Shown one piece after another: positions 1 to 64,000 of a stretch of DNA of 64,000 bases (its first letter is position 1; each line of letters begins with the position of its first letter). This stretch comes from an uncultured Porticoccus sp. (GTDB lineage Bacteria > Pseudomonadota > Gammaproteobacteria > Pseudomonadales > Porticoccaceae). The translations under genes were made by a program, and so were the position numbers. The stretch covers positions 248,001 to 312,000 of the forward strand of contig CAMYLT010000008.1 in NCBI GenBank assembly GCA_947259505.1. The letters are read 5' to 3'. Under the pieces are notes generated by a model. It worked only from the letters and a program-made list of their open reading frames with translations, did not search any database and was not told where the DNA came from.

Positions 1-17
1 TTTTCCGGAAATAAATC

Positions 18-1478
18 ATGTCGAATCTTTTGCTGGTAGTCGACAACCTGAGTGATATTCAGGGTGTAGGAGTAGACGACCGTGTTATTACCTTTGAGCA
101 GTATCTTGAAGAGCATCCTAAGAAAGATGAAAAAAAGCTCAGTCTGATCAATCTTTGCGACAGTGAAAAATACTTGAGCCGTGGTTATTACTGCTCATTG
201 CTGGCTGAGGCCCGGGGACATAGAGTTCTACCCTCCGTGAATACGATAAACGATCTTCGCAGCAAATTACTCTATATGTCTCGCATCACTGGAGAGCTGT
301 TATTGTCCGGATCAAATCCGGGAGAAGAGGGTGATCGTAAAACGTTTTATGTGAATTTTGGCATTGCTTCTGATGCGGCATTTGCCAAATTTGGCCAACG
401 GTTGTTCTCCGTGTATCCGGCACCAATGTTGAAGGTGGTGCTCTTCTGGACCAATGGCTGGCAGGTCAAAAGCATTGTGCCCATTTCATTAGGAAAATTA
501 CCTAAGGTAGAGCGTCCCAACTTTATTCAGGCATTACTCAAGTTCAATGAGAAGCGCTGGCAGAGCCCGAAAAAGAAAAAGGCCTACCGTTGGGAGCTGG
601 GCATCCTTGTCGATCCGGCTGAGGTATTACCCCCCAGTAATAAAGAAGCTTTGAATCGTTTCATCAAAGCGGCGGCGAAGTGCAACATTAATGCGGAGCT
701 GATCACGGCCAAGGATTACCACCGTCTTGAAGAATACGATGGGCTGTTTATCCGGGAAACCACGGCCATTGACCACCACACCTTTCGTTTTGCCCGCAAG
801 GCGGAAATCGAGGGTATGGTCGTGATCGATGATCCCACGTCAATTTTGCGTTGCTGTAACAAAGTATTTTTACAGGATGCTTTTACTTATAAAGGTGTCC
901 CAGCGCTGAAAACCAGTGTGCTTTCAACTCATGATCCGGAGGATTTGGATAGGGTAGAGAAAGAATTCGGTTACCCGGTGGTACTGAAAGTACCGGAGGG
1001 ATCCTTTTCAAAAGGTGTTTTTAAGGCCAACAACAGAGAAGAGTTGTCGGCACACCTTGATGAACTGTTGAAAACCACTGCCCTGGTGCTAGTGCAGGAG
1101 TATTTGTATACCGATTATGACTGGCGTATCGGTGTCTTTAACAACCGTCCCCTGTATGCCTGTCGCTATTACATGGCCCGCAATCATTGGCAGATATATA
1201 ACCATGACAGTAAGCGCTTCAGTTCTGGAGGCTTCGAAACATTGCCAACCTATGAGGTTCCTAGAGAGGTGTTGGACGCTGCACTGCGTGCAGCCAGGGT
1301 GATTGGTAGTGGCCTTTATGGCGTGGATATCAAACAGCAGGGTAGGCAAGCGTTTGTCATCGAGATCAATGATAACCCGAATATTGACTACAAGGTTGAG
1401 GATGCCTATCTCGGTGATGAGCTGTATATGCTGGTGATGACGGAAATGGCCCGCCGACTGGAATTAAAAGGCCGTTAG
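18..1478 (+). CDS. RimK-family ATP-grasp ligase with N-terminal RimK-related domain
   Basis: A 486-residue protein. The C-terminal half (about 270-480) is an ATP-grasp fold: the lysine-bearing YPVVLKVPEGSFSKGV strand-loop and a terminal FVIEINDNPN metal-binding segment with the usual Glu-x-Asn pattern. The N-terminal ~200 residues resemble the extra domain found on a RimK subfamily, usually encoded beside an acetyltransferase or peptidase. RimK enzymes add amino acids, typically glutamate, to a carboxylate of a protein or peptide using ATP; the substrate here cannot be read. A GGAA Shine-Dalgarno precedes the ATG. The gene starts 18 bases into the window, so any upstream partner is out of view. 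It ends before a strong terminator and is not cotranscribed with rpsT. Family is confident; substrate is unknown. Confidence 0.85.
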   Translation: MSNLLLVVDNLSDIQGVGVDDRVITFEQYLEEHPKKDEKKLSLINLCDSEKYLSRGYYCSLLAEARGHRVLPSVNTINDLRSKLLYMSRITGELLLSGSNPGEEGDRKTFYVNFGIASDAAFAKFGQRLFSVYPAPMLKVVLFWTNGWQVKSIVPISLGKLPKVERPNFIQALLKFNEKRWQSPKKKKAYRWELGILVDPAEVLPPSNKEALNRFIKAAAKCNINAELITAKDYHRLEEYDGLFIRETTAIDHHTFRFARKAEIEGMVVIDDPTSILRCCNKVFLQDAFTYKGVPALKTSVLSTHDPEDLDRVEKEFGYPVVLKVPEGSFSKGVFKANNREELSAHLDELLKTTALVLVQEYLYTDYDWRIGVFNNRPLYACRYYMARNHWQIYNHDSKRFSSGGFETLPTYEVPREVLDAALRAARVIGSGLYGVDIKQQGRQAFVIEINDNPNIDYKVEDAYLGDELYMLVMTEMARRLELKGR

Positions 1479-1502
1479 AAGTCCGGGGCTAACAGCAGCC
1501 AC

Positions 1503-1530
1503 AAAAAAACCGGCCATTGGCCGGTTTTTT
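1503..1530. terminator. Bidirectional rho-independent terminator
   Basis: AAACCGGCC and GGCCGGTTT form a perfect stem around an ATT loop, flanked by an A tract on the left and a T tract on the right. It therefore works on both strands, ending the RimK-like gene (plus) and rpsT (minus), which converge here. Confidence 0.9.
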
Positions 1531-1545
1531 ATGCAGGTTGAAAAA

Positions 1546-1815
1546 TTAGCCAGCAGCTAGTTCTTTCACCTGCGCATTCAGGCGGCTCTTGTGACGAGCA
1601 GCCTTGTTCTTGTGGATGATGCCTTTGTCGGCCATGCGGTCGATAACCGGAACGGCAGCATTGAGAGCAGCTTGTGCCGCGTCGTGCTGACCAGTAGCAA
1701 TTGCCGCATAAGTTTTCTTAATGTATGTGCGAACCATGGAACGCAGGCTGGCGTTATGCTGGCGACGCTTTTCGTTTTGTTTCGCGCGTTTGCGTGCTTG
1801 GGGTGAGTTAGCCAC
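1546..1815 (-). CDS. rpsT: 30S ribosomal protein S20
   Basis: An 89-residue basic protein beginning (V/M)[17 protein letters not shown], the standard S20 N-terminus. S20 binds 16S rRNA during assembly of the small subunit. The frame is open 24 codons further upstream, but the family alignment and a GAGAGGAG Shine-Dalgarno fix the start at the GTG at 1813-1815. A non-ATG start is also known for E. coli rpsT, where S20 controls its own translation, so the weak start may be functional. The gene is monocistronic between its own promoter and the shared terminator, and divergent from murJ. Confidence 0.97.
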
Positions 1816-1858
1816 CTGGGTACTCCTCTCAAAAATGAGTCTGAATTCAAGGCGCGGG

Positions 1859-1887
1859 AATATACATTGTTTGACCCTATAGATCAA
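1859..1887 (-). promoter_or_regulatory. Sigma70 promoter of rpsT
   Basis: On the minus strand, TTGATC (1882-1887) and TATATT (1859-1864) are separated by 17 bases. The start would fall near 1852, leaving a leader of about 37 nt before the rpsT GTG. Confidence 0.7.
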
Positions 1888-1989
1888 CTAAGCGGCAGCA
1901 TAAAAACGTTGCCATTGTGGTTCGCATAGCTGCAGTTTTTGTCACGACTCCTGCAGGCATATGGGTGAGTGAGGATGGTAGAAGTATCT

Positions 1990-2006
1990 TGCTACCCTCG
2001 GTAGCA
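1990..2006 (+). repeat. Short perfect inverted repeat upstream of murJ
   Basis: TGCTACC and GGTAGCA (7 bp arms) flank a 3-base CTC spacer, about 55 bases upstream of the murJ start. A TATGAT hexamer follows at 2016-2021 without a convincing -35. This could be an operator or a leader hairpin; there is no T tract, so it is not a terminator for this strand. Confidence 0.35.
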
Positions 2007-2059
2007 TAAAGTCACTATGATTTGCCCTTTCAGGGATTAGTGGTCAAGGCGGAACCATT

Positions 2060-3712
2060 TTGCGGCAACAGAAAACAGACGGTACACCTCGGGCTCAGGA
2101 TACCCACGTTCCAGAGGCGCCTTCATCAGCTGAACAGGTTAAGTCTGCCAAACCGGCCCGTGGCTTGCTGCGATCCAGTGGCGTGGTCAGCAGCATGACC
2201 ATGCTCTCCAGGATTCTGGGGTTGATCCGCGATATGGTGTTCGCCCGCATCATTGGTGCTGATGCCTTGGCCGATGCTTTTTTTGTGGCGTTTAAAATCC
2301 CTAATTTCTTTCGTCGCTTGTTTGCCGAAGGGGCATTTTCTCAGGCCTTTGTGCCGGTTCTCGCTGAATATCGTGAAAAAGGTAGTCCTGCGGCAGTCAA
2401 AGCGTTGCTGGACAGCGTTGCCGGTGTCTTGGGGTCGGCACTGATTGCGCTGACCCTGGTGGTTGTGCTGGCCTCGCCCCTGGTTACCGGGCTGTTTGCT
2501 TTTGGTTTCTGGCTCGATTATCCGGATAAATTCGCGGCTGCCAGCGATATGTTGCGGATTACCTTTCCCTATTTGTTGCTGATTTCCCTGACGGGTTTGG
2601 CTGGTGCCATCCTCAACAGCTATGACCGGTTTGCCGTGCCGGCTTTCACGCCGGTCTTACTGAATATCACTCTGATTGCTGCTGCATTGGTCGCTGCTCC
2701 CTGGTTTGCCACTCCCGTCTATGCCTTGGCCTGGGGTGTGCTTGCTGCAGGTGTGGTGCAACTGTTATTCCAGTTGCCGTTCCTGGCGCGCATTCACATG
2801 GTGCCTTATCCCCGCATGGATTGGCGTGATGCTGGCGTCAGACGCATTTTGCGGTTGATGGCACCGGCGATCTTTGGCGTTTCGGTCAGTCAGATCAATT
2901 TGTTGTTGGACACGGTGATCGCCTCATTCCTGCCTACAGGTAGTATTTCATGGCTGTATTACTCTGATCGTTTGTCTGAACTGCCACTCGGAGTGTTTGG
3001 TGTCGCGATTGCTACAGTGATTCTGCCGAGTTTGTCCCGTCAGCACTCGGCGCAGGCCCCTGAAGTGTTTAATCGCACCCTGGATTGGGCTCTGCGGATG
3101 ATTCTGCTGGTTGCCGTCCCCGCTGCAGTGGCTTTGGTGATACTGGCGGAGCCGATTCTACTGTCACTCTTCTACTACGGAGACGTGATTACAGCACGCG
3201 ATATGACCATGGCTTCACTTAGTCTACGAGCCTATGCCTGTGGTCTGATCGCGTTCATGTTGATCAAGGTGTTGGCGCCAGGATTTTTTGCCCGTCAAGA
3301 CATGAAAACACCGGTAAAAATAGGGGTGATTGCACTGGTCAGTAATATGGTGCTGAACTTGTTGTTTGCGGTGCCCATGCATCTCTACTGGGGTATTGGG
3401 CATGTGGGGTTGGCGCTGGCAACGGCCATTTCGGCCATGCTGAATGCTGGCCTGCTGTACAAGGGGTTGCGCCGCCTGAAAGTTTACCGTCCCGAACCGG
3501 GTTGGGGGCGTTTTTCCGTGATGCTCTTCGCCGCATCAGCTGCTATGGCACTGGTGCTAACGGGCTTTATTTATTATCTGCAGGACTGGCAATTCTGGGC
3601 ATGGTGGCAGCGAGCTGGTTGGTTGGCCTTGATTTGCTGCTCTGGTGCCTTTGTGTACGGTGTGTGCCTGCTATTGGGCGGTTTGCGCCTATCACATTTA
3701 CGTCACTCCTAA
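2060..3712 (+). CDS. murJ: Lipid II flippase MurJ
   Basis: Polytopic membrane protein of the MOP superfamily that moves lipid II across the inner membrane for peptidoglycan synthesis. From about residue 40 it reads VVSSMTMLSRILGLIRD, FFVAFKIPNFFRRLFAEGAF and QAFVPVLAEY, all hallmarks of MurJ/MviN, followed by hydrophobic segments to the C-terminus. At 550 residues it is about 35 longer than usual because of a polar Pro/Ala/Glu-rich N-terminal extension. The start used is a TTG at 2060 with AAGGCGG upstream. No ATG exists before the conserved core, and a TTG near residue 36 is the alternative. A roughly 155-base gap separates it from ribF. Confidence 0.93.
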   Translation: MRQQKTDGTPRAQDTHVPEAPSSAEQVKSAKPARGLLRSSGVVSSMTMLSRILGLIRDMVFARIIGADALADAFFVAFKIPNFFRRLFAEGAFSQAFVPVLAEYREKGSPAAVKALLDSVAGVLGSALIALTLVVVLASPLVTGLFAFGFWLDYPDKFAAASDMLRITFPYLLLISLTGLAGAILNSYDRFAVPAFTPVLLNITLIAAALVAAPWFATPVYALAWGVLAAGVVQLLFQLPFLARIHMVPYPRMDWRDAGVRRILRLMAPAIFGVSVSQINLLLDTVIASFLPTGSISWLYYSDRLSELPLGVFGVAIATVILPSLSRQHSAQAPEVFNRTLDWALRMILLVAVPAAVALVILAEPILLSLFYYGDVITARDMTMASLSLRAYACGLIAFMLIKVLAPGFFARQDMKTPVKIGVIALVSNMVLNLLFAVPMHLYWGIGHVGLALATAISAMLNAGLLYKGLRRLKVYRPEPGWGRFSVMLFAASAAMALVLTGFIYYLQDWQFWAWWQRAGWLALICCSGAFVYGVCLLLGGLRLSHLRHS

Positions 3713-3868
3713 GTATGGGCGCCTGAGCCGAGTTGCTTGTCATGGCGCGGTGATGCGATCCACTACAAAAGTGAACTGCTCCGGGTGCTGCGCCTGTTTT
3801 CACCTATTCGGCTGGGTTATACTCCGGCCTTCGTTTTTTCAGGTATAAGCGCCTGTGGCTGTAGACCA

Positions 3869-4834
3869 GTGATCGGGATAAAGAGACAGTTTATACGCGG
3901 ATTGCGTAATCTCAGGTCTGAGCACAAGGGTTGTGTGGCCACCATTGGCTCATTTGATGGGGTGCACCTGGGGCATCGGGCAATTCTGCAACAACTGCGG
4001 GACAAGGCGGATGAATATCAGCTACCTTCAGTGGCGATTATCTTTGAGCCTCAGCCCCAGGAATATTTTTCCGGTGAGCAGGCACCAGCTCGATTAATGC
4101 GCCTGCGGGAAAAAGTGGAAGCGCTCCTGGATGAGGGGGTGGATCGCGTACTCTGCCTTCAGTTCAATCGGGTTTTGCGCAGTCTGTCAGCCAGACAGTT
4201 CATTGATCAGGTGCTACTTGATGGGCTGGGTGTGCGCTGTCTGGTGGTAGGCGATGATTTTCGCTTTGGCCATGATCGCAGCGGCAATTACCAGTTGCTA
4301 CAACAGGTGGGTGACGCAAAGGGCTTCGAGGTAATTGACACTCATACCCTGGAACATGCTGGTGAGCGTATTAGCAGCACGCGAATTCGACTGGCTCTGG
4401 AGTCAGGCGATTTTGCTCTGGTTGAATCATTGCTGGGACGGCCCTATCAGATTACAGGGCGGGTGATATACGGACAGAGGCTTGGCCGACAGTTGGGTAT
4501 TCCCACTGCAAATGTGCAGCTCAACCGCTACCGGGCGCCCTTGAGTGGAGTATATGTGGTCGAGGTGTTGATCGACCACAAAAGACTGCCAGGCGTTGCG
4601 AATGTCGGGGTGCGTCCGACTGTAGGCGATCTGGTTAAGCCGGTTTTGGAAGTCCATCTACTGGATTATGACGAGCAGCTATACGGTCTCAGGATTCACG
4701 TGGAGTTTAAACAAAAGGTTCGAGAGGAGCGCAAGTTTGCCTCCCTGGATCAGATGGTAAAACAAATTCATAACGATATTGCAGTGGCCCGACAGTATTT
4801 TGCCGGGCGCCAATTTGATGCTGGTACAAGATGA
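3869..4834 (+). CDS. ribF: Bifunctional riboflavin kinase / FAD synthetase
   Basis: Makes FMN and then FAD from riboflavin. The N-terminal nucleotidyltransferase domain has [12 protein letters not shown] and [13 protein letters not shown]; the C-terminal flavokinase domain has [19 protein letters not shown] and [10 protein letters not shown]. The frame is open back to 3737, but those residues do not look like RibF. The GTG at 3869 gives 321 residues, near the family length and about ten residues before the conserved core. The Shine-Dalgarno is poor, and a TTG near 3901 is an alternative. The stop overlaps the ileS ATG by 4 bases, so the two are translationally coupled, as in many Pseudomonadales. 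A TATACT hexamer at 3818-3823 might belong to its promoter. Confidence 0.92.
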
Positions 4835-7638
4835 CTGACTATAAAACGACCCTCAATCTCCCGATCACCGACTTTCCCATGAAAGCCAATCTGGCGCAGC
4901 GAGAGCCCGCCATGTTGAAGGCTTGGCAGGACTCAGGTCTCTACCAGAGAGTTCGGGAACTACGCCATGGGCGGAACAAGTTTATTCTCCACGACGGCCC
5001 TCCCTATGCCAATGGTGACATCCATATCGGCCACTCGGTCAATAAGGTTTTGAAGGATATCGTCGTCAAGTCTCGCACCCTCAGTGGTTATGACGCGCCC
5101 TATGTGCCTGGTTGGGATTGCCATGGGCTGCCGATCGAGCACCAGGTGGAAAAGAAAATTGGTAAGGCCGGGGTTAAGGTGGATTACCGCACCTTTCGGC
5201 AAAAATGTCGCGAATATGCCCGCCGTCAGGTAGACGGTCAGATGAAGGACTTTATCCGTCTGGGTGTGATGGGGGATTGGGATAACCCTTACCTGACCAT
5301 GGACTTCATGTTTGAAGCCAACATCATCCGTGCTTTGGGTAAAATTATTGAAAATGGCCACCTGGTGCGCGGTTTCAAGCCGGTTTACTGGAGTGTTGTT
5401 GGTGCATCTGCACTTGCGGAAGCGGAAGTCGAATACCAGGATAAGACGTCGTTCTCCATCGACGTCGCCTTTTCCGTGGTGGATATCGATGCCTTTACCA
5501 AGGCGATGGGTGCAGTAGAGGGTGAAGGCGAGATCGCCGTTGCCATCTGGACCACAACCCCCTGGACGTTGCCCTCTAACCAGGCCGTCAGCATCCATCC
5601 CGAGCTGCAATATGTGCTGGTGCAGTGCAATGCCGGTAATGGACTGGGTCGCTACCTGCTTGCAGAAGAGCTGCTGTCCTCGGTGATGACCCGCTGGGGG
5701 GTTGAGGATTATCAGATCGTGGGTCGCGCCAAAGGCGCCTGTTTTGAAAATATGCTGTTACAGCACCCATTCTACGACCGCCAGGTGCCTGTGCTGCTGG
5801 GAGACCATGTTACCACCGAAGCCGGAACCGGCTGCGTGCACACGGCGCCGGATCACGGTATGGATGACTTTGTGGTGGGGGGCAAATATGGTATCGGCAC
5901 CCTGAACTATATCGATGACAACGGTTACTTCCGCGACAGTGTCGAAACCTTTGCCGGTGAACACGTTTACAAGGTGGATGAGAAAGTTGTCGAGTTGTTG
6001 CAGGGGCGGGGCAGGTTGCTCTCCTGTGGAAAAATCACCCACAGTTATGCCCACTGCTGGCGAACTAAGACCCCGCTGATTTATCGGGCCACGCCGCAGT
6101 GGTTTATCGGCATGCACAAAAATGGCTTGCTCGACAAAGCTAAAGAAGCAGTTAAAGGCGTTACCTGGCACCCCTCATGGGGGCAGGCGCGTATCGAAGC
6201 AATGCTCGAGAACAGCCCCGACTGGTGTATTTCCCGCCAGCGCACCTGGGGTGTTCCCATTGCGTTGTTTGTGCATAAAGAGACCGGCGAGATCCACCCG
6301 AATACTGCTGAACTGATCGAAGCGGTTGCGCAGCGGGTTGAGGAGCAAGGCATCGATGCATGGTATGACCTGGATAGTAGTGCGTTGTTGGGTGACGATG
6401 CAGACAGTTACAGCAAAGTTACCGATACACTGGATGTCTGGTTCGATTCCGGCGTGACGCATTCTGCGGTGCTTGATGCCCGTGAACAGTTGAGTTATCC
6501 CGCGGACCTCTATCTGGAGGGTTCCGACCAGCACCGTGGTTGGTTCCAGTCCTCCCTGAAAACAGCCATCGCCATCAAGGGTAGTGCACCTTATAAGGCC
6601 GTGTTGACTCATGGTTTTACAGTGGATGCAGACGGTCGCAAAATGTCCAAATCCCTGGGCAACGTGATGTCGCCTCAGCAAGTGGTCAATGATCTCGGTG
6701 CCGATGTATTGCGCTTATGGGTGGCAGCCACAGATTTTAGCGGTGAAATGAATGTCTCCGATGAGATTCTTAAGCGCACGGCGGATTCCTATCGCCGTAT
6801 CCGCAATACCGCCCGTTTCCTGCTTTCTAATTTGCATGGCTTTGATCCGGCTAAGGACCTGGTATCCGTTGACGATATGTTGGCGCTGGACCGCTGGGCA
6901 GTCGGCCGTGCAGCCCAGTTGCAGGATGAAATTCTTGCAGCCTATGAAGGCTATCAGTTCCACCATATCTACCAGAAGCTGCACAATTTCTGTGTCACGG
7001 ATATGGGTGGCTTCTACCTGAATATCATCAAAGATCGCCAGTACACCTGTCAGGAAAACTCTCTGGCGCGGCGTTCAGCACAGTCGGCTATCTACCATAT
7101 CGCCGAAGCATTTGTGCGCTGGATCGCTCCAATCATGAGCTTTACCGCGGATGAAATCTGGTCGTTTGTTCCTGGCGAACGCTGCGATTCGGTTTTTCTG
7201 GCGGATTGGTGGACTATTCCTGCTGTACCTGAAGGTGCAATGTCTGATGCCGATTGGCTCTTGATAGCCAAAGTGCGTAATGCCGTGAATAAAGTATTGG
7301 AAGGTAAAAAAGAGGTTGGTATCCAGAAAACGCTGGAATCCGAAGTAACACTTTATGTGGATCACTCTCTTTACAGCACATTGTTGAAGCTGGGTGATGA
7401 GTTGCGCTTTGTCTTGATTACGTCTGCTGCCAGGGTGCTTCCTCTGACTGAAGCCAGTGGTGCAGAGTCCACTGAAATGGAAGGTCTGTTGCTCAATGTA
7501 CAAAAAACAGCTTATGCCAAATGTGCTCGCTGTTGGCACCATCGTGAAGATGTGGGTACTGTTGCTGAGCACCCTGAGCTTTGTGGACGGTGTGTAGTGA
7601 ATGTCACGGGTGACGGCGAACAGCGCCTGTTTGCCTAG
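4831..7638 (+). CDS. ileS: Isoleucyl-tRNA synthetase
   Basis: Class I aminoacyl-tRNA synthetase of 935 residues, the normal bacterial type-1 length. HIGH is at 65-68 within [12 protein letters not shown], and KMSKS at 604-608 within [12 protein letters not shown]. An editing (CP1) domain lies between, with [13 protein letters not shown]. The C-terminus carries the zinc-binding cysteines [10 protein letters not shown] and CGRCVVN. It charges tRNA-Ile in the cytoplasm. The start overlaps the ribF stop by 4 bases, and lspA follows after 6 bases. The type-1 sequence with a C-terminal zinc finger is the mupirocin-sensitive kind in general; nothing suggests a resistance variant. Confidence 0.98.
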
Positions 7639-7644
7639 AGAAGA

Positions 7645-8160
7645 ATGTCTATGGTGAAGCCAGGATGGTTGGTCGTGCGCTGGTATGTGCTGGCCATGCT
7701 TGTGGTGTTACTGGACCAGCTGAGCAAGCAGTGGGTTACTTCAGCTTTGCAGTACGGCGAAACGGTTCATTTGCTCCCTTTCCTGAATTTGACGTTGGTG
7801 CACAACCCGGGGGCCGCATTTAGCTTTCTCAGTGATGCTGGCGGTTGGCAGCGGTGGTTATTTGGCATTATTGGCATTGCCGTTAGTGTTATGGTCGTTA
7901 TTTGGATTGCCCGACTGGCTCCATCACAGCGGCTACTATCACTTTCCCTGGCGCTTGTGCTGGGTGGGGCCTTGGGTAACTTATGGGATCGCGTGTTACT
8001 GGGGTATGTTATTGATTTTGTTGATTTGCACTATGCCAATCAGCATTGGCCGGCATTTAATATCGCGGATTCGGCAATTACCCTTGGTGCACTGTTGTTG
8101 ATTGTGGAAAGCCTGTCTTCGGGAAGAGGTGGTCAAAAAGAGGAGGTAAGCCATGAGTGA
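7645..8160 (+). CDS. lspA: Lipoprotein signal peptidase (signal peptidase II)
   Basis: A 171-residue inner-membrane aspartyl protease with four hydrophobic segments that cleaves prolipoprotein signal peptides after diacylglyceryl modification. The conserved blocks are DQLSKQW, VHNPGAAFSF, GGALGNLWDR and FNIADSAI. The catalytic aspartates should be D124 (VIDFVD) and D142 (NIADS). The ATG at 7645 has AGAGAAG upstream and follows ileS by 6 bases; the 3' end overlaps fkpB by 8 bases. It should process the lipoproteins encoded elsewhere in this window, including BamD. Confidence 0.97.
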   Translation: MSMVKPGWLVVRWYVLAMLVVLLDQLSKQWVTSALQYGETVHLLPFLNLTLVHNPGAAFSFLSDAGGWQRWLFGIIGIAVSVMVVIWIARLAPSQRLLSLSLALVLGGALGNLWDRVLLGYVIDFVDLHYANQHWPAFNIADSAITLGALLLIVESLSSGRGGQKEEVSHE

Positions 8161-8620
8161 ATTATCAGATAGGTCTCAACTGCCGGTTGGCCCCAATACA
8201 AAGGTCACATTACACTTTTCACTGGCGTTGGAAGACGGTTCTGAAGTGGACTCAAATTTCGAGGGCGAACCTGCAACTTTCGTTGTGGGCGACGGCAATC
8301 TGTTGCCTGGCTTTGAGGAAGCTCTTTTCGGACTGATTCCTGGTGCAGAGGGGGTTTTTGACATCTTGCCTGAGCAGGGCTTTGGCCCCCATAACCCCAG
8401 CAATATTCAACGCTTTTCCCGTAAAGACTTCGATGCGGATCTCGATCTTGCTCCGGGATTGATGCTCTCTTTTGCTGATGCCAGTCAATCAGAACTGCCT
8501 GGTGTTGTTGCGGCATTAGAAAATGATGTCGTGATGGTGGACTTTAATCATCCATTAGCCGGGCATACCATTACATTCTCAGTAAAAATTCTCGACGTCG
8601 TGCCGTCGGTGACCCACTAA
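8153..8620 (+). CDS. fkpB: FKBP-type peptidyl-prolyl isomerase, SlpA/FkpB type
   Basis: A 155-residue cytoplasmic FKBP-type prolyl isomerase of the short SlpA/SlyD class. It shows [33 protein letters not shown] and the [15 protein letters not shown] segment, with the insert-in-flap domain after about residue 75. It catalyses cis-trans isomerisation of Xaa-Pro bonds and often acts as a chaperone. Position between lspA (8-base overlap) and ispH (1-base overlap) matches the enterobacterial and pseudomonad ileS-lspA-fkpB-ispH operon, which supports the identification. Confidence 0.94.
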
Positions 8621-9552
8621 TGGACATCAGGCTCGCCAACCCGCGGGGTTTTTGTGCTGGTGTCGATCGGGCCATTGATATTGTCAATCGTGCACTGGAT
8701 ATTTTTGGTGCGCCTATCTACGTCCGCCACGAGGTAGTGCATAACAAGTTCGTGGTTGACTCTCTACGTACGCGCGGTGCGGTGTTTGTGGACGAGCTCG
8801 ACGAAGTACCGGATGGCGTTATCGTGGTGTTCAGCGCACATGGTGTCTCCCAGGCGGTCAGGCAAGAGGCGGAATCCCGCAGCCTGCAGGTATTTGATGC
8901 TACCTGCCCCTTGGTGACAAAAGTACATCTCGAAGTCGTGCGTTTCAGCAGAGAAGGGCGCGAATGTGTCTTGATAGGCCATCATGGACACCCGGAAGTG
9001 GAGGGCACCATGGGCCAATATGACGCGAGCAATGGCGGCAAGATATATCTTGTTGAGAATGAGGCTGATGTTGCCAGCTTATCGGTAAAACATCCGGAAA
9101 AGCTGACCTATGTGACTCAAACAACCTTGTCTATTGATGACACAGCTAAGGTGATCGACGCTCTGCGTGCGAAATTTCCGTCCATCAGCGGTCCAAGGAA
9201 GAACGATATCTGCTATGCCACTCAGAATCGCCAGGATGCTGTCAAACAGCTAGCCCTTGAATGCGATCTCGTACTCGTGGTCGGTTCACCCAATAGCTCG
9301 AACTCAAATCGGTTGCGTGAGCTTGCCGAGCGCTGTGGTGCTGATGCGTACCTGATTGATCAGGCTTCAGACATCAAGCCGGAGTGGTTAAAGGATAAGC
9401 GTGCAGTTGGTGTTACTGCTGGCGCATCGGCCCCTGAAGTGCTGGTTTGTGAAGTTGTTCACACCCTGAAAATGATGGGTGCTGACGACCCGTTAGAGGT
9501 CGTAGGCAGGACGGAAAGTGTCAGTTTTTCTATGCCAAAAGAGCTTCGTTAG
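8620..9552 (+). CDS. ispH: 4-hydroxy-3-methylbut-2-enyl diphosphate reductase
   Basis: Last enzyme of the MEP isoprenoid pathway, converting HMBPP to IPP and DMAPP with a [4Fe-4S] cluster. All three cluster cysteines are present: C12 in [11 protein letters not shown]96 in [11 protein letters not shown] and C198 in [10 protein letters not shown]. The length, 310 residues, is normal. The ATG overlaps the fkpB TAA by one base. It is the last gene of the ribF-ileS-lspA-fkpB-ispH chain; about 150 bases follow before the pilin operon. Confidence 0.98.
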
Positions 9553-9701
9553 ACATTTGAAGATACATTTTTTTTGGTTTGATGCGACCGCTTGTCGTCT
9601 ATTTTGGCCGACCTTCATGTGTCAATAGTTGGTTGTCTTGTTATTCGTCCGTTAGTCGGCTGACCAAGAAAAGTCAAAATCGATTTGCTATAGAGGCATA
9701 C
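9553..9701 (+). other. Gap between ispH and the minor-pilin operon
   Basis: A run of eight T at 9568-9575 follows only a weak CTTC/GAAG pairing, so termination here is uncertain. GCCGAC (9607-9612) and GTCGGC (9655-9660) form a wide inverted repeat. An extended -10 type sequence, TGCTATAGA (9686-9694), lies just before the fimT Shine-Dalgarno but has no good -35. I found no GG-N10-GC sigma54 promoter. Confidence 0.3.
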
Positions 9702-10247
9702 ATGAACAGACATCAAACACAAACTGGTTTTACCATGATTGAGCTACTGGTCACGATAGTGATTGGGGCGGTGTTGCTCAGTCTGGCGGGTCCTTCTTTT
9801 GTTGAATTGGTTAAAACAAACAGGATACAGGCGAATACAGACCTTTTTTTCACATCGTTGATTACGGCAAGAAGTGAAGCGCTTAAGCGCAATCAGCCAG
9901 TTGTAACCTGTAAAAGTGGCAATGGATCTGGTTGTTCGGTTGATTCGGGAATTGGTTGGGAGCAGGGATGGCTTATTTATGCTGATGAGAATGCGGATAA
10001 TACCCTTGATTCAGGGGAGCCTATTATCACAGTGAGAGAGGCTCTTCCTGCTGGGTATACTCTCAGACCAAATGGATCAAACTTTAATAACCGGCTGACG
10101 TATCGACAGGATGGTACAGTTTCAGGGAACGGCACCTTTGCGCTTTGTGATAGTGACGGGGATCTTGACCGTGCTAGAGAAGTCATCATTCAAAATGCAG
10201 GGCGTCCCAGAGTCTCAAAGACTGCTGTTGATTGCAATACTCCCTAA
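9702..10247 (+). CDS. fimT: Minor pseudopilin FimT/GspH family
   Basis: A 181-residue class III prepilin. The leader ends TQTG and the mature N-terminus is FTMIELLVTIVIGAV, with Glu at +5, the signature processed by PilD. A GspH/FimT globular domain follows (FFTSLITARSEALKRNQPV, GWEQGWLIYAD, LTYRQDGTVSGNGTF). Two cysteine pairs (TCKSGNGSGC and the C-terminal pair) may be disulfides. The frame is open to 9579, but the prepilin leader and an AGAGG Shine-Dalgarno select 9702. First gene of the six-gene minor-pilin operon, at the position of fimT or fimU in Pseudomonas. FimT proteins in some bacteria bind DNA for uptake; that is not tested here. Confidence 0.88.
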   Translation: MNRHQTQTGFTMIELLVTIVIGAVLLSLAGPSFVELVKTNRIQANTDLFFTSLITARSEALKRNQPVVTCKSGNGSGCSVDSGIGWEQGWLIYADENADNTLDSGEPIITVREALPAGYTLRPNGSNFNNRLTYRQDGTVSGNGTFALCDSDGDLDRAREVIIQNAGRPRVSKTAVDCNTP

Positions 10248-10263
10248 TGGGTTCGGGATTGTG

Positions 10264-10830
10264 ATGAAAATGTATAACGTTAAAGGTGTTGGCCTTATTG
10301 AGGTCCTGATTGCCGTGTTGGTTCTTTCTGTGGGGATTCTTGGCATGATTTCCATGCAGGTGACAGCAAAAAGAAACATGTATGAATCCACCCAACGTTC
10401 GATTGCAACGGGGCTTGCAAGAGACATTTTAGAAAGGATTCGTAGCAACCCAGGAGAGATCTCAGCCTACGCCGCTTCAGCGACATTAGGTGGCAGTTCG
10501 ATTACGGCAGCACCCGCTAGTTGTAACTCTGCTGCCTGCTCAACATCCGCCCTTGCCGCGCGGGATCTGTATGAGTGGGAACAATTATTGGATGGTGCAG
10601 CGGAGAAAATAACGATTGGCGGAACTGAGTCAAACTCAGGTGGTTTGGTTGATCCCCGGGCATGTATCACCAATGCAAGTGGTGTAGTGACGGTAGCTAT
10701 TGCATGGAAGGGCGTCACTGAAACCAGCAATCCTACGGCCTCTACTTGCGGAGAAAGCAGTGGCTTATATGGCTCATCTAATGAGCAACGGCGGCTGATG
10801 ATGATACAGACATATATTAGTGATGCATGA
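10264..10830 (+). CDS. pilV: Type IV pilus minor pilin PilV
   Basis: A 188-residue prepilin with a short leader ending VKG and mature N-terminus VGLIEVLIAVLVLSVGILGM, the PilV/GspI pattern with Glu at +5. The globular part includes KRNMYESTQRSIATGLARDILERIRSNP, the usual PilV helix. Minor pilins form the initiating complex at the pilus tip together with PilW, PilX and PilY1. GTG at 10261, ATG at 10264 and ATG at 10270 are all possible starts; none has a strong Shine-Dalgarno. The stop overlaps the pilW ATG by 4 bases. Confidence 0.88.
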   Translation: MKMYNVKGVGLIEVLIAVLVLSVGILGMISMQVTAKRNMYESTQRSIATGLARDILERIRSNPGEISAYAASATLGGSSITAAPASCNSAACSTSALAARDLYEWEQLLDGAAEKITIGGTESNSGGLVDPRACITNASGVVTVAIAWKGVTETSNPTASTCGESSGLYGSSNEQRRLMMIQTYISDA

Positions 10831-11852
10831 TGAATGAGCGCATGGTAAAAATGAAAGTGTTCAGAGCAGGTTGCCAATCAGGATTTTCGCTTATTGAGCT
10901 GATGATTTCTATCCTGCTTGGTCTGATTCTGACCATTGGTGTTGTTTCGGTTTATATTGAAAGCAAGAACAATTACCAGTCAGAAGACCAGCTTGCAAGA
11001 ATTCAGGAGAATGGCCGATATGCACTAACCCTCTTAAAAAGAGAGTTAACCTTGGGGGGCTTCTACGCTGGAAATTTGGAAACAGATGACATGACACCTT
11101 CTACACTCTCTTCGGATTGTGCTTCGAATTGGGCGTTGAATACAACCGACCCGTTGGATCTAATTAATGACTTCAATCCGTCAGCTTCAAACCCCACCAC
11201 TACCGTTAATTCCATAGTGCTGGGCTGCCTGACGACATCAGCTATTGTTCCTGGTACAGATATTGTGTCAGTCAAACGTACGGCGGGTGACTACACATTG
11301 AAAGATGGTGCTTGGAATGACAGTTTGTCAAAGGCAGAAGAGACCCAGTGGTACCTCAAGGTGACCGACTATGGTGAGTCTCTGGATTGGGTTTATATCG
11401 GGTCAGGAGAGGATTTTACTTCAGGCGTGGGATCTGGTTCACAAGTAGATTACTGGGAGTACTTGGTTAAAGTTTTTTTCGTTCAAAACTATTCCGCTAA
11501 CACCGGAGATAATATTCCTACCCTTTGTGCAGAAAGCCTTTCGGGAAACTCCATCATTGCTGAATGTTATGTGGAGGGCATTGAAGATATTCAAATTGAA
11601 TTTGGAGTTGATACGGATGCGGATGGTGTGGCCAACCAGTATAAGTCTTCCCCCTCTGCAAGCGAGCTAGCGACAGCTGTATCCGCGCGAATTTATGTGT
11701 TGGCTCGTGGCATCAATACTGTGGCGGGCTATACCAATAGTAAAACTTACAGTCTCGGAGAAAAGACAGTTGCAGCTAAAAATGACGGTTACATGCGTCG
11801 TGTTTTCAGCACAACCGTTCAGATGCGAAATGCCACACTTCCTGCTGCATGA
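10827..11852 (+). CDS. pilW: Type IV pilus minor pilin PilW
   Basis: A 341-residue prepilin: leader ending CQSG, mature FSLIELMISILLGLILTIGVV, then YQSEDQLARIQENGRYALTLLKRELTLGGFY, which is typical of PilW and GspJ. The large C-terminal domain is diverse, as expected. It overlaps pilV and pilX by 4 bases at each end, so translation is coupled along the operon. It is thought to bridge PilV, PilX and the adhesin PilY1 at the pilus tip. Confidence 0.9.
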   Translation: MMNERMVKMKVFRAGCQSGFSLIELMISILLGLILTIGVVSVYIESKNNYQSEDQLARIQENGRYALTLLKRELTLGGFYAGNLETDDMTPSTLSSDCASNWALNTTDPLDLINDFNPSASNPTTTVNSIVLGCLTTSAIVPGTDIVSVKRTAGDYTLKDGAWNDSLSKAEETQWYLKVTDYGESLDWVYIGSGEDFTSGVGSGSQVDYWEYLVKVFFVQNYSANTGDNIPTLCAESLSGNSIIAECYVEGIEDIQIEFGVDTDADGVANQYKSSPSASELATAVSARIYVLARGINTVAGYTNSKTYSLGEKTVAAKNDGYMRRVFSTTVQMRNATLPAA

Positions 11853-12391
11853 GAAATCAAATCATGGATAGAGACATCCGCTTTACCTACCGAACAAAGA
11901 GCACCGGAGCTGTTTTACTTGTTTCCATGATCTTTTTGCTACTGCTTGCGCTTGTCGCGGGCACAGTGATGCAAACCAGCATTTTGGAATTCAGAATGGC
12001 GGGAAATGATCAGTTTAGGGAAGAAGCATTCCAGCAGGCGCAAGCCACTGTGGCGTCTGTGGTCGAAGACTTAGACAATTTTCCCGTGACCGGGGATGTG
12101 GGCTACAAAATTTGCCTGGCTGGATCCTCAGGCTGTGATAGTACGGTTTTAACCTATGACACTAGCGTGGTGACAGATTCTTCATTGCTCACTGTAGAGG
12201 TCACCCGTGAAGGCCCATTGATTATGGAAACGTTTCCCGTTCGGCTGTCTGAAAGCCAGACCAGTAGCTCGGTAAACTACGATGCGGCAATTTTTGAAGT
12301 GCACGCGGAATACAGCGGGAGTAATCAGGGACTTGGCAATGCGGAAGTGGTAGAGGGTGTTGCTGTTCGAATTGCCAGTTCATCCCAGTAA
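11849..12391 (+). CDS. pilX: Type IV pilus assembly protein PilX
   Basis: A 180-residue protein with KSTGAVLLVSMIFLLLLALVAG near the N-terminus, followed by MQTSILEFRMAGNDQFREEAFQQAQ. This is the PilX N-terminal pattern, in which the usual Glu+5 of pilins is absent. The PilX family (GspK-like position) caps the minor-pilin complex. The operon position, between pilW (4-base overlap) and pilY1 (15-base gap), matches Pseudomonas. Confidence 0.87.
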   Translation: MRNQIMDRDIRFTYRTKSTGAVLLVSMIFLLLLALVAGTVMQTSILEFRMAGNDQFREEAFQQAQATVASVVEDLDNFPVTGDVGYKICLAGSSGCDSTVLTYDTSVVTDSSLLTVEVTREGPLIMETFPVRLSESQTSSSVNYDAAIFEVHAEYSGSNQGLGNAEVVEGVAVRIASSSQ

Positions 12392-12406
12392 TACAGGGAG
12401 AGGGAA

Positions 12407-15400
12407 ATGAAAAAAATTCTTGGAATTTTGTTGGCGGTGGTGTCCATAGGACAGTCCACCACGTATGCAGATGATATTGATATTTATGTGAATGCCACTG
12501 CTGTAGGCAGCGAGCCCTATGTGATGCTTACACTGGATTGGCGCCCTAGTATTTTCAATGTGCTTTGTACCTATGGTGCGGGTAATTCTTGTGAAACAGC
12601 CATGAGTGCGGAGACCTACGCAAACCTTGATAGCAGTCATTCCTCAGGGGATAAAATCAGTACTTTTGAGGCGTTTGTTGCTGTGCTAGAAACAATTCTC
12701 AGCAATCCCTCTTATGATCCTATTTATATGGGATTGATGATATCTAATAAGGATGATGGGGGTACAATTCTTGAGGGATATAAGTTACTTGGCACGGACA
12801 GAGCAGAAATTATTGATACCCTAAAGCTAATTCCTGAGATTAAAAAGACCGCTGATGCGCACAAACTACAACCCAGTGAAACCTATTATGAGTGGTATCG
12901 ATACATTAATAGTGGCGGGGTCATCAATGGCACTGAGATAGACAATAACTTTGGTGGCTCCAAGACCAATCTTGTTCCACCTACTTATGATACATCTATC
13001 ATGAATCCTGCTGAAACCACTTATATCTCTCCTTTTACTGATCCATCAGCCTGTCCCAAGCTTTATTCCATTCTGGTGGCAATGAACGCGGCCAACCAAG
13101 ATGATGGTTTGGATAATGAAATTAAAGCTGATATGTCTAAGAGTGCAGCTTTCAAGTTTGAAGACATGATGACCTACATGCATGATGCAGAAAATGATCT
13201 GCTGTCCGGTGTGGATGGAGTGCAGCCACTTCAAAAATCTTGGGTAATATCAGATGGTGGCAGTATCGGTGCAACCAGAGATTGGGCGTCCGCAGGAGGT
13301 TCTGGATCGCCCTTGGATCTGTCAGATCCAAAGCAATTGGAAGAAGATCTTGGCGATGCCTTTGATGAGGTGATCAGTGTCAGTTCGACTTTTGTAGCGG
13401 CCTCTATCCCTGTTAACGTGTTTAACCGAACTGATACGTTAGACAATGTCTACATCGCGCTTTTTGAAGCTCAGTCTACTTTGCGTTGGCCGGGAAACTT
13501 GAAAAAACTCAAGCTGACAGATTCCGATGCGGATGGGATTTTTGACTCCGTCATTGATGCCAGCAGTGTGCCTAAGCCTGGCTTTGAAAGTACGGGAGAT
13601 GATGTTGGAAGAATTACTTTTGATGCCTTGACTTTCTGGACAGATGCCTCGGCATTACCAGTAGTTAGTGGGCTTCCCAATGATGCCGATGGTCGAGAAG
13701 TAGCTAGGGGGGGGGCAGGACAAAAAATCAGTGGGTTTATTGAAGGCATTGGCAATGTCATTGGCAACACCAACGCTACGACAAATGCCCGCCAAGTATT
13801 CGTTGAGCCGGCGACAGTGACTAATGGGAGCAGTAATACACTTGATGATTTTGATGCCGACAATACTACAGCAGACGCTTTGGATGTATTGCTCGGGCTA
13901 ACTGATGGCGATCAAGCTGGGGCCTTGGAGTTGATCAAATGGGGGCGTGGACAGGATGTTGACGATGAAGACGGAGATACTTCTACATCAGATCCGCGTA
14001 GCTGGATTATGGCCGATGCTATTCACTCGAGGCCGCTTGCTATCAACTATGGCGATAACGATGGTGCCGGAGGTTATTCCCAAACCAACCCCAATATTCG
14101 TATTTTCATGGGGACCAACGATGGCATCTTTCACGTATTTGAGAACACCTCAAGTGCGGGTGCTGAATCCGGTAAAGAGGTTTTTGCGTTTTATCCAAGA
14201 GAGTCGCTAGGCAATATTGCCTTGCAGAGAACCAACACGATTTCTAGTACCAAAATGCGTTATGGCGTTGATGGTACCGCTGTTGCGCTGACCATCGACA
14301 ATGATCAGGATGGCAATATCGAAACTGCTGATGGCGATAAAGTCTACGTATACGTAGGTATGCGGCGGGGTGGCAATAGTTATTACGCATTTGATATGAG
14401 TAATTCTTCTGCAACGCCAACACTGTTATGGAAAATTACGAATACGTCAGGCGGGGTTTTTGATGAGTTGGGGCTCACCTTCTCTACTCCCATCGTTGGC
14501 AAGGTCAAATATGGTAGCACAGCTACCAACGTCCTTATTTTTACCGGGGGCTACAATGGTGGCTGGAATAGTGCTTATACCTCCCGGGTTGGTAAGGATG
14601 CGGGCGATACAGACGATTCAGTTGGAAATGCTGTCTATATCGTCAATGCCGAAACGGGTGAGCTAATCTGGAAAGCCTATGGTGGGGGAGCTGTTGCTGG
14701 ATCAACTTCGTATTCTTCAGATACAGGACTGGCTTATCACGATCCGGATATGGTCGATAGCATTCCTTCAAGCGTATCAGCATTGGCTACAAAGGATGGC
14801 ATTATTCATAGACTCTATGTGGGTGATACTGGTGGAGCGATTTGGCGTGTCGATTTACCCCAGGTGGGTTTCACTGATGCGTCTTCTGCTGGCACTAGTT
14901 CTTCCGTGGAAAATAATTGGTTTGTCACTAAGTTTGCTGAATTGGGTACAGACGGAACAACTACGGATCGTCGGTTTTTTCATGAGCCAGATCTTCTCGA
15001 AACGAAGAGTGCAGATAATGTCCCCTTTGATGGGGTCTTGATCAGTAGTGGTAATCGGGCAGATCCCCAGGAGACTGATGTCACGAATTACTTGTTCTAC
15101 CTAAAAGACTGGACAACGACTAGTGGAAATACCTCTGTCAAATCAAGAAGTCCAATTGTCCTAACAGATATTCCTGATCAAACACCCTGTGCAACGGGTA
15201 GTGAGGGTAGTTGTAATTCCGATCTTACTGTTGGCTGGAGAGTTGAGCTCGAAGATGTCGGAGAAAAAGGTTTGGCAACGCCCTTTACAGATTTTGGTGC
15301 TGTATTCTTTAGTACTTTTGTCCCAGCGACAGCAAGTGCTTGTGGGCTGAAAGAGGGTGATGGTTATGTGTATGCCATGAATCTTATTGATGGGTCATCT

Positions 15401-15616
15401 TTGTACGGAGATCAGAGGAAGCATTGGGTCGGGCCTGGTATCCCGCCAGGCGCTATTGCTGGAGGCAACAATACTATTTTCATGCCGGGTGGCGGCTTCT
15501 CTCCTGGTGATTTGGATGGCGATGGCATTGATGATGGCAGGCAAAAACTCTTAAAAAGCTTGGGGAAAAACCTGTGGATTATGTATTGGCGTGAACCGGG
15601 TATAGATAACTTGTAA
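12407..15616 (+). CDS. pilY1: Type IV pilus tip adhesin/assembly protein PilY1
   Basis: A 1069-residue exported protein. The signal peptide is about residues 1-21, ending TYA. The C-terminal half is the PilC/PilY1 beta-propeller: WIMADAIHSRPLAINYG, RIFMGTNDGIFHVFEN, GKEVFAFYPRE and YVYVGMRRGGNSYYAFD. Three Asp-rich calcium-loop-like segments occur: DSDADGIFD (about residue 370), DNDQDGNIE (about 633) and DLDGDGIDDG (about 1036). The second is where P. aeruginosa PilY1 binds calcium to control retraction. The N-terminus has the strand VMLTLDWRPS where a von Willebrand A domain would carry DxSxS, so the metal site looks degenerate. A GGGAGAGGG Shine-Dalgarno precedes the ATG. PilY1 promotes pilus assembly, adhesion and surface sensing. 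Confidence 0.93.
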   Translation: MKKILGILLAVVSIGQSTTYADDIDIYVNATAVGSEPYVMLTLDWRPSIFNVLCTYGAGNSCETAMSAETYANLDSSHSSGDKISTFEAFVAVLETILSNPSYDPIYMGLMISNKDDGGTILEGYKLLGTDRAEIIDTLKLIPEIKKTADAHKLQPSETYYEWYRYINSGGVINGTEIDNNFGGSKTNLVPPTYDTSIMNPAETTYISPFTDPSACPKLYSILVAMNAANQDDGLDNEIKADMSKSAAFKFEDMMTYMHDAENDLLSGVDGVQPLQKSWVISDGGSIGATRDWASAGGSGSPLDLSDPKQLEEDLGDAFDEVISVSSTFVAASIPVNVFNRTDTLDNVYIALFEAQSTLRWPGNLKKLKLTDSDADGIFDSVIDASSVPKPGFESTGDDVGRITFDALTFWTDASALPVVSGLPNDADGREVARGGAGQKISGFIEGIGNVIGNTNATTNARQVFVEPATVTNGSSNTLDDFDADNTTADALDVLLGLTDGDQAGALELIKWGRGQDVDDEDGDTSTSDPRSWIMADAIHSRPLAINYGDNDGAGGYSQTNPNIRIFMGTNDGIFHVFENTSSAGAESGKEVFAFYPRESLGNIALQRTNTISSTKMRYGVDGTAVALTIDNDQDGNIETADGDKVYVYVGMRRGGNSYYAFDMSNSSATPTLLWKITNTSGGVFDELGLTFSTPIVGKVKYGSTATNVLIFTGGYNGGWNSAYTSRVGKDAGDTDDSVGNAVYIVNAETGELIWKAYGGGAVAGSTSYSSDTGLAYHDPDMVDSIPSSVSALATKDGIIHRLYVGDTGGAIWRVDLPQVGFTDASSAGTSSSVENNWFVTKFAELGTDGTTTDRRFFHEPDLLETKSADNVPFDGVLISSGNRADPQETDVTNYLFYLKDWTTTSGNTSVKSRSPIVLTDIPDQTPCATGSEGSCNSDLTVGWRVELEDVGEKGLATPFTDFGAVFFSTFVPATASACGLKEGDGYVYAMNLIDGSSLYGDQRKHWVGPGIPPGAIAGGNNTIFMPGGGFSPGDLDGDGIDDGRQKLLKSLGKNLWIMYWREPGIDNL

Positions 15617-15629
15617 TTTAAGGACAGGA

Positions 15630-16109
15630 ATGATGCGGATCAGTAGAAATAGTTATGTGCCTATTAGGATGCGCTTTCTCTTGGGGTTCACTTTAATTGA
15701 GCTGATGGTGGTGATTGCTATTGTTGCCATATTGGTAATGATAGCCATGCCCGGATACGAAGCTTATATACGTAAGACCAAGAGGAGTTTGGGCAAAGGT
15801 GAGTTGCTGGCTGTTCAAGCTCGACAAGAACAGTTCTTTGCTGATAATAAGCAGTACGCTACTGATCTATCAAACTTAGGGTATGGATCAAGTCCCTATG
15901 CTATTAACAGTGATGGGGTTGAGGTAGACGTTACCGCAGCCGACCGCATTTATGTGATACAGCTGTCATCTGCAACAACTACAGCTTTCACATTGAACGC
16001 AGTACCTCAGCTTAAGCAAGCCAAAGATACGGAGTGCGCTACATTGTCTATCACTAACACATCAGTAAAAAGCATTAGTGGTAGTGGTTCGTCATCAAAT
16101 TGTTGGTAA
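15630..16109 (+). CDS. pilE: Minor pilin PilE
   Basis: A 159-residue prepilin. The leader ends FLLG and the mature N-terminus is FTLIELMVVIAIVAILVMIAMPGY, with EAYIRKTKRS after it, the PilE pattern. Two cysteines near the C-terminus (TECATL and NCW) define a probable disulfide D-region. It starts 13 bases after pilY1, as Pseudomonas pilE follows the pilY genes; no pilY2 is present. ATG codons occur at 15630, 15633 and 15669; the AAGGACAGGA Shine-Dalgarno favours the first pair. The 3' end meets pilR tail to tail with a 5-base gap and no visible terminator. It could be mistaken for a major pilin; operon position argues for a minor one. Confidence 0.85.
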   Translation: MMRISRNSYVPIRMRFLLGFTLIELMVVIAIVAILVMIAMPGYEAYIRKTKRSLGKGELLAVQARQEQFFADNKQYATDLSNLGYGSSPYAINSDGVEVDVTAADRIYVIQLSSATTTAFTLNAVPQLKQAKDTECATLSITNTSVKSISGSGSSSNCW

Positions 16110-16114
16110 TAGAG

Positions 16115-17476
16115 TTACTCGATTTCGTATTTCTTTAGTTTGTGGCGAATCTGCCGAAAGCTAATTCCCAACTCTTCTGCAGTGGCGGTCTTGTTCCAGC
16201 GATTTCGTTCCAGGGCCGCTAGCAGAATTTCCTTCTCTATATCAGCGAGATAGTCGTCCAGCGATGTGTGTGTGTCAGTATTGAAATTACTTGAGTCGAG
16301 TTTTATGTCGTGCAGGGATTCGTGCTGATTGGCACCATTAAGTTGCAGTCTATCAACATCAATTACACATCCATCGCACAGCGTAAACGCGCGCTCCAGA
16401 GTGTTTTCCAGCTCCCTGATATTTCCAGGGAAAGTATATTGTTGTAGTGTTTCCAATGATGACGCTGAAAGGTCGGGGACTGGCAGATTGTTTTCTTTGG
16501 CTAACAACGCCAGAAAGTGTTTTATCAGTAAGGGAATGTCGTCCTTGCGTTCTCTAAGACTCGGCACCCGAAGTTCAATCACATTGATGCGATAGAATAG
16601 ATCCTGCCGGAAGAGATTATTCTTCACTTCCCTCGCCAGATCTTTATGGGTGGCGCTCAATATTCGAACATCCACCGAAACTTCTTCTTCTGCTCCGACT
16701 GGCTTAATGCTTTTTTCCTGAATGGCGCGTAGTAGTTTGACCTGCATTAGCAAGGGCAGATCGGCAACCTCGTCGAGTAATAGGGTGCCACCATTGGCGG
16801 CCTGAAATAAACCCTGCTTGTCTTGGTGTGCCCCGGTAAAGCTCCCCTTTTTATGACCAAAAAATTCGCTTTCCATAAGTTCTGTGGGGATAGCACCACA
16901 ATTCACGGGGATAAAGGGTCCATTTGCACGGGACCCCAAATAGTGAATAGATCTGGCGACCAATTCTTTGCCGCTACCGGATTCGCCACTGATCAAGACG
17001 GGTGCCTGGCTTCTTGCTACCCGGCGGATTTGCTCTTTAAGAGCCTCAATGGCGGGAGATTTGCCTATCAGTGCAAATTCTTCTGTTTGGTGCTCCTCAC
17101 AAGCGTTATCCAACTCTAAGGCCGACTGGACGACACTACGTAATCGCATGAGCTCCAAGGGTTTGGATATAAAATCAAAGGCACCTTTTTTGAGTGCTTC
17201 AATGGCAACTTCCATATTGCCAAAGGCAGTGATCATTGCGATCGGCAGCTGTGGTTTGATCAGTTGCACCATCTCTACTAGTTCTAGACCATTGCCATCC
17301 GGCATTTTCATGTCGGTCAGACACAAATCAAATTCCTCGCTCTCCAGCAATTTACGCGCTTTTGCCAGCTTGGCGGCAGTGACGACTTCCAAGCCCATTT
17401 GCTCAAGGGTAATGGAGAGTAATTCCCGGATATCCGGCTCGTCATCGACAACTAGAACACGTTTTTTTAGCATCAA
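16115..17476 (-). CDS. pilR: Sigma54-dependent response regulator PilR
   Basis: NtrC-type activator of 453 residues. The receiver domain has phosphoacceptor D55 (LTDMKMPDGNG), the AAA+ domain has Walker A GESGSGKE, the sigma54-contact loop GSFTGA (one substitution from GAFTGA), Walker B LLLDEVADL, and the C-terminal Fis-type helix-turn-helix TAEELGISFRQIRHKLKK. PilR activates sigma54 transcription of pilin genes after phosphorylation by PilS. It overlaps pilS by 4 bases and faces the minor-pilin operon, which supports the assignment over other NtrC homologues. Confidence 0.93.
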   Translation of the reverse strand: MMLKKRVLVVDDEPDIRELLSITLEQMGLEVVTAAKLAKARKLLESEEFDLCLTDMKMPDGNGLELVEMVQLIKPQLPIAMITAFGNMEVAIEALKKGAFDFISKPLELMRLRSVVQSALELDNACEEHQTEEFALIGKSPAIEALKEQIRRVARSQAPVLISGESGSGKELVARSIHYLGSRANGPFIPVNCGAIPTELMESEFFGHKKGSFTGAHQDKQGLFQAANGGTLLLDEVADLPLLMQVKLLRAIQEKSIKPVGAEEEVSVDVRILSATHKDLAREVKNNLFRQDLFYRINVIELRVPSLRERKDDIPLLIKHFLALLAKENNLPVPDLSASSLETLQQYTFPGNIRELENTLERAFTLCDGCVIDVDRLQLNGANQHESLHDIKLDSSNFNTDTHTSLDDYLADIEKEILLAALERNRWNKTATAEELGISFRQIRHKLKKYEIE

Positions 17477-19098
17477 GCAGGTCTCGGCAATAATTTTTCC
17501 GGGTGGGAGAAGCCAACCCGGAAATAACTGTTTTCTGGATTGTCACCAAAGTAATTTAATGATGCGTAGTTTGCATCACAGAGTTCTCGGGCCAAATACA
17601 AACCCAGCCCGGAACCATCGTGGTTGGTGGTGAAAAAGGGTTCAAAAATAAAGTCCTGATCCTTTGGCGAAACCCCCGGACCTTTGTCATAGATATCGAG
17701 ATACGGTAATTCTGAGGTGGGGTCACGAGAAATCAGTAGTTTGACCCAGCGGTCGCCACTCTGCTGCTCACTGAAACGAATTGCATTGTCGATGAGGTTT
17801 GTCAGCACTTGAGCGAGGTGCCCTGGATCAAAGAAGATTTGTGTGTCCTTATTCATGGAGATTATTTCAATAGTGCACTCTGAGGCTTGTGTATCAAGAT
17901 ACTCTGAACGAAATTTCCCCAGCCACTGTTGTAACCAGAGCTTTTGGAATGCTGGCATTTTCTGCCGGGAGAGCTGCAGTACGTTCTCGACAATCTGGTT
18001 TACCCTTAAGCAGTGCCGCAGAATAATATCGAGTAGTTTTTCGGATGTCGGATCCTTGGGCTGTTCTGAGAGTAATTGTGCAGCATGACTGATGGCCCCT
18101 AGGGGGTTGCGAATTTCATGGGCAATACTTCCCGTTAACCGCCCCAGAGAGGATAATTTAAGCTGCTGAGCTTGCTGTATCAGCGTTCGGGTGTCTTCCA
18201 GAAAGATCAATGTCTGCCTTTCTTGCCCGTGTGATAAGGGCGCAAAATTTGCCTGTAACTCAGACGAAGAGGGATTGGCCTTGAACGTCGGGGTGCGAAT
18301 CCAGGGGTAGCTGCGCCACCTTTCAAGTTGTTGGAAAAGCGGGAGCATTAGGCGAATGGGTTGACCCGTACCCAAAGGTGCACCGGGTTTTTGGCCCCCA
18401 AGTAATTGTATGGCGGCACTATTGATCAGCCGTATGTCGTCCCTGCTATCGACAACCAATATTCCTGTCCGCATGCGCTTAACGATTGATTCATTAAGTT
18501 TTTGAAGTTGCTCATTCTCTGTGGCTCTTTCTGCGGCAAGGTGTTGGGCATGCCGTATTCGTTGGGTGAGTATCTGGAATATCAATGCTGTGGCGAAGAG
18601 CAAGATGCCGAGGATCCCGGCAGGAAATATGGACTCCTGGTTTTTACCCAGCAACATGATTGTAGAGAGGGTTTCGGTCATGACGCAGATACTGGCGATT
18701 GCAGCCAGTAACAGTGCCAGTTGGCCTGCCACCAGAATACTGCCCGCTGCCACGGCGGGTAGCATCAGATAGCCGAGTCCACTACCGAGTCCGCCGCTGG
18801 CATGCATCATCAGTGTCAGAGCCACCATGTCAGTCAGAAGCATAAAAAACATCAGTTGTGTGCTAGGACTGGTTTCTGAAAATTTTAGGGGGATCAGAGA
18901 CAGTAGACAAAAAAAGGCATAGGCAGCAGAGGACACTAAAAATAGCTCGGGTAGCTGGTTGCCCAAGATATTTTTGGCTGCACCCGAGAGGCACATAACC
19001 AATAGTGCAATGGATAGCAGTGCCCGGTAATAACCATAAACACTTAAGAGTGTGTCAGGTGGGGTGGTGGCTTCAGATTGGCTGATCTTTATCGGCAT
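17473..19098 (-). CDS. pilS: Sensor histidine kinase PilS
   Basis: A 541-residue membrane kinase. Residues 25-180 hold about six hydrophobic segments, followed by a PAS-like linker (GILVVDSRDDIRLINSAAIQLLG). The HisKA domain has phosphoaccepting H327 in SIAHEIRNPLGA, and the ATPase lobe has NLIDNAIRFS, DKGPGVSPKD and GSGLGLYLA. In P. aeruginosa PilS senses inner-membrane pilin and switches PilR. The upstream neighbour nadE is on the same strand 132 bases away; I see no strong promoter in that gap. Confidence 0.92.
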   Translation of the reverse strand: MPIKISQSEATTPPDTLLSVYGYYRALLSIALLVMCLSGAAKNILGNQLPELFLVSSAAYAFFCLLSLIPLKFSETSPSTQLMFFMLLTDMVALTLMMHASGGLGSGLGYLMLPAVAAGSILVAGQLALLLAAIASICVMTETLSTIMLLGKNQESIFPAGILGILLFATALIFQILTQRIRHAQHLAAERATENEQLQKLNESIVKRMRTGILVVDSRDDIRLINSAAIQLLGGQKPGAPLGTGQPIRLMLPLFQQLERWRSYPWIRTPTFKANPSSSELQANFAPLSHGQERQTLIFLEDTRTLIQQAQQLKLSSLGRLTGSIAHEIRNPLGAISHAAQLLSEQPKDPTSEKLLDIILRHCLRVNQIVENVLQLSRQKMPAFQKLWLQQWLGKFRSEYLDTQASECTIEIISMNKDTQIFFDPGHLAQVLTNLIDNAIRFSEQQSGDRWVKLLISRDPTSELPYLDIYDKGPGVSPKDQDFIFEPFFTTNHDGSGLGLYLARELCDANYASLNYFGDNPENSYFRVGFSHPEKLLPRPA

Positions 19099-19230
19099 GG
19101 CAAAGGCTGCGTTCCAGTCACGTCCCCGATTCTAGCTGAAATGCTGGCAGTGTTTCAGGATGAACACACAAATTTCAGCAGCTTTTTACACCTTCTTGCC
19201 AATTTCTAGATCGCAGGCTGACGGGAATGA

Positions 19231-20064
19231 TCAATCGTAGATGGTGGGGATAGGTAACCGTTTGTGCTGGGTTTTCTGGTAAATATCCATAATGCGGGAT
19301 AACACGGTTTCAGTAACGGACTTACCCTCGAGAAAATCATCCAGCTCATCATAGGTGACGCCCAGCGCATGTTCGTCCGCTTTTTGCGGGGACAGACACT
19401 CCAGATCCGCAGTGGGCACTTTCTCTACAAGTACTTGTGGTGCTCCAAGATGGTTGGCCAGTTGTCGTACTTGACGCTTGCTCAGGCCAAATAGCGGGGC
19501 GAGGTCGCAAGCGCCATCACCCCATTTGGTAAAGAAGCCGGTAATGTTTTCTGCCGAGTGATCTGTGCCCAGTACCAAGCCGCCGAGCAGGCCCGCCACT
19601 TCATACTGAATAGCCATTCTGGTGCGAGCCTTGGTGTTGCCCTTGTTAAAATCAATGGCATCTGCCGATGGCATCAGTAACTTAGCACCGGCCAAGGCAC
19701 CGAGCACTTCCTCATGAATACCATTGGCACCCAGTTTGACGTTGATCGACAGGCTTTCTGAAGGTTGAATAAACTGCACAGCAAGCTGTGCCTCGTGCTC
19801 ATCTGCCTGGACACCATAGGGTAGGCGCACTGCGACAAACCGGTAGCTCTTGTCGGAGACTTCAAGATTGAGCTCTTTAACAGCCAATTGAGCGAGGCGG
19901 CCACAGGTGGTTGAATCAATTCCACCACTGATGCCGAGCACCAGCGTTCTCATCCCTGACTTCACTAATACAGACTTGATGAAAGCGATACGCCGTGAAG
20001 CTTCAAAAGCGGGGTCAATTTCGGGAATGACCTTCATTTCTGCGCGGATGCTGTCAATGTCCAT
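19231..20064 (-). CDS. nadE: Ammonia-dependent NAD+ synthetase
   Basis: Adenylates nicotinic acid adenine dinucleotide and amidates it with ammonia to make NAD+. The PP-loop [21 protein letters not shown] and the downstream [41 protein letters not shown] and [16 protein letters not shown] blocks match E. coli NadE. There is no N-terminal glutaminase domain. An ATG at 20064 gives 277 residues; a GTG three codons earlier (20073) is the alternative, and neither has a clear Shine-Dalgarno. It lies about 135 bases downstream of bamD on the same strand. Confidence 0.96.
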
Positions 20065-20117
20065 TAGTTTCACTCGTGACGATATGTATTGCTCAGATGT
20101 TCACAAGGACAAGGATA

Positions 20118-20141
20118 ACCCATTCTGAATCAGGAATGGGT
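20118..20141 (-). repeat. Hairpin between bamD and nadE
   Basis: ACCCATTC and GAATGGGT are perfect 8-bp arms around an 8-base loop. No T tract follows on either strand, so this is a stem-loop in the bamD-nadE spacer (possible 3'-end stabiliser or attenuator) rather than a canonical terminator. Confidence 0.4.
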
Positions 20142-20199
20142 AAGGCCGTAGATGGTTCTCATTACATGACTAGGTACTGCTAGGCATAGTGCGCCGAGA

Positions 20200-21177
20200 T
20201 CAGTCCAGGATACCCAAGGTGAGCCAGCTCATCCACTTTCGCTTGGGACTTGCTTCTACTTGCTCCGGATTGCGATAGCGCTCGTTATAAATATGGCGCG
20301 TGTCGAAACGAGGTGGTTCAGGCCTATCGTAGAGACCCAAGGTCATCTTGTTTAACCAGGTCGGATCCATGAAGTTTGGATCATCCTGGTATTTAAATTG
20401 GCCCTCTCCATCCAGTGATGGATGGTCTGGATAGTTTTCGGCCAGCAGATTGGCAGCATCATCAGCCAGATCCAGCATTTGCATCAGGTAATATGCTTCG
20501 GCCATAACAGCTAGCCCATCCGGGACTGCCGGTGTCATCTGGAAATTTTCTACTACGTAGCGACCGCGGTTAGCAGCAGCAACATAGGCGCCTCGGAGGA
20601 AATAGTAATTGGCGACATGGATTTCATGACGGGCAAGCACGTTTCTCAAGTAGACCATCCGTTTTCTTGCGTCGGAGGCATAAGGACTCTCAGGATAACG
20701 GCTCAGTAATTCGTTAAACGTCGCGAAGGAATTGCGGGCAGTTCCCGGATCCCTTTTGGTCTCATCGGAAGGCAGCAGCTGTTCAAAGAAGCCTTTGCTC
20801 TGTACAAAAGAGGCTAATCCTTTGAGATAAAACGCGTAATCAACGTTGGGATGTTGGGGGTGGAGACGAATAAAACGGTCGGCAGCTGCGATGGCAGCTT
20901 CGTAATCGGAAGACTTGTAGTAGGAGTAGATAAGCTCTAACTGAGCCTGTTCTGCATAGTCGCCAAAGGGATATTGGGCCTCTAGTGCTTCAAGATTCTC
21001 AATAGCCTTGTCCCAGTAACCTAAGCCAAGATCTTTTTGAATAATGGTGTAGAAATCCTGTTCAGAATATCCTGATGTATCCGTTTCGTCGCCGTTGTTG
21101 TCCTTGCTTTTGCCCAGCCAGGCGCAGCTGCAAACCAACAATGTTGTACAGATCAGAACGAGGGTGGGAAATCGCAT
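20200..21177 (-). CDS. bamD: Outer-membrane protein assembly lipoprotein BamD
   Basis: A 325-residue lipoprotein, with a signal peptide ending at lipobox VCSC (lipidated C18). TPR repeats follow: [57 protein letters not shown] and [22 protein letters not shown], the BamD/ComL pattern. BamD is the essential periplasmic lipoprotein that joins BamA and recognises unfolded outer-membrane proteins. It is longer than the E. coli protein (about 245 residues) because of a C-terminal extension after the TPRs that includes [15 protein letters not shown]. Divergent from rluD across about 110 bases, the usual bamD/rluD arrangement in gammaproteobacteria. Confidence 0.95.
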
Positions 21178-21285
21178 GGGGTGGTTAAATCCTGGTGAGT
21201 CAGCAGTAAAGAGTTTTTTGTCCGCTGGGGCAATGGCTGTAAGATGGGCTATTTAACCACAGCCAAGACTGGAAACAAAACCTCA

Positions 21286-22248
21286 ATGATCGAACCTATT
21301 GTGCTCAATGCCACTGTTCCCGACTCCCTTTCCGGCGCCCGATTGGATCAAATAGCCGCGGAGCTGTTTAACGGATTTTCCCGTTCCCGGCTGCAAAAAT
21401 GGATCAAGGACGGCGACCTGTTAGTGGACGGAAAGTCCTGCCGTCCCAGGGATAAGCTATTTGGTGGTGAGCAGCTTACGGTGCGGACGGAGCTGGAGCC
21501 CGAGGGTGAGTGGAGCCCAGAAGCTATCGATCTTGACATTATTTATGAAGACGATGAAATTCTTATTATTAATAAACCACCGGGTTTAGTGGTCCATCCG
21601 GCAGCGGGCAATTATCAGGGCACGTTATTGAATGGGTTGCTCCATCATTTGCCCGACAACGAGCATATTCCGCGTGCGGGGATTGTGCATCGTCTGGACA
21701 AAGACACGTCAGGATTGATGGTGGTGGCGAAAACGTTGGGAGCCCACCAGTCCCTTATTAAACAGTTACAGGCACGAACGGTAAGTCGTGAGTACCTGGC
21801 AATTGTGCAGGGGCATATGACGGGGGGAGGCACAGTGGATAAAGCCATGGGTCGACATCCACAGGCTCGCACTAAAATGGCCGTAGTCGATCACGCAGGA
21901 AAAGAAGCAATAACCCATTACCGCGTGGTGGAGCGTTTCCCCGGCCATACTTATATACGGGTTAAACTTGAAACTGGGCGCACACATCAGATTCGAGTGC
22001 ATATGGCCAGTATCGGCTATTCGCTTGTTGGGGATGTCACCTATGGAGGTCGCCTCAAACTGCCAAAGGGTGCTTCATTTGAGTTGCACGATGCATTGCG
22101 GGCCTTCAAGCGACAGGCATTACATGCTACCCGGCTTGCTCTTGTACATCCGGCTTCGGGCGAATTGATGGAGTGGCAGACACCGCCGCCTAAGGATTTT
22201 GATGAGTTGCTGGCAGCTATTCGGGTCGATGCCGCGTGTAGACAATAA
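21286..22248 (+). CDS. rluD: 23S rRNA pseudouridine synthase RluD
   Basis: Makes the pseudouridines of helix 69 in 23S rRNA (positions 1911, 1915 and 1917 in E. coli). It has an N-terminal S4-type RNA-binding domain (SRSRLQKWIKDGDLLVDGK) and a catalytic domain with HRLDKDTSGL, where D138 is the nucleophile, plus LETGRTHQIRVHMASIG. The ATG at 21286 gives 320 residues. An in-frame ATG at 21244 would add 14 residues that are not typical of the family. The Shine-Dalgarno is weak. pgeF follows after 3 bases. Confidence 0.95.
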   Translation: MIEPIVLNATVPDSLSGARLDQIAAELFNGFSRSRLQKWIKDGDLLVDGKSCRPRDKLFGGEQLTVRTELEPEGEWSPEAIDLDIIYEDDEILIINKPPGLVVHPAAGNYQGTLLNGLLHHLPDNEHIPRAGIVHRLDKDTSGLMVVAKTLGAHQSLIKQLQARTVSREYLAIVQGHMTGGGTVDKAMGRHPQARTKMAVVDHAGKEAITHYRVVERFPGHTYIRVKLETGRTHQIRVHMASIGYSLVGDVTYGGRLKLPKGASFELHDALRAFKRQALHATRLALVHPASGELMEWQTPPPKDFDELLAAIRVDAACRQ

Positions 22249-22251
22249 TTC

Positions 22252-22998
22252 GTGACCGTGCTGATTCCTGAATGGCCCTGCCCTGCCAACATTAAGGCTG
22301 CGGTCTCTACCCGAAGGGGAGGGGTTTCCCTTGATCCATGGCGCAGTTTGAACCTGGCTTATCATGTGGGTGACGATCCGGTTTCAGTACAGCAGAACTG
22401 GCAGTTGCTTTCAGCCTTACTGCATTTTCCATCGCCGCCACAACTACTGGAGCAGGTGCATGGCACAGAGGTTGTTCTCGCACGGGATGATGGTGTAATT
22501 CGTCGCGCTGATGGCTGTTTCAGTGATCGGCCGGGTATGGTCTGCAGCATCATGACAGCGGATTGCCTCCCCATATTGCTCTGCAATCGTGAGGGTTCCG
22601 AAGTGGCAGCACTACATGCCGGCTGGCGGGGACTGGCCGATGGTATTGTTGCCAGTGGTATTAGCCATTTTCAATCTTCACCGATGCAACTGCAGGCCTG
22701 GCTTGGCCCGGCAATTGGCCAAGACAACTTTGAAGTGGGTGAAGATGTCTACTCCGCTTTTCTTGCCAATGCGCCAGCTTGGGGGAGTACCTCTGATATC
22801 GATCATTGTTTTATCCGGAAACAACCTGATCGTTGGCATGCAGACCTCTATGCTCTGGCCAGGCTGGCCCTTAAGGCGCAGGGTATTTCCCGGGTCTACG
22901 GAGGCCAGTTTTGTACTTATGCGGAGACAGACCGTTTTTATTCATTCCGACGTGATGGGCAGACTGGTCGTATGGCCAGCTTGATCTGGATCAGTTAA
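22252..22998 (+). CDS. pgeF: Peptidoglycan editing factor PgeF (YfiH, laccase-domain protein)
   Basis: A 248-residue Cu/Zn oxidoreductase-fold protein. The metal ligands are visible in QVHGTEV, TADCLPIL and HAGWRG, with the STRRGGVS entry motif. Family members cleave mis-incorporated residues from UDP-MurNAc precursors in E. coli, and related proteins act on purine nucleosides, so the precise reaction is uncertain. The start is GTG at 22252, three bases after rluD. The rluD-pgeF-clpB order is the common gammaproteobacterial one. Confidence 0.93.
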   Translation: MTVLIPEWPCPANIKAAVSTRRGGVSLDPWRSLNLAYHVGDDPVSVQQNWQLLSALLHFPSPPQLLEQVHGTEVVLARDDGVIRRADGCFSDRPGMVCSIMTADCLPILLCNREGSEVAALHAGWRGLADGIVASGISHFQSSPMQLQAWLGPAIGQDNFEVGEDVYSAFLANAPAWGSTSDIDHCFIRKQPDRWHADLYALARLALKAQGISRVYGGQFCTYAETDRFYSFRRDGQTGRMASLIWIS

Positions 22999-23011
22999 AA
23001 CACCGCCACTG

Positions 23012-23039
23012 CTTGAAATCGTCATACCCGCCCCAATTT
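23012..23039 (+). promoter_or_regulatory. Heat-shock (sigma32-type) promoter of clpB
   Basis: CTTGAA (23012-23017) and CCCCAATT (23031-23038) are separated by 13 bases, a close match to the RpoH consensus CTTGAA-N13-CCCCATnT. The start would be near 23046, about 25 bases before the clpB ATG. It lies just after the pgeF stop, giving clpB its own heat-shock control. Confidence 0.8.
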
Positions 23040-23070
23040 CTTGTGCTAATAGAAACAATTGAGGTTGGTT

Positions 23071-25707
23071 ATGCGATTTGACCGTTTTACCAGTCATTTA
23101 CAGAATGCGATTTCCGATGCCCAGTCTATGGCCGTCGGTCGAGATCATAGTGCTCTAGAGCCCATCCATTTGATTTTGTCACTGCTCAATCAGCAGGGCA
23201 GCTCTCTCAAACCCATGCTAGGTCAGGCCGGGTTCAATGTTGTCGGCTTGAAGAGTGAGTTCGAGCACCAGTTAGATAGTCTGCCTAAAATCCAAAATCC
23301 AACCGGGGAGGTTGCTATCTCTCCGGAACTGGGGCGCCTCTTCAACCTGGCCGATAAACAGGCTCAGCAGCAGGGTGATCAATATATCTCTAGTGAAGCA
23401 TTGATTCTTGCAGCATTTGAGGACAAGGGTGAGTTGGGCAAAACGCTGGCGAAATTTGGTGACAAGGCAAAATTAAAAGCGGTGGTAGAAAAAATCCGTG
23501 GGGGTGAAGCTGTGACAGATCCAGACGCCGAAGGCAGCCGACAGGCCTTGGAAAAATACACTATAGATCTCACTGCCAGAGCAGAGGAGGGCAAGCTGGA
23601 CCCAGTGATCGGACGCGATGACGAAATTCGTCGCACCATTCAGGTTCTGCAACGTCGCACTAAAAATAACCCTGTACTGATTGGTGAACCTGGTGTGGGC
23701 AAAACAGCCATCATTGAAGGGCTGGCCCAACGGGTGATCAACGGCGAAGTCCCTGAAGGCTTGAAAGACAAACGTATCTTGTCTCTTGATCTGGGATCAT
23801 TGCTGGCAGGGGCGAAATTCAGGGGTGATTTTGAGGAACGGCTGAAGGCTGTCCTGAAGGAGCTCTCCAAGCAGGAGGGCCGCATCATCCTGTTTATTGA
23901 CGAGCTGCACACCATGGTGGGCGCGGGAAAGGCCGAAGGCTCCATGGATGCGGGCAACATGCTGAAACCGGCACTGGCTCGTGGCGAACTTCACTGTGTG
24001 GGCGCCACTACGCTGGATGAATACCGCAAGTTTATTGAAAAAGATGCGGCCCTGGAACGCCGTTTCCAGAAGGTGCTCGTGGATGAACCTAACGAAGAAG
24101 ACACCATCGCGATTCTCCGCGGCCTGAAGGAGCGCTATGAGGTTCACCACGGTGTCGACATCACTGATTCGGCGATTGTGGCGGCAGCCAAGCTGTCTCA
24201 TCGATATATTGCGGATCGCCAGTTACCAGACAAGGCAATTGATCTGGTTGACGAGGCGGCCAGTCGCATTCGTATGGAGATCGATTCCAAGCCGGAAGAA
24301 ATGGATAAGTTAGAGCGACGACTCATCCAACTTAAAATGGAGCGTGAAGCCGTTAAAAAAGAAGAGGATGAAGCATCACGGAAACGGTTGGAAAAAATTA
24401 AGACAGATATCGACGTCATTGGTAAGGAGTACGCGGATCTTGAGGAAATCTGGAAAGCCGAAAAAGCTGCCTTGCAGGGATCAGCCCAAATCAAAAGTGA
24501 CCTGGAGCAGGCGCGTATTGATATGGATGCCGCCCGCCGGGCGGGTGATTTGACCAAAATGTCTGAACTCCAGTACGGGAAGATCCCTGAATTGGAAAAA
24601 CAGTTGGCAGCGGCCAGCGAAGCAGAGACTAGAGAAACACACCTTCTGCGAAATAAAGTGACAGAAGAGGAAATAGCGGAAGTTGTTTCCAAATGGACGG
24701 GCATTCCGGTATCGAAAATGCTGGAAGGTGAACGCGACAAATTACTGCGTATGGAAGATGCCCTACATAAAAGGGTTATCGGCCAAGAGGAGGCGGTAGT
24801 TGCCGTGTCTAACGCCGTGCGTCGCAGCAGGGCGGGCTTATCGGACCCGAACCGCCCCAATGGTTCTTTTCTGTTCCTTGGCCCGACCGGGGTGGGTAAG
24901 ACTGAGTTATGTAAGACGCTGGCAGAGTTTTTGTTCGACAGTCAGGATGCCATGGTGCGTATTGATATGTCGGAGTTTATGGAGAAGCATTCCGTCGCCC
25001 GCCTGGTCGGAGCTCCTCCTGGTTATGTCGGGTATGAGGAGGGCGGTTACCTGACGGAGGCCGTGCGTCGCAGACCCTATTCAGTGTTGTTGTTGGATGA
25101 GGTGGAAAAGGCGCACCCGGATGTGTTCAATATTTTGTTGCAAGTGTTGGATGACGGCCGTCTCACCGATGGCCAAGGCCGCACAGTAGACTTCCGCAAC
25201 ACTGTGGTGGTGATGACTTCCAACCTCGGTTCAGATCGTATTCAGGCAGTGGTTGAGGACCGTTCTTTCGACACCCTCAGCTTTGACGGCAGCAGCGAAA
25301 CGGACGATTCAACCACCAATGAAAACCGCTATCAGGCGATGAAAGATGCCGTGATGGAAGTGGTAACCGGCCACTTTCGGCCAGAGTTCATCAACCGGAT
25401 CGATGAAGTCGTGGTATTCCATCCTTTGGGCAAAGAACAGATTCGTGGCATTGCAGAAATCCAGCTTGGGATGCTTCAGAAACGACTTGCCGAGCGCGAT
25501 TTGTCGCTGGAACTTTCCGATGCCGTCATGGACAAGATTTGCGAGGCCGGTTTTGATCCCGTATATGGTGCCAGACCGTTGAAACGAGCGATCCAGCAAT
25601 TGTTGGAAAACCCATTGGCTCAAGAGGTTCTGGCAGGAAGTTATGCGCTAGGTGATACCATCATAGTGGGGCTAACCAATGATCGGCTCACTTTTGAAGT
25701 TGGTTAA
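23071..25707 (+). CDS. clpB: ATP-dependent disaggregase ClpB
   Basis: Hexameric Hsp100 AAA+ chaperone of 878 residues that solubilises aggregates with DnaK. It has an N-terminal Clp repeat domain ([22 protein letters not shown]), NBD1 with Walker A GEPGVGKT (205-212), a long coiled-coil middle domain (about 400-530) that is diagnostic for ClpB over ClpA or ClpC, and NBD2 with Walker A GPTGVGKT (604-611). A ClpP-binding loop is not evident. The frame extends four codons upstream to a TTG, but GAGG and the family start MRFDRFT select the ATG at 23071. Expression from the sigma32-type promoter just upstream is expected. Confidence 0.98.
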
Positions 25708-25730
25708 TCTTTTTGGATATCTAGAGGCTG

Positions 25731-25757
25731 CCTGTGGCCGACCACATTGGCCGCAGG
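25731..25757 (+). repeat. Hairpin downstream of clpB
   Basis: CCTGTGGCC and GGCCGCAGG form a 9-bp stem (one G-U) around a 9-base loop, 24 bases after the clpB stop. It lacks a T tract, so it may protect the 3' end or act in rho-dependent termination. Confidence 0.4.
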
Positions 25758-25800
25758 TGGTAGGGAGATGAAGGTAACTTGCTGAGGTTTAGTAAGCGCT

Positions 25801-25828
25801 AGCCACCCTTTTAACGAAAAGAGTGGCT
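25801..25828. terminator. Stem-loop between convergent clpB and the DUF4124 gene
   Basis: AGCCACCCTTTT pairs with AAAAGAGTGGCT (11 of 12 positions) around an AACG loop. The stem itself contains the T and A runs. The position between converging genes suggests a two-way terminator, but neither side has a clean T tract after the stem. Confidence 0.4.
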
Positions 25829-25871
25829 TCCTATATCATTATTGGAAATAGGCTCTATGTTTAAGGCCTAT

Positions 25872-26348
25872 TTACGGTTTACAAAACTTTTTGATTTCTT
25901 CTCTGGAGGTTTTTTGCCAGGTTTCATGTTCATCCGGGGTCAAATATCTGGGTTCTCCAGTTTTCTCGTCCTTGATTAGCGCCCTGGGATGTGTCTCTAA
26001 ACCTTTTAGGCGTTCTGTCGCGAGATTACAGTTAGCTCTCCTTTCTTCAGGAGTGTAAAGCGGTGTGGAGTCATTTTTATCGGCAGGGGCTGTTAGTTCG
26101 CTCTCTTCCCTTTCTTTACCATCAGCAGTTTTTTTCGCTTGCAAGTCATCCGAAATTGAATCTGTCGCTACTTTAGTTTCCCCCTTTATTTTGATGACTT
26201 CTGGTTCTACCTCCAGCGGTGGTTTCTCAGAATAATGCCATGAGCCACTCTCATCCTGCCATTTGTAGACTTTGGCTGCGTGGAGTGGAAGGCACAGTGC
26301 CATTGCCAAGAACGCGCCTAACACTTTGCTGGAATGCTTCATGTCCAT
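25872..26348 (-). CDS. DUF4124-domain exported protein
   Basis: A 158-residue protein with a signal peptide (about 1-24, ending LHA) and the DUF4124 motif VYKWQDESGSWHYSEKPP. A charged low-complexity middle (Lys/Asp/Glu rich, about 55-95) and a C-terminal helical part with two cysteines (ANCNLA and KKFCKP) follow. DUF4124 proteins are common in gammaproteobacteria and have no agreed function. ATG codons are at 26348 and 26342; AAGG upstream favours the first. No operon partner: it converges on clpB and diverges from ilvB. Confidence 0.82.
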   Translation of the reverse strand: MDMKHSSKVLGAFLAMALCLPLHAAKVYKWQDESGSWHYSEKPPLEVEPEVIKIKGETKVATDSISDDLQAKKTADGKEREESELTAPADKNDSTPLYTPEERRANCNLATERLKGLETHPRALIKDEKTGEPRYLTPDEHETWQKTSREEIKKFCKP

Positions 26349-26470
26349 GAACCTTTATGAATTACGTTAAATGCCTATATAAAAGTCATCATAGCGGATT
26401 TGTAGTGGAAATGTTGAGTACCTGATTGCAAAAATAGCCTGTCTGATAAGGGAGTAAAGTGGATAACTAC

Positions 26471-26499
26471 TTGACTCAACAAGACTAAGTTAATAGAGT
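26471..26499 (+). promoter_or_regulatory. Putative promoter of the ilvBHC operon
   Basis: TTGACT (26471-26476) and TAGAGT (26494-26499) are separated by 17 bases. Transcription would start near 26506, leaving an ilvB leader of about 245 nt. The -10 is imperfect (4 of 6). Confidence 0.5.
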
Positions 26500-26749
26500 T
26501 GTCCGCTCTGCGGATACCGCCTTGGTATTTGCACGCTGGGTTCGACCAGCTTGCCAAGTGAACGAAAACAGCGTTCGCCGGGCATCCAGACAGGCTTGTT
26601 TACCGACGGGCCTGACGCACCGAATACCACGATCTTATCGTCGGTTGCGTATTTGCATTAGCAGACCTGTGATGTCACAGCGAGTGTCGTTTATGTCAGT
26701 TGGCAGGCGACCCAACGTTGTATTTTCTGACATTTAGAGGGTTTGCACA
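26500..26749 (+). promoter_or_regulatory. Long structured leader of ilvB
   Basis: The rest of the 400-base non-coding gap before ilvB. A dyad CTGTGA-TG-TCACAG sits at 26667-26680. A stem-loop pairs ATGTCAG (26693-26699) with CTGACAT (26727-26733), with an inner GTTGG (26699-26703)/CCAAC (26712-26716). It ends 3 bases before the Shine-Dalgarno GAGGG (26737-26741) of the GTG start. No run of Ile/Val/Leu codons was found, so classical peptide attenuation is not supported; a structural or protein-binding leader is possible. Confidence 0.4.
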
Positions 26750-28489
26750 GTGGAGTTACTGTCTGGCGGTGATATCGTCGTTCGTGCATTAAAGGATGCC
26801 GGAGTCAAGCATATCTGGGGTTACCCCGGTGGTGCGGCACTGCATATATACGATGCTCTTTTCCGACAATCTGATGTTCAACACATCTTGGTGAGACATG
26901 AGCAAGCTGCTGTACATGCGGCTGATGGCCATGCTCGTTCTACAGGTGATGTCGGCGCTGTATTGGTGACATCCGGCCCCGGAGCTACCAATGCCATTAC
27001 TGGTATCGCCACTGCTTATATGGATTCCATTCCGCTGGTTGTGATTTCCGGACAGGTGCCCTCTGCCAAAATTGGTGAGGACGCTTTTCAGGAAACGGAC
27101 ATGGTGGGTATTTCCCGCCCGATTGTTAAGCACAGTTTCCTGGTTAAAGATCCCGCTGACATTGCCGGTGTGATTGCTAAGGCATTTTTTATTGCTGCAT
27201 CAGGTCGTCCAGGCCCGGTGGTGGTGGATATCCCAAAAGATATCACTGACCCAAATATCAAAGTGGCTTACGAGTATCCAGAAAAAGTCAAAATCCGTTC
27301 CTACCAGCCGACCACCAAGGGGCACACTGGCCAGATTAAACGTGCCATTAAAACCCTGCTGGGGGCAAAACGACCCGTTATATACAGCGGCGGTGGCGTC
27401 GTGCTCGGAGGAGCCTCATCTCAGTTGACTGAACTGGCAAGGCTCTTGAACGCACCCGTGACGAATACCCTGATGGGTTTGGGTGCCTACCCTGGAACAG
27501 ATCGCCAGTTTTTAGGCATGCTGGGCATGCACGGCACTTTTGAGGCCAACACGGCCATGCACCACGCTGATGTGATTTTGGCCGTGGGCGCTCGCTTTGA
27601 TGATCGGGTGACCAATACCATCAGTAAATTTTGTCCATCTGCCACGATTATTCATATAGATGTGGATCCGACGTCTATTGCTAAAACCGTTGCGGCGGAT
27701 ATTCCGATCGTTGGCGCCTGCGACGTCGTGTTGCAGGAAATGATTGATCAGATCGAGCACAGTGGCAAACGTCCTGATGAAGCGGCAATTAGTGAGTGGT
27801 GGAAACAGATAGATGACTGGCGTGAGCGCCACGGTATTTATACCCAGTCTCGCTATGAACCCAGTGGCGGGAGCATCATCAAGCCGCAGGATGTGATCAA
27901 AGCGCTTTACAAGGCGACAGGGGGTGACGCCTATGTCACATCCGATGTTGGCCAACACCAGATGTTTGCTGCCCAGTACTATCTGTTTGATAAGCCCCGT
28001 CGCTGGATCAACTCCGGCGGGCTAGGCACCATGGGCTTTGGTTTACCGGCTGCCATGGGTGTTCAGATGGCTCATCCGGAAGCGATGGTGGCCTGTGTCA
28101 CCGGTGAAGGTAGTATCCAGATGTGTATTCAGGAGCTTTCTACCTGTACTCAGTACGGACTGCCGGTGAAGATCATCAACCTTAACAACCAGGCATTGGG
28201 GATGGTGCGCCAGTGGCAGGATATGCAGTACAGCAGCCGCTACTCCTCCAGCCTGTATGAAGATTCACTGCCTGACTTTATCAAGCTGGCGGAGGCATAC
28301 GGCCACGTGGGTATGAAGGTCACTCACTTTGATGAACTGGAAAGCAAGATGGCCGAGTGCTTCGCCCTTAAGGATCGGGTGGTGTTTATGGATATCTATG
28401 TGGACCGTTCTGAACACGTCTATCCGATGCATGTGGCACCTAATGGCTCCATGCGCGATATGTGGTTGAGCAAGACGGAGCGTACCTGA
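26750..28489 (+). CDS. ilvB: Acetolactate synthase large (catalytic) subunit
   Basis: ThDP enzyme of 579 residues that condenses pyruvate with pyruvate or 2-oxobutyrate, the first shared step of Val, Leu and Ile synthesis. [15 protein letters not shown] carries the catalytic Glu, followed by [21 protein letters not shown]. The C-terminal ThDP/Mg region reads [17 protein letters not shown] with [15 protein letters not shown], as is normal in pseudomonad-type enzymes. The start is GTG at 26750 with GAGGG upstream. It overlaps ilvH by one base. Could equally be named ilvI; partnered regulatory subunit ilvH follows directly. Confidence 0.97.
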
Positions 28490-28980
28490 TGAGACGTATT
28501 ATTTCTGTTTTGATGGAAAACGAACCCGGCGCACTGTCCCGTGTGATAGGGCTTTTTTCCCAGCGTGGTTACAACATCGACAGTCTGACGGTAGCGCCGA
28601 CAGAGGATCAAACATTGTCGCGCCTGACGTTGACCACCCACGGCAACGATCATGTGATTGAGCAAATTACCAAGCATCTGCATAAGCTGATTGATGTGGT
28701 AAAAGTGGTGGATCTCACCGAAGGTCCTCATATTGAACGGGAGTTGATGTTGCTCAAGGTCAAGGCGCACGGAGCACAGCGGGCGGAGATCAAGCGTTGT
28801 GTAGATATCTTCCGTGGCCAGATTATCGATGTCGGCACCAATGCCTACACAGTACAGATTGTGGGCAATAGTGATAAACTCGACGCCTTTATCCAGGCCA
28901 TCGGCGACGCGGATATTCTCGAAGTTGTCCGCACGGGCGTTTCCGGACTGTCTCGGGGCGAAAAGGCACTGCGGCTTTGA
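28489..28980 (+). CDS. ilvH: Acetolactate synthase small (regulatory) subunit
   Basis: A 163-residue protein with an N-terminal ACT domain (RRIISVLMENEPGALSRVIGLFSQRGYNIDSLTVAPT) and the C-terminal ALS small-subunit domain (ELMLLKVKA, FRGQIIDVG, RTGVSGLSRGEKALRL). It activates the large subunit and binds valine for feedback inhibition. The ATG overlaps the ilvB TGA by one base (TGATG), giving near equal translation of the two subunits. The frame is open a further nine codons upstream, but family alignment supports this start. Confidence 0.97.
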   Translation: MRRIISVLMENEPGALSRVIGLFSQRGYNIDSLTVAPTEDQTLSRLTLTTHGNDHVIEQITKHLHKLIDVVKVVDLTEGPHIERELMLLKVKAHGAQRAEIKRCVDIFRGQIIDVGTNAYTVQIVGNSDKLDAFIQAIGDADILEVVRTGVSGLSRGEKALRL

Positions 28981-28993
28981 TTTTTGGTTTAGG

Positions 28994-29030
28994 GGTTTTG
29001 TTGATGGCCTTTTAAAGGTTGTCAAAAACC
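28994..29030 (+). repeat. Inverted repeats in the ilvH-ilvC spacer
   Basis: An outer pair GGTTTT (28994-28999)/AAAACC (29025-29030) encloses a palindrome CCTTT-T-AAAGG (29008-29018). This could be a processing or translation-control hairpin between ilvBH and ilvC; there is no terminator tail. Confidence 0.3.
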
Positions 29031-29041
29031 ATTTGATTTAG

Positions 29042-30085
<1,044 letters not shown>

Positions 30086-30101
30086 GTAATGCCTCGCTCT
30101 T

Positions 30102-30130
30102 AAAAAACCGCGCTTCGGCGCGGTTTTTTT
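30102..30130 (+). terminator. Rho-independent terminator after ilvC
   Basis: AAAACCGCGC and GCGCGGTTTT form a stem closed by a TTCG-type tetraloop and followed by seven T. A textbook terminator that separates ilvBHC from pssA. Confidence 0.93.
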
Positions 30131-30216
30131 GTCTAGCCCTTTGATGTTTAATGGACGTTCGGTTGTTTTAGGTGAAGCGCCAAAAAATTGGTATCGCCAA
30201 CCCCAGAGAAATGAAT

Positions 30217-31017
30217 ATGACGGATAACGAAAACCAGACGCCACCAGAGAGCACAGATAATCCCTCAGCGGAGTCGACGGATACTCCAAGTCCTGAGCGT
30301 GCTCGCCATAAGGGGATTTATTTGTTGCCCAACCTGTTTACTACCGGCGCGCTATTCGCAGGTTTTTACGCGATCCTGGCTGGCATGGACGGCAAGTTTG
30401 AAGCGGCGGCCATAGCCATCTTTGTGGCCATGATTTTTGATGGATTGGACGGTCGTGTGGCGCGTTTGACACACACATCCAGTGAATTTGGAGTTCAGTA
30501 CGATAGTCTATCGGATATGGTGTCCTTCGGTGTGGCGCCTGCTATTGTCGCCTTCAGTTGGATGCTCAACCAGTTGGGTAGAGTCGGTTGGGCGGCCGCG
30601 TTTATTTATGCTTCCTGCGCGGCGTTGCGTCTGGCGCGTTTCAATACGCAAGTAGACTCGGCGGACAGTCGCTACTTTATTGGCATCGCCAGTCCCACGG
30701 CAGCAGCGCTGGTGGCGGGCATGGTGTGGAGTGGTTACGATGCGGAACCCTCTTCCCAATTGGCGCTGGTTGCAGCATTGGTGACGGCGCTGTCTGGCTT
30801 GCTGATGGTTTCCAACTTCCGCTACCACAGCTTTAAAGGACTGGACTTGAAAGGCAAGGTGCCTTTCGTGGTGCTATTCGGCATAGCGATGGCTTTGGTG
30901 ATCATTACCATCGATCCACCGCGCATCCTGTTCCTGTTGGCATTAACGTATTCGCTGTCGGCACCCGCACAGTGGTTGTGGCGAAAGTTCAGATCAGTTC
31001 GGAAAAAGGATGTGTAA
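30217..31017 (+). CDS. pssA: CDP-diacylglycerol-serine O-phosphatidyltransferase
   Basis: Makes phosphatidylserine, the precursor of phosphatidylethanolamine. The CDP-alcohol phosphatidyltransferase motif DG-x2-AR-x8-G-x3-D-x3-D is intact within DGLDGRVARL through YDSLSDM, and the rest is hydrophobic with several membrane segments. This is the integral-membrane (PssA type II) enzyme rather than the E. coli phospholipase-D-like form. About 30 polar residues rich in Pro/Thr/Glu precede the first membrane segment. AGAGA before 30217 selects this ATG over one at 30211 and a GTG at 30172. An ilvC-pssA-leuA order is typical of pseudomonads. Confidence 0.94.
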   Translation: MTDNENQTPPESTDNPSAESTDTPSPERARHKGIYLLPNLFTTGALFAGFYAILAGMDGKFEAAAIAIFVAMIFDGLDGRVARLTHTSSEFGVQYDSLSDMVSFGVAPAIVAFSWMLNQLGRVGWAAAFIYASCAALRLARFNTQVDSADSRYFIGIASPTAAALVAGMVWSGYDAEPSSQLALVAALVTALSGLLMVSNFRYHSFKGLDLKGKVPFVVLFGIAMALVIITIDPPRILFLLALTYSLSAPAQWLWRKFRSVRKKDV

Positions 31018-31300
31018 AAAGCGGTGATGTCAGCCCAAAAACGGTATGAATGCTGCCTTCTCATTCTTGGTTACGTTGTCTTCCCAAGATTAACGACGGT
31101 GATTCAAACAGGCTACCAGCTATCTGGACGCATGGCTGCTGGTTCGTTGAGAACGTTCCTGCCCTGAGGGGCATCAGCTCTTTTTTCAAACTTGATGATT
31201 CCCATTTGCAAATACCTCCCACCGCAGGGAGAATTCGCCTAATTATGTTGTCCCGCTCTTTGTGCATGTCACAGGGGCGTACTATCTGGAGTAGCAATTG
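31018..31300 (+). promoter_or_regulatory. Non-coding leader region of leuA
   Basis: A 283-base gap. TGCCC-TGAG-GGGCA (31160-31173) is a small hairpin followed seven bases later by six T (31181-31186), a weak attenuator-like terminator. A short reading frame of 11 codons (31132-31167), with two Leu codons, stops inside this hairpin. Further on are the palindrome ATTTGCAAAT (31204-31213) and a hairpin CTCCC-ACCGCA-GGGAG (31216-31231). No clear promoter was found. Confidence 0.3.
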
Positions 31301-32848
31301 ATGGACAAGCAACACTTGGTAATTTTTGATACGACTTTGCGCGATGGCGAGCAGAGTCCTGGTGCTTCCATGACCAAGGAGGAAAAACTCCGCGTGGCCA
31401 AGGCGCTGGAAAAGCTACGGGTGGATGTGATTGAGGCAGGCTTTGCCATATCCAGTCAGGGTGATTTTGAAGCCGTGAAATCCATCGCTGAAACCATCAA
31501 AGATTCAACAGTGTGCAGTCTGGCAAGAACCACCCATGTGGATATTGAGCGAGCAGCTGAAGCGCTGAAGAATGCCAATTCGGGGCGCATTCACACATTT
31601 ATTGCAACGTCGCCGATTCATATGAAGTACAAATTGCAGATGACCCCGGATCAGGTGGTTGAGCAAGCGGTATCTGCGGTGAAGCTGGCGCGCAACCTGA
31701 TCGGCGATGTGGAGTTTTCCCTGGAAGATGCCAGTCGCTCAGAGTTTGATTTTATGTGCCGCATTATCGAGCAGGTCATTAACGCCGGAGCTGGGACCAT
31801 TAATTTGCCCGATACAGTGGGTTATGGTTTTCCGGAGGAATATGCGGAGACGATTGGCCGCCTGATTCAAACGGTGCCCAATGCCGATAAGGCGATTTTT
31901 TCTGTGCACTGCCACAATGACTTGGGTTTGGCTGTCTCAAACTCACTGGCAGCGGTGATGAAAGGTGCTCGTCAGGTTGAGTGCACCATCAATGGCCTGG
32001 GAGAGCGTGCCGGTAATGCGGCATTGGAAGAAATTGTCATGGCAGTACGCACCCGCAAAGATATTTTTCCCGTAGAAACGCGTATTGATACCACTCAGAT
32101 CGTGCCTACCTCGCGGCTGGTGTCCAGTATTACCGGTTTTCCGGTACAGCCGAACAAAGCCATTGTCGGCGCCAATGCCTTCGCTCACGAATCCGGTATT
32201 CACCAGGACGGTGTGTTGAAGTTCCGTGAAACCTACGAAATCATGAAGGCGCAGGATGTGGGTTGGAGCACCAATAAAATCGTGCTGGGTAAATTGTCCG
32301 GTCGGGCCGCGTTTTCTGCCCGGTTGGAGGAATTGGGTATCCATTTCGATAACAAGGCGGATCTTAATGAAGCCTTTGTCCGCTTCAAGGCATTGGCGGA
32401 CAAAAAACGAGAGATTTACGACGAGGATTTACAGGCTCTGGTCTCCGAGATTCAGGTCTGTGAAGTCGGTGCTGAGCAAATCATTCTGGGTGATCTGGAA
32501 GTGATTTCGAAAACTGGCCAGTTACCTCATGCCGACCTCTCCTTGAACTTCAAGGGCGAAACTTACCGTTCTGCGGCGGATGGTGATGGTCCAGTCGATG
32601 CGGTTTTTAAGGCAATTGAAAAGCTCATCAACAGTAAGGCTGAGTTGAAGCTTTATCTGGTAAACGCCGTCACCGAGGGGACAGATTCCCAAGGGGAAGT
32701 CACTGTGCGTTTGGAGAAGGGTGGGCGTATCGTCAATGGGCAGGGTGCGGATACGGACATTTTGGTGGCCAGCGCCAGGGCCTACTTGAATGCACTCAAC
32801 TTGTTGGAGAATCCTGACCGGTTGCATCCGCAACTGGGCGGCGTGTAA
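31301..32848 (+). CDS. leuA: 2-isopropylmalate synthase
   Basis: First committed enzyme of leucine synthesis, condensing acetyl-CoA with 2-oxoisovalerate. The TIM barrel has [16 protein letters not shown] and [18 protein letters not shown] with the metal ligands, and [20 protein letters not shown]-terminal LeuA dimer domain, the site of leucine feedback, runs from about residue 390. At 515 residues it is the short class I form. GGAG precedes the ATG at 31301; a TTG one codon earlier is the alternative. It consumes the product of the ilvBHC enzymes encoded just upstream. Confidence 0.97.
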
Positions 32849-32857
32849 CAATCCACC

Positions 32858-33574
32858 ATGACACCGGATCTGCGTGATTGGTATCTCAGCACTCTCGGCA
32901 TTGTGCAATATCGCCCCAGAGAAGTAGATGCGGTTGAGTTGCCATTCCATGTCGAACTGACTGCTGAGCCTCCTGTTGTGGCATCACCAGCAGTAGGTGC
33001 CGTTGATCAGATCGTTGAACTGTTACAGCCCAGACAAGAACAACCTGCTGTAGAGCCCGCAAAGGTGGAGCAGCCGCTAAAGGAAAACGACTACCAAGCG
33101 GGTGAACAGTTGGCGCCATTCAGGCTGGCGTGCTGGCAGCCCTGTGATGATTTGCTGGTGTTGAATGCTTTCTCCCCTGGTTTGCAACCCCGTGCAGACG
33201 AGAGCGCATTACTTGTGAACCTTCTGCGAACCATCGAACGTTGCGGTGAAGGTTCACTATCCCCTGAATTTATTGACTGGCCGCTTTCCCACGGAGGAAT
33301 ATCAGACCTCGATGCAGCCAAGACGATGCTCTCGGTATTTGTAGATGTTCGGATTCGCAAACGGGGCGTGTTATGGGTGTTGTTGATGGGAGAATTGCCC
33401 ACATCATTGTTGCTGCCTTCCCAACAGGTTCACTCTGAAGTGATTGGTCTAGTGGAAGAACTCGCGGGTGGCGCCCGCGCTATTGTCACGCCCAGTCTGC
33501 AAGAAATGATGACGGACCATATCAGTAAGCGCGACACTTGGCGGGCTATTCAGCATTTGGGGCAGCCCCAGTGA
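32858..33574 (+). CDS. HolD-like protein, candidate DNA polymerase III psi subunit
   Basis: A 238-residue protein with no obvious enzymatic motif. Its N-terminus, RDWYLSTLGIVQYRPRE, resembles the start of E. coli HolD (RDWQLQQLGITQW). A low-complexity Val/Pro/Glu stretch (about 25-75) leads to a C-terminal region including VLWVLLMGELPTSLLLP. It overlaps rimI by 4 bases (GTGA), and E. coli has the same holD-rimI pair. Pseudomonads are known to have a larger, divergent psi subunit encoded in this position. Psi links the clamp loader to SSB through chi. The assignment rests on the N-terminal similarity and synteny; the C-terminal part I do not recognise. Confidence 0.6.
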   Translation: MTPDLRDWYLSTLGIVQYRPREVDAVELPFHVELTAEPPVVASPAVGAVDQIVELLQPRQEQPAVEPAKVEQPLKENDYQAGEQLAPFRLACWQPCDDLLVLNAFSPGLQPRADESALLVNLLRTIERCGEGSLSPEFIDWPLSHGGISDLDAAKTMLSVFVDVRIRKRGVLWVLLMGELPTSLLLPSQQVHSEVIGLVEELAGGARAIVTPSLQEMMTDHISKRDTWRAIQHLGQPQ

Positions 33575-34026
33575 GCGAAAATGGCGCTGTACGTCCTATG
33601 GTCGAGGGTGATCTCGATGCCATTGCTGAGATCGAACAACAAGTAACCCCTCATCCCTGGAACCGTAAACAATTTGAGGACAGTTTTTTAAAACATCACT
33701 GTCTGAGTATGGTGTTAGGCGATCAAGTGGTTGGCTATGCCGTGTTCACTTTGGTTGCAGGGGAGTCTGAAATTCTCAATATCGCTATTGGTTCCCGATG
33801 GCAGGGTAGAGGATTGGGTAGCCAATTGCTCAATGCGGTAATTGAGCGGATTTCAAGGGAGGCGGAACACCTATTCCTGGAGGTGCGCGCAGACAACTAT
33901 CCGGCCCAAACGCTCTATCAGAATGCGGGCCTAGTGGAGATCTGTGTACGCAGGAATTATTACCGCACTGCCGATGGCCCTAAGGATGCCATTATTATGG
34001 CAATAGATTTCTGTTTTCGTCCTTAA
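33571..34026 (+). CDS. rimI: Ribosomal-protein-alanine N-acetyltransferase RimI
   Basis: GNAT-fold acetyltransferase of 151 residues. It has IAEIEQQVTPHPWNRKQFEDS at the start, the acetyl-CoA loop RWQGRGLGSQLL, and the RimI signature LEVRADNYPAQTLYQNAGLVEICVRRNYY near the C-terminus. RimI acetylates the N-terminus of ribosomal protein S18. The GTG at 33571 overlaps the TGA of the preceding gene; an ATG at 33538 would lie inside that gene and add residues not seen in the family. Confidence 0.92.
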   Translation: MSENGAVRPMVEGDLDAIAEIEQQVTPHPWNRKQFEDSFLKHHCLSMVLGDQVVGYAVFTLVAGESEILNIAIGSRWQGRGLGSQLLNAVIERISREAEHLFLEVRADNYPAQTLYQNAGLVEICVRRNYYRTADGPKDAIIMAIDFCFRP

Positions 34027-34032
34027 TCCGGA

Positions 34033-34066
34033 GCGGGCCACATAACTGGCGCCAAGAGTTGCCCGC
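34033..34066 (+). repeat. Stem-loop after rimI
   Basis: GCGGGC (34033-34038) and GCCCGC (34061-34066) enclose AACT/AGTT with a 5-base bulge on the left. It is followed by CATCTTTG, a poor T tract. Possible weak terminator for the leuA-holD-rimI stretch. The remainder up to 34207 shows nothing I can assign. Confidence 0.35.
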
Positions 34067-34207
34067 CATCTTTGTGAACCAGTTCTCATATTGGTCGCTG
34101 CTCGTACCATATCGCTTCCGTTCATCGCTAAAACACCTGTTAATAGTTCTACCTAACTGATTATTTCTTAAAATCAATTGCACTGATTGGTATATGAGTT
34201 CAGGTCC

Positions 34208-36562
34208 ATGAAAAACACGGATGATTTGGCGGCACAATCCACTCGTTTTGAAATAGCTCAATTGTTGCTTGACAGGTTGCCTTTATGTATTGGCGTGACC
34301 GCAGGGTTTTGTGTTGTTCAGGTTTTTGCCTGGATGAATGCATCGTTAAGCTGGCCATTGGCGCTGTGGTGTCTCTTTGCTGTGCTGGTGTTCTCATGCG
34401 GATGGCTACTGATAGGCCGCCTGTCCGAAACGTATCAGCTGATGGGGATAAACGCCAAGCTGGTAGAGGATATTAATAACTTGGCCGTGGTGCTCTCTGT
34501 CGCGCTGGGCTTGGTTTGGGCGTTTGCCAGCGTGATACAGTTCTATCTGCGTGATTCTGATCACTGGTTGTATTTTTCTACCTTAATTGGCGCGGCAGCG
34601 AGTACCGGTATGTTGTTTAACTACAATATACGCGCCTCTCTGATTAGCGTTGGTATGGTGTTACTTCCCTGCACTGTCCAGGTCTATCTTTCTGGGCATG
34701 CTGCCAGTCTTTATTTTGCAGCATTCAGTCTGATCTATGCCGTGACGCTTTATATCATCCTCATTCAGTTGCATCAGCTGTTGGAAAAAAATGTTTCCTT
34801 GCGCATGAAATCGGAAGAGTCAGCGCGCAAGCGTACTGAATTGAGTTATCTGTTCGAACAGCACTGGCAGAACGCCCCGCTGGCAGCAGTGCAGTGGGAC
34901 AGAAATAACCGCGTTATTGACTGGAATCCAAGTGCTGAGCGTCTGTTTGGGTACAGTAAAGCGGAAGTGCTGGGTAAGCACAGTGATTTTTTCGTTCCTT
35001 CTACTGCGTTGGAGCAGTTCAGATCTATGTGGGTGGCGCTCTCCCGCAAGAAAACCGAGGCCAGCCACTGCGTCCATGAAGCCTTGGATAAGCAAGGCCA
35101 TGTGAAGATCTGCGAGTGGCACAATACACCACTGCTGAAGGACGGAAAATTGATAGGTGTTGCTTCCTTTATTGAGGACATTACCTCGCAGGTGAGTGCC
35201 AAGGAAACCATCCAGCGGCAGGCGACATTTGACACACTGACGTCGCTGCCTAATCGTCGTCGTATGATGGACGAACTGGAAACTGCAATATCCCGATCTC
35301 AGCGCACCAAGCAGTTTGGTGCCTTACTGTTCCTCGATCTGGATCATTTCAAGGATATCAATGACACCCAAGGGCATCACATGGGTGATCTGGTACTGCA
35401 ATACTTTGCTGATTTGCTCCGTTCGGCAGTCCGCAAGGAAGACGTCGTCGCCCGGTTTGGTGGTGACGAATTTGTGGTGCTGGTGCAGGATCTGGGGCAA
35501 AAGGCCACAGAGGCAAGAGCCAAGGTACTTGCCATTGCAGACAAGATCATGGAAATGGGGAAAACTGTATGTAAACAGGAAGGGCTCGAATATGAGATTG
35601 AGGTCAGTGGCGGTATCGTCATGTTCCGGGGCAATGGTTACAGCTCCCATGATCTCTTGAAACAGGCGGATTTGGCCATGTACCGCGTTAAAAACTACGG
35701 TCGCAAAGGGTTCAGCTTCTACGATGATTCCATGGCTGTGGAAGCAGAGTATCGCGTCACCATGATCCGCGAGTTGCGGCATGGTATCGAAAATGGTGAG
35801 TTTGAACTCCACTTCCAGCCGTTGGTGGATGGCTCCGGAACGCTGGTTTTTGCCGAAGCACTGTTGCGCTGGAAACGGCCTTCACAGCGTATTGTCCCTG
35901 CCGCAGAATTTATTGAGTTTATGGCGTCGTTGCCGATGATGAACGAAGTCGGTATCTGGGTATTTGACAGTGTTTGCCAGAACATTCGCAACTGGATGGA
36001 TCAGGGGCTCTGGAGTTCAGACCGGGCGCTCTTCGTGAATATCAGCCCAAAGCAGTTTGATAATGAGCAGTTTGCCGAGCAGGTTAAGGAAACCATCCGA
36101 AAGCATGGTATTTCGCCACATCAACTGGTGCTGGAGATTACAGAAGAGAGCCTGATCAATAATCTTGACCGGGTCCAGGGGCAATTAGAGGAGCTGATTG
36201 CTTTTGGTCTCCGCATTGCCCTGGATGATTTCGGCACTGGATATTCCTCGCTCGCCATGCTGCAGAAATTGCCGGTCCAGTTCGTTAAGCTTGATCGAGA
36301 GTTTATCAACGACTTGGGTGTTTCAGAGGACACCTATTCTATCGTCAAGGCGGTGATCAAACTCTGCCACATCTTGTCTCTCGAGGTGATTGCTGAGGGT
36401 GTCGAGACCGAGGCTCAGCTCAATATATTGAAGACGCTCGGATGTAATTACTTCCAGGGTTACTACTTCCACAAACCCATGGCGGCTGAGTCGTTTACTG
36501 CGCTGGTTGATGATCGGCAGGACAATCCCGAAAATATCACGCACCTGAAACTGGTGACCTAA
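34208..36562 (+). CDS. Membrane PAS-GGDEF-EAL cyclic-di-GMP protein
   Basis: A 784-residue protein. Residues 20-190 contain about six hydrophobic segments. A PAS domain follows (about 215-335: AAVQWDRNNRVIDWNPSAERLFGYSKAEVLGK). The diguanylate cyclase domain has intact GGDEF (418-422) and an RKED I-site five residues before it. The EAL domain has EALLRW (E550), VLEITEESLI, LDDFGTGYSSL and EVIAEGVET, so both halves appear catalytically competent and net activity cannot be predicted. An ATG at 34208 is preferred over a TTG at 34187. It is a single-gene unit; c-di-GMP links to pilus and surface behaviour in relatives, but no local partner is seen. Confidence 0.92.
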   Translation: MKNTDDLAAQSTRFEIAQLLLDRLPLCIGVTAGFCVVQVFAWMNASLSWPLALWCLFAVLVFSCGWLLIGRLSETYQLMGINAKLVEDINNLAVVLSVALGLVWAFASVIQFYLRDSDHWLYFSTLIGAAASTGMLFNYNIRASLISVGMVLLPCTVQVYLSGHAASLYFAAFSLIYAVTLYIILIQLHQLLEKNVSLRMKSEESARKRTELSYLFEQHWQNAPLAAVQWDRNNRVIDWNPSAERLFGYSKAEVLGKHSDFFVPSTALEQFRSMWVALSRKKTEASHCVHEALDKQGHVKICEWHNTPLLKDGKLIGVASFIEDITSQVSAKETIQRQATFDTLTSLPNRRRMMDELETAISRSQRTKQFGALLFLDLDHFKDINDTQGHHMGDLVLQYFADLLRSAVRKEDVVARFGGDEFVVLVQDLGQKATEARAKVLAIADKIMEMGKTVCKQEGLEYEIEVSGGIVMFRGNGYSSHDLLKQADLAMYRVKNYGRKGFSFYDDSMAVEAEYRVTMIRELRHGIENGEFELHFQPLVDGSGTLVFAEALLRWKRPSQRIVPAAEFIEFMASLPMMNEVGIWVFDSVCQNIRNWMDQGLWSSDRALFVNISPKQFDNEQFAEQVKETIRKHGISPHQLVLEITEESLINNLDRVQGQLEELIAFGLRIALDDFGTGYSSLAMLQKLPVQFVKLDREFINDLGVSEDTYSIVKAVIKLCHILSLEVIAEGVETEAQLNILKTLGCNYFQGYYFHKPMAAESFTALVDDRQDNPENITHLKLVT

Positions 36563-36646
36563 TTTTCAGTCCAATTGACTAATGACCTCGGTACACCCGT
36601 CTGTGTAGACAGGGTATAGTTTAGGCTTGGTCTTTGGGAGTAGTTA

Positions 36647-37591
36647 GTGCTGAAAATTCCAGTTGGTATCAGTGCCTGTCTGATGGGTGAAAAGGTCCGT
36701 CACAATGGCGGTCATAAGCGTGATGCTTATATTAATGGCACACTCTCGTCCTATTTTTCTTTTCATGGTTTTTGCCCGGAGGTGGGTATTGGCCTTGGCA
36801 TCCCCAGGCCAGCTATTCGGCTGGTAGCCTCCGACGGGGGTGTCCGGGCGGTGGGTAGCCGTGATAGTAAATTTGATGTCACGGAAGCATTGGAAGACTA
36901 TAGTCGCCAGCAGTTTCCTCTCATTGAGCAGTACTCAGGCATGATCGTTAAACGCGCCTCACCCAGTTGTGGCATGGAGCGGGTGAAAATCTATAACGAT
37001 AAAAACATGCCTCATCCTGATGGCACCGGTATTTTTACCCGGGAGATCATGGCTAGATTTCCTCTGTTGCCGGTTGAGGAGGAAGGACGTTTGGGTGACC
37101 CGGGACTACGCGAGAACTTCATTCAGCGAGTGTTCATCTATCACCGTTGGCGAACAGAATATGCGCCTGAACTCAGTGTCACGAAACTGACGGATTTTCA
37201 TGCCCGGCATAAACTGATTTTTATGAGTCATGACCAGGATCGTTCCCGCGAACTGGGGCGCATTGCGGCAAAGGCCCGCAGTGAAAACCTGGAATCAGTG
37301 GCGGCTGAATATATCGCATCGGTCATGGCAACCCTGAAAAAAGTGGCAACTCGAAAGAACCATATGAATGTCCTGCAACACATCCAGGGTTACCTGAAAA
37401 GGCAGCTGGACAGCGATGACAAGCAGGAACTGGTGGATGTGTTTGAGCGTTACCGTTGCGGCGAAATACCGCTGATTGTGCCCATCACTTTGCTCAAGCA
37501 CCATTTCCGCAAGGCGCCGGATGAATATATTGAACAGTCCTGGTATTTAAGTCCCTACCCGGAGCAACTCAAATTGCGCAATCTGGTTTAA
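36647..37591 (+). CDS. DUF523-DUF1722 fusion protein
   Basis: A 314-residue two-domain protein. Residues 1-150 are DUF523 (GISACLMGEKVRHNGGHKRD, GFCPEVGIGLGIPRPAIRL, VKRASPSCGMERV), with conserved cysteines SACL and SPSCG. Residues 190-310 are DUF1722 (FHARHKLIFMSHDQ, YLKRQLDSDDKQEL, YLSPYPEQLKLRN), related to E. coli YbgA. In many gammaproteobacteria this gene sits near photolyase genes; that is not the case here. The start is GTG at 36647 with GGGAG upstream. The function is unknown. Confidence 0.85.
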   Translation: MLKIPVGISACLMGEKVRHNGGHKRDAYINGTLSSYFSFHGFCPEVGIGLGIPRPAIRLVASDGGVRAVGSRDSKFDVTEALEDYSRQQFPLIEQYSGMIVKRASPSCGMERVKIYNDKNMPHPDGTGIFTREIMARFPLLPVEEEGRLGDPGLRENFIQRVFIYHRWRTEYAPELSVTKLTDFHARHKLIFMSHDQDRSRELGRIAAKARSENLESVAAEYIASVMATLKKVATRKNHMNVLQHIQGYLKRQLDSDDKQELVDVFERYRCGEIPLIVPITLLKHHFRKAPDEYIEQSWYLSPYPEQLKLRNLV

Positions 37592-37603
37592 AGGCAAGTG
37601 GGC

Positions 37604-37798
37604 ATGGATACGCAGAAACGTAAAATTCCGGTTTTTTTGATACTGCTGGATCTGGTGGGTGCGATACTCGTTGCCGTCGGCATTCTCGGTGCCCTCGACG
37701 AGGGTAGTCCCGGGGACTACTTGCTGGTGGTGGCGGGACTGGTGCTGATGCTGCCGTTGGTTCTGCATATTCTCAATCGGCTGCAAGGCCGCCGCTAG
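37604..37798 (+). CDS. Small two-segment membrane protein
   Basis: A 64-residue protein with a short basic N-terminus (MDTQKRK) and two hydrophobic helices (about 9-29 and 37-56) separated by DEGSPGD, ending with basic residues. AAGG lies 9 bases before the ATG. It follows the DUF523 gene by 12 bases and precedes the NfeD gene by 32. I do not recognise a family. Confidence 0.65.
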   Translation: MDTQKRKIPVFLILLDLVGAILVAVGILGALDEGSPGDYLLVVAGLVLMLPLVLHILNRLQGRR

Positions 37799-37830
37799 CT
37801 AACAAAATATTTTCTAGAGGAATCCCGTCA

Positions 37831-38286
37831 ATGGAATTTGAACTCGCATCCTGGCACTGGCTGGTGCTCGGTATTCTACTGGTGATTATGGAAATTTTTA
37901 TTCCCAGCTTTACCATTTTCTGGTTTGGTTTGGGGGCGCTGGTAGTGGGTGTTCTGTTACTGCTTATGCCCGATCTCTCACTGACAGGACAGCTATTAGT
38001 CTGGTTGTTGGCTTCCTGCAGTTTTGCGTTGCTCTGGTTCAAGTATTTCAAGCCGCGCATGATCGATAAAACCACAGCCGGCATTGCCCGCGAGTCCGCC
38101 ATCGGTGAGTCCGGGAAGGTGATCAAGATGCCGGTGGGTGAACGACGTGGTGTAGTTCGTTTTACCACCCCGGTGCTCAGTTCAGATGAATGGGAGTTTA
38201 TCTGTGAGCAGGATGTCGCCGAGGGTGATCGAGTTTTTATTAAAGAATTTTCTGGTAATACCCTGATCGTGGTGAAACTGGATTAA
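37831..38286 (+). CDS. NfeD-like membrane protein (YbbJ type)
   Basis: A 151-residue protein with three hydrophobic segments in the first 80 residues (WLVLGILLVIMEIFIPSF, LVVGVLLLLMPDL, LLVWLLASCSFALLWF) and a C-terminal OB-fold domain (GESGKVIKMPVGERRGVVRF, EGDRVFIKEFSGNTLIVVK). Short NfeD proteins of this kind pair with SPFH proteins; the partner follows 47 bases downstream. The pair is thought to organise membrane microdomains and support membrane-protein quality control. Confidence 0.9.
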   Translation: MEFELASWHWLVLGILLVIMEIFIPSFTIFWFGLGALVVGVLLLLMPDLSLTGQLLVWLLASCSFALLWFKYFKPRMIDKTTAGIARESAIGESGKVIKMPVGERRGVVRFTTPVLSSDEWEFICEQDVAEGDRVFIKEFSGNTLIVVKLD

Positions 38287-38333
38287 GTTTTTCCCACTAA
38301 TATATTGCGTTAAGCCCTCTAAAGGAGAAAGGA

Positions 38334-39185
38334 ATGGAAGGCACAATTGTTGTTTTTGCGCTGCTGGTATTGGCCGCGATTACCATTGGACTGGGTGTCA
38401 GAATCGTACCGCAGGGCAGCAAGCATGTGGTGCAGCGGTTGGGAAAATACCATAAAACCCTGCCGCCGGGGTTAAACATCATTATTCCCTACGTCGATAG
38501 CGTGGCTTACAGAATATCCACCAAGGATATTGTGCTGGATATTCCTTCCCAGGAAGTGATTACCCGCGATAACGTGGTAATCATCGCCAATGCGGTGGCC
38601 TACATCAACATTCTCTCCCCGGAAAAGGCAGTCTACGGGGTAGAGGACTACGAACTGGCCATTCGCAATCTGGTGCAGACATCACTGCGATCGATAGTCG
38701 GGGAAATGGATCTGGATGACGCCTTGTCTTCTCGGGATCAGATCAAGGCCAAACTGAAATCCTCCATCTCCGATGATATTTCCGACTGGGGGATCACCTT
38801 GAAAACGGTAGAGATTCAGGATATCAACCCCTCCGGTACCATGCAGCAAGCGATGGAAGAGCAGGCCGCCGCTGAACGTCAGCGGCGCGCTACCGTGACC
38901 CGCGCCGACGGTGAAAAGACAGCAGCGATTCTTGAAGCTGAAGGTCGCCTGGAAGCCTCGCGCCGGGATGCAGAAGCGAAAGTGGTGTTGGCAACTGCGA
39001 CCAAAGAGGCAATCGAAAAGGTCACTGAAGGCATTCAGGACAAAGAACTGCCGGCGGTCTTTTTACTGGGTGAGCGGTACGTGGAAGCCATGCGCGAGAT
39101 GGCCAAGTCTGACAATTCCAAACTGGTGTTGCTACCCGGTGATATTCCCGCTGCAGTACGCGGCTTGATGAACTTCCAGAAGTAG
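38334..39185 (+). CDS. qmcA: SPFH/stomatin-family protein (QmcA type)
   Basis: A 283-residue protein with one N-terminal membrane helix (IVVFALLVLAAITIGLGV), the SPFH domain (RIVPQGSKHVVQRLGKYHKTLPPGLNIIIPYVD, VALVQTSLRS-like region with DDALSSRD) and a C-terminal coiled coil rich in Ala/Glu/Arg (EEQAAAERQRRATVTRADGE region). It matches E. coli QmcA, which is likewise next to an NfeD-type gene (ybbJ). The protein would form oligomeric rings on the inner membrane. A GGAGAAAGG Shine-Dalgarno supports the start. Confidence 0.92.
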   Translation: MEGTIVVFALLVLAAITIGLGVRIVPQGSKHVVQRLGKYHKTLPPGLNIIIPYVDSVAYRISTKDIVLDIPSQEVITRDNVVIIANAVAYINILSPEKAVYGVEDYELAIRNLVQTSLRSIVGEMDLDDALSSRDQIKAKLKSSISDDISDWGITLKTVEIQDINPSGTMQQAMEEQAAAERQRRATVTRADGEKTAAILEAEGRLEASRRDAEAKVVLATATKEAIEKVTEGIQDKELPAVFLLGERYVEAMREMAKSDNSKLVLLPGDIPAAVRGLMNFQK

Positions 39186-39196
39186 TCAGGATTGTG

Positions 39197-39661
39197 ATGA
39201 AAACATTGAAAATACAGTGCTTGGCAATGGTTCTCTGTCTCTTCAGTGCGCCGGGTTTCGCTGACCCCGAGCGTGAGGCGGCCAGAGCGTTACTGGACAG
39301 CATTCATGCCGAACAGGTCATGAACGATATGGTCCAGCGGGCCTTGGCTGTGGAGATGGAAAATAACCCGGCACTGGCCCCTTATCAGGGGGTGTTCAAA
39401 GCATTCTACGATCAGTACCTCAGTTATGATGCTATCAGTGAACAGTTGATTGATCTCTACACCGAAGCCTTCACACTCGAAGAGATCCAGCAGATCACCG
39501 CTTTTTACCAGACGCCTGCGGGTGCAAAAGCGATGCGCTTGTCTCCTGAACTGTTCCAGAAGGGCATGCAGATTGGTCAGCGCAATGTGGCAGAACACAT
39601 GGATGTTCTGCAGCGGATGATCGTCGACGAGGCGGCGCGTCTGCAGTTAATGCAACAATAA
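39197..39661 (+). CDS. DUF2059-family exported protein
   Basis: A 154-residue protein with a signal peptide ending FADP (cleavage near 22) and a helical DUF2059 domain: LYTEAFTLEEIQQITAFYQTPAGAKAMRLSPEL. This family is widespread in the periplasm of gammaproteobacteria and has no clear function. It begins 11 bases after the SPFH gene, so it is probably cotranscribed. ATG at 39197 with AGGA upstream; a GTG one codon earlier is possible. Confidence 0.83.
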   Translation: MKTLKIQCLAMVLCLFSAPGFADPEREAARALLDSIHAEQVMNDMVQRALAVEMENNPALAPYQGVFKAFYDQYLSYDAISEQLIDLYTEAFTLEEIQQITAFYQTPAGAKAMRLSPELFQKGMQIGQRNVAEHMDVLQRMIVDEAARLQLMQQ

Positions 39662-39754
39662 GTTAGCGGCGGGTCAACCTTGGACAAACTCGCCCGTTTT
39701 ATTTAGACAGAGTTGGTCTGGGTGACCTTGAATTGGCCCGGGAGCTAAACAGGT

Positions 39755-40138
39755 ATGAAAAATGGGTTGCTGATGTTAGTTGGTCTGCTGTTCCTAGGGG
39801 GTTGTTCCAGCCCTAGTGGTTCTTCATATGGCGGTAACAGCGGTATTATTATCGATACCAAGGGCGTTGATATGTCTCGCTATCATGCCGATTTGACGGA
39901 GTGCCAATCCTACGCATCAGAGGTGCCTGTGGCGCAACGTACAGCCACCTCTACGGCTGGTGGTGCGGTACTGGGTGGTGTCATCGGTGCCGTAGTGGGT
40001 GATAGTGGTACGGCAAAGCGTGGTGCCGGCGTCGGTGCCGTTACCGGTGCGGTCAAAGGTGTGTCGTCGGGTACCAGGGAGCGTGAGCAGGTGGTGAGAA
40101 ATTGTCTTCGAGGCAGAGGCTACCGGGTACTCAACTGA
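39755..40138 (+). CDS. Glycine-zipper outer-membrane lipoprotein
   Basis: A 127-residue lipoprotein with lipobox LGGC (C17), a short Ser/Gly linker, and a glycine-zipper segment (TAGGAVLGGVIGAVVGDSGTAKRGAGVGAVTGAVKG, residues about 68-105). The rest, including DLTECQSYA and RNCLRGRGYRVLN, is the usual flanking part with two cysteines. Such proteins are thought to sit in the outer membrane and affect envelope stability. It has its own short upstream gap (93 bases) and converges with the Usp gene. Confidence 0.85.
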   Translation: MKNGLLMLVGLLFLGGCSSPSGSSYGGNSGIIIDTKGVDMSRYHADLTECQSYASEVPVAQRTATSTAGGAVLGGVIGAVVGDSGTAKRGAGVGAVTGAVKGVSSGTREREQVVRNCLRGRGYRVLN

Positions 40139-40157
40139 TATTTACTCTATCGATAAT

Positions 40158-40910
40158 CTAGTCCACCAGCATCATCGGGTAGCACAGCTGTTCGGATAGT
40201 TCTGCTAACTGTCTTCGTGTAAGCCCTTGCAGGGCACTTTTTGACATCAAAATCAGCGATGACATTGGCAACTTCAGATAACGGAGTTGCTCCGGGTGTG
40301 TGGAGTCCACCAATTGAAAATGCACCCGAACACCCTGTACCGGTAACTTTTCTGCAATGTCCGGAGGCAGGGGTGTTTCACTCACTATCGTCACATCTGT
40401 CACCATGCCATTCACTGACAGCAGGCTCACCACTTCCAGCATACGGTCAAATTCCGGCACGCATTGATAGATCAGGGCGAGTTGTTGGTGTGGCTGGCGG
40501 GATTGCCCCTGCAGTGTGAGATAGGGGCGGCTACGGCCCGGGAAAAAAATATCACATCCCTGGTGTGCAAGTGCACAGACCGCCAGTTCTCCACTTTCCT
40601 CTACAAATGTCCAAGTTAGCTTGTCTTTGGCACTCAGGGTCTCCAGCAGCCGTCGAGCTCTGGTGGCAGCAATTTTGTTGATTCGCAACAATTCGTCGGG
40701 TTCCAGCTCCCTCTCTTCAGCTGACAGGTAGTTAATTTCGGTGGAAAAGGGTAGTTTCGCCACGGTCATCAATTGACTGTCCTCGATGTACAGCCCCGTC
40801 AGCGAAGCATTCAGTCTATGGGCGATACTGACCAGTGTGGACAGCCCGGTTTCGGTGGCACTGTAGGCATCCAAGGCGATCAGGATATGCCGTTCAGTGC
40901 TATTACTCAC
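40158..40910 (-). CDS. Universal stress protein family
   Basis: About 250 residues; the N-terminal UspA-like domain begins RHILIALDAYSATETGLSTLVSIAHRLNASLTGLYIEDS. The second half is divergent and lacks a clear ATP-binding G-x2-G-x9-G(S/T) motif. The GTG at 40910 has AAGGA eight bases upstream and overlaps the Lon-like stop by 8 bases; an ATG at 40919 is possible but sits directly on that Shine-Dalgarno. Last gene of the host-attachment, Lon-like, Usp run. Confidence 0.75.
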   Translation of the reverse strand: MSNSTERHILIALDAYSATETGLSTLVSIAHRLNASLTGLYIEDSQLMTVAKLPFSTEINYLSAEERELEPDELLRINKIAATRARRLLETLSAKDKLTWTFVEESGELAVCALAHQGCDIFFPGRSRPYLTLQGQSRQPHQQLALIYQCVPEFDRMLEVVSLLSVNGMVTDVTIVSETPLPPDIAEKLPVQGVRVHFQLVDSTHPEQLRYLKLPMSSLILMSKSALQGLTRRQLAELSEQLCYPMMLVD

Positions 40911-43323
40911 GATCTTCATCCTTGTCGTCATGGGCAGCATATTTTTTCGCAGCTTTAATCCACTCCTCAATTTTGACCGACACACGTCCATTGACGGAAG
41001 CTGCAGGATACTGCCCGCTGTTGTTCTTTTCTCCGGCATCAATTCCCATCAGCAGTGACAGCGCTTCGTCGATAGTAGATGCCGCATAGATATGAAATTG
41101 GCCGGCGACTACGGCATCAGTTACCCTGCTGGCCAGCATCAGGTGCTGCATGTTGGCGCTGGGCATCACAACGCCCTGATCGCCGGTCAGTCCCCGAGCA
41201 GCGCAGATATCATAGAAGCCTTCGATTTTCTGGTTGATGCCTCCAATGGCCTGTACCTGACCATGCTGGTTGATGGACCCTGTGACGGCGAGATTTTGCT
41301 GAATCGGAATGTCAGCTATGGCGGACAGTAACACCGTGATTTCCGCCACCGAGGCACTATCCCCCTCCACGCCGCCGTAGGACTGTTCAAACACCAAGCT
41401 GGCGGAAATCGGTAAGGGACGGTTTTTGGCATAGCGGCTGGCAATAAACGCGGACAGAATCAACACGGCCTTGGAGTGAATGTTGCCGCCGAGTTTTACT
41501 TCCCGTTCGATATCCAACACCTTGCCACTGCCCAGCCGTGCCTGGGCAGTGATGCGGGTTGGTCCGCCAAAGGCATACTCGCCCAGTTGATAGACGGACA
41601 GGCCATTGATTTGTGCCACCTTCGCTCCGCTGGTATCCACCAAGTGGATGTCTCTCAGAATGCTTTCGTGTACCCGCTCTCTGAACTGATCCATGCGCCG
41701 GGCGGCGGCATCCACCGCCTGCTGTACATGATCGGCAGAAATCTGGTCAGCTTGAGCTATGTCCGCGTAATAGTCGCTCTCGCAGAGCAGGTCAGTCAGA
41801 CTGTTCAAATGCAGCGGTAGTTTTTCGGCATCCTCCAACATTCTCGAACCTTGTTCTATCACTCGAGCTACGGCCCCGGAGTCCAGTGGCCGCAGCGATT
41901 TACGATGTTGCAGGGCAGCGATCAATCGGGCATAGCCAAGGGAGTTGTCATTGTTTCGTGGCAAGTCTTCCGAGAGGTCCGCCGGCACTTTGAACAGCAG
42001 GTTAAAGTCCGGGTCATAGGCCTGCAGCAGGTAGTAGATCATGCGGTCGCCCATCAGGATGACTTTCAGATCCAGGGGCACAGGCTCTGGTTCCAGGGAC
42101 TTGGTGCTCACCAGGCTGAGTAACTGATCGATGGATTCAATGCGTATTTCGTGGGATTGCAGAGCCCGTTTCAGGGTGTCCCAGGCAAAGGGATTGGTTA
42201 GTACCTTGATGGCATCCAGTAACAGGTAGCCGCCGTTGGCACGGTGTAGCGCGCCGTTGCGGATCAGGGTGAAATCTGTGGTGAGGGTGCCGAATTGGGC
42301 TTCGTGTTCCACCCGCCCCATCAGGTTGTTGAGCGATGGGTTGTCCTCATAGATGATTGGCTGGCTGCAGGTGCTGCTGTTATCAACTAATACATTGACC
42401 TTGTACATGGGGAATTCGTGCACCCTCGCTTTGAGATCCTCCGGCACACTGGCATGGCCTTCTTCTTCACGAAAGGCATCGACATTTTCAATGACATCGT
42501 CTTTCACATCAGCGAGAAAGTTAAGCACTTCTGCATGTTCGCTGTAGCGGGTTTCAAGCTCGCGGAATATCTGGTTTACGGCATTCTGCACGATATTCTG
42601 GTTGAGCTTTTTCATGCGCTCACGGCCCTCTTTCATCCACATGGGCATTTTCAGGACCACTTGTTTAAGCTCTTCCTTGAGTTCGTTGATTTTATCTTCG
42701 AGAACTTTTTGTTCCGCCTCTTCGAGGGCTTCAAATTCTTCCGGTGTGATGATCTTGTCGTTGACCAAAGGGGCCAGGGTATAGCCGGTGGGGGTTTGCA
42801 TGAGTGCAATGTTGCGTTCTTTGGCTTTATCCCGCAGTGCCGTAAAGGCCTGTTGCTCCTTGTCGCTGTATTCCTCGGAAATTTCATTGAGACGGGACTT
42901 GTATTCGGCACTTTGGAATACGCCGGGTATGGTGACCAGCAGATCTTCGATGCACTGTTCCATGTTTTTTCGCAGGCGATTTGCTATACCGCAGGGCAGT
43001 TTTAGCACCTTGGGCTGCTGGGGGGCGCTAAAATTGTTGATGTAACACCAGTCATTGGGGCGAGGGGCATCTGCAATGTGCTGCTGCAAAAAATCCCGTA
43101 GCATTTCGTGTTTACCCATGCCGGGTGAGCCCATTACGTATATGTTGTAGCCCTCATGGCGGATGCCGAGGCCAAAACGTAGGGCTTCCACTGCGCGATC
43201 CTGGCCAAAATAATTATCCAGGTGCTCCAACTCAGTGGTGTCTTGAAACGGTAGAGTGGTTGGATCACAGCGTCTGTAAAGGTCGTCTACAGTCAGCGGT
43301 CGTAGTAATTGTTTTTTTGTCAC
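40903..43323 (-). CDS. Lon-like AAA protease (AAA_32 / Lon_C type)
   Basis: An 806-residue ATP-dependent protease. It has an N-terminal region YRRCDPTTLPFQDTTELEHLDNYFGQDRAVEAL, Walker A GSPGMGKH, a coiled-coil insert rich in Glu/Lys (about 185-265), and further AAA motifs (LHRANGGYLLLDAIKVL, FKVPADLSEDLPRNND). The C-terminal Lon protease domain has GGVEGDSAS with the catalytic Ser, and QKIEGFYD with the catalytic Lys. There is no N-terminal LAN domain, so it is not classical Lon. The start chosen, GTG at 43323, is 10 bases after the preceding gene. Substrates are unknown. Confidence 0.88.
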   Translation of the reverse strand: MTKKQLLRPLTVDDLYRRCDPTTLPFQDTTELEHLDNYFGQDRAVEALRFGLGIRHEGYNIYVMGSPGMGKHEMLRDFLQQHIADAPRPNDWCYINNFSAPQQPKVLKLPCGIANRLRKNMEQCIEDLLVTIPGVFQSAEYKSRLNEISEEYSDKEQQAFTALRDKAKERNIALMQTPTGYTLAPLVNDKIITPEEFEALEEAEQKVLEDKINELKEELKQVVLKMPMWMKEGRERMKKLNQNIVQNAVNQIFRELETRYSEHAEVLNFLADVKDDVIENVDAFREEEGHASVPEDLKARVHEFPMYKVNVLVDNSSTCSQPIIYEDNPSLNNLMGRVEHEAQFGTLTTDFTLIRNGALHRANGGYLLLDAIKVLTNPFAWDTLKRALQSHEIRIESIDQLLSLVSTKSLEPEPVPLDLKVILMGDRMIYYLLQAYDPDFNLLFKVPADLSEDLPRNNDNSLGYARLIAALQHRKSLRPLDSGAVARVIEQGSRMLEDAEKLPLHLNSLTDLLCESDYYADIAQADQISADHVQQAVDAAARRMDQFRERVHESILRDIHLVDTSGAKVAQINGLSVYQLGEYAFGGPTRITAQARLGSGKVLDIEREVKLGGNIHSKAVLILSAFIASRYAKNRPLPISASLVFEQSYGGVEGDSASVAEITVLLSAIADIPIQQNLAVTGSINQHGQVQAIGGINQKIEGFYDICAARGLTGDQGVVMPSANMQHLMLASRVTDAVVAGQFHIYAASTIDEALSLLMGIDAGEKNNSGQYPAASVNGRVSVKIEEWIKAAKKYAAHDDKDEDRE

Positions 43324-43333
43324 GGGCTGCTCG

Positions 43334-43774
43334 CTATAAATACTGGGGTAAATGGCCACGAATTTCGTCGGGGGATGCCTTTACCAGTAATAGATCAAAT
43401 TCCTTCTGGATGGTATCTCTGATTCCCTTGTCTAGATGCTTGTTAAGTGCTCCCAGCATATGGGAAGGCGCTACCAGATAGAGCCGCTGGAACTGTTTTT
43501 GCTCATGGCTTTTTTGCAGATGGGTACAGATTTCTCTGGCAAAGACATCGCGCTCCTGATCCTTGATGTCCTGTTTGTTTTCCATACCGTGGGTGCCAGT
43601 AGCGCCTGTTCCAGTGTGCTTGCCGGGTTGATCGCTGACCAGGTCCGATATTTTGCTGCGGCCTTCGAGGTGCAGCAAATCCTTTAACTCTACCAATGGT
43701 GTTTGTGAGCCGTCAGTCCAGAACAGACGAGCCTGGCTTGCATCTGCAACCAGTATCCAGATAGCTCTTTTCAT
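43334..43774 (-). CDS. Host attachment protein family (eRF1-like fold family)
   Basis: A 146-residue protein matching the 'host attachment protein' family (WILVADASQARLFW, ERDVFAREICTHLQKSHEQKQFQRLYLVAPSHMLGALNKHL, HLPQYL). The name is historical, from attachment of a plant bacterium; the fold is related to release-factor/Pelota domains and the role is unclear. It is first in a likely operon with the Lon-like protease (10-base gap) and the Usp protein, a combination pointing to stress or low-oxygen physiology rather than attachment. Confidence 0.85.
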   Translation of the reverse strand: MKRAIWILVADASQARLFWTDGSQTPLVELKDLLHLEGRSKISDLVSDQPGKHTGTGATGTHGMENKQDIKDQERDVFAREICTHLQKSHEQKQFQRLYLVAPSHMLGALNKHLDKGIRDTIQKEFDLLLVKASPDEIRGHLPQYL

Positions 43775-43912
43775 GGCCTACTCCTCCATACGATGGATGA
43801 TTTGGTGAGCGCAGCTCCCTCGATTAAGAATAGTTACGATGGGCGGGATTGGCACGGTGATATGGCCGGTTTTTGATCCCGGTCAGTTGTGGTGGATAGG
43901 CGGGGAGGGATG
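43775..43912 (-). promoter_or_regulatory. Upstream region of the host-attachment operon with an FNR/Anr-like half site
   Basis: This 138-base spacer lies between the regA stop and the operon start. TTGAT-CCCG-GTCAG at 43873-43886 has a perfect TTGAT half and a poor second half relative to TTGAT-N4-ATCAA. It could bind an FNR/Anr regulator for transcription to the left. No convincing -10/-35 was found. Confidence 0.3.
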
Positions 43913-44446
43913 TTAGTGCTTAACCGGGCGTTTTTGCAGTTTCCGCTGTAGTGTGCGGCGATGCATGCCAAGGCTGCGGGCTGTGGCGGAGATGTTCCCA
44001 TTGTTTTCAGCCAGTACCCGCTGGATGTGTTCCCATTCCAGGCGCTCGACCGAAGGTGGTGTGTCGTTGATCGGCACTTCAGGGTTCGGTATCGAACCTT
44101 CTAGCGCGGCAAGGATATCGTCAACGGAGGCGGGTTTGCACAGGTAGTTGGCGGCCCCCATTTTGATGGCTTCCACCGCGGTGGAAATACTCGAATATCC
44201 GGTCAGGATCAGTACCTTAATATCCGGGTTGATGCCCTTGAGTTGCGGTAGCAGGTTGAGTCCTGATTCTGTCTCCAGCTTCAGGTCTACTACCGCCCGG
44301 GCGGGAAGATATTCGCGGCATTGTGCGAGTGCTTCACTGGCGTTGTGGGCGGTGATAGTTTGATAGCCTCGCCGAGCCAAGGCCCGAGCCAGGACGCTAG
44401 CAAAGGTGGCATCGTCATCGACGATGAGCAGACGGGGCAGCGTCAT
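43913..44446 (-). CDS. RegA/PrrA/RoxR-type response regulator
   Basis: A 177-residue regulator: receiver domain with phosphoacceptor D54 (AVVDLKLETESGLNLL) and a Fis-type C-terminal helix-turn-helix (NGNISATARSLGMHRRTLQRKLQKR), the short RegA architecture. RegA-type regulators control respiratory, redox and energy genes. The start overlaps the kinase gene by 4 bases. The HRRTLQRKLQK recognition helix is very typical of the RegA/ActR/RoxR family. Confidence 0.9.
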   Translation of the reverse strand: MTLPRLLIVDDDATFASVLARALARRGYQTITAHNASEALAQCREYLPARAVVDLKLETESGLNLLPQLKGINPDIKVLILTGYSSISTAVEAIKMGAANYLCKPASVDDILAALEGSIPNPEVPINDTPPSVERLEWEHIQRVLAENNGNISATARSLGMHRRTLQRKLQKRPVKH

Positions 44447-45702
44447 GATTCAGATCTCAGCGGCAGGACCACCCGTGTGATGGTACCACCCTCAGGGCAC
44501 GGTTTGATGCTGACACTACCGCCGTAGCGATTCAGTGTCGCCTGGGTGAGGAATAGGCCAAGTCCCATGCCGTCGGGTTTGCTGGATTGAAAAGGTTTGC
44601 CCAGTTTCTCTTGCAGTTGCGGGGCGATGCCCTGGCCAAGGTCCCGAATACAGAGCTCGACCGCCTGATCATTCCAACCCACTTCAACGTCTACTTGCTC
44701 CGGACTGACGTCGGCAGCGTTGTTGAGCAGGCTGGTGAGGGATTGCGCGACAGTTGGGTGGAAATGTGCCTGGCAGTCCGCGAGATTGTTCGCATAGCGA
44801 ATGTGAGCCTGAATACGTGGACGCATGACCTGCCAGCGTTCAAACAGTTTATCGAAATAGGCGCGCAGTGAACCCTGCTCAAGGCTGTCGGCACCACCTT
44901 CTGCAGTGGCCACCAGTTGTTTCAGTGTGGTGCGGCACTGTTCCAGCTGTTGCTGCAGGATACTGAGATCTTCGCCACTGGCGGATTGTTCGGCCACCAT
45001 CTCGTCCACCAGAATCTTCATGGTATTGAGCGGGGTGCCCAGCTCGTGGGCGGTACCCGCTGCCAACGAGCCGATGGCTAGAACCTGTTCGTCTCGCAAC
45101 TGATCCTCCCGTTGTCGAGCCAGTTGCCCCGCCTGAGAGCGCAGGGTATTGGCCATGCGTGTGACAAAGTAGGTGATCAAGACGGCGCTCACAGCAAAGT
45201 TGCACCACATACCGAGAATGTGCAGGTTGTTACTATCGCCATGATGATGACTGGGTGCCAGTGCCGGAATGGGCAGGTTGTTACGCAGCAGCCAGCTATA
45301 GGCTGCCAAAGAGAGTAGTGTCACGGTCCAGGTGTAGCGGAGGGGCAATGTGGTAGCCGCAATACTGATGGGCACCAGATAGTAAGAGACGAACGGGTTG
45401 GAGGCTCCGCCGCTGAAAAACAAGAGGGCGGTAAAAAACAGGATATCCACCAGCAGGTGACAGAAAAACTCCAGTTCCGTGATGACCGGATAGCGGAAGG
45501 TGCGCCACCAGGTCGTGGCAATCACCAGAGCATAGAGGGCGAGAATGGCGCTTAGCACCAATACTGGCAGGCCGATGTCTTGTATTTGACTGAAAAAAAG
45601 GAGGGCCAGTAATTGGCCCCCAAGAGCGATGTTTCGGATGATGCTCAGCTGACGCAGATTGTGTCGCGCTGCCGAGTGGATAGAAGTGTCGATTCTGGTC
45701 AT
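44443..45702 (-). CDS. RegB/PrrB/RoxS-type redox sensor kinase
   Basis: A 419-residue membrane kinase with about six hydrophobic segments. GGASNPF (98-104), the quinone-binding motif of RegB, is intact. The H-box AAGTAHELGTPLN contains H219. A cysteine at 256 (QLEQCRTTL) lies in the dimerisation region where RegB has its redox-active cysteine. The ATPase lobe includes LLNNAADVS, IRDLGQGI and GMGLGLFL. It senses the quinone pool and redox state and signals to the overlapping regulator. It lies just downstream of the TonB-receptor remnant. Confidence 0.9.
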   Translation of the reverse strand: MTRIDTSIHSAARHNLRQLSIIRNIALGGQLLALLFFSQIQDIGLPVLVLSAILALYALVIATTWWRTFRYPVITELEFFCHLLVDILFFTALLFFSGGASNPFVSYYLVPISIAATTLPLRYTWTVTLLSLAAYSWLLRNNLPIPALAPSHHHGDSNNLHILGMWCNFAVSAVLITYFVTRMANTLRSQAGQLARQREDQLRDEQVLAIGSLAAGTAHELGTPLNTMKILVDEMVAEQSASGEDLSILQQQLEQCRTTLKQLVATAEGGADSLEQGSLRAYFDKLFERWQVMRPRIQAHIRYANNLADCQAHFHPTVAQSLTSLLNNAADVSPEQVDVEVGWNDQAVELCIRDLGQGIAPQLQEKLGKPFQSSKPDGMGLGLFLTQATLNRYGGSVSIKPCPEGGTITRVVLPLRSES

Positions 45703-45727
45703 GCCGCGATGTTAACAGATGCCCCCG

Positions 45728-46126
45728 TTACCAGTGCAGCGTGGCGGCCAGGTAAATATTGCGACCCGGTCCTGCCAAGCGCTCGCCCACAGCAATATCA
45801 CTGTCGGCATTACGGTTATATCCGGCCAGATGGTCCTGGTAGCAGTTGTCAAACAGGTTTTCTACCCCGCTGGACAGGGTTATCTGCGGGGTGATCTGGT
45901 AACTGCCGGACAGGTTTACAAGGTCGTAGCCGGGGGGTTTCTCTTCCTGATTGAATTCAGAATCCACAACGGGACGATCGGCAGATTCGATATCAATGAT
46001 CAGAGACGTAGAGGACTGGATACCCAGCACCTTGATTTCTTCCGGGGTGGCGTGTTCCGCGAGCAGCGGGGCCGCGGGCAGTGTGGTCAGTAACAGCGTG
46101 GCTAATACAGGACAGTCGCGCTTCAC
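45728..46126 (-). pseudogene. Remnant of an OprC/NosA-like TonB-dependent copper receptor
   Basis: A 132-residue open frame that joins a signal peptide (KRDCPVLATLLLTTLPAAPLLA) and a mature N-terminus like that of TonB receptors (EEIKVLG) to only the last ~75 residues of a receptor barrel. That C-terminus has GYDLVNLSGSYQITPQ, GVENLFDNCYQDHLAGYN, GPGRNIYLAATLHW, and ends on an aromatic residue. The wording GVxNLF..Y..HL and PGR matches the copper receptor OprC. The plug and most of the barrel are missing without a frameshift, consistent with an in-frame deletion. The start is GTG with AGGAG upstream. It cannot form a channel as it stands; whether it is expressed is open. Confidence 0.7.
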
Positions 46127-46191
46127 GTGCCGGTTCTCCTAAGGCATTGAATGGCGAGCATCTTACTGATGGCGTGAGCTTTTGTGGATGT

Positions 46192-46202
46192 GACAAATTG
46201 TC
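46192..46202 (-). promoter_or_regulatory. Dyad resembling a copper-responsive CusR/CopR box
   Basis: GACAA-A-TTGTC, within TGTGACAAATTGTCGCAC, lies 65 bases upstream of the receptor remnant. The CusR/CopR box consensus is TGACAA-N2-TTGTCA; this copy has one central base instead of two. Suggestive only. Confidence 0.35.
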
Positions 46203-46207
46203 GCACC

Positions 46208-46225
46208 GGGGGAGCGTAGGCCCCC
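46208..46225. repeat. GC-rich hairpin between the DUF3240 gene and the receptor remnant
   Basis: GGGGG and CCCCC form a 5-bp G-C stem around AGCGTAGG. It may end the efflux operon on the minus strand, but no T tract follows. Confidence 0.35.
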
Positions 46226-46235
46226 CTCGCCCGTC

Positions 46236-46526
46236 TCAAACCCGCCCGCTGGCAATTACCGGCAGCTGCCAATAGTGAATGCCCCTGCCAACCTGGTCAG
46301 TCAGGCCGGCAATAAGGTTTTTGGCCTGTTCCTCCGCCAGCAGAATCTCGAACTGGAGGCGCTTGCGCCGACCGCTGACCTGTTCGGCGATGGACAGGTT
46401 GTGCTGTTCGCCGTGACCGTGAACCGGGTAGGAGGTGAATCCGCTCACCTCGGCGCTGCTCAGCAGATAGTCCACCAGGTCCTCTTCCAGCTCAGGGGTG
46501 ATGTTTAATACCAACAGGGTTGTCAT
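46236..46526 (-). CDS. DUF3240 protein of heavy-metal efflux operons
   Basis: A 96-residue soluble protein of the DUF3240 family, which has a PII-like ferredoxin fold and occurs next to HME-RND pumps. Recognisable parts are VLNITPELEEDLVDYLLS, GFTSYPVHGHGE and RRKRLQFEILLAEEQA, where a His-rich GHGEQH segment could bind metal. It starts 15 bases after the pump gene, so it is cotranscribed. It probably has a sensing or sequestering role, by analogy. Confidence 0.85.
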   Translation of the reverse strand: MTTLLVLNITPELEEDLVDYLLSSAEVSGFTSYPVHGHGEQHNLSIAEQVSGRRKRLQFEILLAEEQAKNLIAGLTDQVGRGIHYWQLPVIASGRV

Positions 46527-46540
46527 CTTGTGCTCCGGGT

Positions 46541-49500
46541 TCAGTGGGAGGTGGTGTGGAATTGCCGGTAAATAATCGGCAGCAGGAACAGGGTGAGCAG
46601 GGTGGAACTGATCAGTCCACCGATCACCACAATCGCCAGTGGTTTCTGGATTTCCGAGCCTGGACCGCTGGCAATTAATAGCGGTAGCAGGCCGAAGGCA
46701 CAGGTGCTGGCTGTCATCATCACCGGTCGCAGGCGGCGCAGGGCACCCTGTTTCACCACTTCAGACATGGCTAGCCCCTTCGCCTGCAGGTGGTTGAAGT
46801 GGGACATCATCACCACGCCATTCATCACGGCAATGCCGAGCAGGGCGATAAAGCCCACCGAAGCAGGCACTGACAGAAATTCGCCGGTGAGCCACAGCGC
46901 CAATAGTCCGCCGGTGAGGGCGAAGGGAATGTTGGAGAGAATGATTGCGGTCTGCTTCAGGGAGCCGAAGGTGATGAATAGCAGCAGGGCAATCAGGCCC
47001 AGCGCCACCGGTACCACCAGAGCCAGCCGGGCGGCGGCCCGTTGCTGGTTTTCAAACTGGCCGCCCCAAGACAGGCTGTAGCCCTGTGGCAGGTTGAGAT
47101 CGCTGGCAATGGCCGCCTTGGCCTCGTCCACAAAGCCCACCAGGTCGCGCCCCTCGACATTGGTGCGCACCACTGCAAAGCGCTGCCCGGACTCACGGGA
47201 AACTCCCACCGGCCCCTCGATACGGCGGATGTCCGCCAGTTCGGCAAGGGGCACAGTGCCGCCGTCGGGCAGGTTGATGCGGTCCAGTTGCAGTTGCATG
47301 ACGCCATCCCCCTGGGGCTTGTGATAGCGCAGCATCAGGGGCACCCGGGCGGTGTTTTCGATGATGTTGCCCAATGCCAGCCCCTCTATTTCCGCGCGCA
47401 GGCGGGTTTGCAGGGCCTCCACATCAACACCCAATAGTCCGGCCTTGTGGCGGTTTACCTCCACTTGCAGGTACTGGGCGCCCTCGTTGATGGTGGCGGT
47501 GGTATCCACGGCGCCCGCAATGGTTTCCACCCGTGCGGCAATCGCCTGGGATAGCTGGTTGAGTGTTGCCAGATCCGGCCCGAATACCTTGATGGCAATG
47601 TCGCCTCGGGAACCGGTCAGCATTTCCGACACGCGCATATCAATGGGCTGGGTGAAGCCGTAGTTGATGCCGGGGAAACGCTCCAGCACGGCGCGCAGTT
47701 TCTGCTCGATGTCGGCCTTGCTTTTTACTTGCCACTCCGAGGCCGGTTTCAGCTGCAGGAATACATCGGTCTCATTGAGACCCATGGGGTCCATGCCAAT
47801 TTCATCGGAGCCGCTGCGGGAGACGATGCGCGCGATTTCCGGCACATTGGCCAGCAGCTCCTTTTCCACCTGCTTGACGATGCGGGTGCTGTTATCCAGG
47901 TTGATGGATGGAATCGACTCCAGCTGGACGATGATATCGCCCTCATCCAGGGTGGGCATGAAGGTTTTGCCCACCAGCGGGAACACCAGAACCGATATCG
48001 CCAGTAGCCCTGCTGAGCCGGCCACCAGCCAGCGGGGCCGGGACAGCGCCCGATCCAACAGTGGTTCGTAGATGCGCTGCAACTGTCGACTGAGCCAGGG
48101 TTCATGTTCGCTGCAGTCCTTGATCAACAGGGATGACAGTACTGGAATGGCCGTCAGGGACAGCGCCAGTGCGCCCACCAGCGCAAACACGATGGTCAGG
48201 GTGACCGGGCCGAATAGTTTGCCCTCCAGTCCCTCCAGGGTCAGCAGGGGCAGGAATACAATGATGATGATGGCAACGCCGGAGGTGACCGGTACCGCCA
48301 CATCTTTCACAGCCCGGAAAATTATGTGCAGTCGGGGTAGGCGGGTGCCGTCGGACGTTCGTTGGGCCTGTTGCTGGGACAGGGACGCGACAATGTTCTC
48401 GACAATCACAATGGATGAATCCACCAGCATGCCGATGGCAATCACCAGGCCGCCGAGACTCATCAGGTTGGCGGACATGCCCATTCTGTCCATCATGAAG
48501 AAGGTGAACAGGGCGGACAGGGGCAGGATCAGCGAAACGGTAATTGCTGCCCGCAGATTGCCGAGGAACAGTACCAGCAGCACCATCACCAGGACCACGG
48601 CCTCAATCAGGGCTTTGACCACGGTGGAGACGGCCCGCTCGATCAGCACACTGCGGTCGTAGAAAACATTGATGGCGGTACCTTCCGGCAGGGTGGCATT
48701 CAGCGCCGCCAGTTTGCTGCGCACACCGTCCACCACCTCGCGGGCATTGGCGCCGCGCAGACCGATCACCAGACCCTGGACCACTTCGTCAGTGCCATCG
48801 GCCGTGACCGAGCCATAGCGCTCCAGTGAGCCCAGGGCAATGTCCGCCAGTTGACCGAGGGGGATCGATTGCCCCAGGGCGTTATCGACCCGGATGGCCG
48901 CCAAGTCGTCCAGGGAGGTGAGGGCGCCGGCCACCCGCACCAGAATGGCTTCCTCGCCCTGGTCCAGGCGTCCTGCACCGTCATTGCGGTTGTTGGACTC
49001 AATAGCGGCAACGATGTCGGCGTTGGTCACCTGCAGCTGGGCCATGGCTTCGCGCCGGGGGGCCACTTGATAGGTTTTGACAAAGCCGCCCAAGGCGTTG
49101 ACATCCGCCACCCCTGGCACGGTGCGCAGTGCCGGGCGGATGGTCCAGTCCAGCAGATAGCGCTTTTCCTGCAGGGAGAGCTGGTCGTTGTCCACGGTGA
49201 ACATGAACATATCGCTCAGTGGCGTGCTCATGGGTGCCAGGCCACCGCTGATATTGTCCGGCAGCGCTCCCCAGATATTGTTGAGCCGTTCGGACACCTG
49301 TTGGCGAGCCCAGTAGATATCGGTGCCCTCGGCGAAGTCCAGGGTGATGGCGCTGAGCGCGTACTTGGAGGTGGAGCGCAGCACGGTCTGTTGGGGAATA
49401 CCCAGTAGCTCCACCTCAATGGGCTGGGTAATCAGCGACTCCACTTCCTCCGGGGTCATGCCCGGCGACTTGATAATCAGCTTTACCTGAGTGGGGGAGA

Positions 49501-49624
49501 TGTCCGGAAAGGCATCAATCGGCAGGTGCAGCATGGCGCGCCCGCCAAAACCGACCAGCAGCAGTGTCAGCAGGCCGATCAACAGTCGCTGGGTGAGGGA
49601 AAATTGAATTAATCGGCTCAGCAT
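46541..49624 (-). CDS. Heavy-metal efflux RND pump (CzcA/CusA family)
   Basis: A 1027-residue inner-membrane pump with 12 membrane segments and two large periplasmic loops: DAFPDISPTQVKLIIKSPG and GMTPEEVESLITQPIE near the start, and GGLVIAIGMLVDSSIVIVEN in the fourth helix. The CzcA-type DFG-x3-DGA pattern of zinc/cobalt pumps is absent there, with only the MLVD aspartate kept. Copper and silver pumps also lack DFG, so metal choice cannot be set from this alone. It should export metal with the adaptor and channel encoded upstream; it overlaps the adaptor stop by one base. Confidence 0.9.
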   Translation of the reverse strand: MLSRLIQFSLTQRLLIGLLTLLLVGFGGRAMLHLPIDAFPDISPTQVKLIIKSPGMTPEEVESLITQPIEVELLGIPQQTVLRSTSKYALSAITLDFAEGTDIYWARQQVSERLNNIWGALPDNISGGLAPMSTPLSDMFMFTVDNDQLSLQEKRYLLDWTIRPALRTVPGVADVNALGGFVKTYQVAPRREAMAQLQVTNADIVAAIESNNRNDGAGRLDQGEEAILVRVAGALTSLDDLAAIRVDNALGQSIPLGQLADIALGSLERYGSVTADGTDEVVQGLVIGLRGANAREVVDGVRSKLAALNATLPEGTAINVFYDRSVLIERAVSTVVKALIEAVVLVMVLLVLFLGNLRAAITVSLILPLSALFTFFMMDRMGMSANLMSLGGLVIAIGMLVDSSIVIVENIVASLSQQQAQRTSDGTRLPRLHIIFRAVKDVAVPVTSGVAIIIIVFLPLLTLEGLEGKLFGPVTLTIVFALVGALALSLTAIPVLSSLLIKDCSEHEPWLSRQLQRIYEPLLDRALSRPRWLVAGSAGLLAISVLVFPLVGKTFMPTLDEGDIIVQLESIPSINLDNSTRIVKQVEKELLANVPEIARIVSRSGSDEIGMDPMGLNETDVFLQLKPASEWQVKSKADIEQKLRAVLERFPGINYGFTQPIDMRVSEMLTGSRGDIAIKVFGPDLATLNQLSQAIAARVETIAGAVDTTATINEGAQYLQVEVNRHKAGLLGVDVEALQTRLRAEIEGLALGNIIENTARVPLMLRYHKPQGDGVMQLQLDRINLPDGGTVPLAELADIRRIEGPVGVSRESGQRFAVVRTNVEGRDLVGFVDEAKAAIASDLNLPQGYSLSWGGQFENQQRAAARLALVVPVALGLIALLLFITFGSLKQTAIILSNIPFALTGGLLALWLTGEFLSVPASVGFIALLGIAVMNGVVMMSHFNHLQAKGLAMSEVVKQGALRRLRPVMMTASTCAFGLLPLLIASGPGSEIQKPLAIVVIGGLISSTLLTLFLLPIIYRQFHTTSH

Positions 49625-50760
49625 TATTCGCCGCCCCCAAGACCCAGCTGGATACCCTTGATCAGGGTAGAGCCCTGGGTGACCAGTTCCTCGCCGGGGG
49701 CAATGCCCTCGGTGGCCAGGTAGTGGTTGCCCATCGGTACCAGCGCTACGGGCCGGACCTCAACCCCCTGGCTGTGGCGCACATAGACAGTGGTCGCTTT
49801 CCCCGCGTGGGTCACTGCCGAGGCTGGTATCAGTACGCCCTGGGCCAGTGGCGGCAGGTTCAGCAACAGGGTCTGGCCGGGTAGGAAGTCCCCGGGTTGG
49901 TCGAAGGCCGCCATGATATCCACCATCTGGGTCGTGGCTGTCACTGCGGCGTTCTTGAATTTCAGGGTGACGTTGGTCTCGGACTGGGTCAGTTGCAGCT
50001 GGTCGCCCACCTCCAGACTGGCGGCCAACACGCTGGGAATGGCGGCCTGTAACCAGAGCGCGTGGTCCGATTGCAGGGTGGCCACTGGGGTATTGGCGCC
50101 AATGGCCTGTCCTGCATTGAACAGGCGCTGACTGAGGGTGCCAGCGGTAGATGCCTTCAGCGCGTACTCGCCGGGCTGGATCTTGCCGCTGGTCAGGTTG
50201 GCAAGATCGGTGTCGCTGAATCCGGCGCGAAACAGTTGCTGCCGGTATGATGCCAGGCTGAATTCGGCCTGCTGGACCCGTCGCCGGGTCTGTTGCAGGC
50301 GCTGCTCGGCAATGATGCCCTCCCGGAACAGTTCGCTGTCTTTATCTAGTTCGTAGCGGGCCTGTTCCAGGGCATTGCTGGCGCGCAGCCAGGCGTCCTG
50401 GACAGCCATCAGTTCGGGGCTGCTGAGGGTGGCGATGGCTTGACCGGCGACCACTGATTCACCCGGCGACAGGTGCCAGCGGGTGAGGGTGCCACTGTAC
50501 AGGGCGGTCAGCTGGCCACTGTGTTCCGGGGAGTTGATGACGGTGGCCGGGACGGTATTGCCGTAGCGCAGATCGGCTGTTTTCGCCGGCTCGAACACCA
50601 GCTTCATACGGGTGACCTCATCCCGGGTCAGGGAAATAATTTCACTCTCTTCCGCCCTGGCGGTTCCGCCCAGCATCAGCGCCAGTGACAGTGCCAGCGG
50701 CAGTGCAAAGGAAAACCTGGCTAGCGGTGGTATTTCGAACACCCCATTTTTTGACTTCAT
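49624..50760 (-). CDS. Heavy-metal efflux periplasmic adaptor (CzcB/CusB family)
   Basis: A 378-residue membrane-fusion protein with a signal region ending ARA (about 36), a lipoyl-like segment (LYSGTLTRWHLSPGESVVAGQAIATLSSPE), an alpha-helical hairpin (LRASNALEQARYELDKDSELFREGIIAEQRL), and a beta-barrel C-terminus (LIPASAVTHAGKATTVYVRHSQGVEVRPVALVPMG). It bridges the RND pump and the channel across the periplasm. It overlaps the downstream pump by one base and the upstream small gene by four. Confidence 0.9.
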   Translation of the reverse strand: MKSKNGVFEIPPLARFSFALPLALSLALMLGGTARAEESEIISLTRDEVTRMKLVFEPAKTADLRYGNTVPATVINSPEHSGQLTALYSGTLTRWHLSPGESVVAGQAIATLSSPELMAVQDAWLRASNALEQARYELDKDSELFREGIIAEQRLQQTRRRVQQAEFSLASYRQQLFRAGFSDTDLANLTSGKIQPGEYALKASTAGTLSQRLFNAGQAIGANTPVATLQSDHALWLQAAIPSVLAASLEVGDQLQLTQSETNVTLKFKNAAVTATTQMVDIMAAFDQPGDFLPGQTLLLNLPPLAQGVLIPASAVTHAGKATTVYVRHSQGVEVRPVALVPMGNHYLATEGIAPGEELVTQGSTLIKGIQLGLGGGE

Positions 50761-51038
50761 GCCGATGCTCCATCAATTTGACTGAATTCACCTATCAGTT
50801 GTTGATAGGACAGATCTGTTAACTGGTAATACAGGAGGCTTTCCCGGTACTGCTGCAGTGCCTGAATGGCCGACTGGACATCCATTTCGCCCCGGGACAG
50901 GGCTTTTTTCGCCACCTGCCAATGTCTCTGATCCAGGCTCTGGCGCTCGCGCCCCAGTTCCAGCGCCCGGTGCGTGGCCTCCAGCAAGGAAAATTTCGCT
51001 GCCAGTGGCATGGCGGGCAAACTGTATTTTGCGTTCAT
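50757..51038 (-). CDS. Duplicated C-terminal fragment of the outer-membrane efflux channel
   Basis: A 93-residue protein whose residues 20-90 repeat the C-terminus of the neighbouring channel protein: HWQVAKKALSRGEMDVQSAIQALQQYRES and YYQLTDLSYQQLIGEFSQI against HWQMAKKAFSLGESDILPAMQALQQYRES and HYQLTELSYQRLISEFNQI. There is no signal peptide; the first ~18 residues are unrelated and neutral. It overlaps the channel stop and the adaptor start by 4 bases each (ATGA at both ends), so it sits in the translational chain and is under some constraint. It may be a partial tandem duplication; function unknown. Confidence 0.75.
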   Translation of the reverse strand: MNAKYSLPAMPLAAKFSLLEATHRALELGRERQSLDQRHWQVAKKALSRGEMDVQSAIQALQQYRESLLYYQLTDLSYQQLIGEFSQIDGASA

Positions 51039-52294
51039 GGCAGGACCCCGACGATTTGGTTGAATTCAGATATCAGGCGTTGATAGCTCAGTTCCGTCAG
51101 CTGGTAATGCAGGCGACTTTCCCGATACTGCTGTAGTGCCTGCATGGCCGGAAGAATGTCCGACTCACCCAGAGAAAAGGCCTTTTTGGCCATTTGCCAG
51201 TGTTGCTGGTGCAGATCCTTGCGCTGTTCACTGAGCGCCAGCCCATGACGGGTGGACTCCAGCTGGTGTTCAATTTCATGCAATTGCTGTCTGAGTTGCC
51301 GGTAGGCCTGCTGGAATTGCACTTCGGTTTCGGTGGCGGCCAAGTGGGCGGCACTGGTTTTCGCTGAGATGTAGTCGCCGCCGCCAAAGGGCACACTGAT
51401 GGCGATGCCGAGACTCTCGATATTCGCCTCACTGCCGCTGCCGCGCTCGCGGCGCATACCCATGAACAGGCTGGGGCTGCCGGCGTTGTCGTGGCGAATA
51501 ACCTTCGCCTGGGTGTGCTGGCTGTCCAGCTGGTCTTGCAGAAAGCCCAGCAGCGGGTGTGCGGCCGTGATTTCCGTCTGTGGGCTGAGCTGTTCCGTAA
51601 AAGAGGCGACCGGACGTTGCGCCAGACCGGTGATGACGTTGTAGTTGCGCTGTGCATCGACCCGGCTGGCCTCGACGTCCAGAAGCCGCTGTTGGGCCTG
51701 CATCACCAGGCCACGGCTTTGCAGAACGGATGCCTTGGGGATGGCGCCGGTGGCGAACAGGGTCTCGCTGACTTTCATCAGTTCCCCGGTGTCGGCCAGG
51801 GCCTGCTTGGCCTGGTCAAACTGGATGTCGGTACTGGCCAGTTCATGGAGCGCCTGCCGGACCTCGCCGGCAACCTTCAGGGTCAGGTAGTCGTGCCAGC
51901 TGATACTGGCCTGCTGGTAATGTTCCCCGAGCAGGTTGTTGTCCCGTCTTTGTCCCCAGCGCCAGAGGTCCACTTCGAGACCGGCTTCCAGTTCCCGCAA
52001 ACCCTGATTGTCGCCATACTGATCATCCCAATAGCTGGCCTTCATCCGCGGGCGGTTGGCGATCCAGTCGTCGGCAAAATTCTGCTGCGCCCTGGCGCGA
52101 TCCTCATAGGCCGCAGTCAGGGGACGCTCCAGCGCGCGCTCTGCCGCGGCGCGAAATACCTCGGGGTAGGAGAGAGTTTCGCTGCTTTCAAGCAGACCGT
52201 GTTCCGGATATTCTGTTTCAGCCTGGAGCGAAAAGGGGAAGAACAGAGAGAGGGCCAGGCTGAGTAGCAAGAGCGGTCGATGGGTAAATTTCAC
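51035..52294 (-). CDS. Outer-membrane efflux channel (CzcC/TolC-like OMF family)
   Basis: About 419 residues with a signal peptide (VKFTHRPLLLLSLALSLFFPFSLQA, cut near residue 25) and long amphipathic helices (RAAAERALERPLTAAYEDRARAQQ, LRQQLHEIEHQLESTRHGLALSEQRK). It is the channel of the tripartite metal pump. The frame is open to 52606, but the signal peptide selects the GTG at 52294; AGGA lies 11 bases upstream, somewhat far. First gene of the minus-strand efflux operon, divergent from the regulator gene by about 200 bases. Confidence 0.85.
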   Translation of the reverse strand: MKFTHRPLLLLSLALSLFFPFSLQAETEYPEHGLLESSETLSYPEVFRAAAERALERPLTAAYEDRARAQQNFADDWIANRPRMKASYWDDQYGDNQGLRELEAGLEVDLWRWGQRRDNNLLGEHYQQASISWHDYLTLKVAGEVRQALHELASTDIQFDQAKQALADTGELMKVSETLFATGAIPKASVLQSRGLVMQAQQRLLDVEASRVDAQRNYNVITGLAQRPVASFTEQLSPQTEITAAHPLLGFLQDQLDSQHTQAKVIRHDNAGSPSLFMGMRRERGSGSEANIESLGIAISVPFGGGDYISAKTSAAHLAATETEVQFQQAYRQLRQQLHEIEHQLESTRHGLALSEQRKDLHQQHWQMAKKAFSLGESDILPAMQALQQYRESRLHYQLTELSYQRLISEFNQIVGVLP

Positions 52295-52492
52295 AGCCAG
52301 ATAATTCCTGTTTGGAGGTGTTGTGCGAATACTAAAAACCCGGTTGTCAAAAATATGTCGACAGCCGAGGTGGCTTTTTTGCAATGTCCGTGAGGGCTGC
52401 ATTGACATCCTGTTGGCATTTGTTCGCGCAAACTCGGGACTGTGGGATAAACGCTTTATGAGGGTTGCTGGAATGACGAACTGGAGTGAGCG
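52295..52492. promoter_or_regulatory. Divergent control region of the efflux operon and its two-component regulator
   Basis: A direct repeat TTGACAT-N4-TTGGCAT (52402-52408 and 52413-52419) has the 11-base period typical of OmpR-family binding sites. A palindrome TGTCGACA occurs at 52356-52363 within GTTGTCAAAAATATGTCGACAG. The regulator encoded to the right is the natural candidate to bind here. I found no convincing -10 element. Confidence 0.45.
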
Positions 52493-53164
52493 ATGAAAAT
52501 TCTGGTTGTCGAAGACAACAGGGATATTGCTGAAAATATTGCCGACTACCTGGAGCCTCGGGGGCACTGTCTGGATTTTGCCAGCGACGGCAAGCAGGGG
52601 CTGCAACTGGCCCTGGATGAGAATTTCGATGTGATTGTGCTGGATGTGATGTTGCCGCGCATGGACGGTATGACCATCTGCCAGCGCTTGCGCGAGGCAA
52701 ATATCGCCACACCGGTATTAATGCTGACAGCCCGTGACCAGCTCGATGACAAGCTGGCGGGATTTCAAGCTGGGGCCGATGACTACCTAGTTAAACCATT
52801 TTCAGTCAAGGAGTTGGAGGCAAGACTTAATGCATTACTTAAACGTATTCACCACTTTGGTGACAACAGCGCCCTGCGGATCGCCGATCTGGAATTTAAC
52901 CAGCAGACCTTGCAGGCGAGTCGCGCGGGGGTATCCCTGGAGCTGAACCCCATTCAGCGCAAATTGCTGGAGCTGTTGATGAAAAGCAGTCCCGCAGTGG
53001 TCAAACGGGACCGGCTGGAGGCGTTGATATGGGGGGATCTCCCACCAGATAACGATATTCTACGCACTCATATCTACAGCCTGCGCAATGTCATTGATAA
53101 GCCCTTCGGCAAAAAACTGCTGCACACCGTCCATGGCATCGGTTACAGGTTGGCTGAGGACTGA
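52493..53164 (+). CDS. OmpR-family response regulator of the metal efflux island
   Basis: A 223-residue regulator: receiver domain with phosphoacceptor D51 (VIVLDVMLPRMDG) and the KPF switch lysine (DDYLVKPFS), then a winged-helix DNA-binding domain (LELNPIQRKLLELLMKSSPAVVKRDRLEALIWG, HIYSLRNVIDKPFGKKLLHTVHGIGYRL). The position divergent from the efflux operon and next to a kinase suggests it induces the pump in response to metal. The specific metal is not readable. Confidence 0.9.
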   Translation: MKILVVEDNRDIAENIADYLEPRGHCLDFASDGKQGLQLALDENFDVIVLDVMLPRMDGMTICQRLREANIATPVLMLTARDQLDDKLAGFQAGADDYLVKPFSVKELEARLNALLKRIHHFGDNSALRIADLEFNQQTLQASRAGVSLELNPIQRKLLELLMKSSPAVVKRDRLEALIWGDLPPDNDILRTHIYSLRNVIDKPFGKKLLHTVHGIGYRLAED

Positions 53165-53211
53165 GGCTACGGGCGGCTTTATATAATTTCTGCATTTCAG
53201 GTGTGACAAGC

Positions 53212-54468
53212 ATGTACAAAAACAGCCTCAAACGCCGCATTATTTTTACCACCGTGATCATCGTCACGGTGGTCAGTACCCTGTTTGCCGGCGGCCTGCT
53301 GTTGATCAAGCAGCGCCTGGAGGAAACCACCTTCGGCGAGCTGGTGCGTGAGCACCTGGAGGTGCTGATCAACGAACCGGAATCTGCGGAATTGCTGTCT
53401 CATCCGCTGTTCGATGAGTGGCGGTTTTATCGGGGCGATGCTGTTGTTCAGCTGCCGGAGGACATCAGACGCTTGTCGGTGGGCACCTATCACAGTGTGG
53501 AAATAGGCCACCGTTACTACCACTTGCAAATTGAAGAGACGCCGCTCGGCCGGGTCTACCTGACCTACGATGTCACCGAGTGGGAGGTTCAAGAGCATGC
53601 GCTGCTGGCAACGCTGTTTTACGGCGTGCTGGTGGTGTTGCTGGTGGCAGTGGTGGTGGCCAACCGCTCATCCTGGATCATTCTGTCCCCGGTGCGGGCA
53701 TTGACGGGGCGCTTGGCGACCATCGAACCGGGTGATCGAGGGGTTAGGCTCGCCGGGGACTTCAAGGACAGTGAGATCGGTCAGATCGCTACCGCCTTTG
53801 ACAGCTACTCCTCAAGATTGGATCAGTTTGTTGAGCGGGAGCGTTCCTTTACCGCCTCGGCCAGCCATGAACTGCGTACCCCGCTGTCGGTGATGATGGG
53901 GGCGGTGGATGTGCTGGACGCCAACGTCGAGGACACCCCGGTGATCAGTCGCGCCCTGCAGCGAATCAAACGGGCCTGCGGGGAGATGCAGGCGTTTATC
54001 GAGGCGACGCTGTTCCTGTCCCGCGAGGGAGACAGCAGTATCAACCAGGGACAGCCGACCGATGTGGCGGCATTGATTGCACAGGTGCTGGAGGATAACC
54101 ACACCCGGATTCAGGAGGCCGACATCGATGTTCAGTTGAATCTGTCGTCCGGCCTGACCCTGGCTGTGCCCGAGAGTATCGCCAAGATCACCCTCAACAA
54201 TATCCTGCTCAATGCCATTGAGCACACTCCCGGTGGCGCTATCCGCATTGTGCTGTCCGGCCAGCGTCTCAGTATCGAAGATAGCGGGGAGGGGATACCC
54301 AAAGAGGAGCTGCCCCATGTGTTTGACCGCAGTTACACCACCAAGCCTTCCGGTACCGGCATGGGGCTCAACCTGGTGAAACGCATCTGCGACCGTTTCA
54401 ACTGGCGCTTGGAGATCGACAGCGAGCCCGGGGCGGGCACCGCGATTGCAATCACCTTCGGTGAATAG
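53212..54468 (+). CDS. Sensor histidine kinase of the metal efflux island
   Basis: About 418 residues: one N-terminal membrane segment (IIFTTVIIVTVVSTLFAGGLLLI), a periplasmic sensor of about 105 residues, a second membrane segment (ALLATLFYGVLVVLLVAVVVA), a HAMP-type linker, an H-box with SASHELRTPLSV, and an ATPase lobe (NILLNAIEHTPGG, IEDSGEGIP, GTGMGLNLV). It phosphorylates the adjacent regulator. The sensor domain carries few His or Cys, unlike CusS or PcoS. ATG at 53212; a GTG at 53203 is possible. Converges with the Usp gene. Confidence 0.88.
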   Translation: MYKNSLKRRIIFTTVIIVTVVSTLFAGGLLLIKQRLEETTFGELVREHLEVLINEPESAELLSHPLFDEWRFYRGDAVVQLPEDIRRLSVGTYHSVEIGHRYYHLQIEETPLGRVYLTYDVTEWEVQEHALLATLFYGVLVVLLVAVVVANRSSWIILSPVRALTGRLATIEPGDRGVRLAGDFKDSEIGQIATAFDSYSSRLDQFVERERSFTASASHELRTPLSVMMGAVDVLDANVEDTPVISRALQRIKRACGEMQAFIEATLFLSREGDSSINQGQPTDVAALIAQVLEDNHTRIQEADIDVQLNLSSGLTLAVPESIAKITLNNILLNAIEHTPGGAIRIVLSGQRLSIEDSGEGIPKEELPHVFDRSYTTKPSGTGMGLNLVKRICDRFNWRLEIDSEPGAGTAIAITFGE

Positions 54469-54495
54469 CGTGACTGAAAGCGGCTTGCGCGACCG

Positions 54496-55362
54496 CTAGC
54501 GCAGCAGCAGTAGCGGTATTTTCGAATTGATCAGCATGCGTTGGGTGAGGCTACCAAACAGTAATTCCCGCAGCCGACTCTGGCCAAAGGCACCCATCAC
54601 TACCAGTTCAATATCATGCGAGCTGTAGTAATGTTCCAGCTGCTCCTGAACACTGCCTTTCAGTTCTGCGCAGACAGTTTTTAATCCTGCCTGTTGCAGA
54701 ATAGCGGCACCTTCTTTGAGTTGATCTGATTCCTGTGCCGTTTGGCCCACATGAACCAAGTGACATTCCAGGCCGCTGTAGAGCGGGCTGAGGCTCACCA
54801 TATCCAATGCTTTGCGGGAAACCTCACTGCCGTCATAGGCAATCATGATGCGCTGTGGTGGCTGTTCGAATGGTCGGTTGACCACCAGTACTGGCCGGTG
54901 CAGGGCGCGGATCAGAGATTCCAGTCGGGTGCCGATCTGTTTTTCCTGATTTTCGTGTCCTTCGCCACAAATACCCACTACCAGTACGCGGATTTCATCT
55001 TCCATTTCCACCAGGGTTTCTTCCAGGCTGCCGTGGCGCTGGATGCTTTCCGCATCTGGACAATCCTGCGCCACCGTTCGCCGATGGGCGTCTTGCAGCA
55101 TGGCTTTTCCCTGTTCCAGCAGGATGCGGCTGCGGCGCTCTTCCATACTGGTTAATTCTTCCAGTAATTCTTCCCGACTGCCCAGGCCAATACTGCCACT
55201 GAGATCCATCAGTGGCGGGGTATCCCGATGTTCAATATTGTGTAATAGCTTGAGCGGCGCCTGCAGTTTTTTTGCTACCCATACAGCGTAATCCGTCACC
55301 GCCGCACTGTAGGAGGAACCATCGATACAGGCCCATATGGTACTTCTCTGCTGGTTGTTCAT
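54496..55362 (-). CDS. Tandem-domain universal stress protein UspA family
   Basis: A 288-residue protein with two Usp domains: IWACIDGSSYSAAVTDYAVWVA at the start and RIMIAYDGSEVSRKALDMVSL at about 170. The second domain has the ATP-binding pattern G-x2-G-x9-G-S (MGAFGQSRLRELLFGS). Such proteins bind nucleotides under stress. Its ATG overlaps the SulP stop by one base (TGATG), so it is coupled to that transporter; SulP-Usp pairs are seen in other marine gammaproteobacteria. Confidence 0.9.
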   Translation of the reverse strand: MNNQQRSTIWACIDGSSYSAAVTDYAVWVAKKLQAPLKLLHNIEHRDTPPLMDLSGSIGLGSREELLEELTSMEERRSRILLEQGKAMLQDAHRRTVAQDCPDAESIQRHGSLEETLVEMEDEIRVLVVGICGEGHENQEKQIGTRLESLIRALHRPVLVVNRPFEQPPQRIMIAYDGSEVSRKALDMVSLSPLYSGLECHLVHVGQTAQESDQLKEGAAILQQAGLKTVCAELKGSVQEQLEHYYSSHDIELVVMGAFGQSRLRELLFGSLTQRMLINSKIPLLLLR

Positions 55363-56855
55363 CAGTGCCCCCCGAGGACTTGGTCGATCTCTTCCGGTTT
55401 GTCGTGAATGCCAAACCGGTCGACGATGGTGGTGCTGGCTTCGTTTAGTCCAATCAGCTCTACCAGAGCGCCTTCGCGTCTGAACTTGATCACTACCTTG
55501 TCCAGCGCGCCCACAGCAGAAATATCCCAGAAGTGGGCGCGGTTCAGGTCAATGATCACCTTGTCCAGGGCTTCCTTAAAATCGAATTGGGCGGTGAATT
55601 TGTCGGCAGAATTAAAAAATACCTGACCCACTACCCGGTAGGTGCGTGCGTTGGCGGGCCCATCCAGCTCTGAGGTCACATACATAAAGTGACTGACCTT
55701 GTTGGCGAAAAATAATGACGCCAGCAATACGCCTACGAACACACCGTAGGCGAGATTGTGGGTGGAGACAACCACTACCACAGTCATCACCATCACCAGA
55801 TTGGTAGACAGGGGGTTTTTCTTCAGATCGGTGATTGACTGCCAGCTAAAGGTGCCGATGGATACCATGATCATCACCGCCACCAGCGCCGCCATGGGTA
55901 TTTGTGAAATCCAGGGGCCGAGGAACACCACCATGATAATCAGGAATACTCCCGCCGTCAGGGTGGAGAGACGACCGCGACCACCGGACTTTACGTTGAT
56001 CACCGACTGGCCAATCATGGCACAGCCAGCCATGCCGCCCAGCAGGCCGGCACCAATATTGGCGATGCCCTGACCCTTGCACTCGCGGTTTTTGTCGCTG
56101 GGGGTGTCGGTAAGGTCGTCGACGATGGTGGCGGTCATCATCGATTCCAGCAGGCCGACTACTGCGAGGGAGATGGAGTAAGGAAAGATGATTTTCAGCG
56201 TTTCAAGATTGACCGGCACATCCGGCCACAGGAACAGCGGCAGGGTGTCCGGTAGCTCGCCCATGTCGCCGACTGTGCGAATGTCGAGACCAATCACTAC
56301 TGCGACCACTGTAAGTAACACAATGCACACCAGTGGCGAGGGAATGGATTTGCCGACCACAGGCAGGTATGGGAACAGGTAAATAATGCCTAGCCCGACG
56401 GCGGTCATGGCATACACATGCCAGGTGACATTGGTCAATTCCGGCAACTGGGCCATAAAGATCAAAATGGCCAGCGCGTTGACAAAGCCTGTCACCACCG
56501 AGCGGGATACAAAACTCATGAGGTTGCCGAGCTTGAGATAGCCGGCAATGATCTGGAATACACCCGTCAGCAGCGTGGCGGCCAGCAGGTATTGCAGGCC
56601 GTGCTCCCGAACCAGTGTCACCATCAGCAGTGCCATAGCACCGGTGGCGGCGGAAATCATGCCCGGTCTGCCGCCGACAAAGGCTGTAATCATTGCTATA
56701 CAGAAGGAGGCGTACAGCCCCACCTTGGGGTCGACCCCGGCAATGATGGAAAAGGCAATGGCTTCGGGAATCAGCGCCAGGGCGACAACCGTGCCCGCCA
56801 ACAGGTCTGCGCGGACATTACCCAGCCATTGTTGCCGGGTGGAGTGAAACAACAT
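55362..56855 (-). CDS. SulP-family anion transporter with STAS domain
   Basis: About 497 residues with 10-14 membrane segments ([54 protein letters not shown]) and a C-terminal STAS domain ([39 protein letters not shown]). SulP carriers move sulfate, bicarbonate or other anions, typically with sodium or protons. Substrate is not set by the sequence; BicA-type bicarbonate transport is plausible in a marine bacterium. The start at 56855 has AGGA upstream; a longer frame begins at 56930 but is unlike the family. Confidence 0.9.
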
Positions 56856-57112
56856 AATCAATTTCCTGTTTTGGTCGGTGTGGCTTCTTCGGTTTAGATT
56901 TTTAGGATTTGTGTGGTGGTTGCACGGCAACCTTGGCGGATATTGGCGCTATATGATTGTCAAAAGCAGCCAGCGGGTTTTTGGTTGCCCGATGGGCAAG
57001 GTGCTTTCAGCCTGCGGATTGTTCTAGTGCCGCGCGAGGCAAGATCCCGTGCTACAAAGTGGGTAGATGCAGGGCCGAGATAACAATTCACCGAGGGGTA
57101 CAGCATTAACAA
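56856..57112 (-). promoter_or_regulatory. Long structured leader of the SulP gene
   Basis: About 257 nt separate the likely transcription start from the SulP ATG. Two tight perfect hairpins occur in it: GGTTGC-ACG-GCAACC (56918-56932) and TTGCCC-GAT-GGGCAA (56985-56999). No ORF of note is present on either strand in this part. It may be a regulatory leader, but I recognise no known riboswitch. Confidence 0.4.
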
Positions 57113-57147
57113 GGGGCGCATTATAGCCCCTTGCCCCACAGAGGCAA
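57111..57147 (-). promoter_or_regulatory. SulP promoter with -10 inside a dyad
   Basis: On the minus strand, TTGCCT (57142-57147) and a perfect TATAAT (57120-57125) are separated by 16 bases. The -10 lies in the centre of a 7-bp dyad, AAGGGGC (57111-57117) and GCCCCTT (57126-57132), which could be an operator for a repressor or a cruciform. Predicted start near 57112. Confidence 0.6.
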
Positions 57148-57201
57148 CGTGGGGGACAGAGCCAGTCACATGGTTAGTTGGGAAAAGATATACAGCAATA
57201 A

Positions 57202-57230
57202 TTTATAGGGTATCTGTCTTCGGCTACAAT
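57202..57230 (+). promoter_or_regulatory. Promoter of prfC
   Basis: TTTATA (57202-57207) and TACAAT (57225-57230) are separated by 17 bases. Transcription would start near 57238, 16 bases before the first prfC ATG. Confidence 0.55.
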
Positions 57231-57253
57231 GCGCGCCTCACACTACTTACCGA

Positions 57254-58834
57254 ATGTTGCCCATGAGCCGGAAATTCCAGAATCGACGTACTTTTGCGAT
57301 TATTTCGCACCCCGACGCCGGTAAAACCACCATTACTGAAAAGCTGCTGCTGTTCGGCAACCTGATTCAGGTGGCCGGTACCGTGAAAGGCAAGAAGAGC
57401 GACCGTCACGCCACTTCCGACTGGATGCAGATGGAAAAGGAGCGGGGCATTTCTGTTACGTCGTCTGTGATGCAGTTTCCTTACCACGATGCCATGGTCA
57501 ATCTGCTGGATACCCCCGGACACGAAGACTTCTCCGAGGACACCTATCGCACCCTGACGGCGGTGGATTCGGCGCTGATGGTCATTGATGGCGCGAAGGG
57601 TGTCGAGGCTCGCACTATCAAGCTGATGGATGTGTGTCGATTACGGGACACACCGATTATTTCTTTCGTCAACAAGATGGACCGGGATATCCGCGATCCC
57701 GTTGATCTGCTGGATGAAATTGAATCCGTGCTAAAAATTGCCGGAGCACCCATCAACTGGCCGATCGGCATGGGCCACGATTTCAAGGGGGTCTACAACC
57801 TCTACACGGACACCATTCATGTGTTCAAGCCGGGGCAGGGTCACACCATTCCCGAGGATATCCAGATCAAGGGTATCGATTCCGATGAGGCCACTGAGCT
57901 GCTCGGTTACTATGTGGATGAAATCCGCGAGCAGATTGAGTTGGTGCGAGGTGCGACCCACCAGTTTGATTTGGAGTTGTTCCTGGCCGGTCAGCTGACA
58001 CCGGTATTCTTCGGTACTGCGCTCTCCAACTTTGGTGTACGCGAGATGCTCGACCACTTCGTACAGTGGGCACCGGCACCACAGCCGCGCCAAGCCATTG
58101 AGCGTGTAGTGGAGCCAGGCGAGGAGCCGTTTTCCGGCTTTGTTTTCAAGATTCAGGCGAACATGGATCCGAAACATCGGGACCGTATCGCCTTTATGCG
58201 GATCTGCTCCGGTAAATACGTACAGGGCATGAAAATGCACCATGTGCGCACCGGCAAGGATGTGCGTATCGCCGATGCGGTGGGTTTTAAGGCCGGCGAG
58301 CGGATGGCGGTGGAAGAGGCGGTTGCCGGGGATATAATCGGCCTGCACAACCACGGCACCATCCAGATTGGCGATACGTTTACCGCTGGGGAAGACCTGA
58401 AGTTTACCGGTATTCCCCACTTTGCCCCGGAACTGTTCCGTCGCATTCGTCTGCGCGACCCCATGAAAACCAAGCAGTTGCAAAAAGGCCTGCAGCAGTT
58501 ATCTGAGGAGGGCAGTACCCAGGTCTTTTTCCCCCTCAATAACAATGACATTGTGGTCGGTGCTGTGGGTCAACTGCAGTTCGAGGTGGTGGCTTATCGC
58601 CTCAAGGACGAATATGGCGTAGAAGCAGTTTACGAGCCAGTTAATGTCTACACTGCCCGCTGGGTCGAGTCCGAGGACAATAAAAAAATCGAGGAGTTGA
58701 AGCGAAAAGTGCCAGATGGTGTGGCGCTTGACGGCGGTGGCCACCTCACTTATCTGGCTTCTACTAGAGTCAACCTGGCGCTCACCGAAGAACGCTATCC
58801 AGAGATCAATTTCAGGGCTACCCGCGAGCTGTAA
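57254..58834 (+). CDS. prfC: Peptide chain release factor 3
   Basis: A 526-residue translational GTPase that speeds release of RF1/RF2 after termination. GTPase motifs: [15 protein letters not shown] (G1), RGISVTSSV (G2), [14 protein letters not shown] (G3) and NKMDRD (G4). Domain II/III includes [29 protein letters not shown] at 57254, with another at 57263; neither has a strong Shine-Dalgarno. It may be first of a long plus-strand cluster. Its stop codon (58832-58834) is immediately followed by the 58835-58904 interleaved repeat that controls the next gene's start region. Confidence 0.97.
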
Positions 58835-58904
58835 TTCCTCCGCAGTGGGGCTTCACCTATACTTTTTCCGATGCTCTTGATTGCGGAGGAAGCCGTGAAG
58901 CCCC
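58835..58904 (+). promoter_or_regulatory. Interleaved A-B-A'-B' inverted repeats masking the VOC ribosome-binding site and start
   Basis: A: TTCCTCCGCA (58835-58844) is the exact complement of A': TGCGGAGGAA (58882-58891), which holds the GGAGGA Shine-Dalgarno. B: GGGGCTTCAC (58847-58856) is the exact complement of B': GTGAAGCCCC (58895-58904), which begins with the GTG start codon. The order A-B-A'-B' allows a pseudoknot or two alternative hairpins, not a simple nested stem. A starts at the first base after the prfC stop. Loops between A and B (2 bases) and between A' and B' (3 bases) are short for two full 10-bp helices at once, so the pairings may be mutually exclusive. Confidence 0.7.
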
Positions 58905-59317
58905 AGACCTCTCCTCGGCTGACCCACCTGGCTTTGCATGTGGTGGATATGGATGCCTGTATCGAGTTTTATCGTTATTACTGCGGCATGGTGATCTGCC
59001 ATGAACGCAGCACAGCACAACAGCGTATTGTCTGGTTGGCCGAACCCGGTCGCGAACGGGAATTTATTTTCGTGTTGATGGATGGTGGTCGCGACCTCAA
59101 CCTGCCGAAAGACGACTACCGCCATTTCGGATTTGCCCTGCCCAGTCGCGCAGCAGTGGATGATGTCTCGCATCGTGCAGATGAGCGCGGCGAACTGGTT
59201 TGGCCACCCCGGGAGGAACCCTATCCCGTGGGTTACTATTGCGGCCTGCGTGACCCCAACGGCAATTATGTGGAATTCAGTTACGGCCAACCGTTGGGGC
59301 CTGGTGCGCCGCAATAA
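58895..59317 (+). CDS. VOC-family (glyoxalase/dioxygenase superfamily) protein
   Basis: A 140-residue protein with two beta-alpha-beta-beta-beta motifs of the VOC fold: THLALHVVDMDACIEFYRYYCGM and a second at about 75 (RHFGFALPSRAAVDDVSHRADERGE). Metal ligands are likely H11, H77 and E127 (YVEFSYG), as in glyoxalase I-like enzymes; substrate unknown. The GTG at 58895 has GGAGGA five bases upstream. An ATG at 58871 is open in frame but has no Shine-Dalgarno and would run through the repeat. The start lies in the B' arm. Confidence 0.85.
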   Translation: MKPQTSPRLTHLALHVVDMDACIEFYRYYCGMVICHERSTAQQRIVWLAEPGREREFIFVLMDGGRDLNLPKDDYRHFGFALPSRAAVDDVSHRADERGELVWPPREEPYPVGYYCGLRDPNGNYVEFSYGQPLGPGAPQ

Positions 59318-59378
59318 GCGTTGCCCGTAAAGTGAGGTTGTAATAGTCTGGGCGCACTTGTCTGGCGTGGAGAAAAGC

Positions 59379-59876
59379 ATGGAGAACCGTCGTAAAACGG
59401 TCGTGATCAACAGCCGGTTTCAATACCAGTACGCCTTGGTCGCTGCGGCCGCTTCGGTACTATTAATCAATCTGTTTATCATCATCAATACCCTGCTACC
59501 GGATTATCACGGCTTTCTGCTTAGCGGTTGGCATACCCTGATTGTGGCATTCATCGAGATTCTGCTGATTGTCGGTGTTTGGTGGGGCTCTCTCATTTCC
59601 AGCCACCGTATTGCCGGACCAGTCTTTGTGATTGTGCGGGAAATAGAATTGCTTTCTGAGGGCGACTTTACCGCACGGGTAAGTTTGCGCCGACAGGACC
59701 TGTTTCAACCGGAAGCGGATGCCATCAACCAAAGTATTGAAATACTCCAGAAACGCCTGCATCGACTTAAAGAGATTGTCGAGGAAATAGAACATCAACC
59801 AGGCGGTTATGCTCCAGTGACCCCAGATCACATTGCCCGCCTGCGAGTTGAGCTGGAGCAGTTTAAAACCGCCTGA
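59379..59876 (+). CDS. Stand-alone membrane HAMP-domain protein
   Basis: A 165-residue protein with two membrane helices (VAAAASVLLINLFIIINTLL, LIVAFIEILLIVGVWWG) and a HAMP domain right after (SSHRIAGPVFVIVREIELLSEGDFTARVSLRRQD), then a coiled-coil tail (IEILQKRLHRLKEIVEEIEH). It lacks any kinase, cyclase or MCP output domain and ends soon after the HAMP. Such short HAMP proteins occur in gammaproteobacteria; their partners are unknown. GGAGA precedes the ATG at 59379. Confidence 0.8.
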   Translation: MENRRKTVVINSRFQYQYALVAAAASVLLINLFIIINTLLPDYHGFLLSGWHTLIVAFIEILLIVGVWWGSLISSHRIAGPVFVIVREIELLSEGDFTARVSLRRQDLFQPEADAINQSIEILQKRLHRLKEIVEEIEHQPGGYAPVTPDHIARLRVELEQFKTA

Positions 59877-59937
59877 TATACGCGTCAGGTATTGCAACGA
59901 CCATCGCCACCCGCCCGCTAATTGGACCCCTAAGCCC

Positions 59938-60687
59938 TTGCCAGATCCCTCCGTCTTCTTGTTACTTGTGGTTATCGCTTTCGCGGCGGGGTTTATCTCC
60001 TCTATCGCCGGAGCGGGAGGCGTCCTCACACTTCCTGCACTGCTGTGGGCTGGATTGCCGCCGATCACCGCATTGGCTACCAACAAAGTGCAGAGCACCC
60101 TTGGTACGCTGTCATCTACCTGGAATTTTTTTCGCAAGGGTCATCTTGACCTAAAGCCGCTAGTCCCCTCAATGATGAGCGCGTTAGTTGGTTCCTGTGT
60201 CGGCACCTGGACGGTGCAACAGGTAGATAACGAGTTACTGGGAATACTGATCCCGGTAATGTTGATTGCTATTGGCCTGTATTTTTTGATTTCTCCGCGT
60301 ATGACAGATGAGCACCGTGAAGCACGCCTGACACCCGTTCAATTCGCCCTGACAGCGGCACCTCTGATGGGATTTTACGGCGGGTTTTTTGGCCCCGGCA
60401 TGGGTTCAATATTCCCCTTTCTGATGGTGTGGTTGATGGGATATGGCCTGCGCAGGGCCACCGCTCAGACCAAGGCTATGGTGCTGTCCGTGAATGGCAT
60501 TTCCGCCACGATTTTTATTATTGGTGGCCATGTGATCTGGCCGCTGGCAATTGGTATGTCGCTGGCACAAATTGTCGGCGCCAGGTTGGGGTCTAACCTG
60601 GTGATCAGTCGCGGTGCTGCACTGGTCCAGCCGGTGATTATCGCGGTGACATTGGTTGTAGCCCTTAAATTGTTGGTGATGCCGTGA
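59938..60687 (+). CDS. TauE/SafE-family membrane transporter
   Basis: About 249 residues with about eight hydrophobic segments: SSIAGAGGVLTLPALLWAGLPPITALATNK at the start and GFYGGFFGPGMGSIFPFLMVW in the middle, the two TauE/SafE (DUF81) repeats. The family is linked to sulfite, sulfonate or organosulfur export and uptake; substrate unknown here. The start is uncertain; TTG at 59938 is the first reasonable one, since upstream codons are unlike the family. The stop overlaps the next gene by 4 bases (GTGA). Confidence 0.82.
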   Translation: MPDPSVFLLLVVIAFAAGFISSIAGAGGVLTLPALLWAGLPPITALATNKVQSTLGTLSSTWNFFRKGHLDLKPLVPSMMSALVGSCVGTWTVQQVDNELLGILIPVMLIAIGLYFLISPRMTDEHREARLTPVQFALTAAPLMGFYGGFFGPGMGSIFPFLMVWLMGYGLRRATAQTKAMVLSVNGISATIFIIGGHVIWPLAIGMSLAQIVGARLGSNLVISRGAALVQPVIIAVTLVVALKLLVMP

Positions 60688-61013
60688 CGTTTCTTCTTAC
60701 GCTGTTGATGACATTCATTCTGGTGCTGGTGGCGCTACTGCTATTTATTCGTTTCGGCACGCCGTTTTACCAACTTAAAAAGGACAATGTGGTGACCCTG
60801 CTCACCATGGTGGTTGACGGTCAGGCTACCGAGAATGACTGGCAAGTATTTCTGGGGGTGCCGATCAGACATAATGACCGCCTTGAGGCCGCTCGCCTGC
60901 AATGTTGTGAGATCAGTAATCGCGAGTACATCGGTGGCAGTTCACTGTTGACGGCAAAGGGCATCGATGAAATCCGGCTGTTGCTGGCCGAACTGGAAGG
61001 AGAGGACGAATGA
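60684..61013 (+). CDS. Small single-pass membrane protein
   Basis: A 109-residue protein with one N-terminal hydrophobic helix (FLLTLLMTFILVLVALLLFI) and a soluble remainder with WQVFLGVPIRHNDRLEAARLQCCEIS, then a Glu-rich end. Translationally coupled on both sides, with GTGA and ATGA overlaps. I do not recognise a family. The consecutive cysteines (QCCE) are unusual. Confidence 0.7.
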   Translation: MTFLLTLLMTFILVLVALLLFIRFGTPFYQLKKDNVVTLLTMVVDGQATENDWQVFLGVPIRHNDRLEAARLQCCEISNREYIGGSSLLTAKGIDEIRLLLAELEGEDE

Positions 61014-62074
61014 ACAGGGAATCTTCACCGATGGCGCGAGGCATGTTGATTGCCGCCGCCTTTGTGATCGTTGTGGCAGGACTCAAGGCGGCTGAAACAC
61101 TGCTGGTGCCATTTTTGCTGTCAGTTTTTATTGCACTGATTTTTTCACCGCTATTAACCTGGCTGAAAAGACTTAAGGTGCCGAATGGTGTCGCCATTTG
61201 CCTCATTATCGCTCTGGTGGTATTGGTGGGGTGGTTGATTGGTATTTTGGTGGGTGCATCCATTAATGACTTCCGTCAGAACCTGCCTCAATACCAGGAG
61301 CGCTTGCAACAGATGAGCAGCGGATTCATCAGTCTGCTCAGTGAGCGGGGTATGACGTTGGACATGGAGCAGATGCGCCAGAGCTTTGATCCCGGCAAGG
61401 TGATGCAGTTGGCGGGCAATACCCTGAGTTCTTTTGGCAATGTCATGACCAATGCTTTCATGATCTTGTTGACGGTGGTGTTTATCCTGGCCGAGGAAGT
61501 GGGCTTCAGCGACAAGTTGCAGGCTGCCCGCAAGGACAACGGTTCGGCCCGTGAGGCACTGGAACGGTTTACGCAGAGTGTGAACAGTTATCTGGGTATC
61601 AAATCTCTCCTCAGCCTTCTTACCGGGCTATTGGTGATGGCCTGGCTCTGGATTCTTGGTGTGGATTACCCCGTCATGTGGGGGTTGCTGGCTTTCCTGC
61701 TTAATTTTGTGCCCACGATCGGTTCCATCATTGCTGCAGTACCAGCGGTGTTGCTGGCGTTGATCCAGCTTGGGCCACTGGTGGCCGGGTTGACGACTGT
61801 CGGCTATCTGGTGGTGAATGTGGTGATCGGCAACGTGCTGGAACCCAAAGTCATGGGTAAGGGGCTTAATCTGTCGCCGTTGGTGGTGTTCCTCTCTCTG
61901 GTGTTCTGGGGTTGGGTGCTGGGTCCGGTGGGTATGCTGTTGTCTATTCCGCTCACCATCATGGTCAAAATCGCCCTGGAAAATCACTCGGATACCTACT
62001 GGCTCGGGGTCATGCTCGGTGCAGGGGCACAATCACGGTCAACCGCTGGCAAAGGAGATGAGCCATCATCGTGA
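61010..62074 (+). CDS. AI-2E-family transporter (PerM/TqsA type)
   Basis: A 354-residue membrane protein with about eight hydrophobic segments. KAAETLLVPFLLSVFIALIFSPLLTWLKRL at the start and LTGLLVMAWLWILGVDYPVMWGLLAFLLNFVPTIGS in the second half match the family. Members include TqsA (autoinducer-2 export) and PerM-type sodium-dependent transporters; the function here is not determined. It overlaps its neighbours by 4 bases at both ends. Confidence 0.88.
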   Translation: MNRESSPMARGMLIAAAFVIVVAGLKAAETLLVPFLLSVFIALIFSPLLTWLKRLKVPNGVAICLIIALVVLVGWLIGILVGASINDFRQNLPQYQERLQQMSSGFISLLSERGMTLDMEQMRQSFDPGKVMQLAGNTLSSFGNVMTNAFMILLTVVFILAEEVGFSDKLQAARKDNGSAREALERFTQSVNSYLGIKSLLSLLTGLLVMAWLWILGVDYPVMWGLLAFLLNFVPTIGSIIAAVPAVLLALIQLGPLVAGLTTVGYLVVNVVIGNVLEPKVMGKGLNLSPLVVFLSLVFWGWVLGPVGMLLSIPLTIMVKIALENHSDTYWLGVMLGAGAQSRSTAGKGDEPSS

Positions 62075-62733
62075 GTGTGGCGATTGATACACTTAGCCAT
62101 ACGCTCAAAAATCTATTGCCCTCTGCCCGATTGCAGGAAACCACACTTTCCTTGAGTTCTCCCCTGCGGTTGATGCTGATTGATCCTGAGGGCATGGATG
62201 TCCCCCTCAGTGGCGGAGAAACAGACGCCATTTTTGAAGCTCCTCCCTATTGGAGCTTTTGTTGGGGCAGCGGCAAGGCACTAGCTGACCGATTGTTGAT
62301 GACTCCATCTCTGGTCCTGGGTAAAACTGTACTGGATTTTGGATGCGGTTCCGGCGTGGTGGCAGTTGCTGCTGCTTTAGCCGGGGCAAGGCGGGTAATT
62401 GCCTGTGATCTTGATCCGATTGCGTTGGAAGCTGTGCGTATCAATGCTCGGCTCAATGACTGCAACATCGAAACCCTCGCCGATTTGAGTCTTTTGGAGG
62501 AGTCCGTAGACCTGCTTCTGGCGGCCGATGTACTTTATGACCGAGATAATCTGGGGTTACTGCAAGTTTTTCGTCACTGTGCCCCCGAGGTCTTGCTGGC
62601 TGATTCTCGTGTTCGAGATTTATGTGAACCGGGCTACCATTTACTTGATTCAACTGATGCCGTAACAGAACCGGATTTGGGTGAGCTGGACTCGGTTAGA
62701 ACCGTGCGTTTCTACCGTGCCGAAAGAGACTAA
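62071..62733 (+). CDS. Class I SAM-dependent methyltransferase (ETFB-lysine methyltransferase-like)
   Basis: A 220-residue protein. The SAM-binding motif I is VLDFGCGSGVVAVAAALAGA, with VIACDLDPIALEAVRINARLND and LLLAADVLYDRDN after it. The N-terminus has EAPPYWSFCWGSGKALA, a pattern of the ETFBKMT/PrmA-like protein methyltransferases. The substrate could be a lysine on electron-transfer flavoprotein or a ribosomal protein; not determined. The start is GTG at 62071, overlapping the previous stop (GTGA). Confidence 0.85.
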   Translation: MSVAIDTLSHTLKNLLPSARLQETTLSLSSPLRLMLIDPEGMDVPLSGGETDAIFEAPPYWSFCWGSGKALADRLLMTPSLVLGKTVLDFGCGSGVVAVAAALAGARRVIACDLDPIALEAVRINARLNDCNIETLADLSLLEESVDLLLAADVLYDRDNLGLLQVFRHCAPEVLLADSRVRDLCEPGYHLLDSTDAVTEPDLGELDSVRTVRFYRAERD

Positions 62734-62845
62734 GGCGACATGTTGAGGGCCCAGTGACGTTCTCGGAAAAGGCTGTTCCAGGCTCGACAAACCACATTGA
62801 TGTACACTGCTTAATATTCGAGCATGGTAAACAAGGCAGCCTGAT

Positions 62846-64000
62846 ATGAATTCCAGCACCAAGCCAACGTTGCTTGCAACGGTGGAAAAGCTTGATCCGG
62901 TCAAAGCGGCCGAGCTTCTAGGCACTGAACCCCAATCCAGCATTCAGAGTCTCCTTGCCCAGTTGCCGCCTGAGCGGGCACTGCTGATCGCGTCTCACTT
63001 GCCGGGGACGGCGACACGTGGTGAAGCAGAGACCACGGCCCTTGTCAGTGGCATAGAGGGCACGGTCGAGAAGTTGATGTCTCCCCCGCTAGGTGCGTTA
63101 CCGATGGATACCACGGTAGCGGGCGCCCTGGATTACATTGTTCATCTCAAGGAAGTATCCAGTATCACCTACATCTATGTGGTGGATGAGTTCTCTCATC
63201 TGATGGGTGTGGTTGCCATGCGCGACCTGTTGCTGGCGAGCCCTGCACAAACCCTTGCCGATATTATGACGGTTGAACCGTTTGCTTTTTCGCCAGGCAC
63301 CCATATGCCAGAGGCGATCAATGCCGCATTAAAGCGTCACTATCGTCTGTATCCCGTGGTGGGCAAGAACAACAAACTGATTGGTTTGGTGTTTAGTTGG
63401 AAGCTGTTCGAATATGTCGCGACAGAAATCAGTTCCCAGAGTGGATCAATGGTCGGTTTGGACCGGGAAGAGCGCGTGACCACCTCTATTCTCCAGTCTT
63501 TCCGAATGCGCCACCCATGGTTACAGGTCAATTTGCTCACTGCCTTTGCGGCCGCATTCGTGGTTGGGATGTTTGAAGACACCATTGCCCGCATTGTTGC
63601 CTTGGCAGTATTTTTACCTGTATTGGCAGGGCAGAGTGGCAATACCGGTTGTCAGGCCTTGGCTATCACGCTTAGGGGACTAACACTGGGGGAGCTTGGC
63701 GATTATCCAGTGAGGAAATTGCTGCAGAAGGAAATTGCCCTGGGAGCCATGAATGGGTTTGCTGTCGGCTTGGTTGCCGCGTTAGCTATGTGGTTATATG
63801 CGGGATACAGTGGAACAGAACAACCATTCTTACTTGCATTTGTTGTGTTGATCGCAATGGTTGGCGCTTGCGTTGGAAGTGGTATTTTTGGGGTTTTGGT
63901 TCCGCTGACCCTGCGGCGTATGGGGGCAGACCCTGCCATGGCCAGTAGTATTTTCCTGACCACCTTTACCGATATTCTGGGTATGGGGTTGATGTTGTTT
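62846..64000 (+). CDS. mgtE: Magnesium transporter MgtE (partial, runs off the window)
   Basis: An open frame of 385 codons that continues beyond the window end. It has a shortened N-domain (SSIQSLLAQLPPERALLIASHLPG), two CBS-type domains (SSITYIYVVDEFSHLMGVVAMRDLLL; HYRLYPVVGKNNKLIGLVF), then the membrane domain. That domain shows AVFLPVLAGQSGNTGCQALAITLRG, the MgtE selectivity signature, and FLTTFTDILGMGLMLF at the edge. CBS domains close the pore when cytosolic magnesium is high. AAGG lies 9 bases before the ATG. No M-box-like leader is apparent in the 112-base upstream gap. Confidence 0.93.
   Translation, partial: MNSSTKPTLLATVEKLDPVKAAELLGTEPQSSIQSLLAQLPPERALLIASHLPGTATRGEAETTALVSGIEGTVEKLMSPPLGALPMDTTVAGALDYIVHLKEVSSITYIYVVDEFSHLMGVVAMRDLLLASPAQTLADIMTVEPFAFSPGTHMPEAINAALKRHYRLYPVVGKNNKLIGLVFSWKLFEYVATEISSQSGSMVGLDREERVTTSILQSFRMRHPWLQVNLLTAFAAAFVVGMFEDTIARIVALAVFLPVLAGQSGNTGCQALAITLRGLTLGELGDYPVRKLLQKEIALGAMNGFAVGLVAALAMWLYAGYSGTEQPFLLAFVVLIAMVGACVGSGIFGVLVPLTLRRMGADPAMASSIFLTTFTDILGMGLMLF

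Follow-up and report, generated by a model that had tools for sequence, protein, structure and literature searches.

The start region of a VOC/glyoxalase-superfamily gene that follows prfC is complementary, in two perfect and interleaved pairs of arms, to the sequence between the prfC stop codon and a -10-like box. Judged from predicted folds, the ribosome site of this gene is paired on long RNA that enters from prfC and accessible on short RNA that begins inside the junction. The reading that we favour, and tentatively, is an RNA mask that would shut the VOC start on prfC read-through RNA, with expression of VOC from its own promoter, located in the loop between the arms. The arm pairs with their rarity, the costs of opening and the -10 box of five genus members are present in the sequence or computed in silico; we infer that prfC read-through RNA is made, that the VOC promoter is active and that the selected role is masking.

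The prfC-VOC junction and its complementary arms

The window, which is the whole stretch of 64,000 nucleotides that was analysed, has the following features at the junction:

57254..58834, + strand: prfC, peptide chain release factor 3 (NCBIfam TIGR00503, E 3.7e-258), open reading frame with the stop codon TAA at 58832-58834
58835..58844, + strand: arm A, TTCCTCCGCA, immediately 3' of the prfC stop, absent from the four relatives with prfC-VOC
58846..58856, + strand: arm B, TGGGGCTTCAC, with a counterpart in L020 that carries four double changes (counted by eye)
58858..58863, + strand: -10-like box TATACT of a candidate VOC promoter, with TATACT/TATAAT in 5/5 genus junctions and no good -35
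58862..58870, + strand: arm C, CTTTTTCCG, which in the predicted fold with A covered pairs instead of A with the Shine-Dalgarno stretch 58884-58892
58882..58891, + strand: arm A', TGCGGAGGAA, which contains the Shine-Dalgarno GGAGGA at 58885-58890
58895..58905, + strand: arm B', GTGAAGCCCCA, whose first bases are the GTG start codon
58895..59317, + strand: VOC/glyoxalase-superfamily gene, 140 aa from GTG (Pfam PF00903, E 2.5e-8), open reading frame

In an inverted-repeat search, A and A' form 10 bp and B and B' form 11 bp; both pairs are 100% complementary and interleaved in the order A-B-A'-B'. The linkers are 1 nt from A to B (58845), 25 nt from B to A', where the sequence is CTATACTTTTT, and 3 nt from A' to B' (58892-58894). 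The initial annotation had described two perfect interleaved pairs, and both are indeed perfect, but it gave 10 bp for B-B' and 2 nt for the A-B linker, which are corrected here to 11 bp and 1 nt. It had placed A directly after the prfC TAA, GGAGGA inside A' and the GTG at the opening of B', and all three placements are accurate.

A longer reading of VOC begins at an in-frame ATG at 58871, which has no Shine-Dalgarno, lies eight codons 5' of the GTG and is found at the predicted transcription start; a near-leaderless VOC start at this ATG is possible. In 57000-60000 Rfam has no match at E 1 or below, a scan of 58600-59500 finds no intrinsic terminator, and a search for viral relatives of VOC finds none. 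A dispersed repeat was considered and rejected, since the 80-nt stretch is single-copy in the genome (besides itself, two partial matches at E 2.08).

Predicted folding of the junction and the candidate VOC promoter

Opening of the start region costs 25.2 kcal/mol on a long RNA (58772-58954) versus 8.3 kcal/mol on RNA from 58870, and 0/200 shuffles of 58835-58869 attain the higher value (shuffle mean 12.4). The cost depends on the 5' end of the RNA, with 21.4 kcal/mol at 58845, 12.0 at 58857 and 8.3 at 58869. The 111-nt junction fold has a z of -3.56, 0/200 shuffles being equally stable, and its lowest-energy form contains A-A' and not B-B'. Dinucleotides are kept only in the shuffles for this z and for the interleaved-pair counts; the duplex, opening-cost, permutation and -10 controls are letter shuffles.

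The predicted unpaired fraction of the Shine-Dalgarno is 0.001 on the long RNA and 0.42-0.46 on the short RNA, with a median of 0.39 over 217 starts in 464 kb of one contig, a set taken by a crude rule (open reading frames that carry a Shine-Dalgarno motif and have 130 codons or more), in which VOC is included and false genes are probable. Within this set VOC ranks lowest in Shine-Dalgarno accessibility, and its perfect run to the start-codon region is the longest; a 10-bp run to the Shine-Dalgarno region is found at one other start. The accessibility of the VOC start codon is not extreme, since 28/217 starts have an equal or lower value. With the lowest Shine-Dalgarno accessibility of all 217 starts and a cost above that of 200/200 shuffles, the masking of ribosome site and start that had been proposed for the repeat is supported in silico, and the ribosome site of VOC is predicted to be paired on long RNA.

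Masking of a single arm leaves 20.9 (A), 22.4 (B) or 24.9 kcal/mol (C, masked as 58861-58870), masking of two arms leaves 13.4 (A and B, or A and C) or 23.0 kcal/mol (B and C), and masking of all three leaves 12.4 kcal/mol. To close the site, A is thus sufficient, and so are B and C jointly. The folding program excludes pseudoknots and the opening costs are those of pseudoknot-free folds; a pseudoknot is not needed for masking.

The TATACT at 58858-58863 is likely the -10 box of VOC's own promoter. TATACT/TATAAT is found upstream of VOC in 5/5 genus members with the prfC-VOC junction, at 29 to 31 bases from the start codon in four of them and at 47 in L014, and the surrounding bases differ. 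No -35 hexamer was found and a two-hexamer promoter scan is negative. The -10 match alone, scored by a hand-written weight matrix, is weak, with p of 0.02, 0.02, 0.26, 0.06 and 0.22 in the five members. Among 51 VOC upstream regions, a set without duplicates, without loci whose match is weak (E above 1e-30) and without those that have little sequence upstream, 8 are at p of 0.05 or below and 2.6 are expected. RNA from the candidate promoter is predicted to start near 58870, which would leave out A and B and almost the whole of C; with its -10 box 3' of B and 5' of A', VOC's own promoter would give RNA that contains neither A nor B. In L014, three to four tandem TAATGATAG-like units are located between the -10 box and the VOC start and extend the leader to 47 bases; no such units were seen in the other four genus members with the junction.

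In the favoured mechanism, the arms of transcripts running in from prfC would fold over the VOC start site and keep it shut, either by A-A', which would close the Shine-Dalgarno, or by the nested B-B' and C, which would close start codon and Shine-Dalgarno, and this closure would hold with or without a ribosome on the prfC stop. VOC would be expressed from its own promoter, whose -10 box is inside the loop that separates B from A', and RNA from near 58870, without A, B and most of C, would leave the ribosome site as accessible as that of an ordinary gene. A stronger version describes a double lock, in which the interleaved A and B and the third arm substitute for each other, the site is shut on read-through RNA whether or not prfC is translated, loop-promoter RNA escapes, and the B lock has been kept by compensatory change in a sister species; the whole of it is unlikely. 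If the mask is real, it would be a translation-level insulation of a chromosomal gene from its neighbour by RNA folding, the interleaved arms would free the lock from dependence on upstream translation, and three sister species would seem to use a local hairpin instead.

In T4 I-TevI and Aeh1 mobE, long RNA from upstream promoters folds over the ribosome site, and a close upstream promoter gives a short RNA without the fold sequence, which is translated (PMC2988022). The VOC junction is similar, because its long RNA is predicted to hide the ribosome site and a short RNA, if made, to be open, and it is different from the hairpin of these genes, because VOC is chromosomal, has two or three mutually replaceable upstream arms, and has a promoter, read-through and translation that are putative. 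The best reading of the VOC junction would be insulation against prfC read-through with the logic of T4 I-TevI. Read-through RNA also hides the transposase ribosome site in IS10 and IS50, a protection of these insertion sequences that likewise consists of read-through masking; unlike them, the VOC junction has no known insertion sequence. Literature queries in open libraries, a scope that says little further, found nothing on Porticoccus with prfC and, by multi-term queries, nothing on read-through ribosome-site masks; terms for insertion-sequence-type read-through protection, in the same open-library scope, also found nothing.

Junctions of the same genus and the origin of the arms

The prfC gene is present in 17/17 genus genomes searched (this one included) and a VOC match in 5/17, and VOC follows prfC in all five genomes that have the match; the comparison is one of 5 species in one genus, with several of the 17 genomes incomplete and VOC absence established by search only. 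L020 and L004 are labels of one genome, and L003/L019 and L005/L021 are grouped alike. A-A' is found in 0/4 relatives with the prfC-VOC order (1/5 species) and B-B' in 1/4, namely L020. In the B-B' register, 2 to 3 of 12 positions pair in L019, L021 and L014. As a genus-wide element, A-A' or B-B' was rejected, since neither is found in L003/L019, L005/L021 or L014.

L020 has the most similar prfC (94%) and is without A. Its TACCGGGTTCAC before the -10 box pairs with ATGGACCCGGTA at the start, which gives 11/12 pairs (10 Watson-Crick and one G-U) in exactly the register found here, with four positions changed on both sides, as counted by eye. The placement of B in L020 is manual, with the start codon and the TTCAC that precedes the -10 box as fixed points, and the automatic alignment has its gaps elsewhere. 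Permutation gives 0.0005 for shuffling the nine bases after the ATG, and 0.0001 with fifteen bases and two-base register slack. The check for covariation in same-order relatives that had been suggested finds no A-A' (0/4) and finds B-B', with double changes, in one of the four.

The mask is not significant in 4/4 relatives. In L020 the opening cost is 12.1 kcal/mol on the long versus 8.5 on the short RNA, with 12.1 reached by 16.5% of shuffles, and in the other three relatives 15 to 35% of shuffles reach the long-RNA cost. When the start region is paired with the sequence that runs from the prfC stop up to the -10 box, the duplex energy is matched by 2% of shuffles for the window, 1% for L004, 28% for L003, 24% for L005 and 10.5% for L014. 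L003 has a different 12-pair run, rich in G-U, between the upstream stretch and the start region in another register (run p 0.026, duplex energy p 0.28), which was left out of the B-B' counts. By eye, L003, L005 and L014 each have a local hairpin that lies 3' of prfC and 5' of the -10 box. Conservation of pairing, as read from these sequences, appears weak. The full form, with both A-A' and B-B', is seen in this species only, of the five, and is probably young; its perfect arms suit recent mutation as well as selection.

A close rival to the mask, and one that we regard as a serious possibility, is a recent origin without function, in which the arms are the trace of template-switch (quasi-palindrome) replication mutations with little or no role, tolerated by VOC because of its own promoter. 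Template-switch events can create stems and multi-base compensatory changes in a single step (PMC8794818), and the junction is like such hairpins in its perfect reverse-complement repeats and multi-base compensatory changes. The perfection of both arm pairs, the presence of A-A' in one species only, the 8-base gap in L020 that overlaps A in the automatic alignment, and the four relatives with no significant mask are all in line with such an origin. It is less suited to two separate pairs whose 3' arms fall on the ribosome site and on the start codon, and the occurrence of B-B' in two species whose bases differ would demand more than one event, or selection; both selection and repeated template switching are compatible with these two species. 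Template switching is also a mechanism of mutation and not a function, unlike the mask. If the arms are only its trace, the junction would be a clean bacterial example of perfect start-site pairing that arises and is tolerated.

In another Porticoccaceae genus, L023 (same genome as L006) has by eye an acyltransferase-like gene between prfC, which ends at 2246, and VOC, at 3001, and L046 has a similar acyltransferase-like gene directly 3' of prfC, with VOC some 2 kb further on. Loss of this gene may have given rise to the direct prfC-VOC junction of the genus. Of the 12 genus genomes in which VOC has no match, 8 (L066, L068-L073 and L075) have a homologue of the gene at 59394 of the window at most 260 bases after prfC, a distance read by eye; this suggests that VOC was lost, or never gained, between prfC and the 59394-type gene.

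Rarity of interleaved pairs and the ribosome on the prfC stop

The window has one case of two interleaved perfect pairs that are each 10 bp or longer and lie within 80 nt, and neither a further 400 kb of this contig nor 18.56 Mb of dinucleotide shuffles has any, in agreement with the initial view that such pairs are very unlikely at random. When the minimum arm length is set to 9 bp, 5 cases (0.66 per genome) turn up in the shuffles and 1 in the 400 kb. Shuffled-sequence cases drop from 51 (8 bp) to 5 (9 bp), and by extrapolation from this drop the expectation at 10 bp or more is roughly 0.05 per genome, so the interleaved case is rare, yet possible given the number of windows read. A second interleaved pair, with 9-bp perfect arms, is found in the same genome at about 581-656 of L112, within a long open reading frame (minus strand, 1-1266). 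Since such a pair occurs inside a long open reading frame and five more occur in shuffles, interleaving as such is no mark of function, and the L112 pair is a useful negative control.

The extrapolated expectation and the 9/9 example of L112 give some room to chance, by which two ordinary inverted repeats happened to interleave and were spotted because many windows were read. This explanation is improbable in view of the 0 cases in 18.56 Mb of shuffles, of the two arms that both fall on the start site, and of L020, which keeps the B-B' pairing in the same register.

A further explanation, advanced in the initial annotation, is that a ribosome at the end of prfC sits on A during termination and thereby releases A', and that VOC initiation tracks the termination time on the RF3 gene via a pseudoknot or alternating hairpins. 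A adjoins the prfC stop directly, as this would require, but when 58817-58844, taken as the footprint of a ribosome at this stop, is kept single-stranded, the opening cost goes from 25.2 to 21.3 kcal/mol and no further, because B-B', which stays uncovered, and the nested helix C (58862-58870)/58884-58892 take over. That A alone, or B and C, is able to close the site argues against regulation by a ribosome at the stop. In L020 the same step acts the other way, with a rise from 12.1 to 14.8 kcal/mol, plausibly because the covered short palindrome otherwise competes for B, and none of the four relatives that share the gene order has A-A'. RNA unfolding is known to couple genes at a similar spacing, at +52 nt in rpmI-rplT, and both in this pair and in MS2 coat-lysis an RNA structure hides the ribosome site and could be disturbed by an upstream ribosome (PMC12548453). 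Unlike in these systems, a ribosome on the prfC stop reaches neither B nor C, so the predicted masking stays. Termination coupling was rejected as very unlikely, for the predicted opening costs give it no support.

The least credible explanation is a DNA-level element of inverted half-sites bound by a regulator around the promoter, for although A and B are located before the -10 box and A' and B' after it, the genome has no second copy of the 80-nt stretch, and 5/12 B positions differ in L020 (by eye) with the pairing kept, which a sequence-specific protein would not require.
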